Assembly (NCBI GenBank): GCA_019359495.1
Contig: JAHHHF010000100.1
Coordinates: forward strand, 1-64,000
Direction: 5' to 3'
From: Goleter apudmare HA4340-LM2
GTDB taxonomy: Bacteria > Cyanobacteriota > Cyanobacteriia > Cyanobacteriales > Nostocaceae
Length of the DNA: 64,000 nucleotides
In this document: piece by piece, positions 1-64,000 of the stretch
How the letters are laid out: the number at the start of each line of letters is the position of its first letter
How positions within the stretch are numbered: the stretch's first letter is position 1
Notes under the pieces: generated by a model
What the model was told of the DNA's origin: nothing
Seen by the model: the letters and a program-made list of their open reading frames with translations, nothing else
The model's database searches: none
Translations under genes and position numbers: made by a program

Positions 1-420
1 TGTATGTGTCAGAAAATCAGTTATGTTCACTGGTTTGAGGAGATTATGTTTTGTTGACTAATTTCAGCTTTTTAGGCTTAGTCTTAATAAAAATGTAAAG
101 TTTTATATCAGCATTCAACATTTGTGAAATAAAACTTAAGTTCACATTAACCTGATCTTTGTAAATTATTAATCTCCAACTAGTAAGTTCTGACGTGCAG
201 CTATCAAACCCAACAAATTTATACCAGTTATAACAACTGGAGATTGAAACGTAAATTTGGTAAGGAAGCAATACTAATTATTTAAAAGAAAGCAACAGAT
301 TTCAAGCTAACATGACCGATAAAATCTGACTTGCTTAATTTTAAATTGGTATCAGACCACCTTGCCTTATTTGGGTTATCTGTTGCACTGCTTAAAATTA
401 TCTGTTGTCAGGAGTAGAAG
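1..420. other. Gene-free region upstream of phoD-like gene
   Basis: This AT-rich stretch holds no convincing gene on either strand; the short open frames lack a sensible ribosome site and have no recognisable family. It contains a weak Pho-box-like direct repeat (listed separately). A GGAG stretch lies just before the first gene start and can serve as its Shine-Dalgarno sequence. Confidence 0.5.
135..153 (+). promoter_or_regulatory. Possible Pho box (PhoB/SphR site)
   Basis: Two 8-base half sites, CTTAAGTT and ATTAACCT, are separated by 3 bases, giving the 11-base period of cyanobacterial Pho boxes (consensus CTTAACCT repeats). They match 6/8 and 7/8. The site is about 270 bases upstream of a phosphatase gene, which is farther than usual, so this is suggestive only. 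Confidence 0.25.
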
Positions 421-2013
421 ATGGTAGATCATTCTAATGTTCAGAAGTTCCTGCAAAGTCGCATCAAACGACGCAACTTAATTATCGGAGCAGGAGCATT
501 TACTGGTTTAGCTATTGCCAGCCAATTTCCTCATCAACAAGCGATCGCTAGAGTGAGATTTTCTGATTATCCATTTAAACTAGGTGTGGCATCAGGCGAA
601 CCCTATGACACCAGTGTAGTCATTTGGACTCGTCTCGCCCCCGATCCCTTAAATGGTGGTGGAATGCCATCTGTAAATGTACCAATTCGTTGGGAAGTGG
701 CGAGCGATCCCAATATGCGGCGCATAGTTTACCGAGGAAACGTCTGGGCAACTCCAGAACTGGCTCACTCTGTACGGATAGTGGTAGAAGGACTCTTACC
801 TGATACTTGGTATTGGTATCGGTTTAGGGTTGGTGCAGATGATAGTCCCATTGGTCGGACACGTACTGCACCTAAGTTTGGTAGCTATGCAAATAGATTG
901 AAGTTTGCTCTAGCATCCTGCCAAAACTACCAGCAAGGTTATTACACTGCTTATAAATACATGGCAGACGATGACCTAGACTTAGTAGTTCATGTTGGCG
1001 ACTACATCTATGAGGGTGGAATTTCTACAACTGGGCCTAGACAGCACAATGGCCCAGAAATTTTCACCTTGGATGATTACCGCAACCGTCACGCCCTCTA
1101 CAAATTGGATGCTAATCTGCAAGCAGCCCATGCAGCTTTCCCTTGGATTGTGACTTGGGATGACCATGAGGTCGAAAACAACTACGCCAACTTAATCTCA
1201 GAAATCGATACTGAACCAGACCAAGATCGAGCTATCTTCGCACAACGGCGCGCAATTGCTTATCAGGTTTACTACGAACACATGCCTCTGCGCCCCTTCT
1301 CCCAGCCTGTAGGCCCTGATATGCAGCTTTACCGTCGGTTGAACTTTGGGAATCTGGCTACATTCCACGTCTTAGATACCCGCCAATACCGCACCGATCA
1401 ACCCTGTGGCGATGGCACTAGAACAGGTTGTGAAGCAGCTCGTGATCCCCAAGCCACCATCACAGGTAAAGCTCAAGAAGATTGGCTCTATGATGGACTA
1501 GATAAATCCAGAGCTACATGGAATGTTTTAGCACAGCAAGTTCCCATTGCTCAAAGAGATTTCACGCCAGGAGAAGGTCAATCTTTCAGCATGGATAAGT
1601 GGGATGGGTATGTGGCTTCGCGCGATCGCCTCTTGAATTTTATCGCCCAACGCAAACCATCCAACCCAGTTTCCTTAGCCGGTGATGTGCATAACAACTG
1701 GGCAATGGATCTCAAAGCCGACTTTAATAATCCAGACTCTGCTACTTTAGGTAGTGAAATCGTCTGTACCTCAATCAGTTCCGGTGGTAATGGTGCTGAC
1801 ACCAACCCTACAGTGCAAGCATACTTACCAGATAACCCCCACATCAAGTTCTACAACAATCAACGGGGATATGTGCGCTGTACATTAACCCCCACCACTT
1901 GGAGATCAGACTATCTAGTAATGTCCGAGGTCACAACCCAATCTGGCACTATTAGTCAACGTGCTTCCTTCGTTGTTGACAATGGTATTCCAGGAGTTCG
2001 GGAAGTAGTGTAA
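421..2013 (+). CDS. phoD: PhoD-family alkaline phosphatase, Tat-exported
   Basis: A secreted phosphodiesterase/phosphomonoesterase of the PhoD metallophosphatase family, which releases phosphate from organic phosphorus outside the cytoplasmic membrane. The N-terminus carries a twin-arginine signal (KRRNLIIGAG, arginines 17-18) followed by a hydrophobic stretch ending near ATG-coded alanines at residue 40. A PhoD N-terminal beta domain (GVASGEP near residue 54) precedes the metal-binding catalytic domain with ASCQNY (~165), HVGDYIYEG (~190), WDDHE (~246) and AGDVHNNW (~420). The length of 530 residues is usual for the family. The start is an ATG preceded by GGAG. It is monocistronic, followed by a hairpin terminator. 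Regulation by phosphate starvation is expected for the family; the upstream Pho-box match is weak. Confidence 0.9.
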   Translation: MVDHSNVQKFLQSRIKRRNLIIGAGAFTGLAIASQFPHQQAIARVRFSDYPFKLGVASGEPYDTSVVIWTRLAPDPLNGGGMPSVNVPIRWEVASDPNMRRIVYRGNVWATPELAHSVRIVVEGLLPDTWYWYRFRVGADDSPIGRTRTAPKFGSYANRLKFALASCQNYQQGYYTAYKYMADDDLDLVVHVGDYIYEGGISTTGPRQHNGPEIFTLDDYRNRHALYKLDANLQAAHAAFPWIVTWDDHEVENNYANLISEIDTEPDQDRAIFAQRRAIAYQVYYEHMPLRPFSQPVGPDMQLYRRLNFGNLATFHVLDTRQYRTDQPCGDGTRTGCEAARDPQATITGKAQEDWLYDGLDKSRATWNVLAQQVPIAQRDFTPGEGQSFSMDKWDGYVASRDRLLNFIAQRKPSNPVSLAGDVHNNWAMDLKADFNNPDSATLGSEIVCTSISSGGNGADTNPTVQAYLPDNPHIKFYNNQRGYVRCTLTPTTWRSDYLVMSEVTTQSGTISQRASFVVDNGIPGVREVV

Positions 2014-2022
2014 TCACTCTTC

Positions 2023-2052
2023 AAACCTCTCTCGCTCAAGGGAGAGGTTTTA
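2023..2052 (+). terminator. Hairpin terminator after phoD
   Basis: A 9-base perfect inverted repeat, AAACCTCTC and GAGAGGTTT, with a 10-base loop follows the phosphatase stop codon by ten bases and ends in TTT. This is a typical intrinsic-terminator-like hairpin. Confidence 0.65.
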
Positions 2053-2123
2053 GTATCATGTCCGGCGAAAGACTTATGATTAAGGCCACAGGGGAGCAGT
2101 GTGCAAGGGGAAAGATGGATTGA

Positions 2124-2210
2124 GATTTTGTTGTCCTACAAGGTACTGTGAAGGTAGCAAGAGCGATCGCTGATCATTATCAGGCTGGTTTTGTCTTGCT
2201 GGATCATCAG
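2124..2210 (+). pseudogene. Fragment of cca (29 codons) duplicated upstream of cca
   Basis: This segment is nearly identical in DNA to bases 3450-3536 inside the intact cca gene. It translates in one frame to DFVVLQGTVKVARAIADHY and onward, against DFVVPQGAVKLARAIAHHY in the real enzyme. Flanking sequence on both sides has no cca homology and there is no start codon, so it is a non-functional duplicate of a short internal piece containing one HIP1 site. The reading frame is still open across the copy, which suggests a recent event or gene conversion with the parent. Confidence 0.75.
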
Positions 2211-2214
2211 CCTA

Positions 2215-2655
2215 CTACTGCGGATTGTAGACATACTTCATATATAAACCACCTATAATTAATCCTCCACCAACACCTACCAGTGCAATTGTGGGGAACC
2301 ATAACCCTGCTGGCGTGTCAATAGTGGTCTGGAATCGAGCCGGGTTTTGAGGATCATACAAATAAAGGACATCAATTTTGTCACCCATTTTGAAGTGATG
2401 AGGAAAACCCATCTTCTGCGAAAATTCGATCGCTTCTTCTCCTTTTGGCACAAATCGAATCACTGGATGACTACCACCTGCATAAACTCGAACGACTTGT
2501 CCTTTTGCTTTTGATGCTGTGTTAATAAAGCGGTACGTTAAAAGGGTTGAGATAACAGCCATCAGCAACAATCCTCCACCCATGAGAGGGAAGACAAAGC
2601 TTACTATTTTTGCTTGTTTTTGTTTTATTTCTTGCATGGAGTAAGATTGAAACAC
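2215..2655 (-). CDS. DUF3592 membrane protein
   Basis: A 146-residue protein of the DUF3592 family. It has a transmembrane helix near residues 18-42, a central soluble domain of about 70 residues containing the family's typical G-x-V pattern and a YDPQNPAR motif, and a second transmembrane helix at about 118-138. This topology places the central domain outside the membrane or in the periplasm, depending on orientation. No catalytic function is known for the family and none is assigned. The gene stands alone on this strand, ending just beside the cca fragment. Confidence 0.75.
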   Translation of the reverse strand: MFQSYSMQEIKQKQAKIVSFVFPLMGGGLLLMAVISTLLTYRFINTASKAKGQVVRVYAGGSHPVIRFVPKGEEAIEFSQKMGFPHHFKMGDKIDVLYLYDPQNPARFQTTIDTPAGLWFPTIALVGVGGGLIIGGLYMKYVYNPQ

Positions 2656-2688
2656 CTGCTTTACAAGGAATCTACCCAGGCGATCGCA

Positions 2689-2775
2689 CTATCGTAGTAA
2701 TCTTTCTGACAAAGCACTTTGAATAATTCGTCTGAGTGAATCTGGATCTTTTGACCTTAGTTTAAGTTCAGCCAT
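2689..2775 (-). pseudogene. Tiny ORF, probably the 5' remnant of a small cyanobacterial protein gene
   Basis: The frame starts with ATG and reads MAELKLRSKDPDSLRRIIQ before stopping after 28 codons, right beside a HIP1 site. A good GGCAAAAGAATGAGGAAAA stretch with GAGGAAAA lies upstream as a ribosome site. The peptide resembles, from memory, the N-termini of small antitoxin-like cyanobacterial proteins, but only the beginning is present. It could be a truncated gene or a genuine micro-protein. The family call is a recollection, not a search result. Confidence 0.35.
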
Positions 2776-2976
2776 CATCTTTTCCTCATTCTTTTGCCGG
2801 AGTGGGAGTAAGGTGAGTAAAAGGTTAATAGGGTTTTGGCGATCGCCTTACCCCCGCGAAAAATTCAAGTATGCTCGGTAAATTTAAACACGCTTACTTG
2901 CATGAGGAAACGAAATGTTCAATTTTAAAGGTGCTGCTATTAATGGATCAGAGTGTAACAGATTACTTATAGCCTT

Positions 2977-3225
2977 TCAAGTTGGCACTAATTCGCCGGG
3001 ACGTAATTTCGACCACTTGCCGGTTTCTTGCTTAAAGCTGAGACAACCAACTACATCCCATTCCATTTCAATGACATCTTGTTGGGTGCGGATGTTAACG
3101 TTGATTGAAGGTTCATTCGGGTCAAAAGTGGGTGTTTCGGTCAAGTGGGGCTGTTGGTGCTGCGCTTCTACGGCATGATAGGTAACGCAGCGATCTACAT
3201 AGTGGCAGTTCACGCAAATACACAT
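2977..3225 (-). CDS. ycf34: Ycf34 family protein
   Basis: An 82-residue protein beginning MCICVNCHYVDRC, with the closely spaced N-terminal cysteines typical of Ycf34, a family found in cyanobacteria and some algal plastids. In Synechocystis the family has been linked to an iron-sulfur cluster and to photosynthetic electron transport. The conserved THDPHL-like segment (here QQPHLTETPTFDPNEPSIN) and the C-terminal WDVVGC region are present, and the length is usual. The open frame on the opposite strand here is only a shadow. The gene stands alone, divergent from cca. Confidence 0.88.
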   Translation of the reverse strand: MCICVNCHYVDRCVTYHAVEAQHQQPHLTETPTFDPNEPSINVNIRTQQDVIEMEWDVVGCLSFKQETGKWSKLRPGELVPT

Positions 3226-3311
3226 AACGGAACCAACTCCAAGAACCTTTATTGTTAATCTAGCTTAAGCCCAACCTATATTCATTAGCTATTGGGTTGA
3301 TTTTTATTACA

Positions 3312-4580
3312 ATGGATGATTTTGCTCTTGCTCAACTAGCTCCCCAAAATTGGCCTTTTAGCCGAGAATTATTACCACAACCTGCATATATGGTTGGTGG
3401 TGCGGTGCGGGATGCGCTAATTGGCAGAAGTCGGGAATATTTGGATTTGGATTTTGTTGTCCCCCAGGGTGCTGTGAAGCTAGCAAGAGCGATCGCTCAT
3501 CATTATCAGGCTGGTTTTGTCTTGTTGGATCGTGAGCGACAAATTGCGCGGGTGGTGTTTCCCCAAGCTACTGTGGATATTGCCCAACAGGAAGGGGCGA
3601 GTTTAGCCACTGATTTGCAAAGACGTGACTTTACAATAAATGCGATCGCCTATAATCCCCATACTCAAGAAATCATTGATCCTCTTCAAGGTTTGACTGA
3701 TTTACAACAGGGTGTGATGCGAATGGTCTCACCTGCTAACCTCAAAGATGACCCTCTGCGGTTAATGCGTGCCTATCGCCAAGCTGCCCAACTGGGTTTT
3801 ACTATTGAACCAACTACCAAGGCAACGATTCGTGATTTAGCACCGCATATTACTCAAATTGCAGCTGAACGATTCCGCGCAGAAATCGGCTATCTGCTGG
3901 CTAGTTCCCAAGGTACGCCTTGGATGACAACTGCTTGGGAAGATGGTTTAATTACGCCTTTCTTTAAAAATGCTACACGGGAAAGTTGCAACAAACTCGC
4001 AAATGTTGATATCGCAGCTACATTCCTGGCAAAAACTTGGCCGCTTCTGGGGGCGAAACTACAAGAGTCTGTCCGTGATACCATCAAAACTACTTGGCTA
4101 GGAATTGCCAAACTCGCTTGCCTAGTTCATCCCCAGCCAGAGACTGCGGAAATTGAACTACAGGAACTCACATATAGCCGTGTCGAAACTCGCTCTGTGA
4201 CTACTGCCCTAAAACTGTTCCCCCAGTTTGCAGTACCAAACATGACATTAAGAGAACAGTATTGTTTCTTCCAGGAAGTAGGTATTGTGTTTACTGCAAC
4301 GGCAGTACTGGCCCTTGCACATGATAATCTGGTAGAGGCGATATCTGGTTATCAGCCTATGAGCGGCTTTGCACCCTTGATTCGCCGCTACCTTAACCCC
4401 GATGATCTGGTCGCTCATCCCGCTCCATTAGTGAGTGGGAAGGAGATCATCATAGCATTAAAAATCCCAGCTTCACCAGTAGTTGGCAAGCTACTGACAG
4501 AAATTGCGATCGCTCAAGCCGAAGGAACAGTTGCAACGCCCACAGAGGCGATCGCTTTAGCACGTCGGTTATTGAATTAG
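3312..4580 (+). CDS. cca: CCA tRNA nucleotidyltransferase (class II)
   Basis: The enzyme adds or repairs the 3' CCA of tRNAs in the cytoplasm using CTP and ATP, without a nucleic acid template. The class II nucleotidyltransferase core is clear: GGAVRDALIG near residue 29, the metal-binding DLDFVV near 47, and RRDFTINAIAYN near 103, followed by the RNA-binding domain (DPLRLMRAYR-type segment, ~145-160) and a helical C-terminal body. The frame could open at a TTG 15 bases upstream, but the ATG used here (MDDFALAQL) fits better. Length is 422 residues, a little short of some bacterial homologues. Part of its DNA (codons ~47-75) is duplicated 1.3 kb upstream. Confidence 0.92.
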   Translation: MDDFALAQLAPQNWPFSRELLPQPAYMVGGAVRDALIGRSREYLDLDFVVPQGAVKLARAIAHHYQAGFVLLDRERQIARVVFPQATVDIAQQEGASLATDLQRRDFTINAIAYNPHTQEIIDPLQGLTDLQQGVMRMVSPANLKDDPLRLMRAYRQAAQLGFTIEPTTKATIRDLAPHITQIAAERFRAEIGYLLASSQGTPWMTTAWEDGLITPFFKNATRESCNKLANVDIAATFLAKTWPLLGAKLQESVRDTIKTTWLGIAKLACLVHPQPETAEIELQELTYSRVETRSVTTALKLFPQFAVPNMTLREQYCFFQEVGIVFTATAVLALAHDNLVEAISGYQPMSGFAPLIRRYLNPDDLVAHPAPLVSGKEIIIALKIPASPVVGKLLTEIAIAQAEGTVATPTEAIALARRLLN

Positions 4581-4611
4581 GCAATAGCTATTCACCAAAT
4601 AACTCTTGACC

Positions 4612-4645
4612 CTAGACCGGAGGCGGAGTGTCTCCGGCTCCGCTC
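4612..4645. repeat. Short GC-rich palindromic repeat of Nostoc type
   Basis: Bases CCGGAG and CTCCGG pair around a nine-base loop, within a GC-rich island flanked on both sides by near-identical CTCTTGAC copies and followed by two CAATAACC repeats. Such small dispersed palindromes are common in intergenic DNA of Nostocales. It could also act as the cca terminator. Confidence 0.45.
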
Positions 4646-4680
4646 TTGACTCTTCACAAATAACCAATAACCAATAACCC

Positions 4681-4710
4681 TTGACACATCGGTGATCAAA
4701 AACTTATTAT
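4681..4710 (+). promoter_or_regulatory. Promoter of tetR-family gene
   Basis: A TTGACA box and a TATTAT box are separated by 18 bases, a near-consensus sigma-70-type promoter. Transcription would begin about 7 bases later, exactly at the palindrome proposed as the operator, which would allow simple autorepression. Confidence 0.65.
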
Positions 4711-4716
4711 TTATAG

Positions 4717-4734
4717 ATAACGAGCGTTCGATAT
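4717..4734. promoter_or_regulatory. TetR operator, copy 1
   Basis: The sequence ATAACGAGCGTTCGATAT is an imperfect palindrome that overlaps the expected transcription start of the TetR gene. It matches the second copy (ATATCGGACGTTCGGTAT) between devB and the DUF2834 gene at 14 of 18 positions, and the differences largely keep the dyad. That recurrence within the same gene cluster is the main evidence for regulator binding. Confidence 0.65.
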
Positions 4735-4748
4735 AAATAAGCTGAGTT

Positions 4749-5342
4749 ATGCCTAAGATTGTTGACCATGAACAATACCGCAAGGAACTACTCAGCAAGT
4801 GCTTTGATTTGTTTGCTCAGAAGGGCTATGGTTCCATCACCATGCGCCAAATTTCCCAAGGTTTAGGAGTTTCTACAGGTACGCTTTATCACTATTTTCC
4901 TAGCAAACAAGCTCTGTTTGAGCAATTAGTTGAAGAGACATGTCAGCAGGATGTAGTGATGGCATTAGCGGAGTTAGAAGGAACTGAAACGCTAAAAGAA
5001 TCAATGATAGCACTGGGGAGATACTTAGCAAAAAACGAGGATTATTTTATCAAATGGACTTATCTTTGGATTGATTTTTGTCAGCATCAAGATTCCAAAG
5101 AAATACCTGGGAATAATATATTTAAGAATTCAAATCAGCGATATCGGCAGGCAGTCTGTGACTTTTTTGAGATTCAAGACCCGATGTTAGCTTCTTTTAT
5201 CTTGAGCTTTATCGATGGTTTGTTAGTCAGAAAATTACAGGGTGATGAAATGATTGATTTCACTGAACAATGCACTTTGTTAGGAGAGATTTTAACGGCA
5301 TATTTACAGCAATATGAGTCTAGCAAGGTAGCTAATTACTAA
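4749..5342 (+). CDS. TetR/AcrR-family transcriptional regulator
   Basis: A 197-residue DNA-binding repressor. Residues 8-55 form the TetR helix-turn-helix (GYGSITMRQISQGLGVSTG then LYHYFPSKQALF), and the remainder is a helical ligand-binding and dimerisation domain of usual size with no recognisable ligand specificity. It lies directly upstream of and in line with the DevBCA-type exporter genes, the classic arrangement for a local repressor of an efflux system. A strong promoter overlapped by a palindrome suggests autorepression. The inducer is unknown. Confidence 0.9.
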   Translation: MPKIVDHEQYRKELLSKCFDLFAQKGYGSITMRQISQGLGVSTGTLYHYFPSKQALFEQLVEETCQQDVVMALAELEGTETLKESMIALGRYLAKNEDYFIKWTYLWIDFCQHQDSKEIPGNNIFKNSNQRYRQAVCDFFEIQDPMLASFILSFIDGLLVRKLQGDEMIDFTEQCTLLGEILTAYLQQYESSKVANY

Positions 5343-5393
5343 AATATGAAACGTAAGTAAACCTGAAATAACAAATTATAAATAGAGGGGAAA

Positions 5394-6683
5394 ATGGTTC
5401 AAAAGCTGTTATTTAAACCAACAAATCAACGCTTAATTGGACTAGTAATTGGTGCGACTGCAATTACAGGTGGTATTGTTTTTTATGGGATTTCTCAGTT
5501 TGGGCAAGTTGGGAGAACTGCATCACCAGAAACGGCACAAACCTCACCCACTGTACAAAAAGTGACAGCCCTAGGGCGACTGCAACCAGAAGCAGAAGTG
5601 CTGAAATTGTCTGCACCTCTGGCTTTAGATGGCGATCGCATTGCCCAAATTTTGGTTAAAGAAGGCGATCGCGTCAAAGAGGGACAGGTGGTAGCAATTT
5701 TAGACTCACGCGATCGCTTACAAACTGCGGTACTAGAGGCGAAACAACAAGTTGCGGTAGCCCAAGCGAAACTCGCCCAAGTCAAAGCAGGAGCCAAAAC
5801 CGGTGAAATTCAGGCACAACAAGCAACCATTGAACGCTTACAAGCCCAGTCCCAAGGTGATAAAAAAGGGCAAGAGGAACTGATAGCCCGCATCGAGGCG
5901 CAATGGCGAGGAGACAGAATAGCCCAAGAAGCAACAATCAGAAAGCTGGAAGCAGAATTAAACAACGCCCAAGCAGAGTATGAACGTTATCAGCAACTAT
6001 CTCAAGAAGGGGCTGTTTCTAACTCTTTGTTTGACAACAAGCGCTTGAGTAGGGAAACAGCTAAACAACAACTAGATGAAGCCAAAGCCGTACTCAACCG
6101 CATTAACTCCACCACCACTAGACAGCTAGCCGAAGCCAAAGTTGCACTCAACCGGATTAACTCTACTGGTAACAAGCAAGTCAGCGAAGCCAGAGCCACA
6201 CTTAACAGTATTGCCGAAATTCGTCCGGTGGATGTAGCCGCCGCCCAAACAGAAGTTGAAAGTGCGATCGCCGCACTCAAACGTGCCGATACCGACCTAG
6301 CAGCAGCTTATATTAAAGCACCAACGGCCGGACAAATCCTCAAAATTCATCGCCGAGTAGGAGAAAAAATTAGTGACAATGGCATTGCAGACTTCGCCCA
6401 AACTGACAACATGATTGCAGTCGCAGAGGTTTATCAAACTGACATTGCTAAAGTGAAACTGGGACAGCCAGCAGTAATTACCAGTCAAGCCTTTACTGGC
6501 GAACTCCGAGGTACTGTTTCCCAAGTTGGCTTGCAGGTAAACAGGCAAAACGTTTTCAGTAACGAACCAGGGGAAAACCTTGATAGCCGAGTCGTTGAGG
6601 TGAAAATTCGCATCAATCCCGAAGATAGCAAACAAGTTGCAGGTTTCACCAACTTGCAAGTTCAAACAGCGATTGAACTGTAA
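5394..6683 (+). CDS. devB: DevB-type membrane fusion protein of ABC exporter (HlyD family)
   Basis: The periplasmic adaptor of an ABC exporter, expected to link the inner-membrane DevC/DevA pump to a TolC-like outer-membrane channel. It has a single N-terminal transmembrane anchor at about residues 13-33, a lipoyl/barrel-sandwich half motif (ILVKEGDRVKEGQVVAILD, ~85-103), a long coiled-coil hairpin of Gln/Ala-rich heptads (~110-290) with internally repeated segments (VALNRINST appears twice), and a C-terminal beta-barrel. AGAGGGG precedes the ATG. DevBCA in Anabaena exports heterocyst glycolipids, but genomes carry many paralogues. The adjacent TetR gene suggests this one is an inducible stress or efflux paralogue rather than the developmental one. 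Confidence 0.85.
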   Translation: MVQKLLFKPTNQRLIGLVIGATAITGGIVFYGISQFGQVGRTASPETAQTSPTVQKVTALGRLQPEAEVLKLSAPLALDGDRIAQILVKEGDRVKEGQVVAILDSRDRLQTAVLEAKQQVAVAQAKLAQVKAGAKTGEIQAQQATIERLQAQSQGDKKGQEELIARIEAQWRGDRIAQEATIRKLEAELNNAQAEYERYQQLSQEGAVSNSLFDNKRLSRETAKQQLDEAKAVLNRINSTTTRQLAEAKVALNRINSTGNKQVSEARATLNSIAEIRPVDVAAAQTEVESAIAALKRADTDLAAAYIKAPTAGQILKIHRRVGEKISDNGIADFAQTDNMIAVAEVYQTDIAKVKLGQPAVITSQAFTGELRGTVSQVGLQVNRQNVFSNEPGENLDSRVVEVKIRINPEDSKQVAGFTNLQVQTAIEL

Positions 6684-6702
6684 ATTTTTATTGCCCTAAA
6701 AG

Positions 6703-6720
6703 ATATCGGACGTTCGGTAT
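6703..6720. promoter_or_regulatory. TetR operator, copy 2
   Basis: ATATCGGACGTTCGGTAT is an almost perfect 18-base palindrome lying in the devB-DUF2834 gap, 43 bases before the next start codon. It shares the ATAnCGnnCGTTCGnTAT pattern with the copy over the tetR promoter. A TATAAA overlaps its right edge, so it may control an internal promoter for the distal genes. Confidence 0.6.
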
Positions 6721-6762
6721 AAAGTAATCAGACTTTTTTAAATTTCTGAGGTCAATTCCAAC

Positions 6763-7098
6763 ATGATTAAAGTGATTTATCTGCTGCTTTGTATCCTTGG
6801 TTGTGTACTCCCTTACTCTCAGTTCATTCCATTTCTCATAGAGAATAGTTTGGATATCAACCTATTTTTTAAACAGCTATTTGCTAATCACATATCCGGC
6901 TTTTTTGCTATGGATGTGATTGCTTCATCGTTAACTTTATGGACATTCGTCTTTTGGGAAGGAACACGTCTAAAAATGCCAAATCTTTGGGTTTATATTG
7001 CCTCTAACCTATTAGTTGGTGTTTCCCTAGGGCTACCCTTCTTTTTGTTAATGAGACAGTACCATTTAGAAAAGCAAGCAAACACAGTAATCTATTAA
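6763..7098 (+). CDS. DUF2834 membrane protein
   Basis: A 111-residue protein with three predicted transmembrane helices (about 3-22, 47-66 and 78-98), matching the small DUF2834 family. The family has no established activity. Its position inside the exporter cluster, 16 bases before devC and just after a putative operator, suggests co-expression with the transporter, and it could be an accessory subunit. That role is inferred from position only. Confidence 0.75.
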   Translation: MIKVIYLLLCILGCVLPYSQFIPFLIENSLDINLFFKQLFANHISGFFAMDVIASSLTLWTFVFWEGTRLKMPNLWVYIASNLLVGVSLGLPFFLLMRQYHLEKQANTVIY

Positions 7099-7113
7099 GG
7101 GGCTATTGCCACC

Positions 7114-8280
7114 ATGTTACCGAAAATGTTTCATAAAACTCCGCTAGCGTGGCGGCAGTTAATGAAAGAAAAAACACGTCTGGCGATCGCAGTTGCAGGG
7201 ATTACCTTTGCCGACATGTTGATGTTTATTCAGTTGGGATTTGAAAGTGCGCTGTTTGATGCAGCTATCAAACCTCATCGCAATTTACAAGCAGATTTAA
7301 TTTTAATTAATCCCCAACTGCAAACCCTATTTTCAGTCAAAAGCTTTTCTAGAGAGCGACTATATCAAACATTAGCTAATGACGGTGTGCAGTCAGTGAA
7401 TTCCGTCTACATTGGTACAGGACAGTGGCGAAATCCCGAAACCCGTTTAGAAAGGGCTATCTTGGTGTGGGGTGTTGATCCTGTAAAACCCCCATTTAAA
7501 TCTGAGGATACCAAAGAAAATATTCCCCAACTCAAGCAGTTATATCAAGTGCTGTTTGATCAGGCGGGGCGTCCAGAATATGGCGTAGTTGGCGAGATTT
7601 TTCAGAAAACAGGCAAATATGAGACTGAACTGAATAGTAAAGCGATTCAGGTGAAGGGCTTGTTTACTGATGGTGCTTCCTTTGCTGCTGATGGTAACGT
7701 CATCACCAGTGACTCTACCTTTTTACAACTATTCCCCGAGCGCCAAAGCAGTCAGATTGAAGTTGGGTTAATTACTCTAAAACCAGGTGTTGATCCAGAA
7801 ACCATGCGATCGCAACTAGCCGCCAGATTACCCAATGATATCTCAGTCCTGACTCCCGAAGAATTTGCCCAAATCGAGAAAAAATATTGGGAAGCTGGTA
7901 CTGCTATTGGTTTTATTTTCGGTTTAGGGACAGCAGTCGGGTTTATTGTTGGTATCGTTATTGTTTACCAAATCTTGTATTCCGATGTTTCGGAACATAT
8001 GCCCGAATACGCCACCCTGAAAGCAATGGGTTACAGCGATAACTATTTACTATTAGTCTTGATGCAAGAGGCATTACTGTTAGCTATTTTGGGTTATCTT
8101 CCTGCTTTCTTCCTTTCTATCGGTCTTTATCAGCTTACTTATGCTGCCACTATGCTGCCCCTATTCATGAAGCTAGAAAGGGCAATCTATGTCTTGATTT
8201 TGACGATTATCATGTGTAGCTTTTCTGGAGCGATCGCTATGCGAAAACTCCGCTCGGCTGACCCTGCTGATGTATTTTAG
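7114..8280 (+). CDS. devC: DevC-type ABC exporter permease
   Basis: The inner-membrane permease of the exporter, of the FtsX/MacB-like DevC family. An N-terminal transmembrane helix (~20-42, after KTPLAWRQL) is followed by a periplasmic domain of about 210 residues and three C-terminal helices (~262-290, 314-340, 350-372) forming the FtsX permease domain. At 388 residues it has the usual length. AAGGGG stands 11 bases before the start. It is followed by devA after 14 bases, so the permease and ATPase are certainly co-transcribed. Confidence 0.9.
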   Translation: MLPKMFHKTPLAWRQLMKEKTRLAIAVAGITFADMLMFIQLGFESALFDAAIKPHRNLQADLILINPQLQTLFSVKSFSRERLYQTLANDGVQSVNSVYIGTGQWRNPETRLERAILVWGVDPVKPPFKSEDTKENIPQLKQLYQVLFDQAGRPEYGVVGEIFQKTGKYETELNSKAIQVKGLFTDGASFAADGNVITSDSTFLQLFPERQSSQIEVGLITLKPGVDPETMRSQLAARLPNDISVLTPEEFAQIEKKYWEAGTAIGFIFGLGTAVGFIVGIVIVYQILYSDVSEHMPEYATLKAMGYSDNYLLLVLMQEALLLAILGYLPAFFLSIGLYQLTYAATMLPLFMKLERAIYVLILTIIMCSFSGAIAMRKLRSADPADVF

Positions 8281-8294
8281 GGAAGTTCCATCCT

Positions 8295-9047
8295 ATGTTA
8301 CCAGAATCTTTGCCCGTACTTTCCAACTCCACAGTTTCTGATTTAAACCCTGTAATTGCTATCAGTAACCTCAATCATTATTTTGGTGAAGGTTCGTTGC
8401 GTAAGCAAGTATTATTCGACATTAATTTAGAGATTAACGCCGGCGAAATCGTCATTATGACTGGCCCTTCCGGTTCTGGGAAAACCACATTACTAACCTT
8501 GATGGGTGGATTGCGTTCTGCTCAAGAAGGTAGCCTAAAAATCTTAGGAGAGGATATCTGCGGCGCGCGCAAACAGCATTTAACCCAGTTACGCCGGCAG
8601 ATTGGCTATATTTTTCAGGCACATAACCTGATGACCTTTTTAACGGCTAAAGACAATGTGCGAATGTCTCTAGAGCTACACCAAGCATACCTGAATCAGG
8701 ACATCAATGCTAAAGCGATCGCCATGTTGGAAACTGTGGGTTTAGGCGATCGAGTAAATTACTATCCAGAGAGTTTATCAGGGGGACAAAAGCAACGAGT
8801 AGCGATCGCCCGTGCTTTAGTCAGCCATCCTAAAATTGTTTTAGCAGACGAACCCACCGCCGCACTTGATAAAAAATCGGGGCGGGATGTGGTGGAATTA
8901 ATGCAGAAGCTGGCTAAAGAACAAGGCTGTACAATTTTGTTAGTTACCCATGACAACCGGATTTTAGATATAGCCGATCGCATCATTTATATGGAAGATG
9001 GACAACTTAAGAGTGATGGGATAGATATTGATCTAAAAATGCATTAA
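8295..9047 (+). CDS. devA: DevA-type ABC exporter ATP-binding protein
   Basis: The ATPase that powers the DevBC exporter, located on the cytoplasmic face of the membrane. It carries a complete nucleotide-binding domain: Walker [10 protein letters not shown] (~56-64), Q-loop IFQAHNL (~110), signature LSGGQKQR (~158-165), Walker B IVLADEP (~178-184) and the H-loop VTHD. The length of 250 residues suits the LolD/DevA class. The frame ends convergently with coaBC, the two stop codons overlapping by a few bases, so the exporter operon ends here without room for a separate terminator. Confidence 0.92.
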
Positions 9048-10261
9048 AAGCTCACAAAATCATATAAATGATGCGCCATTTGTAATTTAGAGCAAGGTGG
9101 GACTTCTGCCTGTCGCCCTTGATGATCTAAAAATACGGCTTGATTATTATCGCTACCAAAACCACTATTGGCCTGATCGATAGGATTAGCAACGATCGCA
9201 TCTAATTTTTTACTCTGCAATTTCTCCCAAGCAGGCTTGACAATATTACCTGTTTGTGCAGCAAAGCCAATTAAACACTGATGGGGTTGTTTGAGTCGCC
9301 CCAGTTGGGCAACAATATCGGGTACTGGTTCTAGGGGCAAGTTTTCGGGGAGCGATCGCTTGGGTAATTTATCGGGGCTATAATTTTTAGGCTTGACATC
9401 CGCCACCGCCGCCGACATCACAATCACGTCAGCCTTGGGGAAATATTCCACCATCACCTGCTGCATTTCCTCGGCATTAATTACAGGAATCGCCTGTACC
9501 CCCAAAGGTGCATCCCAACTAGCTGGCCCATGTACCAGGGTGACGTTTGCCCCCCGGTGGAGTGCAGCTTGTGCTAAAGCCAATCCCATCTTACCTGTAG
9601 CAGGATTACCAATAAACCTGACTGGATCAAGATACTCTTGCGTTCCTCCAGTACTAATCAATACTTGCTTCCCGACTAAATCTCGTTGTCCTTTGGTGTG
9701 CAACAGTGATTGGATATGAGCCAAAATTTCTGGAGGTTCTGCCATTCTGCCAGCACCAATGCGATCGCACGCTAATAATCCTGATGCTGTGCTCATCCCA
9801 TGATATCGGCTATCTAGTAATAGCTGCTGCCAATTGCGCTGCACCGTCAGTTGTTCCCACATATCCGTATTCATCGCCGGTGCCAATAACACAGGACAAG
9901 TGGAAGCCAAAACAGTATTGGTGAGCAAATTATCCGCCATCCCCCAAGCTAACTTTGCCAATGTATTCGCCGTCAAAGGCGCAATCACTAACAAATCTGC
10001 CCATTCACCCAATTCAATATGCAACGGACGAGAGTGAACTGGTTGCCAAAATAGATCATCTGTATAGGCTGGATGACGGGAAAGGGTGGCTAAAGTCAAA
10101 GGCGTGATAAATTCTTGTGCGGAACGGGTGAGAATGACGCGTACTTCTATCCCAGTTTGAAACAACCGCGAAACCAATTCACAAGTTTTGTAGGCAGCGA
10201 TACCGCCACCTACAGCTATCAGAACCCTTTTTTGGCCATGTTCAGTTTCAGGATGAGACAT
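9044..10261 (-). CDS. coaBC: Bifunctional phosphopantothenoylcysteine decarboxylase/phosphopantothenate-cysteine ligase
   Basis: A coenzyme A biosynthesis enzyme performing two successive steps: joining cysteine to 4'-phosphopantothenate (CoaB) and decarboxylating the product with FMN (CoaC). The N-terminal flavoprotein domain (~1-180) shows [25 protein letters not shown] and the substrate-clamp [10 protein letters not shown] with its cysteine. The C-terminal ligase domain (~190-400) shows [17 protein letters not shown] and AAVADV. The length of 405 residues is standard. It ends tail-to-tail with the exporter operon. Confidence 0.94.
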
Positions 10262-10315
10262 TGGGAGAAAAAGATGAAGGCTGAAAGATTTCAGACTTCA
10301 TACTTTATACTTTAT

Positions 10316-10528
10316 CTAAGCTTCATCGTAGGGTTCTAAATCCAAGAGATAGATATAGGGTTCAACTAACTCAGGACGCTGAAACGCGATCGCGCGTAGT
10401 AGATGCCAATCATTTAAACCCTCAAAAGCATTGCTGTAATTGTCTAGTTCCAAACGTGTAGCTAAATCTTCCACTTCTGCCGCAGTTATGGCAGCAATCT
10501 CTTTCTTGGAAATGCTTAGAGTTTTCAT
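10316..10528 (-). CDS. DUF2555 family protein
   Basis: A 70-residue cyanobacterial protein beginning MKTLSISKKE and containing LEQDNYSNAF-like and NDWHLLRAIAFQRPEL segments, which I recognise as DUF2555. The frame is open further upstream, but the ATG used here is preceded at the right distance by AGGGAGGGG, a strong ribosome site, so the longer version is unlikely. The function is unknown. It lies 54 bases upstream of coaBC on the same strand and may be co-transcribed with it. Confidence 0.7.
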   Translation of the reverse strand: MKTLSISKKEIAAITAAEVEDLATRLELDNYSNAFEGLNDWHLLRAIAFQRPELVEPYIYLLDLEPYDEA

Positions 10529-10682
10529 AATGCTTGCCCCTCCCTTTTGCAGCACTCGCATCAAGCATGGGTTAAGTTGCAGTAAATGCAACCACCCAAT
10601 CTATATTACTCATTAGCAGGCGTGGATTTTGTAAAAATATTCGGGATTTATACCAGAATTTACAAAAAAATTGCACCTACGA

Positions 10683-11297
10683 CTAGCCAATGGCATTCTC
10701 TACGAAATTTCGTAGCACTACTAACATTTGTGGACTAATTTCATGCCCCATATCAAATTCCTGGTACTGTACGGCAACTCCTAGAGATTCTAGGGTTTCT
10801 CTGGCTTTAACGGCTGCTAACAGGGGCACAACTTCATCTTGTGTTCCATGCATGATTAAGGTTGGTGGCAAATTATTTTGATTTACCTTTACTTCACCAA
10901 GATGCAAATAACCACTCATGGAGACCAAACCTGCCAGGGGTAAATTTAAGCCTACATCTAAAGTCATGGCCCCACCTTGAGAAAAACCACTCAAAATTGT
11001 GCGTGATAAAGGCACACCAGTGATATTTTCTAAAGATTGCAACCAATCTATTAGCGCTTGCCGACTTTCTATCAACCCCTGATACATATTTTCTGACCTC
11101 AGGTCATACCATGCCCGACCAATCGGGGAATAAGGATAAGGGAAAGGCGCGTTGGGAAAAACAAAATGGTAATTGGGTAAGTTGAAAAATGGTAATAGGG
11201 ATGCAACATCCTCAGCATTAGCTCCCCAACCGTGTAAAGTGACAATTAAACCTGTGGGAGGTTGAGAATTTGCCGGGGGAAAGGTAACAAATTGCAA
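10683..11297 (-). CDS. Phospholipase/carboxylesterase family hydrolase
   Basis: A 204-residue alpha/beta hydrolase of the acyl-protein-thioesterase/YpfH-like esterase family, cytoplasmic with no signal sequence. LHGWGANAED (~20-29) supplies the oxyanion-hole region, GFSQGG (~113-118) the nucleophile serine, MHGTQDEVVP (~150-159) the aspartate and MGHEISPQ (~181) the histidine. It hydrolyses small carboxyl esters; the natural substrate cannot be inferred. It starts just beyond an 11-base inverted repeat. Confidence 0.85.
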   Translation of the reverse strand: MQFVTFPPANSQPPTGLIVTLHGWGANAEDVASLLPFFNLPNYHFVFPNAPFPYPYSPIGRAWYDLRSENMYQGLIESRQALIDWLQSLENITGVPLSRTILSGFSQGGAMTLDVGLNLPLAGLVSMSGYLHLGEVKVNQNNLPPTLIMHGTQDEVVPLLAAVKARETLESLGVAVQYQEFDMGHEISPQMLVVLRNFVENAIG

Positions 11298-11305
11298 AGA
11301 CAGAG

Positions 11306-11357
11306 GTCTACTCCTAAAATCTGACTCTTCTAGTAGATCCTATCTCTAGGAGTAGAC
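11306..11357. terminator. Inverted repeat between esterase and porin remnant
   Basis: GTCTACTCCTA and TAGGAGTAGAC form a perfect 11-base stem with a 30-base loop. It lies immediately after the stop codon of the decayed porin gene, reading on the minus strand, so it probably was that gene's terminator. No long U-run follows. Confidence 0.4.
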
Positions 11358-11371
11358 TTGACACACTATAT

Positions 11372-11503
11372 TTAAAATCTAAAAGTTGTCCGTAAAACTT
11401 CTACCAACAGGGAGTCATTGGCATCATTGTGTTCTGAGTTGAAAATCAACAAGACACCAAGAGTCAAATCAATATTGTTGCTGACCGAAAAAATGGGATT
11501 CAA
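11372..11503 (-). pseudogene. C-terminal remnant of an iron-uptake porin gene
   Basis: On the minus strand this stretch reads GLNPIFSVSNNIDLTLGVL and continues to a stop after VLRTTFRF. This is the last beta-strand region of the cyanobacterial SLH/OprB iron-uptake porins, with the terminal phenylalanine typical of outer-membrane barrel proteins. There is no start; the frame runs directly into the left end of the IS200/IS605 element. The matching N-terminus lies on the other side of that element in the same orientation, so both belong to one broken gene. Most of the barrel, several hundred codons, is absent. Confidence 0.7.
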
Positions 11504-11514
11504 GCCCCGTCCTT

Positions 11515-11904
11515 CTAGGACGGCTTTTCCTGATTTTTGATATATTCTTTCAAAACTTCTAAGGGCGCACCTCCTACAGAAATGGCAAAATAACTAGGAC
11601 TCCACAAAGATTCTTTGTGTGGCTTTTTATATCCTGCTTGCCCATAACGACGGCTAGAAACGCCTTTTAACGCATTCACTATTTGAGATATAGACAATTT
11701 TGGCGGGTACTCAATCAGTGCGTGGACATGATTTCCATCTCCATTGAACTCGATTACTTGAAAGTCCATCTTTTCAGCGACTTCTTTGAACGATTTTTCA
11801 ATCAAATCAAGACTTGCAGATGTGAACACAGAACGTCGATACTTTGTCACGCAGACCAAATGTATTTTTAAATCTGTAATGCTGTGTCTTTCTCGTCTAA
11901 ACAT
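11515..11904 (-). CDS. tnpA: IS200/IS605 transposase TnpA (Y1 HUH)
   Basis: The 129-residue single-strand transposase of the element. It has the HUH metal-binding motif (HVHAL, ~60-64) and a C-terminal catalytic tyrosine within LKEYIKNQ (~121), plus the VTKYRR and SSRRYG-like conserved segments. The length is normal for this small family, and no frame damage is seen, so the element may still be mobile. Start codons of tnpA and tnpB face each other across a 60-base gap that must hold both promoters. Confidence 0.92.
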   Translation of the reverse strand: MFRRERHSITDLKIHLVCVTKYRRSVFTSASLDLIEKSFKEVAEKMDFQVIEFNGDGNHVHALIEYPPKLSISQIVNALKGVSSRRYGQAGYKKPHKESLWSPSYFAISVGGAPLEVLKEYIKNQEKPS

Positions 11905-11964
11905 AGTTTTTAGTTTACGCAGACCAATATATAATATGGATATAGACCAATTGTAGTATTAATC

Positions 11965-13152
11965 ATGAAGGCTAGATATCAATATCGTTTCTACCCTACA
12001 GACCAACAGCAACAGAGTTTGCGATCATTGTTTGGTTGCGTCCGTGTGGTTTGGAATGATGCCCTGGCTATCTGCAAACAGTCAGAAAAGCTACCAAGTA
12101 ACAACGACTTGCAAAAGTTGGTAATTACCCAAGCAAAGAAAACTGTAGAGCGTGAATGGCTGTCTAAAGTTTCTAACATCCCGTTGCAACAGTCTGTTGC
12201 TGATTTGGGAGTTGCCTATAAAAACTATTTCGACTCCTTGAAGGGCAAGCGTAAAGGTAAAAAGGTTGGAAAACCAAAGTTCAAAAAGAAAACCAATCAG
12301 CAATCAGCGCGTTTTAGAATTGGTGGATTTTCAATCAAGGGTCATGAGGTATATCTAACTAAAATTGGTAATGTTAAACCAATTTGGTCTAGGGATTTAC
12401 CGTCATCGCCTACATCCGTCACAGTCATCAAGGATTGTGCTAATCGCTATTTTCTCAGCTTTGTAGTAGAGATTGAACCTGTTAATATTGATGCTAAAAA
12501 CCAAAGCATTGGTATTGATTTGGGAATCAAAGCTTTTGCTGTAATGAGTAATGGTGAAAAAGCGGAAAGCCCTGATTATTCAAGGTTAGACAAGAAAATT
12601 CGGAAACTTCAGAAAAAACTAGCACGTCAACCCAAGGACTCTAAACGTAGAAACAGAACTCGGATTAGAATTGCCAAACTGCACAATCAAGTCACCGATA
12701 CTCGTAAAGACTTCTTGCATAAGCTATCTACCAAAATAGTGAGTGAAAATCAAGCTATTGTTTTGGAAGATTTAAACGTATCTGGGATGGTTAAAAACCG
12801 CAAACTTTCTAGGGCAATTAGTCTACAAGGGTGGAGAGAGTTTAGAACTTTGTGCGAAAGTAAGTCTGAAAAACTTAATCGAGATTTTTACGTTATAAGT
12901 CGATGGGAACCAACAAGTCAGATTTGTTCTGAATGTGGATACAAATGGGGCAAGCTTGATTTAAAAATTCGGTCGGTTCAGTGTTTAAATTGTGGAACTA
13001 AACACGACCGTGATGAGAATGCAGCTAAAAATATAAACAAAGTCGGGATAGGGCATTGCCACGACTCTAAACGGACGCAGAGACGGAGTAAGACTATTTC
13101 GGTAGCATCTGTCAGCGAAGCGTCAAGAATCACCTCGCCTTCAGGCAGGTGA
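11965..13152 (+). CDS. tnpB: TnpB RNA-guided nuclease of IS200/IS605 element
   Basis: A 395-residue TnpB, the family ancestral to Cas12 nucleases; characterised members cut DNA guided by an RNA made from the element's right end. It has the N-terminal helix-turn-helix region (FYPTDQQQQSL), the RuvC-like acidic residues in GIDLGIKAFAV (~184), LEDLNVSGM (~268) and DRDENAAKNI (~347), and a zinc ribbon with CSECG and CLNCG (~322 and ~341). All catalytic residues are present and no frame break is seen. The 3' end contains a small hairpin and leads into the right end of the element. Confidence 0.93.
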   Translation: MKARYQYRFYPTDQQQQSLRSLFGCVRVVWNDALAICKQSEKLPSNNDLQKLVITQAKKTVEREWLSKVSNIPLQQSVADLGVAYKNYFDSLKGKRKGKKVGKPKFKKKTNQQSARFRIGGFSIKGHEVYLTKIGNVKPIWSRDLPSSPTSVTVIKDCANRYFLSFVVEIEPVNIDAKNQSIGIDLGIKAFAVMSNGEKAESPDYSRLDKKIRKLQKKLARQPKDSKRRNRTRIRIAKLHNQVTDTRKDFLHKLSTKIVSENQAIVLEDLNVSGMVKNRKLSRAISLQGWREFRTLCESKSEKLNRDFYVISRWEPTSQICSECGYKWGKLDLKIRSVQCLNCGTKHDRDENAAKNINKVGIGHCHDSKRTQRRSKTISVASVSEASRITSPSGR

Positions 13153-13212
13153 GTATGTCAATTGATAACGGTAAAACCCCTCTATGTGGCACGAAGTACC
13201 TGTATTTTGACA
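13060..13212 (+). ncRNA. Candidate omega/reRNA at the right end of the TnpB element
   Basis: In characterised TnpB systems the guide scaffold overlaps the 3' end of tnpB and the right end of the element, with the guide copied from flanking DNA. Here the last tnpB codons contain CACCTCGCCTTCAGGCAGGTG-like pairing (stem around 13131-13151), and GGCAC/GTACC can form a second weaker stem near 13190. The 5' boundary is a guess. If correct, the guide would begin with the porin remnant sequence after 13212. Confidence 0.35.
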
Positions 13213-13463
13213 CAACCATAGCGTTCCACCAAAGATTGTAAAGCCTGGAATGCCCAATCTGTGGGCTGGACATCAGACATTTACGAAATACTTGTAACTT
13301 GACCAAGGTCATCAACGCCTGGGTCGAGACTGAAATTTGATGCTATGAGTTTTTCTGTTGGTTGGCTATCTTTGACCTCTGTAGCGCTGGCTGTTTCAAA
13401 CCAGACTTGTACAGACAGGGTGATGGCGATTAACAGCCAGAAAGAAATCTTATTTGACAACAT
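13213..13463 (-). pseudogene. N-terminal remnant of an iron-uptake porin gene, with premature stop
   Basis: The gene starts with an ATG and a secretion signal (hydrophobic core WLLIAITLSVQVW, cleavage near ETASA), then reads LDPGVDDLGQVTSIS, a TAA stop, and continues in the same frame as MSDVQPTDWAFQALQSLVER and YGC. That is the SLH-domain start of the cyanobacterial SLH/OprB iron-uptake porin. The stop sits where homologues have a glutamine codon, so a CAA to TAA change is likely. Homology ends at the IS right end. It is divergent from futABC, consistent with a former iron-uptake role. Confidence 0.75.
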
Positions 13464-13919
13464 TGTTGCTACCTCACACCAATTACCATGAGCTAATAAT
13501 TTATTAGAGCTTTATTAATAGTAATTATTAAATAATTGGTTAAAAATATTTAAAATATAGAATTCAAGGTTTATTTAAGTTGATTTATGGATGATTAGAT
13601 ACTGATCCAAGTCAATTGTTAACAATAGTATTTGCCTAATTATTTAAAAAATTTTATAAATAAGTTGATAAAAAATTTTAATTCTTCTAGAGAAAAAATG
13701 TGCGCTGCTTGCAGTTTGTTTAGTCGTTGAGCGATCGCTGAAAGCATCTGCATGTATGAGCATTAAACCCTCAAATGCTGAGTCTTTCACTCGGAACGAG
13801 AGAAAATTTAAAGTTTCTGAAAAGTTTTCTTGCTTACAAGTACCAGTTAATGATAATAGTTATAAATAGTAGAAACTATTGCTAAATATTCCTTTTAAGG
13901 AAAAACAGAGGTTAGGAAA
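13464..13919. other. Divergent intergenic region between porin remnant and futA
   Basis: About 450 bases of AT-rich DNA without a gene. It holds one HIP1 site, a Fur-box-like site close to futA (listed separately), and AT-rich blocks suited to promoters in both directions. Because an iron porin and an iron transporter once shared it, it was probably a bidirectional iron-responsive promoter region. Confidence 0.5.
13846..13864. promoter_or_regulatory. Candidate Fur box upstream of futA
   Basis: GTTAATGATAATAGTTATA agrees with the classical 19-base Fur consensus GATAATGATAATCATTATC at 15 positions. It lies 56 bases before the futA start, a suitable place for iron-dependent repression. The region is AT-rich, so some chance similarity is expected. 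Confidence 0.5.
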
Positions 13920-14930
13920 TTGAAAACTTTGCCATCGATGAAAGTTGCAGCAGGCGCTCTAGCTTTCATGCTCTGCTCAGGAACAGTTCTTAGTGTTGAG
14001 GCACAAACCAAAACCATCACAATCTATTCAGGTAGAGGGCAAAAGCTAATTGAGCCATTGCTCGAACAAGCAAAAAAAGACTTGGGTATCAATATCCAAG
14101 TGCGTTATGGTGATACCGCCGAGTTAGCCATAGCCCTGATAGAAGAAGGAAAAAACAGCCGTGCTGATTTGTTTTTTGCTCAAGACGCTGGTGCTTTAGG
14201 CACTCTGCAAAGACAAAAGCGCACACTACCAATTTCATCTAACTTGCTCAATCAAGTAGATTCTCGCTTTCGTTCTCCTCAGGGCCATTGGCTAGGTATC
14301 TCTGGACGCGCCCGTGTACTGAACTACAACACTAACTTAGTCAAAAAGAATCAACTGCCAAATTCTATTTGGGACTTAACAAAACCACAATGGCGCGGTA
14401 AAGTTGCCTGGGCACCAACTAATGGCTCATTTCAGTCATTTGTCACCGCCATGAGAGTGTTAGAGGGAGAACCCAAGACTCTACAATGGCTAAGAGGCAT
14501 GAAAGCTAATGGAGTCAAAGATTACCGCAACAATACAGCAATTGTCGAAGCACTAGGACGCGGAGAAACTCAAATCGGTCTAGTAAACAACTACTACCTA
14601 AGCGGCTTCAAAAAAAGTAACCCTAACTTCCCTGTAGACCGGCATTACACCAAACAAGACGCAGGATCAATGATTAACATTGCGGGAGTTGCAATTATAG
14701 ACTCCACCAAGCAAAAAGCAGACGTAGAAAAATTTATTGCCTACCTGCTCAAACCAAGCTCACAAACTTACTTTGCCAAAGAAACTAACGAATATCCCTT
14801 AGTTTCAGGAATAGCAGGTCCAGCAAACCAAGTACCATTGAGCAAGATTCAGACACCAAAGATCAATCTCACTAACTTGAATGACTTGCCAGGAACTCTG
14901 GAATTACTACAAGAGGCAGGAGCTTTGTAG
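13920..14930 (+). CDS. futA: Fe3+ ABC transporter substrate-binding protein (FutA/IdiA type)
   Basis: The periplasmic ferric-iron binding protein of the FutABC importer. A secretion signal covers about residues 1-29 (hydrophobic AAGALAFMLCSGTVL, cleavage after VEA). The mature part begins with KTITIYSGR, the typical opening of the family, and contains ADLFFAQDAGALG (~87) and the NNYYLSGF segment (~207) whose tyrosines coordinate iron in homologues. The start given is a TTG with AGAGG and AGG nearby; an ATG six codons later is the alternative. It is the first gene of a tight futA-futB pair. Confidence 0.9.
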   Translation: MKTLPSMKVAAGALAFMLCSGTVLSVEAQTKTITIYSGRGQKLIEPLLEQAKKDLGINIQVRYGDTAELAIALIEEGKNSRADLFFAQDAGALGTLQRQKRTLPISSNLLNQVDSRFRSPQGHWLGISGRARVLNYNTNLVKKNQLPNSIWDLTKPQWRGKVAWAPTNGSFQSFVTAMRVLEGEPKTLQWLRGMKANGVKDYRNNTAIVEALGRGETQIGLVNNYYLSGFKKSNPNFPVDRHYTKQDAGSMINIAGVAIIDSTKQKADVEKFIAYLLKPSSQTYFAKETNEYPLVSGIAGPANQVPLSKIQTPKINLTNLNDLPGTLELLQEAGAL

Positions 14931-14933
14931 CAA

Positions 14934-16550
14934 TTGAAAACATCGGTTCGCCCTCCATTATTTTTGATTCTAGCGGCGGTGGTAGTCGCAGTTGCGATTA
15001 CCCTGCCGCTAGCATACTTGGTGATTCGTGCTGTTGGTATTGGTGGGGAAGAGTTTCAGGCACTAATTTCCCGTCCCCGCAATATCAGTATTTTCTTCAA
15101 TAGCGCGGCAATGGCGGCAACAGTAACTTTATTGTCAACACTTATTGCCGTACCATTGGCATTCTTAACAGTGCGGACAGACTTACCAGGAAAAGGCTTT
15201 TGGTTAATAGCCACAACCCTACCCTTAGCGATTCCCAGTTACGTAGGTAGTTTTGCATTAATTGCCACCTTTGCGCCCAGAGGTAGTTTTTTACAATTAT
15301 TACTGCAACCATTGGGGGTAGAAGAATTACCCTCGATTTATGGCTTTCCGGGGACAGTCCTCGCCATCACCTTGTTTACCTATCCTTATCTCCTGCTGAG
15401 TGTCCGTTCTGGTTTGCAAGGTATAGATCCAGCGACAGAAGAAGCTGGACGGAGTTTGGGCCACAGTAGTAGAGCCACCTTTTTTAAGGTAGTTTTGCCT
15501 CAGCTAAAACCATCAATCATTGCTGGGGGATTATTAGTAGCTTTGTACTCTTTGCGCGACTTTGGCACACCCTCGCTGATGCGGTTTGATACCTTTACAC
15601 GGGCAATTTTTTTGCAGTACAAAGCTAGTTTTAATCGCAACACAGCCGCAGTTTTAGCTTTAATGCTAGTCACCCTAGTACTGTTGATTTTATGGTTAGA
15701 GTATCGAGTGCGATCGCGCGCTGCTTATTATAGTCGTGGTTCCGCTTCCCTACGTCCGCCCAAAATCGTCAAGTTGGGAATTTGGAAATGGCCAGCTTTG
15801 GGCTTTTGCTTACTGATCACTAGTTGTGGTGTCATCTTACCAGTAGGTATCACCTTATTTTGGCTGATGCGCGGACTCAACGCTGGCTACAGCTTTCCTA
15901 ACTTGTTACCCAGCATGAGCAACTCCCTCTTAGCCGCAGGGCTAGCAGCTTTGGCTACTACTATCTTTGCCTTACCCATAGCAATTTTATCAGTCAGGTT
16001 TCCTACTAAAGTCACCGCCATAATTGAGCGCTGTTCCTATGTGGGTTTTGGTGTGCCAGGAATTGTGGTAGCGCTGTCGTTGGTATTTTTTGGTGCAAAC
16101 TATTTACCAGTTTTATATCAAACTTTGCCAATGCTCATATTTGCCTATTTGGTGTTGTTTTTACCCCAATCAGTAGGAGCGGTACGTACTTCTTTGTTAC
16201 AAGTCAATCCCCAACTGGAAGAATCAGCGAGAAGTTTGGGTCGTTCTGCTTGGCAAACCTTAAGAGAAATCACCCTACCTCTAGTAAGACCTGGTGTCTT
16301 AAGTGGTGCAGTGTTGGTGTTTCTCACAGCTATTAAAGAACTACCTGCGACTATGCTGTTAGCACCCATAGGCTTTGACACTTTAGCAGCACAAATATGG
16401 CAAGCCACAGAAAACGTGGATTTTGCCGACGCCGCCGCCGCTTCATTGGCGATGCTTTTAGTTTCTGTAGCTTCAACTTTATTCGTGTTATCGCAAGAAA
16501 ACATCAAGCAAGAAAAAGTAATTAAAAACTCAAAACTGACAATTTTTTGA
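14934..16550 (+). CDS. futB: Fe3+ ABC transporter permease (FutB)
   Basis: The inner-membrane channel of the ferric iron importer, a fused permease with two binding-protein-dependent transport domains and about twelve transmembrane helices. Each half carries an EAA loop that docks the ATPase: EEAGRSLGHSSRATFFKVV (~165) and EESARSLGRSAWQTLREI (~427). It begins with TTG three bases after the futA stop, so translation of the two is coupled. The length of 538 residues is normal for FutB/SfuB proteins. Confidence 0.92.
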   Translation: MKTSVRPPLFLILAAVVVAVAITLPLAYLVIRAVGIGGEEFQALISRPRNISIFFNSAAMAATVTLLSTLIAVPLAFLTVRTDLPGKGFWLIATTLPLAIPSYVGSFALIATFAPRGSFLQLLLQPLGVEELPSIYGFPGTVLAITLFTYPYLLLSVRSGLQGIDPATEEAGRSLGHSSRATFFKVVLPQLKPSIIAGGLLVALYSLRDFGTPSLMRFDTFTRAIFLQYKASFNRNTAAVLALMLVTLVLLILWLEYRVRSRAAYYSRGSASLRPPKIVKLGIWKWPALGFCLLITSCGVILPVGITLFWLMRGLNAGYSFPNLLPSMSNSLLAAGLAALATTIFALPIAILSVRFPTKVTAIIERCSYVGFGVPGIVVALSLVFFGANYLPVLYQTLPMLIFAYLVLFLPQSVGAVRTSLLQVNPQLEESARSLGRSAWQTLREITLPLVRPGVLSGAVLVFLTAIKELPATMLLAPIGFDTLAAQIWQATENVDFADAAAASLAMLLVSVASTLFVLSQENIKQEKVIKNSKLTIF

Positions 16551-16768
16551 TGTGAAAATAAGGAGATCACAAAAAAATCAAAAAGCCTGTATTAGTTAGT
16601 GTGGGATAAATCAGGTTAACTGGCTAGGTTTGTTATTTGTTATTTGTTCTTCTCCTCCTCCTGCTTTTATTTGCCAGTAAAACTATATTATTTAGCTACA
16701 CCTAAAATTATAATTTGGAGATAGTTATCTTCCTAATCATTCTTAAGATTTCCTCTGTTATTCAAATT

Positions 16769-17830
16769 ATGCAACAAGCAATTCTTCAACTACAAAATGT
16801 CACCAAGCAGTTTACTAAAAATACTTTACCTGCTGTAAATAACGTATCTTTGACCTTACAACAAGGCGATATCTTAGGATTGCTTGGCCCCTCTGGTTGT
16901 GGTAAAACAACCTTGTTGCGAATAATTGCTGGCTTTGAGCGCCCACAAACAGGAACGGTGGAAATTTGCGGACAGATAGTATGCGATGCGTCGGTTGGGC
17001 TACGCCAACACTCTCATTACATTCCCACAGAACAGCGTGATGTCGGCATTGTGTTTCAAGATTACGCACTGTTTCCCCATCTGAATGTCACAGAAAATAT
17101 GGCCTTTGGGCTGAGAAAATTCAATAAACAGCAAATAAACAAGCGAGTAGCTGAAGTTTTGCAGCTAGTAGGGCTAGAAGGCTTAGAAAATCGTTATCCT
17201 TATGAACTTTCTGGTGGACAGCAGCAACGAGTCGCTCTAGCCCGCGCTTTAGCACCCCAACCGCAACTGATACTTTTAGATGAACCCTTAAGCAATCTGG
17301 ATATTCAAGTCAGGTTGCGTCTGCGAGAAGAAATGCGAAATATTCTCAAAGCAGCCGGTACTTCAGCAATTTTTGTCACCCACGACCAAGAAGAAGCACT
17401 AGCTATTTCAGATATTGTAGGCGTTATGCAGCAAGGGCATTTAGAACAAATCGGTACGCCAGAAGAAATTTACACTCATCCCACGTCACGCTTCGTTGCT
17501 GAATTTGTCACTCAAGCTAATTTTCTCCCCGCCCGCCGTCAAGGTAATTTCTGGGAAACAGAAGTTGGTAGCTTTAAACTCACAGTAGATCTAACCCACG
17601 ATACTGGCGAAATCATGATCCGTCAGGAAGACCTGATTTTAAAGCCAGCTACTGATGCGTCTGTAGTTATCCGCACTCGACGCTTTTTAGGAAGAGAATA
17701 CCAATATTGTTTGCAAACTCCCTCTGGTAAAGAAATTCATGCCCGAACAATGACCGATACGGTCTTACCCGTAGGTACAAGGGTAAAGTTATCTATAGTA
17801 GATGATGCTGTACAAGTTTTTCGGACATAG
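16769..17830 (+). CDS. futC: Fe3+ ABC transporter ATP-binding protein (FutC)
   Basis: The ATPase of the importer. It shows Walker A GPSGCGKTT (~41-49), Q-loop VFQDYALF, signature LSGGQQQR (~148), Walker B LILLDEP (~167) and the switch histidine in VTHDQEEAL, followed by a C-terminal TOBE-like regulatory domain from about residue 240. The frame is open 18 codons further upstream, but the ATG beginning MQQAILQLQ fits homologues. A 218-base gap separates it from futB, unusually wide for this operon, so it may have its own promoter. Confidence 0.9.
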   Translation: MQQAILQLQNVTKQFTKNTLPAVNNVSLTLQQGDILGLLGPSGCGKTTLLRIIAGFERPQTGTVEICGQIVCDASVGLRQHSHYIPTEQRDVGIVFQDYALFPHLNVTENMAFGLRKFNKQQINKRVAEVLQLVGLEGLENRYPYELSGGQQQRVALARALAPQPQLILLDEPLSNLDIQVRLRLREEMRNILKAAGTSAIFVTHDQEEALAISDIVGVMQQGHLEQIGTPEEIYTHPTSRFVAEFVTQANFLPARRQGNFWETEVGSFKLTVDLTHDTGEIMIRQEDLILKPATDASVVIRTRRFLGREYQYCLQTPSGKEIHARTMTDTVLPVGTRVKLSIVDDAVQVFRT

Positions 17831-17835
17831 ATTTT

Positions 17836-17940
17836 AGTCCTGATTCTAGAAGCACTGAAATGCCGACTAAAAATTTAATTTGTTCGTAGTCAGGACTAAA
17901 GTTCTGATTCAGCAAGCACTGAAGTGCTGATTACAAACTT
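17836..17940. repeat. Imperfect tandem repeat after futC
   Basis: Two related copies of about 45 bases follow each other, each with a CTGATTC ... AGCACTGAArTGC core in which GCACT and AGTGC can pair into a small hairpin, flanked by GACTAAA. It resembles the short dispersed hairpin repeats of Nostoc genomes and may also end futC transcription. Confidence 0.55.
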
Positions 17941-17985
17941 GTGTACAATAAACATCTGCTGGTAATTTAAAGAAACTGGGGAATT

Positions 17986-19530
17986 ATGGTGCGTCTAGCC
18001 CTGCTGAGTGTATCTAACAAAACTGGTATTATTGATCTAGCCCGTAGCTTGGTTGAAGAATTCGACTTTGATTTAATCAGCAGTGGGGGAACAGCCCAAG
18101 CCCTCAAAGATGCAGGAATTCCAGTTACAAAAGTTTCTGATTATACAGGTTCACCAGAAATTTTAGGTGGTCGAGTCAAAACGCTACATCCTCGAATTCA
18201 TGGCGGGATTTTGGCGCGGCGGGATGTTCCCCAAGATATTACAGATTTAGAAAATAACCAAATTCGCCCGATTGATTTAGTGGTGGTGAATCTATATCCT
18301 TTCGAGGAAACGATCGCTAAACCAGGGGTAACATTATTAGAAGCCGTTGAACAGATTGATATTGGTGGGCCAGCAATGCTACGGGCATCATCGAAAAACT
18401 TTGCCCATCTGGCGGTGTTATGCGATCCAGCACAGTATGACGAGTATTTGCAGGAATTGCGCCAAAATAACGGCGAATCATCCCTAGAGTTTCGGCAAAG
18501 GGCAGCTTTAAAAGGATTTTTGCATACGGCTAGTTACGATCGCGCGATAGCGCAAGCGCTGAGTTGTCAGTTCGCCTCTTACCTGGCAGAAGCACAGCAA
18601 TACACCCTTAGTGGCACACAATTGCAATCTCTGCGTTACGGCGAAAATCCCCATCAACCCGCCGCCTGGTATCAAATTGGTACTACTCCAACGGGATGGA
18701 CAGCCGCGACAAAACTGCAAGGCAAAGAACTTAGTTACAATAACTTAGTTGATTTAGAAGCCGCACGCCGAATTATTGCTGAATTCACTGATACTCCAGC
18801 AGCAACTATAATTAAACATACAAATCCCTGTGGTACGGCATTGGGAAGCACTATTTCAGAAGCGTATCAAAAGGCTTTCAACGCTGATTCTGTTTCTGCT
18901 TTTGGTGGAATTGTCGCTCTCAATCGTCCGATTGATAATGATACAGCAAGCGAGTTAACCAAAACATTTTTAGAATGTGTGGTTGCACCGAGTTGTGAAG
19001 CGGATGCTCAAGAAATTCTGGCTGCTAAATCGAAAGTACGGGTTTTGACTCTAGCAGATTTGAGTAGCGGCCCTAAAGATACAGTGAAAGCGATCGCAGG
19101 TGGTTTCCTCGTCCAATCTGCTGATGACATACTTGCTGACACCAGCAAATGGCAAGTTGTCACCACACGTCAACCCACCACCGATGAGTTAGCAGAATTG
19201 CTGTTTGCTTGGAAAGTTTGCAAGCATGTGAAATCTAATGCCATTGTAATTACTAGCGATCGCACTACCTTAGGCGTGGGCGCGGGACAAATGAATCGCG
19301 TCGGTTCAGTCAAAATCGCCCTAGAACAAGCAGGAGATCAAGCCAGAGGAGCAACTCTTGCCAGTGACGGATTTTTCCCCTTTGATGATTCCGTGAGAAC
19401 CGCCGCCGCCGCCGGCATTACTGCCATTGTCCAACCAGGAGGCAGTTTGCGAGATCAAGATTCCATCAAAGCTGCCAATGAATTAGGTTTAGTGATGGTA
19501 TTAACTGGTGTGCGTCACTTCTTACACTAA
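17986..19530 (+). CDS. purH: Bifunctional AICAR transformylase/IMP cyclohydrolase
   Basis: Catalyses the last two steps of IMP synthesis in the cytoplasm: formylation of AICAR with 10-formyl-tetrahydrofolate, then ring closure. The N-terminal MGS-like cyclohydrolase domain (~1-145) shows the ISSGGTAQALKDAGI and GGRVKTLHPRIHGGIL segments. The transformylase domain contains the KHTNPCG motif (~269) with its lysine-histidine pair, ADSVSAFGG and the C-terminal DGFFPFDDSV. It is 514 residues, complete, with GGGG before the ATG. It stands alone, followed by the small RNA copies. Confidence 0.96.
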   Translation: MVRLALLSVSNKTGIIDLARSLVEEFDFDLISSGGTAQALKDAGIPVTKVSDYTGSPEILGGRVKTLHPRIHGGILARRDVPQDITDLENNQIRPIDLVVVNLYPFEETIAKPGVTLLEAVEQIDIGGPAMLRASSKNFAHLAVLCDPAQYDEYLQELRQNNGESSLEFRQRAALKGFLHTASYDRAIAQALSCQFASYLAEAQQYTLSGTQLQSLRYGENPHQPAAWYQIGTTPTGWTAATKLQGKELSYNNLVDLEAARRIIAEFTDTPAATIIKHTNPCGTALGSTISEAYQKAFNADSVSAFGGIVALNRPIDNDTASELTKTFLECVVAPSCEADAQEILAAKSKVRVLTLADLSSGPKDTVKAIAGGFLVQSADDILADTSKWQVVTTRQPTTDELAELLFAWKVCKHVKSNAIVITSDRTTLGVGAGQMNRVGSVKIALEQAGDQARGATLASDGFFPFDDSVRTAAAAGITAIVQPGGSLRDQDSIKAANELGLVMVLTGVRHFLH

Positions 19531-19651
19531 GAAATAGGCTAGTAGAAAGGGGAAAATTCCTCTCGCCTGCTACCTCAACCCATCTGGTGCAGTTAGTAAA
19601 GTGTCACCGCCCATACTGGCTATACTCTAAAAGCAGTGCTATTCTTTGGTT

Positions 19652-19720
19652 GTGTGAGGAGCAAGTTGAAATTAAAAAGCGCTGGGAGTGGAAACATGGC
19701 AACACGCCCCGGCGCTTTTT
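19652..19720 (+). ncRNA. Yfr2-like small RNA, copy 1
   Basis: A ~69-base RNA starting GTGTGAGGAGC and ending in a stem AAAAAGCGCTGGG / CCCCGGCGCTTTTT that doubles as a terminator. The loop has GGAAACA followed by GGCAACA, the motif type I recall for the cyanobacterial Yfr2 family. Its stem differs from the other copies yet still pairs, through paired or G-U changes, so structure is conserved. A TATTCT box sits 7 bases before the start; the -35 region is weak. Confidence 0.65.
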
Positions 19721-19846
19721 AGTTGGGTCAGTTCTACCTCCTGGTAACAGCCTTTTAAATTCGATGTGGCAAAACTTTACCAAAAACTTAATAAAGAGCT
19801 ACATAATATACTTGTTATTTTATAAAACAAGTGGTATTGTCTAGGA

Positions 19847-19915
19847 GTGTGAGGAGCAAGTTGAAGATAAAAAGCGCCTGGGGTGGAAACACGGCAACAC
19901 TCCCAGGCGCTTTTT
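19847..19915 (+). ncRNA. Yfr2-like small RNA, copy 2
   Basis: Same architecture as copy 1: 5' GTGTGAGGAGC, then a GCGCCTGGGG / CTCCCAGGCGC stem and a run of U. The loop reads GGAAACACGGCAACA. A promoter TTGTTA-N17-TATTGT lies immediately upstream with a 7-base gap to the start, so the copy is an independent transcription unit. Confidence 0.7.
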
Positions 19916-19988
19916 AATTTAATGCCAGAAAATCGCTAATTTGTCTCATAAGCTTGCCAGTTGCTAGTGCAAGTGATATAGTTTGAGA

Positions 19989-20057
19989 GTGTGAGGAGCA
20001 AGTTGAAGATAAAAAGCGTCTGGGGTGGAAACACGGCAACACTCCCAGGCGCTTTTT
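19989..20057 (+). ncRNA. Yfr2-like small RNA, copy 3
   Basis: Nearly identical to copy 2, with one C to U change in the left arm that still gives a G-U pair. Promoter TTGCCA-N17-TATAGT (19954-19982), then seven bases to the GTGTGAGG start. The DNA after the terminator (TAATTTAATGCCAGAAAA) also matches that following copy 2, so the duplicated unit includes flanks. Confidence 0.7.
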
Positions 20058-20149
20058 AATTTAATGCCAGAAAACCAAGGATTTATCGACTTGACAAACT
20101 TTCGTTTCATTCACTTGCCAGTCATTAGTGTCAGTGATATAGTTTAAGA

Positions 20150-20217
20150 GTGTGAGGAGCAAGTTAAAGATAAAAGCGTCTGGGGTGGAAACACGGCAAC
20201 ACTCCCAGGCGTTTTTT
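20150..20217 (+). ncRNA. Yfr2-like small RNA, copy 4
   Basis: Same 5' element and loop, stem GCGTCTGGGG / CTCCCAGGCG with a six-T tail. Promoter TTGCCA-N17-TATAGT (20115-20143). One A is missing from the left arm relative to copy 3. This copy ends about 125 bases before the MscS gene and its terminator should isolate the two. Confidence 0.7.
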
Positions 20218-20343
20218 GATTGGTATAGACAAATTTATCAAAGATTCAGTCAGACATCTGTGCGCGTTTTTAGTCTGATCCCCAAAAATTTCTTAAAACT
20301 TTCAGAATCTTTTCACTTTAGGGATATGTATACATTTTACTAA

Positions 20344-21180
20344 ATGTATCCACTACAACTCATCCCAAATAAATCTATGAATCTGAATCAGATTACTCAA
20401 GTTGCACTACAATTACTGACTGAGTTTGGACTCAAAGTTATTGGTGCGATCGCTCTCTGGCTTATTGGTCAAAAACTAATTGAATTTGTACTGCGCTTAT
20501 TAAAGCGCGGTTTCAGAAGCCAGCATGTAGACGCCACCATTGTTACCTATCTTGTCAACATAATTGCTGTAACACTAAGAGTCATTCTAGTTGTTGCACT
20601 TTTAGGCTTTTTCGGCATTGAAACGACTTCCTTTGCAGCCTTATTAGCAGCTGCTGGTGTTGCAATTGGTGCTGCGTGGGGTGGACTGCTAGCAAACTTT
20701 GCCGCAGGCGCATTTTTGATTATTTTTCGACCCTTCAAAGTTGGTGACTTCATTACCGCCGGAGGTGTCACAGGGACAGTCACAGAAGTCGGGCTATTCA
20801 CCACTTATATCAATACACTTGATAACGTGTTGACTATTGTGGCAAATAATAAAATTTTTGCAGATAACATCCAGAACTTTTCTGCGAACCCTTACAGACG
20901 GGTAGAGTTGGTTGCTCAACTTCATCACAGTGTCAATCACAATGAAGCTATCCATCTTTTAAAGGAGCGGGTTAGTCAAATTGCCAACGTTCTTACAGAT
21001 CCAGCTCCAGATGTAGAAATTTTAGAGTTTAACCTAGCTGGCCCTGTACTAGCAGTAAGACCATACGCCAGCAATGACCATTACTGGCAGGTGTATTTCG
21101 ACACCAATAGAGTCATTCGGGAAACTTTTGGAGAAGCGGGCTATCCAGTTCCCGAACAACATTACGCCATTACTCGCTAA
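20344..21180 (+). CDS. mscS: Small-conductance mechanosensitive channel (MscS family)
   Basis: A homo-oligomeric inner-membrane channel that opens on hypo-osmotic stress and releases solutes. Three transmembrane helices lie at about residues 27-48, 70-92 and 100-130, and the pore-lining third helix has the typical Gly/Ala packing (AAAGVAIGAAWGGLLANF). The beta domain follows with FRPFKVGDFI and NKIFADNIQNFS-type segments. At 278 residues it is a minimal MscS. An alternative start at the second ATG, eleven codons later (MNLNQITQ), is possible since no clear ribosome site favours the first. Confidence 0.92.
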   Translation: MYPLQLIPNKSMNLNQITQVALQLLTEFGLKVIGAIALWLIGQKLIEFVLRLLKRGFRSQHVDATIVTYLVNIIAVTLRVILVVALLGFFGIETTSFAALLAAAGVAIGAAWGGLLANFAAGAFLIIFRPFKVGDFITAGGVTGTVTEVGLFTTYINTLDNVLTIVANNKIFADNIQNFSANPYRRVELVAQLHHSVNHNEAIHLLKERVSQIANVLTDPAPDVEILEFNLAGPVLAVRPYASNDHYWQVYFDTNRVIRETFGEAGYPVPEQHYAITR

Positions 21181-21498
21181 TTCCATCAATTGTTGACTCA
21201 GTCAAGTTGATATCAACAGAAAATATTCCCAGTTCACGTTAGCATTAGCTTAACGTATTGAAATACAACTTTTCGGTGCGTCAGGACAGAGATCCTGACG
21301 CATTTTAGATTAGACTTCTTATAGAAATCGGGAACTAAGTGACAGGGAAGGTATTTTCTTTTTTCTCTTAAGATTTACCCCTATTTCCTAAAACAAGGCT
21401 ACAGATAATTCTCCTAGAAGCGAAACGGTACTAACCTTTCTTTCCTGCTACCATCTTCCTTATGTTGCTTCAGAGTATTGGTTTCCCAAATCCCTAAC
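21181..21498. other. Intergenic region between mscS and the DUF3891 gene
   Basis: No gene is seen. It lies between convergent genes and contains one strong terminator hairpin (listed separately); the remainder has no recognisable structure. Confidence 0.5.
21277..21306 (+). terminator. Intrinsic terminator downstream of mscS
   Basis: TGCGTCAGGA and TCCTGACGCA form a perfect 10-base stem with a 6-base loop, directly followed by TTTT. Confidence 0.8.
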
Positions 21499-22227
21499 TT
21501 AACTCTTGACAAATGTCCACTCCAGCACATTAATGGGGGCTGTTTGGAGTGCTTGAGTTAGCTCGGCATTGCTTGCAAACTTTACCTGAGAGAGGTTACA
21601 AGCTTCAACGTTGACCGTAAACTGATCATCTTCAAAAGGCCAGGGTTTAACTGTAACTAAGCCATCACTACGTTCCATAATGTCATAACGCTGACCATCA
21701 GGCCCCTGACTAATTTCTAAAAACCGCTCATCAGCAGGTAGTTCCTGCTGACAAAGAATCAGAGACAGGCGATCGCACCATTTCATGAATGCATAAGCTG
21801 CATCCACATCTGTCTGTTGCAAACCAAGTTCCTGGCACCAATACTGCTGGTTTTGCAGTTGCTCATCAAGAAAATTGTCCAACTCTGAAGACTGTCCCCT
21901 TTTTGGCTCATGCAAGTAGCTGATGTGCTTGGAAATCAATAGTGCTACCCATCTTCCTCGATATTGAGCATTTTTCGCTAGATTTACTAGTTGATTGATA
22001 GACGTTTCTTGATGCATGGTGAAATCCATAGGCGCGCCTGCTTCAGTTAGATTGTTCTCTTGCCATTCTTTTTCTAGGTCATCATGATGGGAAATAGCTG
22101 CTAACGTTTCATATAACCGTGCTGGAGCGTTTTTGCGTCGCCACTGTCCCGCTAATTGAGCCGCTAACAAAGCATGAGCGCGATGATAAATGATGTCCCA
22201 ACCATTACGTGTAGCATTGACAATCAC
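21499..22227 (-). CDS. DUF3891 family protein
   Basis: A 242-residue soluble protein I recognise as DUF3891. It opens MIVNATRNGWDIIYHRAHALLAAQLAG and carries conserved histidine and aspartate clusters: ISHHDDLEKEW (~46-56), a tail MHQETS, and MKWCDRLSLILCQQ (~148-161). The HHD and WCDRLSL motifs recall a metal-binding HD-like helical fold, but no activity is established. Neighbours on the same strand are stress genes (Mn catalase), though each gap exceeds 100 bases. Confidence 0.8.
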   Translation of the reverse strand: MIVNATRNGWDIIYHRAHALLAAQLAGQWRRKNAPARLYETLAAISHHDDLEKEWQENNLTEAGAPMDFTMHQETSINQLVNLAKNAQYRGRWVALLISKHISYLHEPKRGQSSELDNFLDEQLQNQQYWCQELGLQQTDVDAAYAFMKWCDRLSLILCQQELPADERFLEISQGPDGQRYDIMERSDGLVTVKPWPFEDDQFTVNVEACNLSQVKFASNAELTQALQTAPINVLEWTFVKS

Positions 22228-22332
22228 AAATCAATCTCCCAGTTGTCAGTTTTAGTATTTGCAGAAGTAAGGACGAATAGCCATTCATCCTTACTTGCAA
22301 TACTGCTATAGGTTTAGCCTCTTTCAAGTTAA

Positions 22333-23025
22333 TTAGGAACGACTTTCTAGCGGATTGGCAATGTATTTGAAAGTTGGTTCAGAATTCCAAGGGCCACGCT
22401 GATCTTGACCACTACCATTTGTAGATAAGTTGTAGTAAAGAGCGACTGTTTCATCAGGTTGGATATTACCAAAAAACGGATCGGTTAACTTACCCAGTGA
22501 ATCTAGAGCCTTCATAAACATTTGGGTATGAGAAACTTCTCGTGTCAAAAGATGCACCAAAGTTTCTTTAGTTCCTTGGTCGGTAGCTAACTTAATCAAC
22601 TCTTCGTAAGTTTGACGTGCGCCAGCTTCAGCTGCAATATTAGCTCTCAGGTCACGTACAACATCTCCACCCTCATTCAAGTAATTTGCATTCCAAGCGT
22701 TACCTTGACTATCTAGAAAATGAGGGCCGATTCCTCGGATAGCAAACAAAGTACTTTTATAAGCCTCAGTTTGGTCTGTATTTTTGGTATGAGCTTCGAT
22801 GAGTTTGCCAACCATTTCTAGATGACCAAATTCCTTGATCGCAATATCCTGTAGCATGTCTTTAATCCCAGGATTTTCGACGTGGAATGACTGTACCCAG
22901 TATTGTAGTGCAGCTGACAACTCGCCAGTAGCTCCACCAAATTGCTCTAGTAGTAACTGAGCGAAACGAGGACTAGCCTCACTCACTTTCACTACATGGA
23001 TGGGTTCTTTTTTGTGAAAAAACAT
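22333..23025 (-). CDS. Manganese catalase
   Basis: A 230-residue non-haem catalase that disproportionates hydrogen peroxide using a dinuclear manganese centre in a ferritin-like four-helix bundle. Ligand-bearing segments are visible: ATGELSAALQYW (~31), IKEFGHLEM (~64-72), AEAGARQTYEEL (~132) and LLTREVSHTQMF (~165-176), together giving the expected Glu and His ligands. There is no secretion signal, so it acts in the cytoplasm. The length is at the short end of the family. It probably contributes to peroxide defence of the photosynthetic cell. Confidence 0.9.
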   Translation of the reverse strand: MFFHKKEPIHVVKVSEASPRFAQLLLEQFGGATGELSAALQYWVQSFHVENPGIKDMLQDIAIKEFGHLEMVGKLIEAHTKNTDQTEAYKSTLFAIRGIGPHFLDSQGNAWNANYLNEGGDVVRDLRANIAAEAGARQTYEELIKLATDQGTKETLVHLLTREVSHTQMFMKALDSLGKLTDPFFGNIQPDETVALYYNLSTNGSGQDQRGPWNSEPTFKYIANPLESRS

Positions 23026-23129
23026 ACCGTAACTTTTTTAGTAAAATTGATTGAGTTGTTAGGTTTGATAATGTTCACCAGTTTGAGAGCAAACTAGTAA
23101 ATCTACATACTCCTCATCTGATTTTCCAG

Positions 23130-23408
23130 TTAGGCGTTACTGCTTCTGCTCAACAGTCCCCACAGATAAATAGCAATAATCGAGCCGAGTACCGCAACAA
23201 ATAATCCAGGAATACTTAAACCCGCACCAGCAGCAGTCAGTTGTAGAGTCCCTGTACGAAGCAATGTAAATAAACTACCGCCGACGAAAGCACCGATAAT
23301 ACCCAAAATCATTGTCGAAAGAATACCGCCACCTTGATAACCTGGATAAATAGCTTTAGCGATCGCACCAGCAATCAGACCTAATACTACCCAAACAATA
23401 ATATTCAT
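23130..23408 (-). CDS. GlsB/YeaQ/YmgE family membrane protein
   Basis: A 92-residue, very hydrophobic Gly-rich protein with three transmembrane helices (about 2-18, 28-48 and 62-86) and the family's GLIAGAIAKAIYPG and GIIGAFVGG motifs. The family is called transglycosylase-associated but has no proven enzymatic activity; members are often induced by stress. It lies about 100 bases upstream of the Mn catalase gene on the same strand and might be co-expressed. Confidence 0.88.
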   Translation of the reverse strand: MNIIVWVVLGLIAGAIAKAIYPGYQGGGILSTMILGIIGAFVGGSLFTLLRTGTLQLTAAGAGLSIPGLFVAVLGSIIAIYLWGLLSRSSNA

Positions 23409-23729
23409 AATTACCTCAAAAATTCCGATTGCGTCTGTATACAGATTACTAAGTCTGCTTTACAATTCTTTCTTCCAAATGAGATAAAAGCAAAAGCCAG
23501 AAGACAGATATAAGTCTCCTTCAAGAACCGTTTAGACTGTTTTCGTTCTGAACTATGTAGTTTAATAATCTATAGTAATATGGTTAAATTTTTGAAAAAT
23601 ACTAGTATTTATAGGATAAAATTTCACTGAAAATAAGCTGGATTTAGCTACCCGACTTCTTAAAAAATTCGGGTAGCAAAGCCGCAATAAAATTCAGCCC
23701 AGACGGAGATGACAAAAGTATTCTTCTGC
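23409..23729. other. Intergenic region with a hairpin after the HTH-AAA gene
   Basis: No gene seen. GCTACCCGA and TCGGGTAGC (23647-23677) form a 9-base stem with a 13-base AT-rich loop shortly after the stop of the minus-strand NTPase gene, a plausible transcript end lacking a clear U-tail. The rest should hold the promoter of the GlsB-type gene. Confidence 0.45.
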
Positions 23730-25154
23730 TCATGTGTCTACGTATTTATATGTACTATTTGGTCGTAAAGCTTCTTCAAAATACTGTCGATATAGCTCAC
23801 AACTCGATATCACCCGATTTCCTTGCAGCTTAACTAACCCCATACTGTGGAGCTTAAATGCTAAAGTCTGTTCTAACTCTACAGGCGTTGAGCAATGGAT
23901 TACCTCCTCGTATGCTGCGGCTAATTGAGGATGTTCTTGTAAGCTTCGTAAATGTCGATGCAAATGATTGCTATAAATACCTGCATCTGTAGCTGCGGTT
24001 TGGACTAACTGCTTCAAAGTCAAGTTTTGCTGCGCTAAATGATACAAAGCTTGTTGCACCAAATATGGATGTCCATCTACAAGCTGCATCAATTCTGATA
24101 ATTCACCTTCAGATAAATGGATTCCATAACGTTGGGCTACATTAAATACTTGCAAGGGTGTAAATGTTTGCAATTCAATTGCCAAACCCACATTAAAAGG
24201 TGACTTATTAATATCCAGAGGAATATACACCTCTGTGGAATGGACTATAACCAAATGGAGATTTTGCCACAGAGGATTACCACTATCTCCGTATGCTGCT
24301 TCTTCATACCAAGAACGTAAGAGAGTAAAGAAATCATCGGCAATTTCTGGATGTAAAAACACCTCATCAACTTGATCTAAAGCTAATACCAGAACACCAT
24401 TAATATCTGGTAATAAACAGTCTTCAAAATACGCAGTACAGTTGCTTTTACTCCCAAAAGTTTCACTCCAACAATCCTCGACTCGATGAGGTAGCTGAAG
24501 CTTGCGAGTAATAGAAGCACAAAACCAACGCAAGAATTTATCTAAGTCATTAAAAATAGAACGTTCTGCTCGCTGCAAGCTCAGAGCCACAGTACGTACT
24601 TCCGCAGAATTATGTTGTTTGGCATGAGCCAGAATTCTCACCATTAAAGAAGTCTTACCCATTTGACTAGGTGCTTTAATGCGAATCAACGCCCCCGGTT
24701 TGGTAATTTCTTCATAACAGCGAGATTCTACAGGAGGACGTTCTACATACAAGGCAGATTCCAATGGTATGAGTCCAACAGGTGATTCTAATTCTGGGGA
24801 ATGGGAAGTAAAGTCTAGGGATTGGGGATTAGGAAATGAGGAATAATTCTCAATTTTAACTTCTTCAGAAGCTCGTTGTGCGAGGACAGCCATCAAATTA
24901 GTTTTATTGACTTTTTCCCCTAGACTAGATGAAAGAATCTGCCATAATTTTGGCCCCACATCATGCTTGATATACTCAGGAGCATAGTCACATTCTGCGG
25001 CAATTTTGTCATATCTCTGACCAAGTAAAGCTCCCTGAAGTACGGCTACTTCAATGTTTTTTAGATGTCTTTTTGTCTTAGCAAATACTGCGGCATCTGC
25101 TATTTTTAGAGCTATTTCAAATGTTATTGCTTGTTGTTGGATACTTTGAGTCAT
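23730..25154 (-). CDS. HTH-AAA (VMAP-type HTH plus AAA-like) STAND-type NTPase
   Basis: A 474-residue protein. Residues ~5-90 resemble the HTH found at the N-terminus of cyanobacterial vWA-MoxR-associated (VMAP) proteins (NIEVAVLQGALLGQRYDKIA). Residues ~125-455 form the AAA-like ATPase domain (AAA_35 type): Walker A APSQMGKTSLM (~162), Walker B LVLALDQVDEVF (~258), and a C-terminal winged helical part (MQLVDGHPYLVQQAL). Such proteins act as NTP-driven switches in signalling or conflict systems. It is the last gene of a three-gene unit with a ParA-like ATPase and a coiled-coil protein. The molecular role is unknown. Confidence 0.75.
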   Translation of the reverse strand: MTQSIQQQAITFEIALKIADAAVFAKTKRHLKNIEVAVLQGALLGQRYDKIAAECDYAPEYIKHDVGPKLWQILSSSLGEKVNKTNLMAVLAQRASEEVKIENYSSFPNPQSLDFTSHSPELESPVGLIPLESALYVERPPVESRCYEEITKPGALIRIKAPSQMGKTSLMVRILAHAKQHNSAEVRTVALSLQRAERSIFNDLDKFLRWFCASITRKLQLPHRVEDCWSETFGSKSNCTAYFEDCLLPDINGVLVLALDQVDEVFLHPEIADDFFTLLRSWYEEAAYGDSGNPLWQNLHLVIVHSTEVYIPLDINKSPFNVGLAIELQTFTPLQVFNVAQRYGIHLSEGELSELMQLVDGHPYLVQQALYHLAQQNLTLKQLVQTAATDAGIYSNHLHRHLRSLQEHPQLAAAYEEVIHCSTPVELEQTLAFKLHSMGLVKLQGNRVISSCELYRQYFEEALRPNSTYKYVDT

Positions 25155-25207
25155 TTTTATTTATTTCACTTCAAGCTTGATAGGTTTATCCAAATATTTT
25201 TGATTCT

Positions 25208-25966
25208 TCAGTAGTTTATACTTGCTTTTTGTGCCACCTGTTGCAGGATTTGAGTCAAGGAATGCTCAGGATATTGCAAACAAAATATTTCACTACTGCC
25301 GAGTTGTGCCATATCTTCTGAAAGTGGAAATATACCTGCAACTGGGACGTTATAAGTTTTTTCTACTTTTTGCTGTAGCGATGAAAAGTCCATGCGGCTT
25401 GGTGTCTTATTAATGATCATCATCATCTTACAGACTTGAAGCTGACGAGCAATATTAACTGTTACAGATGTGCCTTGAAAGTCTTGCCGATCTGGACGGA
25501 GAATCACAATCAACAGGTCGGAAATAGCTATGGAAAGTAAAGTTTCTCGACTCAGTCCGGGGTGAGTATCAATAAATAAGTAGTCTAACTCTAGCTCTTT
25601 AATTAATCGTTGGAATCCACTATTGAGTAGACTAACGTTGTAGCCTTCGCTCAGAATTTTCGCAATTTCATCAGCATTGATGCTAGAAGGTATGAGATAA
25701 ACCTTCCCTTGAGGAATTGCGAGAAAAGAAGTTACATCACAAGCGGTGTCAGCAATGGAACTACGATTCCATAAATAGTCATTTAATGTCTTGCCTGTAA
25801 TTGTCTCATCAATGCCGAATAGAGCATGAATACCTGGAGATTGCAGGTCAGTATCTACAATAGCAACTCGCTTGCTTTGGAGTGCCATTGTTACTGCTAA
25901 ATTTGCTGTTAAGTTAGATTTACCAGTTCCGCCTCGGAATGAGTGAACCGCAATAATTTTAGACAT
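25208..25966 (-). CDS. ParA/MinD-like P-loop ATPase
   Basis: A 252-residue member of the SIMIBI ParA/MinD group. The deviant Walker A SFRGGTGKSN (~8-17) carries the signature first lysine region as R-G-G-T-G-K-S, with switch I VDTDLQSPG (~38-46) and Walker B YLFIDTHPG (~128-136). There is no ParB or origin nearby, so chromosome segregation is unlikely; orphan ParA-like proteins position other cargo or transduce signals. It lies 18 bases after the coiled-coil gene and 53 before the HTH-AAA gene, making a probable operon. Confidence 0.85.
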   Translation of the reverse strand: MSKIIAVHSFRGGTGKSNLTANLAVTMALQSKRVAIVDTDLQSPGIHALFGIDETITGKTLNDYLWNRSSIADTACDVTSFLAIPQGKVYLIPSSINADEIAKILSEGYNVSLLNSGFQRLIKELELDYLFIDTHPGLSRETLLSIAISDLLIVILRPDRQDFQGTSVTVNIARQLQVCKMMMIINKTPSRMDFSSLQQKVEKTYNVPVAGIFPLSEDMAQLGSSEIFCLQYPEHSLTQILQQVAQKASINY

Positions 25967-25983
25967 AGAGGGATAATTCGTAA

Positions 25984-26412
25984 TTAAGATATCTTGGTAT
26001 TACGAAGGGATGCAATTTCTATTTGTAATTGTTGAAAATAATCAGTTTGAGTAATTTCTGCTACCTGATGTGCAACTTTATTTAAGTCAATCTCTATTTG
26101 CATCTCTTGTAGTTGGAGTTTTTTAGTCTCTTCCTGCTGTTTCAGTAGACTTTCTAATTCGGCTTTTTCCTGCTTAATTAAAGCCAATTCTCGTTGTAAT
26201 GCGGCAACTTCTGCACTTAAAATCTCTTCGGTATCTTGCAAGTAAGAGTTAGCCTTGTGTTTTACCTTATCCTTCCTCACTCGGTTCTGCCGGGTTAGCC
26301 TGGAAGGAAAAGGCATGAAAAAATTATCATTCGCTGCCTTCTTGAAAGCAATAAAGTTAACAATATTTGTAGGGACTAGTTCGATACCGATATTGAGAGG
26401 ATATTGGGGCAT
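25984..26412 (-). CDS. Hypothetical coiled-coil protein
   Basis: A 142-residue protein with no family I recognise. The first 45 residues (MPQYPLNIGIELVPTNIVNF) look globular or extended, followed by a basic stretch (RLTRQNRVRKDKVKHK) and a strong heptad coiled coil from about residue 60 to 135 (EVAALQRELALIKQEKAEL). It is the first gene of the unit with the ParA-like ATPase. A basic, coiled-coil partner would suit a cargo adaptor or nucleoid anchor for that ATPase, but this is inference from context. Confidence 0.7.
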   Translation of the reverse strand: MPQYPLNIGIELVPTNIVNFIAFKKAANDNFFMPFPSRLTRQNRVRKDKVKHKANSYLQDTEEILSAEVAALQRELALIKQEKAELESLLKQQEETKKLQLQEMQIEIDLNKVAHQVAEITQTDYFQQLQIEIASLRNTKIS

Positions 26413-26913
26413 GATTTACTCCATGTTATCAACGCCTATGTTGAGAGTGTGTGGATTTATATCTTTACTAGAATTACGCGATCGCACCACTTATATAAAA
26501 GATCAGTTTTTTTGCCCAGCATCCCTAGAAAAACTGACCTTGACAGAAAATACATTTTGTGATTTTGGAAAGAATGCAGTAATTAAATTTAGAAGTATAT
26601 AGCCAGAGCGTGCTTAGACGCTGCATCGGCTTGTCGTAAGACATCGCTCCCATAAAAGTTAAGTCGCACATGATGCAAGCAAGTCCTTAACTTTTCTATA
26701 TTGCTCAGGCACGCTTGAACTCATATAACAAGATTAGCGATCGCGAAATCCACAACCCCAATAGCAAGGGATTCCTACCGCACTCTTATTTTCAAATTCT
26801 ATAACCACGTTTAGCACTCTAACGGTGCAGATAAAACCAACTGCCATTCCAGGGCATTGCTTGACGTGCAATTTCCACAAATAACCATACAAGTAAATTT
26901 AGGAGAAAATCAA
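26413..26913. other. Divergent intergenic region before the first Gly-rich RTX gene
   Basis: About 500 bases with no supported gene. It contains HIP1 sites and an inverted repeat (AAAAGTTAAG / CTTAACTTTT, listed separately) nested inside a second one, AGCGTGC near 26607 and GCACGCT near 26710. The start of the Gly-rich gene is preceded by AGGAG. Confidence 0.5.
26654..26695. repeat. AAAAGTTAAG inverted-repeat leader, copy A
   Basis: A 10-base perfect stem AAAAGTTAAG / CTTAACTTTT with a 22-base loop. The right arm and its left flank, AAGTCCTTAACTTTTCT, recur before the second Gly-rich gene and, with one change, before the M15 peptidase gene. It may be a regulatory RNA hairpin or a small repeat element. 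Confidence 0.6.
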
Positions 26914-28953
26914 ATGGCTACGTTTACAGTGACTCGATACGACGATGTTGTTGACCCAAATGACGGATTACTCAGTCTGCGGGAAGCTGTCAGTCAGGCG
27001 ATCGCTTCTTTTGAAGATGACACGATTAATTTGTATGGGATTGCCCAGCTTAACCAACCGATCGTCATTACCCCCAATCTGGGCAGAATTACCTTTCAAG
27101 GCAATGGGATTAACACCAGCGGTTTCAATGGACAAAATCGCACCCAAATTATTTCTGTGGATCGAGCCACAGCCGACTTCTCTAACTTGAGATTTATCAA
27201 CGGCTATGCCTACGGTGGGGATGGACAGAAAAGCGGCGGCGGTGGTTTGGGGGCGGGCGGTGCCCTGTTTATCAATCGTGGCAATGTGACGGTCGATCAA
27301 GTGGCTTTCGTCGATAACCGGGCAGTAGGTGGCAATGGCGGCTTTAACCTCCAGGATGGTGGCCGGGGCGGCAACGACGCTGAGTCTGGTCAATCTGGCT
27401 TTAGGGGAGGTGCCGGTGGCGGTAGGAGGTTTGGTGCAGTCCCCGGTAGTGGCGGACTTGGGGGGCGGGGTGGTTACGTTAATGGCATTGATATCTTTGC
27501 CGGTGGTGCTGGTACCAATGGCTCTTCTGGCAACTATGGTGCTGGCGGTGGTAGTGGCGGTGGTAGTGGCGGCGGTCACGGTGGAATAGGTGCTAGCGCG
27601 GATGCTACTCGCGGCGGTAATGGTGGCACTGGTGGCGCTGGTGGTTTTGGTGGTGGCGGCGGCGGCGGCGGTGGTGGTGGCGGCGGCGGTGCCAACGTCC
27701 TACTGGGAAGGACTGGAGCGGGTGGTTCTGGTGGCAGCGGAGGCACGGGAGGGGCTTTTGCTGGTAATGGCGGTGCCGGGAGTGCGGGTGGCAGCGGCAG
27801 CGCTACCTTTTTGGGTGACAGCCCTGGAGCAGGCGGTTTTGGTGGCCGGGGCGGCGGCGGTGCCGGTTTGGGTGGTGCCGTATTTGTGACGGAGGGCGGA
27901 CGCTTTAGTGCCGGGAACAGTGCCTTTATCAACAACTCTGCTACGGGTGGAACAGGCAACCAGAATGGACAGGGTCGAGGGGGTGCTATCTTCGTCCAAT
28001 CTGGTGCGGTTATAAGTGAAAGGGGTAATAACACGTTCGCCAACAATAGTGCATCCACTGGAGATCGAGATAGCAACGTCTATCCAGTCAAAGTCAACCG
28101 GGGTGATGGCACTATTGTTGTTGAAGACTTCACTGGCGTAGGTCGCGGTAGCAATCCCTCTGAAGAAGTGTTGTCTACTTTTGATGAATTGGTGTTTGAA
28201 GGAGCCGATTTAATTGCTAAAAATCTATTGCTGACTCAAGTTGGTTCTGATTTAGAAGTGAGTTTTGAAGATGTGGATGATACCAAAGTTATCCTGAAAG
28301 ATTTTGCCCTGGAGAATTTAGATAACCTACCGATTCCTGGTGGTCAGCATGGACAGGTAGGCAATATTGTGTTTAGCGATAGTCCCCGACTGAGCGACAA
28401 CTTTGATGTCTTCAATGCCGACTCCACTCAACATCAAATCTGGAATCGTAATACTGTCACCTTCCTGAATGACCTCGACAACGATGTGCGCGGCTTTGCC
28501 AACTCCGACGATGTGATTAATGGTCAAGGTGGTGATGACATCATTCGTGGTTTGAGTGGTAACGATCTCCTGCGTGGTGGGGATGGTGATGACATCCTCT
28601 ATGCTGGAGTGGGTGCAGATATCGTAATTGGTAATGCAGGCAATGACACTCTGTATCTCAATCATGACCAGGATGTCGATACTGTTATCTACCGCAGTGG
28701 CGATGGTAGCGATGTCATTCATCAATTTAATCGGCGTGGCGGTGATTTACTTCAGTTTGAAGGAATTGAGGCGATTGATGTATTGGTTAAGGGCAATAGC
28801 ACCTTTTTGAGCCTCAGTGATGGACTTGAAGGTAATAGCGGATTTGGTTCCAGTCAAGTCCTGGCTGAATTGCGCGGGGTGACTGGCTTCACCAGCAACA
28901 ATATTGGACTGAATTTAGCTGCTGGTAATACGGCGCAGTTCTTGTTTGCTTAG
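26914..28953 (+). CDS. CSLREA-type Gly-rich beta-helix protein with RTX repeats, paralogue 1
   Basis: A 679-residue predicted exported protein. It starts MATFTVTRYDDVVDP with the (C)SLREAV motif (GLLSLREAV, ~20-28), has a beta-helix-like region with long Gly/Ser/Ala tracts (GGGGGGGGGG around 250), then acidic domains and RTX nonapeptides (GGDDIIRGLSGNDLLRGG, ~555-575) that bind calcium. There is no N-terminal signal; RTX proteins leave by type I secretion using a C-terminal signal. The ATG used has AGGAG seven bases before it; a longer frame exists but lacks a site. Its paralogue lies 9 kb downstream. Surface or matrix protein is the likely role. Confidence 0.85.
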   Translation: MATFTVTRYDDVVDPNDGLLSLREAVSQAIASFEDDTINLYGIAQLNQPIVITPNLGRITFQGNGINTSGFNGQNRTQIISVDRATADFSNLRFINGYAYGGDGQKSGGGGLGAGGALFINRGNVTVDQVAFVDNRAVGGNGGFNLQDGGRGGNDAESGQSGFRGGAGGGRRFGAVPGSGGLGGRGGYVNGIDIFAGGAGTNGSSGNYGAGGGSGGGSGGGHGGIGASADATRGGNGGTGGAGGFGGGGGGGGGGGGGGANVLLGRTGAGGSGGSGGTGGAFAGNGGAGSAGGSGSATFLGDSPGAGGFGGRGGGGAGLGGAVFVTEGGRFSAGNSAFINNSATGGTGNQNGQGRGGAIFVQSGAVISERGNNTFANNSASTGDRDSNVYPVKVNRGDGTIVVEDFTGVGRGSNPSEEVLSTFDELVFEGADLIAKNLLLTQVGSDLEVSFEDVDDTKVILKDFALENLDNLPIPGGQHGQVGNIVFSDSPRLSDNFDVFNADSTQHQIWNRNTVTFLNDLDNDVRGFANSDDVINGQGGDDIIRGLSGNDLLRGGDGDDILYAGVGADIVIGNAGNDTLYLNHDQDVDTVIYRSGDGSDVIHQFNRRGGDLLQFEGIEAIDVLVKGNSTFLSLSDGLEGNSGFGSSQVLAELRGVTGFTSNNIGLNLAAGNTAQFLFA

Positions 28954-28984
28954 AAGCAATTTTGGATTGAGAAAGGTCAATTTG

Positions 28985-29018
28985 GCGATCGCAGTGGTTA
29001 AGGAGCGATCGCTTTTTT
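28985..29018 (+). terminator. Terminator built from two HIP1 palindromes
   Basis: Two GCGATCGC palindromes 12 bases apart pair into an 8-base stem followed by six T residues, just after the RTX gene. HIP1 sites here form the terminator stem. Confidence 0.7.
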
Positions 29019-29058
29019 ATCTGATCTAGATGACGATAACTTTGATAGTATTGAATAG

Positions 29059-29088
29059 AGATTTAATTAAGTACTTAATTCAATATCT
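29059..29088. promoter_or_regulatory. Operator-like palindrome before the phd-parE pair
   Basis: AATTAAGTACTTAATT is a perfect 16-base palindrome (29065-29080) ending 13 bases before the antitoxin start, within a longer imperfect dyad AGAT ... ATCT. Antitoxins of this type usually bind such palindromes to repress their own operon. Confidence 0.6.
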
Positions 29089-29093
29089 AATTT

Positions 29094-29438
29094 ATGATTA
29101 ATCTAGAGCATATTCACTCGCTTACAGACTTTAAGCGCAACGTCAAACAGTTTTTAGAGAGGATCAAGGTAACCAAATCACCTCTCGTGCTTACCGTCAA
29201 CGGCAAAGCAGAAGTCGTTGTCCAGGATGCAGGTGCTTTTCAAGAAATGATGGATAGACTTGAGCGTGCAGAAGAAGAACTGCGTCAACTGAAGTTAGAA
29301 ACATTACAGCGAGATATTGCGATCGCTGCCGAACAGATTAAGAATGGAGAATATACTGAATACGATGATCAGTCTTTACCCAGTTTGCTGGAAAATATTA
29401 AGGCACGAGGCCAGCGTCAGCTAAAGCGGGATAGCTGA
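29094..29438 (+). CDS. Type II antitoxin, Phd/YefM family
   Basis: A 114-residue antitoxin. Residues ~8-60 match the Phd/YefM DNA-binding fold (SLTDFKRNVKQFLERI then PLVLTVNGKAEVVVQDAGAF), and the tail is an acidic coiled coil that should wrap around and neutralise the toxin. The partner gene starts two bases after its stop, so the two are translationally coupled. A palindromic operator precedes it, which fits autorepression with the toxin as co-repressor. Confidence 0.9.
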   Translation: MINLEHIHSLTDFKRNVKQFLERIKVTKSPLVLTVNGKAEVVVQDAGAFQEMMDRLERAEEELRQLKLETLQRDIAIAAEQIKNGEYTEYDDQSLPSLLENIKARGQRQLKRDS

Positions 29439-29440
29439 AA

Positions 29441-29731
29441 ATGAATCGCTATAGAATTTCTCAGCAAGCTGAACAAGACTTAGAAGATATCTGGACTTAC
29501 CTTGCTCAACAGAATCAACTTGCAGCCGATAAACAGATAGCTCAAATTCTGAATCGTTTTCCAATGCTTGCTCAGTTTCCTGATATGGGCAAAAAGCAAG
29601 ATGATTTAATGGATGAACTTAGAAGCTCCCCTGTTAAGCCTTATGTTGTATTTTATAAAAAAATAAATGATGGCATAGAAATTTTCCGAGTATTTCATCA
29701 ATCAAGAGATGTTGAACGCGAGTTTTTATAA
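29441..29731 (+). CDS. Type II toxin, RelE/ParE superfamily
   Basis: A 96-residue toxin of the RelE/ParE fold. It begins MNRYRISQQAEQDLEDIW, the classic ParE opening, and ends with the VFYKKINDGIEIFRVFHQSRDV strand pattern of this superfamily. ParE members inhibit DNA gyrase while RelE members cut mRNA at the ribosome; the N-terminal DLEDIWTYLA and the final R-x-F-H-x-x-R-D residues favour ParE. The frame is intact, so the pair is probably functional. Confidence 0.88.
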   Translation: MNRYRISQQAEQDLEDIWTYLAQQNQLAADKQIAQILNRFPMLAQFPDMGKKQDDLMDELRSSPVKPYVVFYKKINDGIEIFRVFHQSRDVEREFL

Positions 29732-29771
29732 ATCGTAGCATTTGATTGCTATTGGCATAAAGAATTACCTC

Positions 29772-30668
29772 TCATCCAGGATTCACTGGCGAATATTCCC
29801 CAAATTGCCAACGCAGAGAACAAGCATTTCTAATTTCCAAAACCTGCTTAATATCAAACTCTACTATACGCTGCGCCCCAGCAAACTCAGTTAATTTTTC
29901 TGCATCCCAAACTACCTTTGCTTTTCCAGTCAATTGCAATGTGTGACCTTGACCAAAATCGATAAACAATAAACCTGCTTTGGGATTTACACTTAAGTTA
30001 CCGAATGTCTGAAACATATTATTACCAGAGTAATCGGGAAACACAAGTTTATTACTATTCACAACTTGCACAAAACCCGGAAAGCCCCCCCTGTGGGAAG
30101 CATCAGCCCCACTTTCTGGATGATAACTGGCGATGAAAAATGTGTCAGATTGGGCTATCCAAAGTTGATTTGTCTCACTCAAAGCATCTCTAATAAAAGC
30201 TTCAGTTTTTCCTAATGAATCAGTCACAGTTTTTTCTATGTGACGTACCTGGATGTATTTAGGACAGTTAAAAAATGCTTGTTGAATTTGTACTTTGATA
30301 TTCTCATAATTTATCTCTGCTTTGCCATTTAAACGTAAACGCCTGCGGTTTGTTAAATCAATTATTAATAGCCCAATATCATTGTTATTTTGTAAATTTT
30401 GGTGTATCGGATCGATATGTATGAGGGTGACATTAATCTGTAAGTTCTGTTCATTCAATACTTGTACAAAACCAGGTTGTTCTGTTAATAAAGATGCCCA
30501 GACTTTACCGTTTACATCCACTGTACTAGCGACTGCTAATTGTTGCGTGCGAAGGAATTCTTGAGCAGATGGCTTGATTGTGCTGCTGATGACGTGACAC
30601 AGACGTTGCGCCTCATCTCTCACCCCCGCCTGGGTTTGGACTGTAATTTCTCCATCATGAAAAGACAT
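29772..30668 (-). CDS. Pyridoxamine 5'-phosphate oxidase-like flavin-binding protein
   Basis: A 298-residue protein with two split-barrel FMN-binding domains of the pyridoxamine-phosphate-oxidase-like superfamily: one around 38-140 (QQLAVASTVDVNGKVWASLL) and one around 175-290 (IASYHPESGADASHRGGFPGF and NNMFQTFGNLSVNPKAGLLF). It probably uses FMN to reduce or sense a small molecule, with the substrate unknown. The start chosen, MSFHDGEITVQTQ, matches family N-termini better than an ATG 84 bases upstream. Lies beside a GST gene on the same strand. Confidence 0.82.
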   Translation of the reverse strand: MSFHDGEITVQTQAGVRDEAQRLCHVISSTIKPSAQEFLRTQQLAVASTVDVNGKVWASLLTEQPGFVQVLNEQNLQINVTLIHIDPIHQNLQNNNDIGLLIIDLTNRRRLRLNGKAEINYENIKVQIQQAFFNCPKYIQVRHIEKTVTDSLGKTEAFIRDALSETNQLWIAQSDTFFIASYHPESGADASHRGGFPGFVQVVNSNKLVFPDYSGNNMFQTFGNLSVNPKAGLLFIDFGQGHTLQLTGKAKVVWDAEKLTEFAGAQRIVEFDIKQVLEIRNACSLRWQFGEYSPVNPG

Positions 30669-30801
30669 TGTATTAATTCGTAATTTATAATCAATGAATT
30701 TAGACAATTTGTTAAAGATGTATGAAAAAGTAAAAATAGATATTGAATTCATCTTTATTTTTACTTTTAACGTCGAGTGAAGTGACAGAAATTTTCAAGT
30801 T

Positions 30802-31398
30802 TTAAAGTCCTGGCATTCCAATGTAACCAGGTAGTTGTTTTATCCGCTCAATCCATGCAACCACATTGGGATAGGGATCGAGAGATATTTTGCCATCTGG
30901 AGCTAGCGCAATGTATGGGAAACAAGCTATATCTGCAATTGTTGGGCGGTTGAGTTCTAGCCATTGGCGATCGCTCAAATGTTCGTCGAATACTTTCAGA
31001 ACTTCAGCAGCTTTTTCTGTAGCTAGTTCCACATCTAGAGGAATTTGAAACAGATGATAAAGCCTAGCAAATTCTGATCCCTGACGAATGTAGTTAGCTG
31101 CGGTGAACAACCATTGCATAACTTTGCTCATGGACTGGGCATCAGTTGGCAACCAATTTTCATTCCCATAACGCTGCGCCAAATAAATCAAAATTGCATG
31201 GGAATCTCGTACCACAATATCCCCATCTACAAGTATAGGAAGTTGACCAAAAGGATTGAGTTTCGTGAATTGTGGAGATTTGTGTTCTTTGGTTGCAAAA
31301 TTAAGCAATATCTGTTCATGCTCAACACCCAGTAACGACATCATCAATCGCACTTTGTAGCAATTTCCAGAAAGTTCAAAATGATACAGCTCGATCAT
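30802..31398 (-). CDS. Glutathione S-transferase
   Basis: A 198-residue cytosolic GST that conjugates or reduces electrophiles with glutathione. The N-terminal thioredoxin-fold domain shows ELYHFELSGNCYKVRL with the active-site Ser/Asn-Cys region (~10-13), the cis-proline segment FGQLPILVD (~50-58) and the glutathione-binding DSHAIL (~65-70). The helical C-terminal domain shows PTIADIACFPYI. Full length. Probably expressed with the flavin protein gene 130 bases downstream, suggesting a small detoxification unit. Confidence 0.9.
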   Translation of the reverse strand: MIELYHFELSGNCYKVRLMMSLLGVEHEQILLNFATKEHKSPQFTKLNPFGQLPILVDGDIVVRDSHAILIYLAQRYGNENWLPTDAQSMSKVMQWLFTAANYIRQGSEFARLYHLFQIPLDVELATEKAAEVLKVFDEHLSDRQWLELNRPTIADIACFPYIALAPDGKISLDPYPNVVAWIERIKQLPGYIGMPGL

Positions 31399-31658
31399 GA
31401 CATTTCTCCCATGCGTAAATAGTTTAATTTCACTATCTCAGTCTTCTGTATCTGTAAAGAAATAATATTGTGCAACTTCTATACATTTATTAAATATTCT
31501 TCATGTAGCCTGAACTTTCCAAGATCAGTTTTGGGTTGATTGCGATCGCCATAACTGATCTTGGCGATCGCAGAATTTTATGCTATTGCAATCAGCATTG
31601 TGATTCTGCAAATATATCTATAAATAATTCAGGTATATTTAGGACGCATCCAGAAATT

Positions 31659-34600
31659 GTGGCTACTCTCAAAGCTTCTCAACAGGGACTCACAAAGATT
31701 AAACAAGCTAGAAGTGATAAGGGTTGGTCTGTTGATGATTTTCGATGGATAGAGTTAGCCAGTGAAGTTTTAGGTATCTGCTGGAAAACACATGGCGTTC
31801 TCGCTGTTGGTGTATCAGAAGGAACTTGGAAACGTTTCTTAGCAGGAAAGCAAGCGATTAATGCTGAGGCGTTTAAAGCCTATTGTCAGGTGCTGGGGCT
31901 GAATTGGGAAGAGGTAGCACAAGAGAAAGAAGCAAGGGAGCAGGAAGAGAAGTTGCCAGGAGGGTTTCCCTCCAAGCAAACTTCGGGGAGCAGAGGTGCA
32001 GAGGTACAGGAGAAAAATTCCCCCCATCTCCCTATCTCCCCATCTCTCCCTCCTCTTACAGACTGGGGTGAAGCACCGGATGTATCAATTTTTTACGGAC
32101 GTTGTGAAGAACTGGAAATTGTTAAGCGATGGGTGACAGAGGAAAATTGTCGCCTGGTGACGTTGCTAGGAATGGGTGGGATTGGGAAAACGACACTTTC
32201 TGTCAAGCTGGCGCAGGAAATTATTACCAGCAGAGGTGAAATATCAATTTCTCAGTTTCCTCAATACATAATCTGGCGTAGTCTCCGCAACGCGCCACCT
32301 GTGGAAGATATTTTGGCTGAGTTAATTCAGTTTTTATCTCAACAACACCAAACAAATTTACCCAATCAATTAAACGGTAGAACCTCGCTGTTACTCAAAT
32401 ATTTACGTTCGTCGCGCTGTCTAATTATTCTCGATAATGCTGAATCAATTTTACAAGCAGGCGATCGCACTGGTCGTTATCGTCCTGGATGTGAAGGTTA
32501 CAGTCAACTTCTGCAATGTATGGCTGAAACTTCTCACCAAAGTTGTTTAATTCTCACTTCGCGGGAAAAACCCCAAGGACTCGCTAAGTATGAAGGTGAT
32601 AGTTTGCCCGTGCGTTCTCTACAACTTACAGGTTTACAAGAAACAGAAGGGCGGGAATTATTTAATGTTAAAGGTAAATTTACTGCTTCCCCAGACCAAT
32701 GGCAAGTTTTAATTTCTCGCTATGGTGGTAATCCTTTGGCTCTTAAGATTGTAGCCTCTTCTATCCGCGATTTTTTTGACGGTAATGTTTCCCAATTTCT
32801 CGAAATTTCTCAGCAAGGTACATTCATCTTTGATGATATCCGTGACTTGCTTGACCAACAATTCTATCGCCTCACAGCTTTGGAACGGGAGATTATGTAC
32901 TGGTTAGCCATCAACCGCGAACCTATTTCTTTAGCCGAGTTACAAGCAGATTTTGTGGCTCATATCCCACCCCGCGAATTGCTAGAATCACTCTCGTCAC
33001 TGCAAAGGCGTTCTTTCATCGAAAAAAGCGCTAGTGGGTTTACTCAGCAACCTGTAGTCATGGAGTATGTCAGCAATCAATTAATTGAGCAAGTTTGTGA
33101 GGAAATTAGGGAATGGGACACAGAAAAAGAATCCAAAATCCAAAATCTAAAATCCAAAATATTTACCAGTCATGCACTCATTAAGGCACAAGCTAAAGAT
33201 TATGTGCGGGAGAGTCAAATTAGTCTGATTGTTCAGCCGATTATCGATAGATTAATTACAGAACTTGGTAGCTTAGAAAACATAGCTAATTGTCTGACTC
33301 AAATCATTTCCACTCTACGCGGAAAATCGCCACAAGTAACGGGCTATGCAGGCGGAAATGCCTTAAATCTGCTGCATCAGGCGCAAATTGACCTCAGTAG
33401 CTATGATTTTTCGGGTTTAACTGTATGGCAAGCTTATCTTCAGGGCGTAAACTTGCATGATGTTAATTTTGCCGACTCAGATTTATCTCGCTGTGTTTTT
33501 ACGGAAACTTTAGGTAATATTTTATCTGCTGCTTTTAGTCCAGATGGTCAACTTTTAGCTACCTGCGATACTGATTGTCATGTCCGTGTATGGGAGGTGA
33601 AAACAGGTAAATTATTGTTGATTTGTCAAGGACATACTAACTGGGTTAGGTTTGTGGTGTTTAGCCCGGATGGTGAAATTTTGGCGAGTTGCGGTGCTGA
33701 CCAGAATATTAAACTCTGGAATGTCCGGGATGGTGTTTGTATAAAAACGTTAACAGGGCATGAGCATGAGGTATTTTCTGTAGCATTTCACCCGATCCCC
33801 CCTTCGCCCCCCTTATTAAGGGGGGTTGGGGGGATTTTGGCCAGTGCAAGTGGTGACAAGGCTATCAAACTTTGGGATATCCACGAGGGTAAATGTTTGA
33901 TAACCCTTACAGGACATACAGATTGGGTACGTTGCGTTGCTTTTAGTGCAGATGGACAAACCTTGGCGAGTAGTAGTGCTGACCACACAATTAAACTTTG
34001 GGATGTAACTCAGGGTAAATGCTTGAGAACTTTGCAAGCACATACAGGGTGGGTGCGTTCGGTGGCGTTTAGTTTAGATGGACAAACCCTAGCTAGTGGA
34101 AGTGGCGATCGCACCATCAAACTCTGGAATTATCATACAGGTGAATGTCTGCAAACTTACACCGGACATACTAACAGCGTCTATTCCATTGCTTATAGTC
34201 CTGATAGTAAAATTTTAGTCAGTGGTAGTGGCGATCGCACTGTCAAAATTTGGGATTGTCAAACTAATACTTGCATCAAAACTCTACATGGACATACCAA
34301 TGAAGTTTGTTCTGTCGCCTTTAGCCCAGATGGTCACACAATCGTATGTGTCAGTTTAGACCAAAGCGTTAGATTGTGGGATTGTTTTACTGGTCAATGT
34401 TTAAAAACTTGGTACGGTAATACAGATTGGGCATTACCTGTAGCTTTTAGTCCCATTTCTTCGCCCACGCCAGTTCCTACAACGGGGGAAACCCCCGCAA
34501 CGGACTGGCTCCCCTTAATAAGGGGGGTTGGGGGGATCTTAGCCAGTGGTAGTAATGACAGAACAGTGAAGTTGTGGGATTGGCAAGCTGGTAGTTGTAT

Positions 34601-35495
34601 CAGAAGCTTAGAAGGACATACAGACTTTATTTATGGAATTGCTTTTAGTCCAGATGAACAAATTTTGGCAAGTGCAAGTACAGATTCTTCAGTGAGACTG
34701 TGGAATATTAGCACAGGTCAATGTTTCCAAATTTTACTGGGACATACAGATTGGCTATATGCCGTTGCTTTTCATCCGATCCCCCCAACCCCCCTTGGAA
34801 AGGGGGGCGAAGGGGGGATCTTAGCCACTGGTAGCGCCGATTGTACAGCCAAACTATGGGATATTAGCACAGGTCAATGTCTCAAAACCTTGAGCGAACA
34901 TACCGATAAAATACTGGGTATTGCTTGGAGTCCAGACGGGCAAATGTTAGCTACCGCCAGTGCTGACCAATCTGTAAAACTGTGGGATTACAGCACAGGT
35001 AGTTGCATCAGCACATTACAAGGACACAACAGCCGCGTATATTCAGTCATCTTTAGTCCCGATGGCAAAATCATCGCTACTTGCAGCACTGACCAAACAG
35101 TGAAACTATGGGATTGGCAGACTGGTAAATGCATCAAAACACTAACCGAACATACAAACTGGGTATTTGCAGTTGCACTTAGTCCAGATGGAAAAACCCT
35201 TGCTAGTGCATCCCATGACCAAACTGTGAGAATTTGGAATGTAAATACAGGAGAATGCAATCATGTCTGCGTTGGTCATACACATTTAGTATCTTCCGTA
35301 GCTTTTAGTCCAAATGGGGAAGTTGTAGCTAGCGGTTCTCAAGATCAAACCGTGAGGATTTGGGATGTGAAAACGGGTGAGTGTATGCGGATTTTGCGGG
35401 CGAAAAGACTCTATGAGGGGATGAATATTACTAGAGTGAAAGGGTTAACAGATGCGACGATTTTGACGCTGAAATCCTTGGGTGCAGTGAGTTAG
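31659..35495 (+). CDS. NB-ARC WD40-repeat protein (STAND NTPase)
   Basis: A ~1278-residue signal-transduction ATPase. The N-terminal region (~1-110) contains the [14 protein letters not shown] and [13 protein letters not shown] segments of a cyanobacterial HTH-like effector domain, followed by a low-complexity linker, an NB-ARC ATPase domain with P-loop GMGGIGKTT (~171), then a short pentapeptide-like stretch ([20 protein letters not shown]) and 14 WD40 repeats, enough for two seven-bladed propellers. It starts at GTG ([10 protein letters not shown]); a TTG 123 bases upstream is also in frame. Three WD repeats and two linkers hold inserted repeat DNA in frame. In STAND proteins ligand binding by the repeats drives ATP-dependent assembly; the ligand is unknown. 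Confidence 0.85.
33794..33835. repeat. Palindromic Nostoc-type repeat inside WD40 repeat 3
   Basis: C-rich and G-rich arms (CCCCCCTTATTAAGGGGGG core) form a long hairpin. It is read in frame as extra residues [16 protein letters not shown] between two strands of a propeller blade, replacing the usual SPDG turn. Confidence 0.8.
34467..34540. repeat. Composite repeat inside WD40 repeat 8
   Basis: Two repeat units lie end to end: GCCAGT ... ACTGGC enclosing CGGGGG/CCCCCG, then CCCCTTAATAAGGGG with a GGGGGG tail. Both are translated in frame ([15 protein letters not shown] and PLIRGVGGI). Confidence 0.75.
34778..34820. repeat. Palindromic Nostoc-type repeat inside WD40 repeat 10
   Basis: GATCCCCCC ... 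GGGGGGATC with an inner CCCCCCTT/AAGGGGGG stem, an almost perfect 42-base palindrome, read in frame as [16 protein letters not shown]. Confidence 0.8.
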
Positions 35496-35515
35496 GAAAT
35501 TTTTCTTCAATCAAC

Positions 35516-35710
35516 TCAATTACCACTACTGATATAGTTAATACCGCGATATGTAAGTTGAATTGGTTGTTGAGTTTTAGCTTTTGTATCCTTGGTAATC
35601 TTGTAACTAACTCCACGATACTTTGCAGTTGTAAAATCCTGTTGCTGGGGCAATTGTGGAGTGATAGTTGCGTAGGTTTTGTAGTATGAACCGCGATAAG
35701 ACAGCAGCAT
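35516..35710 (-). CDS. DUF4278 domain protein
   Basis: A 64-residue protein made of three LxYRGxxY motifs (LLSYRGSYY, KYRGVSYK, LTYRGINY), the mark of the small cyanobacterial DUF4278 family of unknown function. It is intact, unlike its paralogue 7.4 kb away, which has an internal stop. Both paralogues are divergent from a leader inverted repeat and a downstream plus-strand gene. Confidence 0.8.
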   Translation of the reverse strand: MLLSYRGSYYKTYATITPQLPQQQDFTTAKYRGVSYKITKDTKAKTQQPIQLTYRGINYISSGN

Positions 35711-35773
35711 ATATTAATTCCTGTGTTTAACTAGATGTTTACTGTTATCACGATAGAGTTTATGTTTTCTCAA

Positions 35774-35835
35774 GTCGATATATAAAAGTTATGTACCTTT
35801 CGCTCCAAACAAGTCCTTAACTTTTCTGTATCGAC
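35774..35835. repeat. AAAAGTTAAG inverted-repeat leader, copy B
   Basis: GTCGATATATAAAAGTTA pairs with TAACTTTTCTGTATCGAC over 18 bases with two mismatches. This is the longest version of the repeated leader. It lies between the DUF4278 gene and the second Gly-rich RTX gene. DNA after it (GAATTGTCTTGGA ... AATCAA) also matches the M15 peptidase leader. Confidence 0.65.
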
Positions 35836-35996
35836 GGATAAAGGAATTGTCTTGGATAATCAAGCATAGCGAAAGTAACAATTAACTTTGAATTTCTCCA
35901 TAAGTACTGTAATTTTAAATTCCCTGAAAAGGGTTGACTTTTAGCTGCTTTCATGAAATCCAAAAAACCTAAATTTACTAATTCAAGGATACTCAA

Positions 35997-38051
35997 ATGG
36001 CAACTTTTACCGTTAATACATTAAATGATGTTGTTAATTCCACAGATGGGCTTTTGAGCCTACGAGAAGCTGTCACAGCAGCAGAAGCCTTACCTGGAAC
36101 TGATACGATCGCTATTAATGGCATTGCTCTCTTAAATAGTCCCATTGTTATCAGACCAGGTAATAACATTAACTTCCAGGGTAATGGGACTAGCTTTACT
36201 GGCTTCAATGGACAGGGGCGCACCTCCCTATTTCTTATTGATAACAGCACCGTTAGATTTAATAATTTGCAGATTAACAGGGGTCTTGCTCAAGGAGGAA
36301 ACGGCAGTCGGGGCGGTGGTGGCGGTTTAGGGGCTGGAGGAGGCCTGTTTCTGAATCCAGGTGCTAATGTCACAGCAGATAATGTCGTGTTTTTTGATAA
36401 CCGGGCAGTCGGAGGTAATAGTTTTGCTGGTCGTGGCGACGGTGGGCGGGGTGGCAATGATTCCTCGGCTGGGAGCAATGGCTTTCCTGGTGGTAGTGGT
36501 GGCTTACCAAGTTTCTTCGCCATTGGAGGTATAGTCCCAAGTAGCGGCGGTAGCGGTGGTGCTGCCGGTCGGATAGTCGGAACTACAGGCTTGGGAGCTG
36601 GTGGCGGTGTAAGTGGTAGCTCAGGAGGCTTTGGTGTCGGTGGTGGTAGTGGAGGTGGTGGAGGTGGTGGTGCTGGCGGTGCTGGCTCTTTCCGAGATGC
36701 TACTGGTGGCGGTGGCGGCGGCCGTGGTGCTTTTGGGAACTACGGTGCTGGCGGTGGCGGTGGCGGCGGCGGTGGCGGTGGTGGTGCCAATGTGTTGGGA
36801 GGAAGTGTTGGCGCTGGTGGTGCAGGTGGTCTTGGCGGTGCATCTGGCGCATTTGCTGGGGCCGGACGCGCTGGGGCGAATGGAAGTAATGGTCGCTCAA
36901 CCTTTAACGGTAACAGTCCAGGTAACGGCGGTGTGGGAGGACAAGGCGGCGGTGGTGCAGGTTTAGGAGGCGCAGTCTTTGTCTCTAACAGCGCCACCTT
37001 CAACGTTAGCAACAGTACATTTCTCTTCAATTCTGCTGTTGGTGGTACTGGCTTTCAGAATGGTCAAGGACGGGGTGGTGCAATCTTTGTGCAGTCGGGT
37101 GGTAGATTGCGGGATATGGGTGGAGTCAGTTTCATCCAAAATTCTGCATCAACGGCGAATGCTGATAGCAATATCTATCCAGTCAAAGTCAACCGTGGCG
37201 ATGGCACTATTGAGGTAGAAGACTTTACAGGTGTAGGTCGGGGGAGCAATCCCTCACTGGAAGTGAAGGAAACCTTTGACGAACTCATATTTACAGGAGA
37301 GGGTTTAGTTGCCAAAAACTTGCTCCTTACCCAAACTGGTGATGATTTAGTCGTCAGCTTTGAAGGGGTTGATGATACCCAGGTGATTCTCAAGGACTTT
37401 GCTTTAGAAAACCTGGACAACTTAGCCGTTCCCGGTGGTCAACATGGTCAGGTTGGTAATATTTTGTTCAATGGCGACACTACCCTGCAAGACAGTATTG
37501 ATGTCTTCGATGCCGACTCCACCCCAAGAACTCTTGAGAAACGCAACACTGTCACTTTCCTCAATGATTTAGATAATGATGTGCGCGGTTTTAATAACTC
37601 CGATGACGTAATTAATGGTCAGGGTGGTGATGACATCATTCGTGGATTCAGTGGCGATGATATTCTCCGTGGTGGTGAGGGTAATGATAGCCTGTATGCT
37701 GGAAAAGGTGCGGATGTTCTCGTAGGTGGGCTGGGAAACGATTCGCTGTATTTGGGAAGCGATCGCCAAATTGATACAGTAATATATCGCCAAGGTGATG
37801 GCACTGATGTTATCCATCAGTTCCGGCGCGGTGCTGGTGGCGATTTATTGCAATTTGAAGGTATTGAGGCGATCGATGTAGTGGTGAATGGCCGCAATAC
37901 TTACTTATACTTGGGTGATGGTGTGACTAGAAATACTGGATTTGGTTCCGGTGAGTTATTAGCCGAGTTACGCGGTGTCAGGGGATTTACTTCAGATAAC
38001 ATCGGGTTAAATCTGGCATCTGGTAATACTGCACAGTTCTTGTTTGCATAA
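35997..38051 (+). CDS. CSLREA-type Gly-rich beta-helix protein with RTX repeats, paralogue 2
   Basis: A 684-residue paralogue of the protein at 26.9 kb with the same domain order: MATFTVNTLNDVV and GLLSLREAV at the N-terminus, a beta-helix with Gly tracts, a conserved acidic middle (IYPVKVNRGDGTIEVEDFTG) and RTX nonapeptides (GGDDIIRGFSGDDILRGG) near the C-terminus, ending NTAQFLFA as in paralogue 1. Expected secretion is type I, calcium-dependent folding outside the cell. Identity between the two is highest in the C-terminal half and lowest in the Gly tracts, where repeat slippage would occur. Confidence 0.85.
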   Translation: MATFTVNTLNDVVNSTDGLLSLREAVTAAEALPGTDTIAINGIALLNSPIVIRPGNNINFQGNGTSFTGFNGQGRTSLFLIDNSTVRFNNLQINRGLAQGGNGSRGGGGGLGAGGGLFLNPGANVTADNVVFFDNRAVGGNSFAGRGDGGRGGNDSSAGSNGFPGGSGGLPSFFAIGGIVPSSGGSGGAAGRIVGTTGLGAGGGVSGSSGGFGVGGGSGGGGGGGAGGAGSFRDATGGGGGGRGAFGNYGAGGGGGGGGGGGGANVLGGSVGAGGAGGLGGASGAFAGAGRAGANGSNGRSTFNGNSPGNGGVGGQGGGGAGLGGAVFVSNSATFNVSNSTFLFNSAVGGTGFQNGQGRGGAIFVQSGGRLRDMGGVSFIQNSASTANADSNIYPVKVNRGDGTIEVEDFTGVGRGSNPSLEVKETFDELIFTGEGLVAKNLLLTQTGDDLVVSFEGVDDTQVILKDFALENLDNLAVPGGQHGQVGNILFNGDTTLQDSIDVFDADSTPRTLEKRNTVTFLNDLDNDVRGFNNSDDVINGQGGDDIIRGFSGDDILRGGEGNDSLYAGKGADVLVGGLGNDSLYLGSDRQIDTVIYRQGDGTDVIHQFRRGAGGDLLQFEGIEAIDVVVNGRNTYLYLGDGVTRNTGFGSGELLAELRGVRGFTSDNIGLNLASGNTAQFLFA

Positions 38052-38103
38052 AGCACAGGAGATTTTTTCAACATATATCTCAATTCTTTGCGTACCTCTG
38101 CGC

Positions 38104-38128
38104 TGACCTTTGCGTCCCTCTGCGTTTA
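38104..38128. repeat. Short dispersed repeat (GCGTCCCTCTGCGTT type)
   Basis: TTTGCGTCCCTCTGCGTT occurs here and, in part, in the hpf terminator (near 55722). Similar runs (GCGTACCTCTGCG) are adjacent. It is one of the common short repeats of Nostoc-like intergenic DNA. Confidence 0.5.
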
Positions 38129-38155
38129 AATTTCACTCCTCAATTCGCCACGCTT

Positions 38156-39206
<1,051 letters not shown>

Positions 39207-39238
39207 GAAATTAGCCTTAAGTTATGAAGAGATGGAGA

Positions 39239-39763
39239 CTAACTTTTTGCTAGAGCAGTATCGAGTATTTTGCTATAGTCAGCCTTGTTAGGATTATTTT
39301 TGAAGATTGTTAAAATATTGCCAGTAGCCGGGTCAACGATCGCCACTGTACTTGTCTTACTCTTGTTAGCTTCCAGAAATTTCCCCAAGCCTAATTTTTC
39401 GGCTTGTGCTTGTGTTTCTTTGAGTTTGCCTTGATCAGTGACATCCAAGACCACAAAATTCACCTTACCAGAATATTCTTGTTTTAATTCCGACAAAGTA
39501 GGAGCAATATTCTTGCAGCCAGCACACCAGGTAGCAAACACATCCACCAGTACAGGTTTACCTTGAAGTTCTTGGGCTAGAGGGTTTCCTACAGAGGTTA
39601 ATTTAGCAGCATCTTTAGCAGCGATGGGCTTTTCTTGAGCAACATCTGTAGTAGATGCAGCTTGATTTTGAGAAATATTATCTGATTTCGTGGGAGTGCA
39701 TGATATCAAAACCAGGCTGCTCAAACACAGTAGACTGAGCAAAAATTTATTATGTTGGTACAT
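39239..39763 (-). CDS. Thioredoxin-like lipoprotein
   Basis: A 174-residue exported thioredoxin-fold protein. The signal ends in a lipobox LVLISC (~17-22), so the protein should be lipid-anchored outside the cytoplasmic membrane. The thioredoxin domain has the active site ATWCAGCKN (CxxC with A-G between, ~83-91). It lies 32 bases upstream of the CcdA-like gene on the same strand, which would supply its reducing power. It closely resembles the next protein upstream and is probably a duplicate of it. Confidence 0.88.
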   Translation of the reverse strand: MYQHNKFLLSLLCLSSLVLISCTPTKSDNISQNQAASTTDVAQEKPIAAKDAAKLTSVGNPLAQELQGKPVLVDVFATWCAGCKNIAPTLSELKQEYSGKVNFVVLDVTDQGKLKETQAQAEKLGLGKFLEANKSKTSTVAIVDPATGNILTIFKNNPNKADYSKILDTALAKS

Positions 39764-39908
39764 GATTTTTCTCCTTACATTTTCATGGTGTATTGCAGGT
39801 TGACTGCTGACAGTTAACAGTTATCAGTCAGTAAAGGCGAGTTTTGTCATATATTCATCAGGAAAACAGATATTTTAGTTAAACCCGCCCGTAAAACGGT
39901 CAATCAAC

Positions 39909-40424
39909 CTACTTTTTCGCCAAAGCGGTTTCCAATATTTTGGTGTAATCAGCTTTATTGGAATTATTTTGGTACAGGGCTAAAATGTCACCAGTAGCAG
40001 GATCAACGATCGCAACTGTGCTGGTTTTACTCTTATTAGCCTCTAGAAATTTACCCAAACCTAATTTTTGCGCCATTGCTTCAGTCTGTTTGAGCTTGGC
40101 TTTATCTGTTACATCCAAGACTACAAAATTCACCTTACCGGAATATTGCTGTTTCAATTGGGATAGGGTAGGAGCAATATTCTTACAGCCAGCGCACCAA
40201 GTCGCAAATACATCCACTACAACTGGTTTACCTTGAAGTTCTTTAGCTAACGGCCCGCCTACAGAGTTGGTAGTAGCAGTAGATGGATTTACCTGAGCAA
40301 TCTTTGTAATTGATGATTGAGCTTCGGTTGCAGAAACACTAGCTGAGGTTGTTACTACCATTGATGCAGTAAAAACCAGGCTGCTCAAACAAATTTTGAG
40401 CAAGAGGTTCGCGCGTTTGTGCAT
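39909..40424 (-). CDS. Exported thioredoxin-like protein
   Basis: A 171-residue secreted thioredoxin-fold protein with a cleavable signal (hydrophobic LKICLSSLVFTASMVV, then TSASVSA) in place of a lipobox. The active site is again ATWCAGCKN, and the second half (KFLEANKSKTSTVAIVDPA) is almost identical to that of the neighbouring lipoprotein. The ATG used (MHKRANLL) has AGGAAG before it. Soluble versus lipid-anchored forms would place the two paralogues at different sites in the periplasm. Confidence 0.87.
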   Translation of the reverse strand: MHKRANLLLKICLSSLVFTASMVVTTSASVSATEAQSSITKIAQVNPSTATTNSVGGPLAKELQGKPVVVDVFATWCAGCKNIAPTLSQLKQQYSGKVNFVVLDVTDKAKLKQTEAMAQKLGLGKFLEANKSKTSTVAIVDPATGDILALYQNNSNKADYTKILETALAKK

Positions 40425-40623
40425 AAAATTCTTCCTGTTCTCAAGCTGAAATTGTTTAACTTGCAATATGCTGCCACGATGCTGACCTGAGATTGATCCT
40501 GGAGTGGTCAATTGTGGCGCATCTGTTTACTAAGACGACTGAGAATCAGGATTGGATTTAAAATGATTTTTTAAGATCGAAAATTTAGAGCGATCGCTAT
40601 ATTTAAATAGCAGTGAACTACCT

Positions 40624-41286
40624 ATGAAACAAATTGCCCAATATCGCGCTATTTTGAATCGTGTAGGTATTGTGTTGATCGTGGCTGGAGTTCTCGATCT
40701 TGCATATATGGGTTATTGCATATCACAATCAAAAGACTATTCATCCAGCTTGCATATTCCTGCTGTGGTGGCAGGTGTGTTTCTCCTTAGGGGCAACCTG
40801 TGTACCGTTTCCATAGTCAGATGGTACTCTGCTTTCATCAGTTCTTACTTGATTAGTACCATATTCATACTACTTCCCTTTTCAAAGCCAGCAGAACTCT
40901 GGGTAACTGAATTTCGCCTTGATCTGGTCGGTCTTTCTGTGTCGCTTCTAGTTAAAACTGTGGCGATCGCCCTTTTTGTCTGGATCTACACACAACTCCG
41001 TGCTGCACCTGTCGTTTCGGCAAGTGTTAGATCGGGTGATTCTGTCTCCATTCCCAAATCTGCATTCATCTTGGGGATAGGACTTGTAGCACTCATTGCT
41101 GGTATCAAACATTTCACAATAAATGGTGCAGCTGGAGCTAAAGCAGTGCAAATAGCCCGCGCACAATATGGAGAAAACTACAAGTATCATGTCACAGGTA
41201 TGCGCTGGTCGAATGGGAATGTATCGGCTCAACTTACTGCATACAACGAACAGGAGATAAAACCTGCTCAAGTAGAGTGGAAATAG
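40624..41286 (+). CDS. Hypothetical membrane protein
   Basis: A 220-residue protein with about five transmembrane helices (near 13-32, 44-62, 70-90, 103-125 and 148-165) and a C-terminal soluble tail of about 55 residues containing YKYHVTGMRWSNGNV. I do not recognise a family. It is divergent from the thioredoxin-like genes and precedes the sigma/anti-sigma pair by 200 bases. The tail, exposed on one face of the membrane, is the part most likely to carry its function. Confidence 0.7.
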   Translation: MKQIAQYRAILNRVGIVLIVAGVLDLAYMGYCISQSKDYSSSLHIPAVVAGVFLLRGNLCTVSIVRWYSAFISSYLISTIFILLPFSKPAELWVTEFRLDLVGLSVSLLVKTVAIALFVWIYTQLRAAPVVSASVRSGDSVSIPKSAFILGIGLVALIAGIKHFTINGAAGAKAVQIARAQYGENYKYHVTGMRWSNGNVSAQLTAYNEQEIKPAQVEWK

Positions 41287-41489
41287 TGGAAAAACTGAAG
41301 GAACGATAATTTCTGTAGATTTGGAATTTTCATTAAATATCCAATCCAATTTGCTTTGCCAGTCGTCATAAGAATAGATGGCATTGTCCAGAGGAAAGAG
41401 TTGTTTGTTTTAATCTGGGAGAGAGGTAATGGCACAAAGCAGAACGATAACTTGCTCCGGTAGATATTTAAACCTGTTTTTGACAAAGC

Positions 41490-42095
41490 ATGGAGCCTAA
41501 ACTTCCCCAGCCAAATTCTCAAGACCTTCAGATCGCTACGGATGAAGCTTTATTTGTGGCTCTCAAAAATGGCGATTCTGCCGCATTAAGCGTCTTATTT
41601 AATCGTCATGGTCGTTTAGTTTATGGATTGGCTTTGAAAATTCTGGCTGACTCCCAAGAAGCCGAAGACTTGACTCAAGAAATTTTTCTCACACTGTGGC
41701 GCAAAGCATCTAGTAATCCTGATTGTCGCTTTTTTGTGCGCTATTTGGTGACGATCGCGCGATCGCGGGCAATTGATAAGCTACGCACTCGCACTAGACA
41801 GATCAAACTTGTGGAAAAGTGGGGACAAACCATGACAAATGATGCAACTCCAGAGCCAACACCCGTTGAACAGGCCAGTTTTGCCGAGCGATCGCAGCGA
41901 ATTTACGATGCTTTAGCCCAACTACCCGAAAAACAACGCCAAGTCATCGAACTGGCTTATAACCAAGGATTAAGTCAGTCAGAAATTGCTCAAAAAATCA
42001 ATATCCCTTTAGGTACAGTCAAAACCTGCACCCGCCAAGGACTACTCAAACTTAAACGCATCTTACTAGATTCTGATTTGTCAATCTATGAATAA
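41490..42095 (+). CDS. ECF-type sigma-70 family RNA polymerase sigma factor
   Basis: A 201-residue extracytoplasmic-function sigma factor. Region 2 is at ~30-95 (LFNRHGRLVYGLALKIL, AEDLTQEIFLTLW) and region 4 at ~135-190 (LAQLPEKQRQVIELAY then LSQSEIAQKINIPLGTVKT), with no region 1.1 or 3. Such factors direct polymerase to a small set of stress promoters and are held by a membrane anti-sigma factor. The next gene, whose start overlaps its last 8 bases, encodes that partner. Confidence 0.92.
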   Translation: MEPKLPQPNSQDLQIATDEALFVALKNGDSAALSVLFNRHGRLVYGLALKILADSQEAEDLTQEIFLTLWRKASSNPDCRFFVRYLVTIARSRAIDKLRTRTRQIKLVEKWGQTMTNDATPEPTPVEQASFAERSQRIYDALAQLPEKQRQVIELAYNQGLSQSEIAQKINIPLGTVKTCTRQGLLKLKRILLDSDLSIYE

Positions 42096-42870
42096 ATCTT
42101 TTGATCCCGAACATATTAAAAATCTGGCTGCGGGGTTTGTCGTCGATGATCTCACCCCTGAAGAAACCCAAAAGTTTCAGTTGTTACTTAATGAACATCC
42201 AGAACTAATTGCTGAGATTGATGATTTGCAAGAAGTTCTGCGACAAGTGCTAGACGGCTTCACTGAGGTAGAAGCACCAACCCATTTACTGCCAAAAATT
42301 CTGGCACAAGCTGAAAAATCGACTACACAGGCTCCTGTAGTTAAGCAAACACCACTGCGATGGAGAAGGATAGCGGGTAGCATTGCTGCACTATTTGTGG
42401 TAGTTTTGGGGGTTGATTACTATCGGCTACGTCAAAATCTAAGTATTGTCACAGCAGAAAATCAGCGTTTACGCCAAGATTTTGTCCAAGCTCAAGCGGT
42501 TAAAAGCCTACTCCAAAATTCCCAAACACGATTGTTTACCTTTGAATCAGTCAACTCTACCAGTAACAGTTCCGGAAGTATAGTGATCAATCCTCAACAA
42601 CAAAAAGCGGTAATGGTGTTTCAAAATCTTCCCGCCCCACCTCCTGGTCATGTCTATTTCTTATGGACAATAGTTAAGAATCAGAAGTTACCCTGTGGTG
42701 AAGTCAAGCCTTATTCTTGGGGAACTGCTTCTCTTGAATTACCATTTACTACTCAAATGTACCAAGAATTTTCTCACCCACAATTTTCTGGCTTAATTGT
42801 GACGCTGGAGACAGATACAAACGTCTCTCGTCCCACGGGAACTGTAGTTATGCAAAGTTCGCAGATTTAA
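42088..42870 (+). CDS. Membrane anti-sigma factor (RskA/zinc-less type)
   Basis: A 260-residue anti-sigma factor. The cytoplasmic N-terminal domain (~5-65, LAAGFVVDDLTPEETQKFQ) should clamp the sigma factor. It lacks an obvious HxxxCxxC zinc motif. A transmembrane helix (~92-112, IAGSIAALFVVVLGVDYY) and a periplasmic RskA-like domain (~145-258, FQNLPAPPPGHVYFLW) follow. The overlap with the sigma gene means tight co-translation. The signal is presumably sensed outside and transmitted by regulated proteolysis. Confidence 0.88.
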   Translation: MNKSFDPEHIKNLAAGFVVDDLTPEETQKFQLLLNEHPELIAEIDDLQEVLRQVLDGFTEVEAPTHLLPKILAQAEKSTTQAPVVKQTPLRWRRIAGSIAALFVVVLGVDYYRLRQNLSIVTAENQRLRQDFVQAQAVKSLLQNSQTRLFTFESVNSTSNSSGSIVINPQQQKAVMVFQNLPAPPPGHVYFLWTIVKNQKLPCGEVKPYSWGTASLELPFTTQMYQEFSHPQFSGLIVTLETDTNVSRPTGTVVMQSSQI

Positions 42871-42908
42871 TCATCAATTGATTAGTAATTATCTTGCTGA
42901 ATTACTAT

Positions 42909-43112
42909 TCACTTACCTGATTTACCACTGCTTATATAGGTAACACCACGATATTTAAGTTTAGTTAGATGTTGGCTTTTAGCTGTGATACATTTGACAC
43001 TTTTGTAACTAAATCCACGATACTTTGCAGTTGTCTAATCTTCTTGCTTAGGTAATTGTGTGGTGATTTTTTCGGAGGTTTCGTAGACAGAACCTCGATA
43101 GAAAAGTTTCAT
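42909..43112 (-). pseudogene. DUF4278 gene with an in-frame amber stop
   Basis: Reads MKLFYRGSVYETSEKITTQ, LPKQED, a TAG stop at codon 26, then TTAKYRGFSYK and a final LKYRGVTY before the proper stop: three YRG motifs in the same positions as the intact paralogue at 35.5 kb. One point change accounts for the break, since the frame is open on both sides. It is divergent from the M15 peptidase gene, as the intact copy is divergent from the second Gly-rich gene. Confidence 0.75.
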
Positions 43113-43572
43113 TGGTGAATCCTTTGATGTGACTAGTGTTAACTGTGATCACAGTACAATTTACCCTCTTTTAAGTCGATACATAAAAGTTATGGATTTG
43201 ATGAATTAAACTAAACTTAATTTTTCATCAACTGTAAGTTCCATAGATTAAGTCTAACTTAGAGTAATCTTTGATAGTTTAATTTAAATATTTTTTCTGC
43301 TGATGAATTATCGTAACCAAGTATGCGTGTAAAAGCAAAGTAAATTTTCGTAAGAGTATAGCTCTCATTTTTGTCAACAGATAATAGTAAATATATATTT
43401 TTACAAGTCTCAGCAAACTATAGAGCGATCGCTAGATTCTCATCGGGCTAAAAATCTGTTTTTGCCAATATTAAGTTGGCTGCGTTAAAAGTTAAGTGCA
43501 AAGTCCTTAACTTTCCTGTATCGACGGTTGCATCGGCAAATTCTATAAAAGAATTGTCTTGGAGAATCAACC
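43113..43572. other. Leader region between DUF4278 pseudogene and M15 peptidase gene
   Basis: No gene seen. The left part (GTCGATACATAAAAGTTATG near 43175) equals the left arm of repeat copy B, and the right part (near 43501-43535) equals its right arm, about 310 bases apart, so an insertion may have split a longer inverted repeat. It includes HIP1 and AT-rich promoter-like DNA. Confidence 0.5.
43487..43515. repeat. AAAAGTTAAG inverted-repeat leader, copy C
   Basis: AAAAGTTAAG and CTTAACTTTC form a stem with one end mismatch and a 9-base loop. The following GAATTGTCTTGGAGAATCAA leads straight into the peptidase start codon. Confidence 0.6.
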
Positions 43573-44415
43573 ATGCTGAAAGTAAAAGATGTAATTGAAA
43601 AAGGTAATACAGGTCTAGTCAGAGGTCTGAGTCTGCAAATCATTGCAGTGATGAACTCAATCTCGCCTAACATTTTAGTTGATATCAGCGATCTCAATAT
43701 CGATGTGACTGGCAATCAAATTAATCCCTTTGTGCAACCAGCAGCTAAAGAGTCACTTCGACTAGCACTCAAGCAACGGGGTACTAAATTAGTTGTGAAC
43801 TCGGTCTATCGCACAGTTGCTCAACAGTACCTACTGCGAAAACAGTTTGAGCGTAAGCTGTTTGGGATTACTGCGGCGGCTTTACCTGGTTCTAGTAATC
43901 ATGAAAGTGGGTTGGCGTTAGATATTGAAGATGCTGATGGGTGGGAACGATTTTTTCAGCCCCATAACTGGATTCGCTTGGGGCGAGATTTTGACTTTCC
44001 TCACTACGACTACAGGCTTCCGGGTGCAACCAAGCGAAATTTAGGCAAAATTGGTATCAGTGCATTTCAACGCTTGTGGAATCAGTATAATCCCCACGAC
44101 CTCATAGCAGAAGATGGTAGCTTCGGGCCACAAACAGAAGCGCGTTTAGCAAATTCCCCGGTAGATGGTTTTAAACTTCTGTTCCCGCGTACTCTAAGGC
44201 TTCAATCACCTCTCTTACAAGGTGATGATGTCACCAAGGTACAAGAAGCATTGCTGAGAGCGGAAATTACGCAAATCAATCTCCAGGTTACGGGAATATT
44301 TGATTCCGAAACTGAGCAAGCTGTTAAGCAATTTCAAGCAGCAACTCAGAAATTGGCTGTGGATGGAATTGTCGGCCCGATGACTCTGCAAGAATTAGGA
44401 CTTGAGAATGACTAA
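43573..44415 (+). CDS. M15-type D-Ala-D-Ala carboxypeptidase with peptidoglycan-binding domain
   Basis: A 280-residue protein predicted to act on peptidoglycan. Residues ~55-160 resemble the VanY/M15 zinc peptidase fold: NSVYRTVAQQYLL, SSNHESGLALDIED (zinc His and Asp, ~113-122) and DFPHYDY (second His, ~143). Residues ~205-277 form a PG_binding_1 domain (LLQGDDVTKVQEALL, VDGIVGPMTLQEL). No signal peptide is evident, which is odd for a cell-wall enzyme. It is joined by an 8-base overlap to the TPR gene downstream. Confidence 0.8.
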   Translation: MLKVKDVIEKGNTGLVRGLSLQIIAVMNSISPNILVDISDLNIDVTGNQINPFVQPAAKESLRLALKQRGTKLVVNSVYRTVAQQYLLRKQFERKLFGITAAALPGSSNHESGLALDIEDADGWERFFQPHNWIRLGRDFDFPHYDYRLPGATKRNLGKIGISAFQRLWNQYNPHDLIAEDGSFGPQTEARLANSPVDGFKLLFPRTLRLQSPLLQGDDVTKVQEALLRAEITQINLQVTGIFDSETEQAVKQFQAATQKLAVDGIVGPMTLQELGLEND

Positions 44416-45694
44416 TACTATCAATACAACCTCGCAAGATGGTCAAAAATTTCAGATGAGCCATGTCTTCAATGATTATCTGCAAGCATTACTAGCAATT
44501 GAGGAAGCAAAATCAGATGTATCCCAAAAGCAAGTTTTAGCTGTTTTGTTGGCGCGGGATGCAGTTCACGCAGAACTGATGTTGAAGGTGACTCGAATAC
44601 CCCCAGATGAAGTTACCAAAGTCATGGAGTTGGATAGGCGACTGAAGGCTCAAACCAACCAGATTGTCAAAGCTGGACAACTCAAAGATTGGCGTAGCAG
44701 CATCCATCCGCCCGCAGAAGCTTGGTGGTGGTTTTTGGAACAGGATGAACCAGATCCTTGGAATCGCTTTGATGCGATTTGGGATGGGCTGACAACCATT
44801 AATCTTACGGCTGTGGTCAGTTTTTTAACAATGTTCAGTTCGCAATTTATTGTCAGTGGTTTGGATTTGCTGACAACCTTTGGATTGGTTGGAAATGGGG
44901 CGGTTGCACTGCTAGTTTTTGGTAGCCTGACGCAATCAGGACGAGAGAAGTTAAAAAAACTGTTGCATCAACTAAAATTACCTGAGCGTTACTGTAGTGA
45001 AGTATCTTTCGGTATTTCGGCACTTTTGTTACTAGGGGCGATTTATTTGCAAAATTCATTACCCCAGTTAGGTAAATACTACTTTCAACTTGGGTTGCAG
45101 AGTTTTGCCAAAGCTGAATTTACCCAAGCGAAAAAGGATTTGAAGCAAGCGATCGCATTTAATTCCGGTAACTTTGATGCTCATCTTCTTTTGGGTAAAA
45201 CCTACGAGAATTTGGAGAACTTAACCAACGCCCGGACTCATTATATGCAGGCTTTACCTGGAAATAACGCTGAAACTTACAATAATCTGGGTCGCTTGTA
45301 TCTTGGCGATCAAGATTACTTGACGGCGGAAAGCTTCTTTTTGCGCGGGTTAGATTTGGTCAAAGCTGATAATTTTCCGATCAGATACTCTTTATTAACA
45401 AATCTCGGTTGGGTACAAGTTGAACAGAATCGTCATGCAGAGGCGCGAAAAAATTTGGTAACTGCGATCGCGCTGAACCAAAAACAATCCAGTAATCAAC
45501 AGCGATGGGAAGCGAATTGTATATTTGCCAAGGTACTGGAGATTCAGAAGGATAGAAAAGGTGCGATCGCTCAATCTCAAACTTGTGTAAATAATGCCGC
45601 TAGCTACACCACATTTGATTACCGTTGGGCGATTATGGCAAGAAGACGACTAGAATCTGTCGGGACGGAAGGTGGAAATTTTAAGCAGAAATAA
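44408..45694 (+). CDS. TPR-repeat membrane protein
   Basis: A 428-residue protein. The first 120 residues are soluble (DEPDPWNRFDAIWDGL), then come three transmembrane segments (about 135-160, 165-182 and 198-218), then tetratricopeptide repeats (~225-400: FAKAEFTQAKKDLKQAIAF, YNNLGRLYLGDQDYLTAES). TPRs bind protein partners; here they would be on the cytoplasmic or periplasmic side. The start chosen (MTNTINTTSQ) overlaps the peptidase stop, so the two genes are one operon. The pair may form a wall-remodelling complex. Confidence 0.8.
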   Translation: MTNTINTTSQDGQKFQMSHVFNDYLQALLAIEEAKSDVSQKQVLAVLLARDAVHAELMLKVTRIPPDEVTKVMELDRRLKAQTNQIVKAGQLKDWRSSIHPPAEAWWWFLEQDEPDPWNRFDAIWDGLTTINLTAVVSFLTMFSSQFIVSGLDLLTTFGLVGNGAVALLVFGSLTQSGREKLKKLLHQLKLPERYCSEVSFGISALLLLGAIYLQNSLPQLGKYYFQLGLQSFAKAEFTQAKKDLKQAIAFNSGNFDAHLLLGKTYENLENLTNARTHYMQALPGNNAETYNNLGRLYLGDQDYLTAESFFLRGLDLVKADNFPIRYSLLTNLGWVQVEQNRHAEARKNLVTAIALNQKQSSNQQRWEANCIFAKVLEIQKDRKGAIAQSQTCVNNAASYTTFDYRWAIMARRRLESVGTEGGNFKQK

Positions 45695-45807
45695 TCAGCA
45701 TTCACCTCGATAATTTGTATTAAATTTTGATTTTTATTGATTGCGCGTAAAACTCCAACCCAGAAGCGAGTGGGTTAGTTCCCATCGATAAATTTCTTAG
45801 TTGCCAA

Positions 45808-46086
45808 TTAGCGACTCATGGCAAAAATCTGTTCAGCCGTTAAGGGAATGTTGGGAAACAATCTTGAATCAAAGTAATTTTCAAGGTAGGCACACAGCCT
45901 CTGGATTAAATCTTCGTGATTGGCATTTGGTTCTGATAATGGCACAGGAATCCCATCCAATAGCTCAAACTCTCTGCCTGAACCATCATCCCAGGCAAGA
46001 AACTCTTCAAAAGTCAGTGGTTGTGTGACGGTTGCATACATCGCACTCGCTCCATTGCTGACGGGTACTTGACTCAATGCTACCAA
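45808..46086 (-). pseudogene. Uma2-family (DUF820) gene with the catalytic core deleted
   Basis: The 92-residue frame has the Uma2 N-terminus (TFEEFLAWDDGSGREFELLDG and the H-x-x-x-I-x-x-L helix) fused directly to what looks like a Uma2 C-terminus (RLFPNIPLTAEQIFAMSR). The roughly 100-residue middle with the acidic nuclease residues is missing. It may still be translated, since the frame is intact, but cannot be an active nuclease. Uma2-type proteins are abundant in cyanobacteria and often decay. Confidence 0.6.
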
Positions 46087-46196
46087 GATGTACAGCTTTG
46101 TCTACCATAATCATCAGGTTGTAGTGCATAAAGCGATCGCTCCGCCAAAGCCTTTGGCTAAGGCAATTGGTGAGTGTAGTGCGATCGCGGAAAATT

Positions 46197-46231
46197 TATA
46201 GTTGATTTTCCTATAGCATGATAACCGTGTA
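46197..46231. repeat. 35-base dispersed repeat, copy 1
   Basis: TATAGTTGATTTTCCTATAG and CATGATAACCGTGT here match bases 53621-53654 except for the middle few positions. It lies directly upstream of the higA-like gene and may supply part of its promoter region. Confidence 0.6.
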
Positions 46232-46246
46232 GTAGATTATTAAGAA

Positions 46247-46561
46247 ATGAGAATTCCAAAAAATAGACCCCCCTCACATCCCGGTGAGATATTACTCAAA
46301 GATTTTCTAGAACCATTGGAAATATCTCAACGAGAACTTGCAGATGCAATTCATGTTCCTTATCAGCGAATTAATGAGGTTGTAAATCAAAAGCGGGGTA
46401 TTACGCCTAGTACAGCATTACGGTTAGCAAAATTTTTCGGGAATAATTCAGAGTTCTGGTTAAACCTTCAACAGAATTGGGAACTCTACCATGTTTTGTT
46501 GGAAGAAGAAGTGGAATTAAAAACTATTGTACAGTTTAAAAGTTCTGAAGCGACTGCTTGA
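46247..46561 (+). CDS. higA: HigA-type antitoxin, apparently orphan
   Basis: A 104-residue addiction-module antidote of the HigA/VapI HTH family. It starts MRIPKNRPPSHPGEILLKDF and contains the XRE-type HTH ISQRELADAIHVPYQRINEV (~30-50) and the FWLNLQQNWELY helix (~75). HigB toxin genes normally sit just upstream, but no toxin-like frame is present on either side. It could regulate other genes or neutralise a toxin encoded elsewhere. Confidence 0.85.
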   Translation: MRIPKNRPPSHPGEILLKDFLEPLEISQRELADAIHVPYQRINEVVNQKRGITPSTALRLAKFFGNNSEFWLNLQQNWELYHVLLEEEVELKTIVQFKSSEATA

Positions 46562-46939
46562 AGTTGGGTAATGGAAGGCGATCGCTATTGATTCGTTAGG
46601 GCGACCGACACTTAATCCTGCTGTTAGGCAGCTTAACGAATGCCTCTGCCTCGAATTTAGCATCAAAAGCTCTCCATGCACCGACTCTCAAAAAGTTATT
46701 ATTACTTGGGGCGAATATTCGTTCTATTCCAAATCTTCTATATTTAATAAATGATTCAAATAGCATGGTAACGAGTTCTAACCTCACTCGTCCTGGCTTA
46801 CTTTCTGCTCAATATTGGCGGTTCCAGAAGGAGGGGCACTACGCAATCCATCTCTCAAGCCATTTCTGAAAACATTACCACTACCAATTCCAAAACCTGA
46901 GATTATGACTGTGTGCAGACGCAATGGGGGAAAAGCAGC
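46562..46939. other. Intergenic region before the hybrid kinase
   Basis: About 350 bases without a supported gene. A minus-strand frame (near 46596-46787, FESFIKYRRFGIERIFAP) has no ribosome site and no family I know; it may be a decayed fragment. The region contains one HIP1 site. Confidence 0.4.
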
Positions 46940-49900
46940 ATGAGGCAGCAGCAGGCAGAGCAGCTTTTTGCGGGCGTGGGTGAAATGGCGCGGTTGATGC
47001 GGTTTTATGACTGGTCACAAACGCTGCTGGGTGCTGTGGACACCTGGACACCCAGCTTACGATCCGCTTTAACAATTTGCTTGAATTCTCGCTTTCCGAT
47101 CGCCATCTACTGGGGTTCAGACTTCTCGCTGCTGTATAACGACGCTTGGAAACCAATTCTGGGAGATAAGCATCCTTGGGCATTGGGTCGCCCCGCCCGT
47201 GAGGTCTGGTCAGAAATTTGGACAGGAATTGGGCCTGAACTCAAGGGCGTTTTAGCGACAGGCGAAGGCACTTTTCACAGCGATGAGCTACTGGCGATGT
47301 ACCGATTCGGATACATCGAAGAGTGTTATTTTGATTACACTTTTAATCCCATTCGGGGTGAGACGGGTACAGTCGAGGGTATAATAAATATTGTCAGTGA
47401 GACTACCTATCGCGTGTTAAACGATCGCCGCGCTCAACTGCTGCGAGAGGTGGCATCTCGAACTGGAACGGCGAAAACGGCTGATTCAGCAGGCACATCG
47501 CTGGTGGAGGCTCTGAAAACCGATCCGGCTGATATTCCGTTCGCACTGCTTTATTTAGTCGATCCAAATAGTAATGCGGCTCGTCTTTACGGTAGCACTG
47601 AGTCTGGTTTAGATCCTGCTGTTTGTCCGGCTGAGATTGACTTAGCAGATACCGACCCTTGGTCGATCGCACTCGTGGCTCGAACGGGGCGATCGCAGAT
47701 CATTGATACCGTGGCAACTCGGTTTGGCACATTGCCGGGAAGTCCTTGGACTGAACCTCCGCAAGAGGCAATGGTGTTGCCAATTTTAGCACCGGGACAG
47801 AGTAAAGTGACGGGTGTGCTAGTTGCAGTTGCCAGTCCACGCCGGAGATTGGACGATCGCTATTGTGATTTTTTCGAGCAAGTTGCTGGGCAAGTCGCCT
47901 TGATGGTTGCCAATGCCCAAGCTTACGAAGAAGAACGCCGACGGGCGGAAGCATTGGCGGAACTTGATCGCGCCAAAACTGCTTTTTTTAGTAATGTCTC
48001 TCATGAATTTCGTACACCCTTAACCTTGATGCTGAGTCCTTTGCAAGAACTCTCAGCAAATCTCAACGGGCGCTTACAACCCGATGAACGAGAACAGTTA
48101 CAGCTTGTACAGCGCAATGGGTTACGGTTGCAAAAATTGGTCAATACGCTGCTAGATTTTTCGCGCATTGAAGCTGGAAGGGTGCAGGCTTCCTATGAAC
48201 CAACGGATTTAGCCAGCTACACGGCGGAACTGGCGAGTGCGTTTCGATCGCTGATAGAATCGGCTGGCATGACTTTGGCGATCGACTGTGTATCATTGCC
48301 AGAACTTGTATATGTTGATCGCGAAATGTGGGAAAAGATTGTTCTCAATCTGATTTCCAATGCGTTCAAGTTTACGTTTGCTGGCACAATCACGGTTTGT
48401 TTACAACTCGTTGATAATACGGTTGAATTTAGTGTTGCGGATACAGGTGTGGGAATTCCGGAAGCAGAGTTACCGCGATTGTTTGAGAGGTTTCATCGGG
48501 TGAACGGGACGCGATCGCGCACTTATGAAGGTTCGGGAATTGGGCTGGCTTTGGTGCAAGAACTGGTGAAACTGCACGGTGGCACAGTTCGAGTCAATAG
48601 TCAAGTTGATCGCGGTACAACTTTTGCGATCGCCATTCCTTTGGGAACTGCTCATTTGCCGCCAGAGCGGATTCGCTCAATTCGGACGCTGGAATCCACC
48701 GCCCTGGGAGCCGCGCCGTTTGTTGAGGAAGCTTGGCGATGGATTGGGGAAGCAGACTTAAGGTTAGAACAGACAGATTTAATCTCCGATATTCCTCAAA
48801 CAAACGGTCACAATTCCCAATCTAAAATCCTCCTCGCCGACGATAACGCCGATATGCGCGACTACGTGAAGCGTTTACTGAGTTCGCGCTTTCAGGTTGA
48901 AACCGTTGCCAATGGAGCGGCGGCACTGCGGGCAATTCAAGCAAATCCACCAGATTTGGTGCTATCGGATGTGATGATGCCAGAAATGGACGGCTTTGAA
49001 CTGTTGGCAGTTTTGCGAGCGCACCCCACCATGCACAGTATTCCGGTGATTCTCTTATCTGCTCGTGCAGGCGAAGAAGCGCGGATTGAAGGATTAGAAG
49101 CAGGTGCAGATGATTACTTAACCAAGCCATTTTCAGCGCGGGAACTACTGGCACGGGTAGAGTCAAATTTGAAACTTGGGCAGCTACGAAAAGCGGCAAC
49201 TGAGCAAGAACAAGCATTGCGGCTGGAAGTGCAAGCGGCTAGAGACAGCTTGGAGAATGTGCTGACTCGGATTGCTGACCAATTTTTGGCATTGGATTGG
49301 GAATGGCGTTACATCTATGTTAACGATCGCGTCACAGAAGTTACAGGCATAGCTAGAGAAAATCTCCTGGGCAGGAGGATTTGGGATGTGTTTCCTGAGA
49401 CACGAGAAAGTCAGTTTGGTCAGGAATTGCGTCGGGCTGTCGCCGAACAAACCCCTGTGCAGTTCGAGTACTTCTACTCTCCCTGGAATCGCTGGTTTGA
49501 AAACCATGTTTATCCATCTGCCGATGGCGTATCAATCATTGTCACCGAAATTACTGGTCGCAAACAGGCAGAACAACAGTTGCGCGAGTCTGAAAAATTT
49601 TTGCAGGCAATCAACGAAACCGCGCCCAATCTGCTCTACATTTTTGATTTAAATGAACGACGAAATGTGTACGTCAGCCCGCAAATTTTTCAGCTACTGG
49701 GCGTTTTACCCAAAGACGTGCAAGCGATCAATTCACAGATTTTTGCCCAATTGTTTCATCCTGACGACCTCGAACAAATTGAGCAGCATCACGACAGGAT
49801 GCGAACTGCACAAGAAGATGATATTTTTACCATCGAATATCGGATGAAACACTCTAGCGGGAGATGGCTTTGGCTATCCAGCCGTGACACGATTTTTATC

Positions 49901-52900
49901 CGCGACGAGCAGGGTGAACCGAGGCAAATACTAGGTTCAGCAATTGACATCACCGATCGCAAACAAGCCGAACTGATTTCAGCCGAACAGAAGCGACTGC
50001 TAGAAATGACTGCATCAGGAACGTCACTTGATGATTGCCTGAGTGCCATCTGTACTGCAATCTCCAGCCTAGATACTCGCGTCCGTGCCTGCTTTTTGTT
50101 GCCCGATGACCAATGCCAAAGGTTTTCTCGCTCGATTACGCCAGACCTACCGCCCTCGTTTGGCGCAGGACTCAAAGACGCGCCAATTAACGAACTCTGC
50201 ATAGGGACTTGTGGTGAAGCAGTCTATTCTGGGCAACCCATTACTTGTAATGATATTGCCAACGACGATCGCTGGTCGCAAGGCTGGCGAGAATTATGTA
50301 TCGCTCACGAGATTTTAGCCTGTCATTCTACCCCTGTCTTTGGCAAGGATGCCGTAGCGATCGGATCGCTGATGCTGTGCTTTAATCAAGTGCGGAATCC
50401 CACCGATTGGGAATATCAACTGGCGGAGTTTGGTACTCAAGTTGCCAGTATTGTATTTGAGCGCGATCGCACTAACTTGGCTCTCCGCAAATCCGAGCAA
50501 AAATATCGCTCGCTGTTTGAATCTATTGACCAAGGTTTTTGCACGGTTGAAGTTTTGTTTGATGCGGACGAAAAACCGTTTGACTACCGCTTTATGGAGG
50601 TCAATGAGGCGTTTGAGCAGCAAAGCGGTTTAGCAAATGCAGCCGGAAAAACAATTCTCGAACTTGTGCCAAACATCGAACCGCAGTGGGTAGAACTTTA
50701 CGCTCAGGTAGCGAAGTCAGGCGAATCGCTCCGGTTTGAAGCTGATGTGACTGCGATGAACCGCATTTTTGATGTCTATGCGCTCCCCATTCCAGCATCC
50801 GGAGAGAACTATGTTGCAATTCTGTTTGTAGACATCACCCAACGCAAACGCCGCGAGGCAAATCTGGTCTTTTTAGCCGAAATCCAGGACGATTGCACCC
50901 GGCTGACGACGGCTAATGCCATGATGCAAACCATTGGCGCAAAAATCGGTGCGTACTTGAACCTTTCCATCTGCGCCTTTATTGATATTGATGAAGCCAA
51001 AGATTATGCGATCGTTCCCTACACTTGGCATCGAGCAGACGCGCCCGATGTCACTGGTACTCATCGCATCTCCGAATTTTTAAATGAAGCCTTTTATGTA
51101 GAAGCAAGGGCTGGAAACATTGTGGTTGTAAACGATACAAACACAGATGCACGAGCCGATGCCGCCAGCCACGCCGCGCTCAACCTCTATTCCTTGATCA
51201 GTGTGCCATTTTTGCGCGATGGGCAATGGAAATTTCTGCTGAATGTGGCAGATTCTCGTCCGCGTCAGTGGCGTGAAGATGAAATCGAATTATTTTCTGA
51301 ACTGGCGAACAGCATCTTCCCAAGGCTCGAACGCGCCCGCGCTGAGGCGACTGTCGCCGCAGACCTCCAAGATATGCAAAGATTGCAGGAATTGAGCGCC
51401 CGATTAGTCAGCGAAGGCGATATTCAAACGCTGTATCAAGAAATTGTCTCGACTGCGATCGCGCTCATGCAAGCAGATGCCGGAACGATGCAAATTCTCG
51501 ACGCAGCGACCCAGGAATTGGTGCTGATTGCTACACAGGGACTTGAGCCAGAGATGACCGAGTATTTTCACCGTGTAGATGTCACTTCTAACACTTCTTG
51601 CGGCATGGCACTCAAAACTGGCGTGCGGAAATTCATCGATTTCGATGTGCCAGAAAGCGAAGACCCCACAGGCTCGATGCGACGACACGTAGAGGCGGGT
51701 ATTCTGTCCGCACAGACGACACCGTTGATCACCCGTTCTGGCAAGCCAATCGGCATGTTTTCCACCCATTGGCGCACCCACCATCGACCGAGCGATCGCC
51801 AATTGCGGTTTCTCGATTTGCTGGCTCGTCAGGCGGCTGACTTGATCGAGCGGCGGCAAACCGAAGCAGACTTACGGCAAAAGAACGCGATTTTGAATGT
51901 CATTAGTGAATCAACTCCGACTTTAATTTATGCTAAAGACCGAGAGGGCAGAGTCCTAATGGCGAATGCCAGCTTGCTTGATGTAGTCGGGCTACCGGAA
52001 TCGGAAGTTTTAGGCCGCACCTCACGAGATTTTCACCAACCGCGTGAAGCAGCAGAACAAGCAATGGAAAATGATTGGGAGGTCATGAGATCGGGGAAAA
52101 CGCTTGCTTTTGAAGAAACCGTGGATACACCTACCCATCGACGAACTCTCCTTTCACTGAAATCACCTTACCATGATGAAGGTGGAAACGTCATTGGGTT
52201 AATCGGCGTTTCCATTGATATTAGCGATCGCAAACAAATCGAAGTTGAACGAGAGCAACTCTTACAGCGCGAACAAGTTGCCCGCGAACAAGCCGAAATC
52301 GCCAACCGCATCAAAGATGAGTTTCTCGCCGTGATTTCCCACGAACTGCGAACCCCGCTCAATCCGATTCTTGATTGGGCAAAACTGTTGCAGCAAGGCA
52401 AACTCGATACCGCTAAAAGCAGACAAGCACTCACCACAATCGAGCGCAATGCTCAACTCCAGTCCCAATTGATCGACGATCTGCTCGACATCTCCCGGAT
52501 TCTACGTGGCAAACTCAGCTTAAATACTTTCCCAGTCAACCTCAGTCAAGTAATTGCCGCAGCCCAAGAAACAGTACGACTGGCGGCGGAAGCAAAATCG
52601 ATTCAAATACAGACGGAAATTGCATCGATTGGTCAAGTTACGGGCGATGCCGGACGCTTGCAGCAAGTGGTCTGGAATCTGTTATCGAATGCAGTCAAGT
52701 TTACACCACAAGGGGGACAGATTACAATCGCACTCACCCAAACCGCAACTCATACCCAACTACAAATCAGCGACACCGGCAAAGGCATCCATCCCGATTT
52801 TCTCCCTTGTGTATTTGAGCATTTCCGCCAAGAAGACAGCGCGACGACTCGTAAATTTGGCGGTTTGGGATTGGGACTAGCGATCGCCAAACAAATCACA

Positions 52901-53452
52901 GAACTACACGGCGGCACAATCGCAGCTGCAAGCGCAGGGGAGGGACAAGGAGCGACGTTTACAGTTGAGATTCCACTGGCATTTGCGATCAGCACATCAC
53001 CTACACCAACCCCTACTTTTATGACAACGAGTGATCTGAGTAACTTGCGAATTTTAATGATTGATGATGATGCAGACTCACGAGAGATTATTAGCTTTAT
53101 CCTTGAACTAGCAGGCGCAATCGTCACAAGTGTTGCTTCTGGCAAAGAAGCACTGCAAGCGATTAAACAATCTATTCCCGATGCGATCGTCAGTGATATT
53201 GGCATGGCAGAAATGGATGGCTATACGCTCATACAGCAAATCCGGCAGCTAAAATCACTTCAACAAGTTCCAGCCATTGCTCTAAGTGCTTATGCCGGAG
53301 ATAGCGATCGCCAGCAAGCCTTAAAAGCTGGATTTCAGCAGCATTTAGCTAAACCCATTGATCCAGAGGCATTAACTGAGATGATTAGTGTTTTGGTCAA
53401 TACCCCAAACCCACTAAGTAGGCGTCAGCAAAAGCCTTCTCGGTATTGCTGA
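46940..53452 (+). CDS. Giant hybrid sensor histidine kinase (two kinase modules, two receivers)
   Basis: A ~2170-residue soluble hybrid kinase. In order: an N-terminal PAS-like domain (~10-140), GAF (~160-320), HisKA with SNVSHEFRTPLTL (H355) and HATPase (~360-600), receiver with phosphoacceptor in LSDVMMPEMDG (D677), two PAS domains (~770-1000), GAF (~1015-1180), PAS (~1185-1310), two GAF domains (~1310-1640), PAS (~1650-1770), second HisKA with VISHELRTPLNPI (H1801), HATPase (DTGKGI ~1950) and a second receiver (VSDIGMAEMDG, D2086). There are no transmembrane segments. A GTG nine codons upstream is an alternative start. The output partner is not encoded here. Confidence 0.9.
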   Translation: MRQQQAEQLFAGVGEMARLMRFYDWSQTLLGAVDTWTPSLRSALTICLNSRFPIAIYWGSDFSLLYNDAWKPILGDKHPWALGRPAREVWSEIWTGIGPELKGVLATGEGTFHSDELLAMYRFGYIEECYFDYTFNPIRGETGTVEGIINIVSETTYRVLNDRRAQLLREVASRTGTAKTADSAGTSLVEALKTDPADIPFALLYLVDPNSNAARLYGSTESGLDPAVCPAEIDLADTDPWSIALVARTGRSQIIDTVATRFGTLPGSPWTEPPQEAMVLPILAPGQSKVTGVLVAVASPRRRLDDRYCDFFEQVAGQVALMVANAQAYEEERRRAEALAELDRAKTAFFSNVSHEFRTPLTLMLSPLQELSANLNGRLQPDEREQLQLVQRNGLRLQKLVNTLLDFSRIEAGRVQASYEPTDLASYTAELASAFRSLIESAGMTLAIDCVSLPELVYVDREMWEKIVLNLISNAFKFTFAGTITVCLQLVDNTVEFSVADTGVGIPEAELPRLFERFHRVNGTRSRTYEGSGIGLALVQELVKLHGGTVRVNSQVDRGTTFAIAIPLGTAHLPPERIRSIRTLESTALGAAPFVEEAWRWIGEADLRLEQTDLISDIPQTNGHNSQSKILLADDNADMRDYVKRLLSSRFQVETVANGAAALRAIQANPPDLVLSDVMMPEMDGFELLAVLRAHPTMHSIPVILLSARAGEEARIEGLEAGADDYLTKPFSARELLARVESNLKLGQLRKAATEQEQALRLEVQAARDSLENVLTRIADQFLALDWEWRYIYVNDRVTEVTGIARENLLGRRIWDVFPETRESQFGQELRRAVAEQTPVQFEYFYSPWNRWFENHVYPSADGVSIIVTEITGRKQAEQQLRESEKFLQAINETAPNLLYIFDLNERRNVYVSPQIFQLLGVLPKDVQAINSQIFAQLFHPDDLEQIEQHHDRMRTAQEDDIFTIEYRMKHSSGRWLWLSSRDTIFIRDEQGEPRQILGSAIDITDRKQAELISAEQKRLLEMTASGTSLDDCLSAICTAISSLDTRVRACFLLPDDQCQRFSRSITPDLPPSFGAGLKDAPINELCIGTCGEAVYSGQPITCNDIANDDRWSQGWRELCIAHEILACHSTPVFGKDAVAIGSLMLCFNQVRNPTDWEYQLAEFGTQVASIVFERDRTNLALRKSEQKYRSLFESIDQGFCTVEVLFDADEKPFDYRFMEVNEAFEQQSGLANAAGKTILELVPNIEPQWVELYAQVAKSGESLRFEADVTAMNRIFDVYALPIPASGENYVAILFVDITQRKRREANLVFLAEIQDDCTRLTTANAMMQTIGAKIGAYLNLSICAFIDIDEAKDYAIVPYTWHRADAPDVTGTHRISEFLNEAFYVEARAGNIVVVNDTNTDARADAASHAALNLYSLISVPFLRDGQWKFLLNVADSRPRQWREDEIELFSELANSIFPRLERARAEATVAADLQDMQRLQELSARLVSEGDIQTLYQEIVSTAIALMQADAGTMQILDAATQELVLIATQGLEPEMTEYFHRVDVTSNTSCGMALKTGVRKFIDFDVPESEDPTGSMRRHVEAGILSAQTTPLITRSGKPIGMFSTHWRTHHRPSDRQLRFLDLLARQAADLIERRQTEADLRQKNAILNVISESTPTLIYAKDREGRVLMANASLLDVVGLPESEVLGRTSRDFHQPREAAEQAMENDWEVMRSGKTLAFEETVDTPTHRRTLLSLKSPYHDEGGNVIGLIGVSIDISDRKQIEVEREQLLQREQVAREQAEIANRIKDEFLAVISHELRTPLNPILDWAKLLQQGKLDTAKSRQALTTIERNAQLQSQLIDDLLDISRILRGKLSLNTFPVNLSQVIAAAQETVRLAAEAKSIQIQTEIASIGQVTGDAGRLQQVVWNLLSNAVKFTPQGGQITIALTQTATHTQLQISDTGKGIHPDFLPCVFEHFRQEDSATTRKFGGLGLGLAIAKQITELHGGTIAAASAGEGQGATFTVEIPLAFAISTSPTPTPTFMTTSDLSNLRILMIDDDADSREIISFILELAGAIVTSVASGKEALQAIKQSIPDAIVSDIGMAEMDGYTLIQQIRQLKSLQQVPAIALSAYAGDSDRQQALKAGFQQHLAKPIDPEALTEMISVLVNTPNPLSRRQQKPSRYC

Positions 53453-53554
53453 ACAGTGGGATGATTTTTGTCTCACGCAGAGGAGCCAGTCGCGTGGGCG
53501 GGTTTCCTTATATTAATTGCTATATCATCAAGTTAAAAATATGTTTTCCTAAAC

Positions 53555-53581
53555 GTTGACTGTCAACGGTTAACAGTCAAC
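53555..53581. repeat. Inverted repeat downstream of hybrid kinase
   Basis: GTTGACTGT and ACAGTCAAC form a perfect 9-base stem with a 9-base loop. A related run (GGTTGACTGCTGACAGTTAACAG) lies near 39803. No T-tail, so it is more likely a dispersed repeat than a terminator. Confidence 0.5.
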
Positions 53582-53620
53582 AGCCAAAACCGATATTTTT
53601 CACAACTGAAATAGGATTGC

Positions 53621-53654
53621 TATAGTTGATTTGCTGATAGCATGATAACCGTGT
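53621..53654. repeat. 35-base dispersed repeat, copy 2
   Basis: Matches bases 46197-46231 (TATAGTTGATTT, then ATAGCATGATAACCGTGT) with a few differences. It lies between the kinase gene and lipB, with no associated gene of its own. Confidence 0.6.
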
Positions 53655-53727
53655 CGATGGAAGAGGGATTACACGTTTAATTCACCCCAACCGGAAGAAT
53701 AGCTTACCAAAAACTTGAGGCTATTCC

Positions 53728-54408
53728 CTATTGCCTTGTCACTTGGGAATCTATTAAATCTAAGCCAAATACTTGAGCAAAGCATTGTGCTACGTGAGGA
53801 CGTACCTCTTGACAAGTGATACCAGGAATCCATGCAGCTAAACTGTCCACCGGCTTGTCAGCAATACCGCAAGGTACGATTTGTCGAAAGCCTGTCAAAT
53901 CAGGACAGACGTTTAATGCAAAACCGTGCATGGTAATCCAACGGCTAACTTTAATCCCAATTGCTGCCACTTTGCGTCCTTCTACCCACACACCAGTAAA
54001 ATTGGGAATGCGATCGCCTTGCAACCCGTAAATAGCCAAGACGCGAATTATCACTTCTTCCAGTTGCCTTAAATACCAATGTAAATCTTTGCAATGACGT
54101 TGCAGATTTAAAATAGGATACCCTACCAGCTGACCAGGACAATGATAAGTCACTTCGCCGCCGCGCTCAACTCTATGAATTTCTGGAGTAGTTTCGCCAA
54201 TGTTAAATTTGAGAAATTCCGTACTAGCACCTTGCCCCAAAGTGTAGACTGGGGGATGCTCTAGCAAGATTAACACATCATCCAGACTAGGATTTTTCAG
54301 GCGATCGCCTAAAAGCGATCGTTGCCATTCCAGGGCATCTAGGTAAGGCATCAGCCTCCCATCATATAACAAACAAGTGTATTTTTTTGCTTCAATACTA
54401 CGGATCAT
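53728..54408 (-). CDS. lipB: Octanoyl-[acyl-carrier-protein]:protein transferase (LipB)
   Basis: Transfers octanoyl groups from acyl carrier protein to lipoyl domains of 2-oxoacid dehydrogenases and the glycine cleavage system, the first step of lipoate assembly in the cytoplasm. Visible motifs are [10 protein letters not shown] (~53), the family signature [19 protein letters not shown] (~84-102), catalytic lysine region [10 protein letters not shown] (~145) and the acyl-accepting cysteine in IVPCGI (~180). The frame opens 13 codons earlier with TTG; the ATG (MIRSIEAKK) is preferred. 226 residues is normal. Confidence 0.93.
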
Positions 54409-55016
54409 GCCAAAAATCAACTGGATGAGGGACAAATTATATTGCAAGTCAGCAATCTAGAGTCAGCAAATGTCAAGCTATGCAAAGGATTTTAAAGGAA
54501 CATCAAGGGAAGCTGCTATAGAAAATACAAAGTGCTAGTTTGAATATATAACCTCAACGGTGTTAGGAGGAATTCTCTGCAATAAGCATCACGCCAAGAC
54601 AAGGAAAAAGCAACACTGGCTGATGATGCCTAACAAGTGTCCGCATCCAAAGGAACTAGTATTCTCTATCCAAAAGTAGGCAACCTGCTTGCAACAGCAT
54701 AAGGAGCAATCACTAAAAATTCTGTAACAGTTGCTTCACCCAAAATAGCAAGCGAGGGATCTGCTGAGACTACTTACTTACTCCTGATGTATGTTGATCT
54801 AATTGTCTGACAAGCAATTAGAGAGTAGTGCAGAGATAGGGAACCGAATCAAAAGGCTGGATGTTCACAAAAACAAGATAAAACAATATGATTTTAGGCA
54901 CACCAACAGTGAATAAAGCACTTGGCAAATTGTTTTGGCGGCAGTGATAGACCTTACCGCAACTTCGTCTCAAACCCAACAAATCCACATCAAAAATATT
55001 GAGCGGGAGAGTTTAC
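54409..55016. other. Long leader region upstream of lrtA/hpf
   Basis: About 600 bases without a supported gene. Downstream LrtA-type genes in cyanobacteria are known for long, regulatory 5' untranslated leaders controlling a light-repressed transcript, so most of this could be leader RNA. No riboswitch class is recognised. Several GGAGGAA-like sites near 54566 are not followed by a convincing gene. Confidence 0.4.
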
Positions 55017-55682
55017 ATGAAGCTTGTCATCCACGGCAAAAATATTGAAATTACCGATGCGATTCGGGAATATGTGCATCAAAAAATAGAAAAGGCAGTT
55101 AATCATTTTCAGAACATCACTAACGAAGTGGATGTCCATCTGAGCGTAGCCCGTAACCCCCGAATTAACCCTAAACAAGCGGCTGAAGTGACTATTTATG
55201 CTAATGGTAGCGTCATCCGAGCTGAAGAAAGCAGCGAAAACCTATACGCAAGTATTGACTTGGTAGCAGATAAAATAGCCCGTCAACTGCGTAAATACAA
55301 AGAAAGACGCCAAGATAAGAAAACTCAAGCCCAACCCACAACCGAGGTTATAGTACCAGAACCAGTAGCAGCAGATCTGATTGGCGATCGCACTCCCGAA
55401 CTACCTAGCGAAGTCGTCCGTACTAAATATTTTTCCATGCCACCGATGACACTAACAGAAGCGTTAGAACAGCTGCAACTGGTGGGACACGACTTTTACA
55501 TGTTCCTGAATGCCGAAACAGGGGAAATTAACGTCATTTACGAACGTAACCACGGCGGTTATGGCGTCATCCAACCCCGCCATAATAACGGACACACTAA
55601 CGCGCATAGCAACGGCAAGAACGGTAAGGCAGTCTCTGCTAACATCACCATGCCAGAAAAGTCACACTCAAATAAAGCTTAA
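55017..55682 (+). CDS. hpf: Ribosome hibernation-promoting factor, long form (LrtA)
   Basis: A 221-residue long-form hibernation factor that dimerises 70S ribosomes into inactive 100S particles in the dark or under starvation. The N-terminal RMF-like beta-alpha-beta domain (~1-105, [20 protein letters not shown]) is followed by a Lys/Gln-rich linker and the C-terminal dimerisation domain (~140-190, [38 protein letters not shown]), then an Asn/His/Gly-rich tail. The ATG used follows GGGAGAG; a TTG six codons upstream is less likely. In cyanobacteria the homologue lrtA is light-repressed. Confidence 0.93.
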
Positions 55683-55697
55683 AACATAGAGCATACC

Positions 55698-55731
55698 AGA
55701 GGGACACAGAGTATTTATTCTGCGTCCCTCT
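55698..55731. terminator. Bidirectional terminator between hpf and prxQ
   Basis: AGAGGGACACAGA and TCTGCGTCCCTCT pair over 13 bases with one mismatch (a G-U pair on the minus strand). It lies between convergent genes and so can end both transcripts. Confidence 0.7.
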
Positions 55732-55744
55732 GCGTTGAAAAATG

Positions 55745-56206
55745 TTACCTACTTGCCAAAGCCTGTAACTTTTTCAACGCCTCCTCAACATGACCTTTAA
55801 AATTAAACATGGAGTCAAAAACGTATTGCACAACTCCCTGTTGGTCAATGACGTAAGTAACGCGACCGGGGAACAAACCAAAGGCTGCTGTAGCACCATA
55901 AAGTTTGCGGATGCGATCGCCTTGATCACTTAAAAGCGTAAAAGGCAGGTTATGCTTAACCGCAAATTGTTGATGTGATGCGCTAGAATCACCACTGACG
56001 CCAATCACCTCAGCACCCGCAGATTTAAATACCTCATATTGATCACGAAAGGCGCAAGATTCCGCCGTGCATCCTGGTGTGTCATCCTTGGGATAAAAGT
56101 AGAGGACTACAGCACTTTGTCCGCGAAATTGTGACAGACTCACAGTTAAGCCATCTTGAGCAGGTAGAGAGAAATCGGGAGCAGTATCTCCAACTTTAAT
56201 TGCCAT
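55745..56206 (-). CDS. bcp: Peroxiredoxin, BCP/PrxQ type
   Basis: A 153-residue atypical 2-Cys peroxiredoxin that reduces peroxides with thioredoxin-derived electrons. The peroxidatic centre is [10 protein letters not shown] (Cys ~44, with the resolving cysteine five residues on), preceded by VVLYFYPKD and followed by RDQYEVF. The characteristic FSLPAQDG opening and GVSGDS are present. Length and motif spacing are standard. It likely works with the thioredoxin system against photosynthetic peroxides. Confidence 0.94.
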
Positions 56207-56594
56207 AGTTACTAAAAAATTCCTAATTTAAAGTTTAAAATTTTTGAAAAATTGGCGACACTAGGTCTTCAGAGAGTGCAAAATTGCGGTCGATTAGATG
56301 CGATCGTAATTTTACCTTATCCTCAATATTCATTGAAAGTGGCGGCAAACTCGATTCCCGGACTTTGTAGAGATGCTGTACGAAGCCTAACACGACGTGA
56401 GTCTCCAAAGGAGCCGCACCTGCGGAAAAGAGCAAAAACCCTACAACTTTTTTCACACCAAATTAATAAATTTGATATTATCAAACGAAAGATAATTCTT
56501 ATAGTTGCACTTTAGTGCTAAAGTGCAACTATAAACCAGTTATGTTTTTGTGCTTTCCTGAAGCAGAACGTATTGATCAGTGACTAGTCTTTAA
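56207..56594. other. Intergenic region with a perfect palindrome
   Basis: No supported gene; the short open frames overlap on both strands with no ribosome site. One strong palindrome (listed separately) lies before the RodZ-like gene's end, and HIP1 is present. It lies between two minus-strand genes. Confidence 0.5.
56501..56532. repeat. 32-base perfect hairpin palindrome
   Basis: ATAGTTGCACTTTAG and CTAAAGTGCAACTAT pair perfectly over 15 bases with a two-base loop. It could end the RodZ-like transcript, or be a dispersed hairpin repeat of the AAGTGC type seen in part after futC. Confidence 0.7.
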
Positions 56595-57698
56595 CTACAG
56601 TGCTTCTGGTGGGGAAATGTCAGGCCCGACGACGACACCAGTTTGACTAGATTTGAGTCCTGGTTTAATAGTTGTCTCCATCTTCCGGGATGATTGGGAG
56701 ACAGATGATGATGGCTGAATATCTGCATCCGGGAGGACTGTTTGGTTAGTGTTTGCTTGCTGTGACATAAAGGATAATCCTCCCACTGCGCCAGCCACCA
56801 GGGTTGCATAGCCGAGATACAAATGCATGGGGCGAATATCTAGCTCTATTCCGCCGCTAGTATTTTTCGATTGATACCAAGAGGGTAAAACTGATTTCAC
56901 CGCATCAGGTGTAGGTAAAGAAGCAGCTAACGCTGTACCATTGAGTCCCAAAACATTCCCCATAATGCGGATAAAACCACGCACAAACACATCTTCTGGC
57001 AATGACTTTAAGTTACCATTTTCTATGGCCTCCATATGATGGACGGGTATGAGAGTGTAACTCACAAGTTGGTTCAGAGTCATACCTCTAGATTCACGAG
57101 CCTTTTGGAGTTGTTGACCGATTTGACGAATACTTTCTAGGCGTTGTTCTGCGGCGATTTGCTTGGCTAATTCAGGACTAGAAGATTTTTTATTGAGGTT
57201 AAACCATGTTGTTTGTGACGCTTGTGGGGATTTCTGTTGTGATTTGTCTACGGGATGGGAATATTTATTGACTACTGGCTTAGTGACTGAAGGTAAGGCA
57301 TCTTCGTTAATATTTGTAGATGTTTTCTTAGAGTGTAATTTGACACTTGTGAAACACTGTAATAAATCACTAGAATTTTCTTGTTCTACGCTAGGAGAAC
57401 TGACAGACACACTATCAGTGTCTGCTGGTTGAGTGATATTTGCGACTTGTTGAGGCTGTTGTGAGAATTGTTGAAATGCTAAACCAATAGCTTCTCTGCT
57501 GACAGCTTTGACTAAAATCTTGGCTTGTTCCGCCGAAGCACCTAGCATATTCTGCAAAGCAGCTACAACACGGCGATAAACTTGACTGCGATGCAGTTCC
57601 GCCTCGATTTCGCCAAGTAGCGATCGCAATTGATCTTGAGAAATTTCAATAGTAGGATTGCCAGGAGTTTTTAACAAGTACATGGATGTCATAGTCAT
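56595..57698 (-). CDS. RodZ-like HTH membrane protein
   Basis: A 367-residue protein. After an N-terminal helical domain (~1-85, MYLLKTPGNP, LGEIEAELHRSQVYRRVVA) and a disordered Ser/Thr/Gln linker, residues ~190-260 form the cytoplasmic RodZ-type HTH (LQKARESRGMTLNQLVSYT and EDVFVRGFIRIMG). A single transmembrane helix follows (~300-320, YLGYATLVAGAVGGLSF) with a short periplasmic tail. RodZ anchors the MreB cytoskeleton in rods; in filamentous cyanobacteria the cytoplasmic domain may serve a similar shape or transcription role. The N-terminal extension is atypical. Confidence 0.75.
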   Translation of the reverse strand: MTMTSMYLLKTPGNPTIEISQDQLRSLLGEIEAELHRSQVYRRVVAALQNMLGASAEQAKILVKAVSREAIGLAFQQFSQQPQQVANITQPADTDSVSVSSPSVEQENSSDLLQCFTSVKLHSKKTSTNINEDALPSVTKPVVNKYSHPVDKSQQKSPQASQTTWFNLNKKSSSPELAKQIAAEQRLESIRQIGQQLQKARESRGMTLNQLVSYTLIPVHHMEAIENGNLKSLPEDVFVRGFIRIMGNVLGLNGTALAASLPTPDAVKSVLPSWYQSKNTSGGIELDIRPMHLYLGYATLVAGAVGGLSFMSQQANTNQTVLPDADIQPSSSVSQSSRKMETTIKPGLKSSQTGVVVGPDISPPEAL

Positions 57699-57944
57699 AA
57701 TTACAGTTTCTTTTAGTACTTGAACAAAGAGTTATTTTACCTGTATCATTTCTTCGCACCGTTTCTCGACACAACCGGATTGTTTGGTATCAATTTTTCT
57801 CCTGACTCCTAAAAAAAGTATAAATTGTTGTCATATTCATCAGAAGATCAGGGAGCAAATAATGACCCTTGAGAGCTACTTTGCTCAACAGCAGGAACCT
57901 CTGCACGCAAGTAGCTCCTCTTGACTCTTGAGAAATGACAAATT
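57699..57944. other. Intergenic region with a stem-loop
   Basis: No gene seen. GAGCTACTT and AAGTAGCTC (57873-57917) can pair over 9 bases with a 27-base loop. The position just after the hydrolase gene, reading minus, fits a transcript end. Confidence 0.4.
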
Positions 57945-58838
57945 TCAATATCTTTGAGCATGTACTTTTTGCACAAAAGTATCTACCCATCGCAGATATT
58001 TCGCACCAGCTACATCTGCTAAATCATTATGTTCTGCACCTGGAACCAAAATTAGTCTTTTTGGTTCGGGAGCAGCAGCATAGAGTTCTTGGCTCATGAA
58101 GTAAGGCACGGTAGAATCAGCAGTACCATGAATGAACAAAACTGGCATGTTCAACTTTGGTAATTTTTGAATAGATGCAAACCGTTGTGTCAAAATAACA
58201 TCGACTGGGAACATCTGAAACAAGTTCCGATGTGCTACCACGTCACGGATGGAGGTAAAAGAGCTTTCCACGATCAATCCAGCTGCTTCTGGACGGTTGA
58301 TAGCCAAATCGATGGCTATAGCACCACCGAGAGAGTGTCCATAAATAAAAATCTGGCTGGGTGGAATTTGTCGTTGTTGCACTAAATAATTCCAGGCTGT
58401 AATTGTATCTTGGTAAACTTGCGTTTCATTAGGAAAAGTGCCTTCACTTAGTCCGTAACCCCGATAATCAATTAACAAGACGGAAAAACCCAGTTGGTGG
58501 AACCTAGAAGCATGTTTGATGTTTGCACTAATATTGAGACCATTGCCATGCAAATACAACAACACTTTGGCATTGGACTGTTTAGCTTTGATCCACCAAC
58601 CGTGGATAAGCTCCACCTTACCTGATGGCAGTTTTATCGGTAACCAAACATCTTCATAGGGGAGATTAAATAACTTGGGCGTTTTTGTAATCTCATTTGT
58701 AGGAAAGAAGATAAAACGAGTTTGCTGCACGAACAGAAATAAACAAAATCCAAAATAGGCGATCGCTGCAACTACAATGGGAATAAGTAACAAATTTAAC
58801 ATCATACGTAATGAAGGATGCAGCTTCTTAATGTTCAT
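57945..58838 (-). CDS. Alpha/beta hydrolase, membrane-anchored (BEM46/ABHD13-like)
   Basis: A 297-residue serine hydrolase with an N-terminal membrane anchor (~14-36, LLLIPIVVAAIAYFGFCLF). The catalytic domain shows LYLHGNGLN (oxyanion region, ~93), DYRGYGLSEG, the nucleophile GHSLGG (~167-172), HGTADSTVPY (aspartate, ~239) and GAEHNDL (histidine, ~268). The family resembles BEM46/ABHD13 proteins whose natural substrates are uncertain. The gene stands alone. Confidence 0.87.
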   Translation of the reverse strand: MNIKKLHPSLRMMLNLLLIPIVVAAIAYFGFCLFLFVQQTRFIFFPTNEITKTPKLFNLPYEDVWLPIKLPSGKVELIHGWWIKAKQSNAKVLLYLHGNGLNISANIKHASRFHQLGFSVLLIDYRGYGLSEGTFPNETQVYQDTITAWNYLVQQRQIPPSQIFIYGHSLGGAIAIDLAINRPEAAGLIVESSFTSIRDVVAHRNLFQMFPVDVILTQRFASIQKLPKLNMPVLFIHGTADSTVPYFMSQELYAAAPEPKRLILVPGAEHNDLADVAGAKYLRWVDTFVQKVHAQRY

Positions 58839-59112
58839 GTACTAGATCTTTGGCATTTACATGTATTTAACAATACAATGATGATTCTCAGCTAGATAGT
58901 TTTGACATTTTCAAATTAGGATTAAACCTAGTACAAAAAAAATTAATAAGTTTATTTAATTTGTGTTCTAATTTACAAATAAACAAGTACATTCACTCTA
59001 TCAAGTAGATTGAGAATGGGGCATTGGTACGCGATTAATCGCGTCTTCCTCATGACGCCACTTGCTACAAGTCTGGCGACCGAACGCAGTGGCTGCCCCA
59101 TGCCCAAATGGG
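58839..59112. other. Intergenic region with a multi-stem element
   Basis: The left part has no recognised feature and should include the hydrolase promoter. The right part (59017-59100) is the folded element listed separately. Confidence 0.5.
59017..59100. repeat. Multi-stem palindromic element after ferritin-like gene
   Basis: An outer stem TGGGGCA / TGCCCCA encloses a perfect 16-base palindrome ACGCGATTAATCGCGT and a second hairpin (GCCACTTG ... CAAGTCTGGC). The layout would fold as a three-way junction. It lies immediately after the ferritin-like gene's stop (13 bases), so it may be both a dispersed repeat and the transcript end. Confidence 0.6.
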
Positions 59113-59847
59113 TTAGACAGCCATCAATTCCGCATCCGTTGTAGATGATACAGAATCTTGTACTAGTGAGCGGGTTTCGCCTTGACGTTGGAGGATACCG
59201 CCCATCATTGCCAACATGGCATTTACCTTGCGAGTGCGCCACTCATCTATGAGTTTTTGCACTTGGTGAGCAGACATCCGTCGCGTCATGGCTTCGTAGA
59301 GATAAGCAGCATGACCAGTTTCGTCTTTGGCTATGCTCAACATACCCATTTTTAAGTTGCGGGTGATGGGATCTTGCTCAGGTAAAACGTTGGCCATGCG
59401 TGCGAAGTCTTTGCTGGCGTCTAACTCTAGAATGTAGGTGCTACCCATAAATACATCCCAGTCAATGAAGGCGGGTTTGAGCTGCTCTGGAGTATAACCT
59501 GCAAAGAAAGCGTCAAAAAAGGGGCTGCGTTGCTGTTTTGATTTGGTTTCAGATTGACTTTTAAACGCTATAACTTGTTTATTCACCTGTTTTAAAGCGT
59601 AGGCAAAAATTTGACCATGCTTGGTTTCATCAGCTGCGTGTTTTTCGAGTTTTGCGGCTAGCCAGGTATCACCTTCGGTGGCTGCACGCTCACTTAATGC
59701 AGATAAAAACAGCACAGAACCAGATTCCGCTAACTGAAAACTCGCTAGGACGTTGGGGCGGGTTTTAGGATCGCGGATTTGAGCAGCCGAGTAATAAGCA
59801 ACAGCACCTGCACCTACTAGATGCATGACAGAAGTCAAGAAGTTCAT
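59113..59847 (-). CDS. Ferritin-like di-iron protein
   Basis: A 244-residue four-helix-bundle protein of the ferritin-like superfamily. Likely metal ligands are visible in AESGSVLFLSALSER (~41-55), EKHAADETKHGQIF (~68-80) with its Glu and His, and again in LELDASKDFAR (~140) and AKDETGHAAYLYEAM (~173-187), giving two E-x-x-H half sites (ETKH and ETGH). The first 23 residues are hydrophobic (VMHLVGAGAVAYYSAA), suggesting membrane association. Function may be an oxygenase or iron handling; it is not a classical ferritin. Confidence 0.8.
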   Translation of the reverse strand: MNFLTSVMHLVGAGAVAYYSAAQIRDPKTRPNVLASFQLAESGSVLFLSALSERAATEGDTWLAAKLEKHAADETKHGQIFAYALKQVNKQVIAFKSQSETKSKQQRSPFFDAFFAGYTPEQLKPAFIDWDVFMGSTYILELDASKDFARMANVLPEQDPITRNLKMGMLSIAKDETGHAAYLYEAMTRRMSAHQVQKLIDEWRTRKVNAMLAMMGGILQRQGETRSLVQDSVSSTTDAELMAV

Positions 59848-59960
59848 GGGAGATTCCCGCAGACTGGAAGGAGTTTACATTTTTTATCCTAATCTGCATT
59901 TTGTTTTGAGTATTTTGATTTTGCTAGTATCATCCTTCAGAGGTAACTTGGTCGGTTGCA

Positions 59961-60557
59961 ATGGAGAACTCAAATAAAAAAGTACTAATTTGGCTGTATG
60001 CAACCATCATCATGTTGGGTGCGATGGGGTGTGAACAGATATTTGGGGCGCGTGGGGATTTAGTTGTGCGAGTCAGTGACGGGGATACCTTAGTTTTGCA
60101 AGACGCCAACAGCAAAAACTTCACCGTGCGCTTTGCTTGTATGGATGCACCCGAAATACCTCATACTAATAAACAAAAGCAGAGTCAACGCGCTAGCGAT
60201 CGCAATCAATTTAATTGGGGTGTGAAAGCCCAAGAACGGGTGCAGCAGTTGGTGCAACAAGCAGGCGATCGCGTGACTTTGAATATTACTGATAGCGATC
60301 GCTATGGGAGGAAAGTAGCAGAAGTCCGGTTAAGGGATGGCACTTTTGTGCAACAAGTTTTATTGCGGGAAGGGTTAGCAAAAGTGTATCGCCCTTATTT
60401 AAATAAGTGTCCTAGTAAAGATATTGTGCAACAAGCTGAAGCTGAAGCCAAACAGCAACGCCTGGGGGTTTGGAGTGATGCTAAGTTTACCAATCCTTGG
60501 GAGTATCGCAGTTTTAATAAGTCAAAGCCATTAAAAGAGCGTGAAAACACCCCATAA
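59961..60557 (+). CDS. Exported thermonuclease (SNase family)
   Basis: A 198-residue staphylococcal-nuclease-like protein predicted to cut DNA and RNA outside the cytoplasm. The N-terminus has a hydrophobic export signal (VLIWLYATIIMLGAMGC), possibly ending in a non-canonical lipobox cysteine. The OB-fold catalytic core shows SDGDTLVLQ (~39), VRFACMDAPEI (~56) and RYGRKVAEVRLRDG (~113), with the basic and acidic residues that bind calcium and attack the phosphate. Full length. It ends tail-to-tail with the dynamin-like gene 40 bases away. Confidence 0.9.
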   Translation: MENSNKKVLIWLYATIIMLGAMGCEQIFGARGDLVVRVSDGDTLVLQDANSKNFTVRFACMDAPEIPHTNKQKQSQRASDRNQFNWGVKAQERVQQLVQQAGDRVTLNITDSDRYGRKVAEVRLRDGTFVQQVLLREGLAKVYRPYLNKCPSKDIVQQAEAEAKQQRLGVWSDAKFTNPWEYRSFNKSKPLKERENTP

Positions 60558-60597
60558 AAATCGACAAGGGTGCTTTAGCCAGACACAGCGTCAATGG

Positions 60598-62409
60598 CTA
60601 ATAACCGCTTTCTAGCATCTCTTCAGAGGCAAGTTTTTGCTTTAAATCTTGCAGTCGTCGGAGAGCTTGGTGTAACAGCGATCGTGCCGCCTGCAATGCT
60701 TCATGGGTGGCAGTAATGCTCTGTGCTTCTTGGGTGCATAATTGTTGTGCTTGCCGCATTGCTGAAAGTGAAGTTTCAATATCTTGATGATAAGTAATTT
60801 CAATTTGCTCGGCAATTTTAGTAGCGATTTTATGATAAATTAATCTGATTTCTTGCAGAACAGCTACTTTAAAATCTGGCCAAGCTAGTTGGAGTTTTTG
60901 CTGGTAATTAGTACTCTGCCTTGATGAGCCTAAATCTTGCATTTGCTTGATAACTAAGTCAGCAATAAACGTAGATATGTCACACTCAGACAAAATTTCA
61001 AAAGTATCACAATCTATCCAACGATGCTCATGGATAGTTACATTTTGAGTATCAACGCTATCTACTGCTTTGCTGATATTAGTTAAAATCTGAAAATCTG
61101 TAAAAATTGTTTTCTGAGCTTTCTGGGAAATTTCAAAAATAGCTGTTTTATGAGCGCTTAAGCACTTACTAACAGCGTCTCTGAGAGAGTTTGTCAAAAA
61201 GAACTGGAAATGATGTTTAATCACATCAATGGAAGATTTGTGAATTTCAGCAATTGCTTCATTTTCCATACGTTCCATAAATATATTCATCCACTCACAA
61301 GTTTGTTCACCAATGTGATTAATTTCATCTTGCATTACCTTGATATGTCCAACAATTTTGCCAAATAACTCTGAACTGGGATCTTCACACTGGGTAATAA
61401 CTAGATTTAAACGTTCTTGATCTACCTCCATAGCATTATGCAGCAGCAACAAACTATCCTCAAACTCCTGAAACATCTGCTCAGTATGGTCAGTAGCTCG
61501 GTCAAGTTGAATTAAATCACGCTGTAGGTGAATAGCTTGTTCTAAAGCTGTGCGAAATTGATTAAAGGATGCTTCTAATCTGGCTTTTGCATCAATATTA
61601 GGTCTAGATAATGATTGAAGACGACAAAACTCGTCAAAAGCACTAATAGCAAAAAGTTGTGGATTAGGGAAAAGGCGACTAATCTTTTTATAAGTACTAT
61701 TGAATAATCTTGTAGCTTCTTCTTCTGTGCGAATATTATCCATCATATTCAGCACAAAAAACACTTTAGGAAAATCTTGAGGAATCACAGACATTTGTAG
61801 AAATGCTAACTCATTTTCAGCAAATGGTGCTAAAGCCGACACGACAAATATCACTGCATCAGCTTGTAAGAGATAGGTGTGGACTTCGCGGTCAAACCGC
61901 TTTAAAATATCCCCAGTTCCAGGAGTATCCACAAGACGCAGACCCTGCAACCATTCATTAGGTGTTTCAATTCGCAAATGACTAACTGGTTGAGGTAGCT
62001 TGGCTAAAACTAGCTCAAGTTGCTCTGATTTTAGCTCCTCTTTTGCTAACTGAATTTGTCCACCATCAGTTAGACAAACATTAATTTTACTTTCTGAACC
62101 ATATTGGATATGATTAATTGTGACTGTTTCTGGCGTGACATCTGTGGTAACAATAGATTCTCCTAATAACGCGTTGAGCAGTGTTGATTTACCTCGCTTA
62201 AAGTCACCGATAATCACAAGCACAAAGTCAGCATCTAAACGAGTTAATATCTGGTTGGTTTGAGTTTGTATTTGTTTAATTAGCCTTTTACCTAGAGCAT
62301 TTTGAAATTTCTCCAAGCGCAATTCTTCAGCAAAATCATTGATGATTGCTAAAAATTCTTGGCGTAAATAAGTAAAGTCATAACTGAAATATCTATTGGG
62401 TAATTCCAT
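60598..62409 (-). CDS. Bacterial dynamin-like GTPase
   Basis: A 603-residue large GTPase of the bacterial dynamin-like group. The GTPase domain shows G1 GDFKRGKSTLLNALLG (~67-82), G2 threonine in TTDVTPETVT, G3 LVDTPGTGD (~157-165) and a G4-like VLNMMD (~220). A long helical stalk follows (~285-600) with no clear transmembrane paddle, so it may rely on a partner for membrane insertion. It is the last gene of a unit with an M48 protease (2 bases away) and a second dynamin-like protein, an arrangement that suggests a paired membrane-remodelling system. Confidence 0.85.
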   Translation of the reverse strand: MELPNRYFSYDFTYLRQEFLAIINDFAEELRLEKFQNALGKRLIKQIQTQTNQILTRLDADFVLVIIGDFKRGKSTLLNALLGESIVTTDVTPETVTINHIQYGSESKINVCLTDGGQIQLAKEELKSEQLELVLAKLPQPVSHLRIETPNEWLQGLRLVDTPGTGDILKRFDREVHTYLLQADAVIFVVSALAPFAENELAFLQMSVIPQDFPKVFFVLNMMDNIRTEEEATRLFNSTYKKISRLFPNPQLFAISAFDEFCRLQSLSRPNIDAKARLEASFNQFRTALEQAIHLQRDLIQLDRATDHTEQMFQEFEDSLLLLHNAMEVDQERLNLVITQCEDPSSELFGKIVGHIKVMQDEINHIGEQTCEWMNIFMERMENEAIAEIHKSSIDVIKHHFQFFLTNSLRDAVSKCLSAHKTAIFEISQKAQKTIFTDFQILTNISKAVDSVDTQNVTIHEHRWIDCDTFEILSECDISTFIADLVIKQMQDLGSSRQSTNYQQKLQLAWPDFKVAVLQEIRLIYHKIATKIAEQIEITYHQDIETSLSAMRQAQQLCTQEAQSITATHEALQAARSLLHQALRRLQDLKQKLASEEMLESGY

Positions 62410-62411
62410 AT

Positions 62412-63380
62412 TTAATATCCTTTAGGCAATACGCGAATAACTTGCTCGCATAAATTATCAGTTTCTTCTTTGCTGCGCGCGTCTGGTGTTTTTGCTTCTG
62501 GTCGCCAAGAATGAAAAATATTGCAGTTAGCAAATAAGTGTAGTGCGTCAATCCGTTTAGGAATTAGAGGATGAGTGTTCAGAAGTTCTATTAATCTGAT
62601 GGGAGTAGATTGATTTCTGCTAATCTGTTTGCGGTATGCCTCAATGTTAATGTTTTGCAAGGAAGCTCCACCACCAGTTGCCAGTTTGATGAATGCTGAT
62701 TCTGCGGCATTTACATCCCCACAGCAAATTAAGCCGGCGCGATCGCATGTAATTTCTGCGTATCGGCTCCAGCGTTTAAAAAATATTGTTAGTCCACCTT
62801 GGATAAACATTTCTAATAATCCATGAGTGGGAACTGCTCTGAGAATTCTTTCTGCTAGTTGATTCGTCATAATTTCAATTACTGTGTTATATACACCGTG
62901 TAAGTTGTGAATATGCCCACATTCATGACCAATGACAAATTTGAGTTCTTCTAAAGTAAAAGATTCAACAATTTCACTAGAAAGGACAATAATTGGTGCA
63001 ACATCATCCATAGCAAAAGTGTAAGCACCAGCATTAGAATCATGCTGAATAAAAATCTGTGGAACCCCAATACCCAATCTATGGGCGCAATCTTCACCAA
63101 GCGCATAGATGGTAGGATATTGCTGCGGCCCCACAGCAATACTTTCTAGCATGTGTAGTTGCTGCATAATCGGCACAGCCCAACTAACTAACGCCTTAGA
63201 TATGGTTCTAGCTGGCCCCATTGCTGTGAGTTGCTGACGTAGTTTTTGATCTAGAGAAAAGCTATAGTCAGGAACACCACCCACCATATGAGCAGTTAAT
63301 TGGCGATCGCGTACTTCTAAATAATGACCAAAATTCAGGTCAACTGTTGCTGTAGGATTAGTCAATGATGGATTTTGCAT
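62412..63380 (-). CDS. M48-family zinc metalloprotease
   Basis: A 322-residue metalloprotease of the M48 (Ste24/HtpX-like) family. The zinc site is HECGH (H152, E153, H156) with the third ligand in AEITCDRAG (~218), all present. In contrast to HtpX and Ste24 it lacks multiple transmembrane helices, having at most one weak hydrophobic stretch, so it is probably cytoplasmic or peripheral. It is sandwiched between two dynamin-like genes (gaps 2 and 77 bases), implying a shared role such as processing a membrane-associated partner. Confidence 0.85.
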   Translation of the reverse strand: MQNPSLTNPTATVDLNFGHYLEVRDRQLTAHMVGGVPDYSFSLDQKLRQQLTAMGPARTISKALVSWAVPIMQQLHMLESIAVGPQQYPTIYALGEDCAHRLGIGVPQIFIQHDSNAGAYTFAMDDVAPIIVLSSEIVESFTLEELKFVIGHECGHIHNLHGVYNTVIEIMTNQLAERILRAVPTHGLLEMFIQGGLTIFFKRWSRYAEITCDRAGLICCGDVNAAESAFIKLATGGGASLQNINIEAYRKQISRNQSTPIRLIELLNTHPLIPKRIDALHLFANCNIFHSWRPEAKTPDARSKEETDNLCEQVIRVLPKGY

Positions 63381-63457
63381 AGTTCATACCTGGACTATAA
63401 AATTTGTCGAATGAACTGTAGGGGCAAACAACCGTTTGCCCTCTAAACTGATAATTC

Positions 63458-64000
63458 TTAAACGCTCATGATTTCCACAAGTTCTTTCGAGCGTCTTTCA
63501 GCACTACCCAAAATTTTCTCTGTTTCCGCACGTATCTCATCCAATTCCTTGCGTTCGGCTTCAGTGAGAGCCTCATTGCGTTGTCGTTTGCGGTTCAATT
63601 CAGTCAGAGTATTTTGGGTATTATCTAGCAACGCCTCGACCTCTTGAGAGAGTGTTTGTTTCAAATGATTGAAACTTGCAGAAATGTGATCCTCAACTTT
63701 TTGGTTGATGGGATTTGATCTCAGATGTTTTTCAATTTCTTTCAGTACTGCGTCTTTGTAATTTTCCTGAAAGGCTTTGACTTGTTCACCACCAAACACT
63801 AGTTTAGTAAGCCACCCACCTGTGAACACAGACACAACACTAGCAGCAATTACAACTGGCCAAGTAAGAGGAAGTCCAATTAAACCAATTAATAAACCAG
63901 CACCAAATAACGTCCCAACGCTACCAGCTGCACCAACTAATGCACCGCCCACACCGGCTGTCTTAAACCCTGACCAAATACCACCAAATCCGGTAAACAC
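63458..64000 (-). CDS. Dynamin-like protein, C-terminal part (runs off the window)
   Basis: Only the last 180 residues are inside the window. They contain two or three hydrophobic Gly-rich helices (GGALVGAAGSVGTLFG, LIGLPLTWPVVIAASV), which I read as the membrane-inserting paddle, then a long coiled coil (KEIEKHLRSNP, ELNRKRQRNEALTEAERKE) back through the stalk. This matches the C-terminal third of a bacterial dynamin-like protein with the GTPase domain lying upstream, beyond the edge. An unrelated Gly-rich membrane protein with a coiled coil is the alternative. Confidence 0.6.
   Translation of the reverse strand: MFTGFGGIWSGFKTAGVGGALVGAAGSVGTLFGAGLLIGLIGLPLTWPVVIAASVVSVFTGGWLTKLVFGGEQVKAFQENYKDAVLKEIEKHLRSNPINQKVEDHISASFNHLKQTLSQEVEALLDNTQNTLTELNRKRQRNEALTEAERKELDEIRAETEKILGSAERRSKELVEIMSV

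Follow-up and report, generated by a model that had tools for sequence, protein, structure and literature searches.

The genome of the cyanobacterium Goleter apudmare HA4340-LM2 carries, in the 64,000-nucleotide stretch of contig analysed here (the window), four short repeated units downstream of purH and upstream of a gene for an MscS-type channel (Table 1). The units are about 69 bases long with start-to-start spacings of 195, 142, and 161 bases, exactly the layout described in an earlier sequence-only reading of this DNA, which had proposed a four-member family resembling the small RNA Yfr2. The covariance-model search that this reading had recommended as its own check places all four units inside the Rfam family RF01701 (Cyano-1, the motif name of the Yfr2 family; PMC8400943), each scoring above the 41-bit cut-off. 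RF01701 is the sole Rfam family matched in the window, and its matches are these four copies.

Table 1. Features of the yfr2 array and its surroundings (positions in the window)
Feature	Position	Strand	Evidence and remarks
purH	17986..19530	+	PF01808 (402 bits), PF02142; its place upstream of yfr2 arrays is conserved
Palindrome CAGTTAGTAAAGTGTCAC, copy 1 only	19590..19607	+	0 mismatches; 4, 6, and 4 at copies 2, 3, and 4
Copy 1 -10 box TATTCT, weak -35	19640..19645	+	Sequence
Yfr2 copy 1	19652..19720	+	RF01701, 42.2 bits; 5′ Yfr1-complementary motif, stem, 12-nt loop, U tail; fold
GTGTGAGGAG, perfect 10-nt complement of the same-genome Yfr1 core	19652..19661; also 19847-19856, 19989-19998, 20150-20159	+	
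Copy 2 promoter TTGTTA-N17-TATTGT	19812..19840	+	Sequence
Yfr2 copy 2	19847..19915	+	RF01701, 53.9 bits
Two homologous spacers, trace of tandem duplication	19919..20146	+	Spacer alignment
Copy 3 promoter TTGCCA-N17-TATAGT	19954..19982	+	Promoter scan
Yfr2 copy 3	19989..20057	+	RF01701, 55.5 bits
Copy 4 promoter TTGCCA-N17-TATAGT	20115..20143	+	Promoter scan
Yfr2 copy 4	20150..20217	+	RF01701, 54.4 bits; T run at 20217
MscS-type channel gene	20344..21180	+	PF00924; adjacency to the array not general

The anatomy of the units is that of the family. A long stem follows the unpaired 5′ GUGUGAGGAG and carries a 12-nt loop (GAAACACGGCAA), and the unit closes with a U tail; published work (PMC2662882) describes Yfr2 as having a long stem, bulged at -4, that bears a conserved loop of 12 nt. 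The predicted folds of copies 2-4 present GAAACACGGCAA as the loop of the long stem, and copy 1 folds slightly differently. All four copies end in a U-tailed stem, as had been claimed; a terminator scan limited to loops of 8 nt returned no match for this stem because the loop spans 12 nt.

Whether the substitutions between copies betray selection on the structure, as the same reading had argued, depends on how many sequences are considered. In the four-copy stem alignment, 98.6% of cells pair, with a single compensatory change beside four wobble changes and one break (a mismatched stem position in copy 1, columns 39-59), and 124 of 500 shuffles do equally well, which makes the argument from four copies alone a weak one. 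The wider family sustains it: among 149 distinct copies from Nostocaceae, 98% of cells are paired and two-sided changes occur in 12 of 18 pairs, counts that include related sequences and a structure predicted from the same alignment, and that thus express consistency rather than a calibrated probability.

Each copy is preceded by its own predicted core promoter, with 6 nt separating the -10 box from GTGTGAGG every time. The TTGnnA-N17-TATnGT promoters previously noted for copies 2-4 are found and carry extended -10 elements (TGN); copy 1, as that description implied, lacks the corresponding -35 and has TGGCTA in its place, the weakest -35 of the array. A score-based promoter scan found two promoters against 2.6 expected by chance, and our belief in them stems not from score but from their position, which is conserved across 140 related copies. 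The ortholog at the purH locus of Nodularia spumigena CCY9414 coincides with a yfr2 gene annotated at 460195-460090 and listed in Table 3 of the transcriptome paper (PMC3610870); its end at 460195 lies 6 nt after the -10 box and 3 nt 5′ of GTGTGAGG. Each copy is accordingly predicted, by its sequence, to yield an RNA of about 70 nt that begins at or just before GTGTGAGG, with its 5′ end at or adjacent to GUGUGAGG. The central claim of the sequence-only reading, a four-copy Yfr2 family with a promoter and a terminator for each copy, is supported, the covariance search having been its proposed computational check.

The likely partner of these RNAs is encoded in the same genome, where Yfr1 (RF01116) is found at 61.8 bits. 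All four copies, and the solo copy described below, match its core with 10 nt of perfect complementarity, and co-folding Yfr1 with each of copies 1-4 gains 19-20 kcal/mol in stability over the two RNAs folded separately. Duplex energies for Yfr1 and Yfr2 are no better for the real copies than for shuffled Yfr2, a comparison that is uninformative because the GC-rich Yfr1 gives shuffles low energies too; it is the exact complement and the co-fold that carry the argument for pairing. Outside Yfr1 the genome contains two more exact ACTCCTCACAC motifs (G000:C77:97560-97570 and C113:49602-49612), and the one on C77 may be either a Yfr10-like RNA or a chance match.

Work in other cyanobacteria suggests what this pairing may accomplish. 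In Nostoc PCC 7120, Yfr2 arises from four repeats and binds Yfr1 directly in electrophoretic mobility shift assays (EMSA; PMC6974561). Prochlorococcus Yfr2 expressed in E. coli lifts repression by Yfr1, and in vitro RNase E cuts Yfr2 unless Yfr1 or Yfr10 is bound (PMC6778093). Sequestration of Yfr1 is therefore, by analogy, the most likely mechanism in Goleter apudmare HA4340-LM2. Each of the four genes would be transcribed from its own promoter into an RNA of about 70 nt, whose 5′ GUGUGAGGAG would pair with the abundant Yfr1 and titrate it off its mRNA targets; the loop may contact other targets, and multiple copies would provide a greater titration capacity.

Neither the identity of the RNA nor its linkage to purH is new, both being common within Nostocaceae; the array is real but ordinary and adds a further instance of a known RNA. 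Among 218 genomes from the family, 216 have an RF01701 match above the cut-off. The 56 purH-linked loci (the window and 55 others) comprise 12 with one copy, 16 with two, 24 with three, and four with four, the first copy often lying about 85 bp past purH. The published description of yfr2 as residing at unconserved loci (PMC6778093) is thereby qualified by a purH locus conserved within Nostocaceae. This conservation does not extend through mscS, which is near yfr2 in only a few loci. In three genomes, the purH-linked copies stand 2.0-5.5 kb apart, as if the array had been interrupted by an insertion (L110, L117, L149).

The arrays appear to be mostly old, since for 127 of the 149 copies the nearest relative comes from a different genome rather than from the same array. 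Within the window, copies 2-4 are the closest relatives of one another. The spacers preceding copy 3 (19919-19985) and copy 4 (20061-20146) align end to end, with a local alignment score of 31 versus 16 at most across 300 shuffles, so copies 3 and 4 look like the product of a tandem duplication. The proposal that non-identical spacers speak against recent tandem amplification consequently fails for these two copies. Elsewhere, one array (G077:C41:260615-261203) has four copies at an exact 171-bp spacing with equal covariance scores and looks like a recent, near-identical amplification.

The only further RF01701 match in the whole genome is a diverged solo copy on the minus strand of another contig (G000:C101:14852-14919), which scores 40.2 bits, just under the cut-off. 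It represents a subtype of the form GTGTGAGGAGCGAACCAG...CCGAGACGAAACACGGCCAGTCGTCGG, with a TTGACT-type promoter; the element found upstream of main-class genes is missing. In a phylum-wide sample of 386 genomes, 82 contain an exact match to its first 18 bases, and the genes that flank it are conserved in Nostocaceae.

That element, a conserved palindrome upstream of yfr2, is the new part of this analysis. It has the form CASTT-N4-AASTGTCAC and lies about 45 bp upstream of main-class yfr2 in many cyanobacterial families. The purH-linked promoters share CASTTNNNNAASTGTCAC, which ends 43-46 bp before GTGTGAGG; it is exact in 72 of 165 copies and present with at most two mismatches in 113 of 165, with none in shuffles. 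Joined to CCTCACAC at its kept distance, it has exact matches in 35 of 293 genomes from the order, spanning many families, and the reversed control pattern gives none. The element is retained by 57 of 73 first copies (the first copy per fetched locus, including loci without purH). Two of the 55 multi-copy arrays lack it altogether, which shows that it is dispensable, and other arrays have lost it from single copies; mixed arrays, in which some copies lack it, may be common.

Half of the palindrome reaches further still. The half-site GTGACAGTT also precedes picocyanobacterial yfr2, and in some of those genomes two half-sites are oppositely oriented, as AACTGTCAC-N-GTGACAGTT. Its form GTGACASTT is exact upstream of nine of 29 picocyanobacterial copies, a set not picked by the pattern, versus 0.05 expected. 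The half-site count for other families is inflated by five genomes that were picked from pattern matches, and among the listed main-type copies from genomes not so picked it is exact in 4/10. Solo-type copies lack the half-site even with one mismatch allowed.

The whole genome of Goleter apudmare HA4340-LM2 contains three exact matches to the element. The match on contig C75 falls within a Rieske (petC-like) coding sequence and was taken as chance. A perfect yfr2 upstream element together with a -10 box also heads a locus of about 230 bp on the minus strand of contig C112 (G000:C112:45633-45866; L171, L248). This locus has no Rfam match, includes a nearly invariant GTGCAAGGAGTG by its predicted start, terminates in a terminator-like stem AAGCGCTTGGG...CTCAAGTGCTTTTT, and is conserved in 199 of 210 Nostocaceae genomes. 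It is a candidate gene for an undescribed small RNA that would share the control of yfr2.

What might read the element is suggested by marine picocyanobacteria, in which the GntR protein PMM1637, common to cyanobacteria, binds Prochlorococcus yfr2 promoters (PMC6778093). The bound promoters carry a motif named CGRE1, and reviews equate PMM1637 with PlmA. As a lead, the palindrome is a candidate PlmA site by virtue of the shared half-site, though the opposite orientation of the half-sites in some picocyanobacterial genomes counts against this, and we infer PlmA to be the best candidate regulator of copy 1. Copy 1, with the palindrome above a weak -35, would be controlled by a DNA-binding regulator, possibly PlmA, and copies 2-4, which lack the element but have better -35 boxes, would run without that regulator. 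Since only copy 1 keeps the element, it is predicted to be regulated differently from the element-independent copies 2-4. The differential regulation raised as a possibility in the sequence-only reading thus gains support from a conserved element found in copy 1 only.

The principal competitor for the upstream region is NtcA, in which case GTC-N8-TAC-N23-TATTCT above copy 1 would be an NtcA-type promoter. The pattern GTN10AC-N20-25-TANNNT does occur in 41 of 56 first copies, and PMC6974561 cites nitrogen deprivation as an inducer of Yfr2 in Nostoc. Against this, the third base is C rather than A, most of the match is supplied by the TACTTG -35 together with GTCAC from the palindrome, copies 2-4 of the window have no such site, and outside Nostocaceae the palindrome persists while the NtcA spacing is lost, being kept in one of eight palindrome copies. 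It was for this loss of spacing that NtcA was dropped as the primary reading, and we regard it as unlikely. Selection may instead act on dosage alone, the promoter differences being drift without regulatory meaning, as a copy number that ranges from one to four across genomes and the loss of the element from single copies in other arrays would allow; yet the element sits at a fixed distance in many families and is the rule in first copies (57/73), leaving this explanation somewhat on the improbable side. That the array is a terminator or 3′-UTR feature of purH and not a set of independent genes is very improbable: it is co-directional with purH and about 85-120 bp behind it in many genomes, but every copy has a conserved promoter, many genomes hold unlinked copies, and the annotated Nodularia yfr2 gene occupies the equivalent locus.

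The best joint explanation, which we hold with high confidence, is an array of four functional yfr2 genes with their own promoters, whose RNAs would titrate Yfr1, and of which copy 1 would be controlled through the element. A broader proposal is put forward tentatively, with rather less than even expectation: that one element (GTGACASTT; usually GTGNCASTT-N4-AASTGTCAC), read by PlmA as a universal cyanobacterial GntR regulator, serves main-class yfr2 from picocyanobacteria to heterocyst formers as well as the second Nostocaceae small RNA, and that, with only copy 1 under its control, the Yfr1 sponge is supplied here partly under regulation and partly free of it. If so, the shared site would tie Yfr2 supply to PlmA and, via its complex with PII and PipX, to nitrogen and redox state, and the element would offer a way into the PlmA regulon, which is still undefined. 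Expression of Yfr1 is said to be nearly constant, and PMC6974561 describes the tuning of its effect as an open question, to which regulated Yfr2 is the favoured answer. The main interest of the array lies in a shared control element and in a second conserved locus that bears it.

Compared with Yfr2/Cyano-1 (RF01701) at large, the array agrees in score, 5′ GUGUGAGGAG, stem and 12-nt loop, own promoters, U tail, and multi-copy occurrence, and differs in arrangement only, with four copies in tandem whose promoters differ from one another. Nostoc sp. PCC 7120 likewise has four repeats in its genome and Yfr1-Yfr2 binding by EMSA (PMC6974561), whereas the present genome has four copies in the array and a diverged fifth. 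The NsiR1 array upstream of hetF is similarly a set of tandem small-RNA genes in heterocystous cyanobacteria, although the RNA and locus are unrelated and NsiR1 is heterocyst-specific. The closest regulatory parallel is CGRE1 and PMM1637 (PlmA) in marine picocyanobacteria, where a regulator site likewise lies above yfr2, and the present analysis finds the half-site GTGACAGTT upstream of picocyanobacterial and of other yfr2 genes; CGRE1 is described as picocyanobacterial, and the arrangement in Nostocaceae is inverted.
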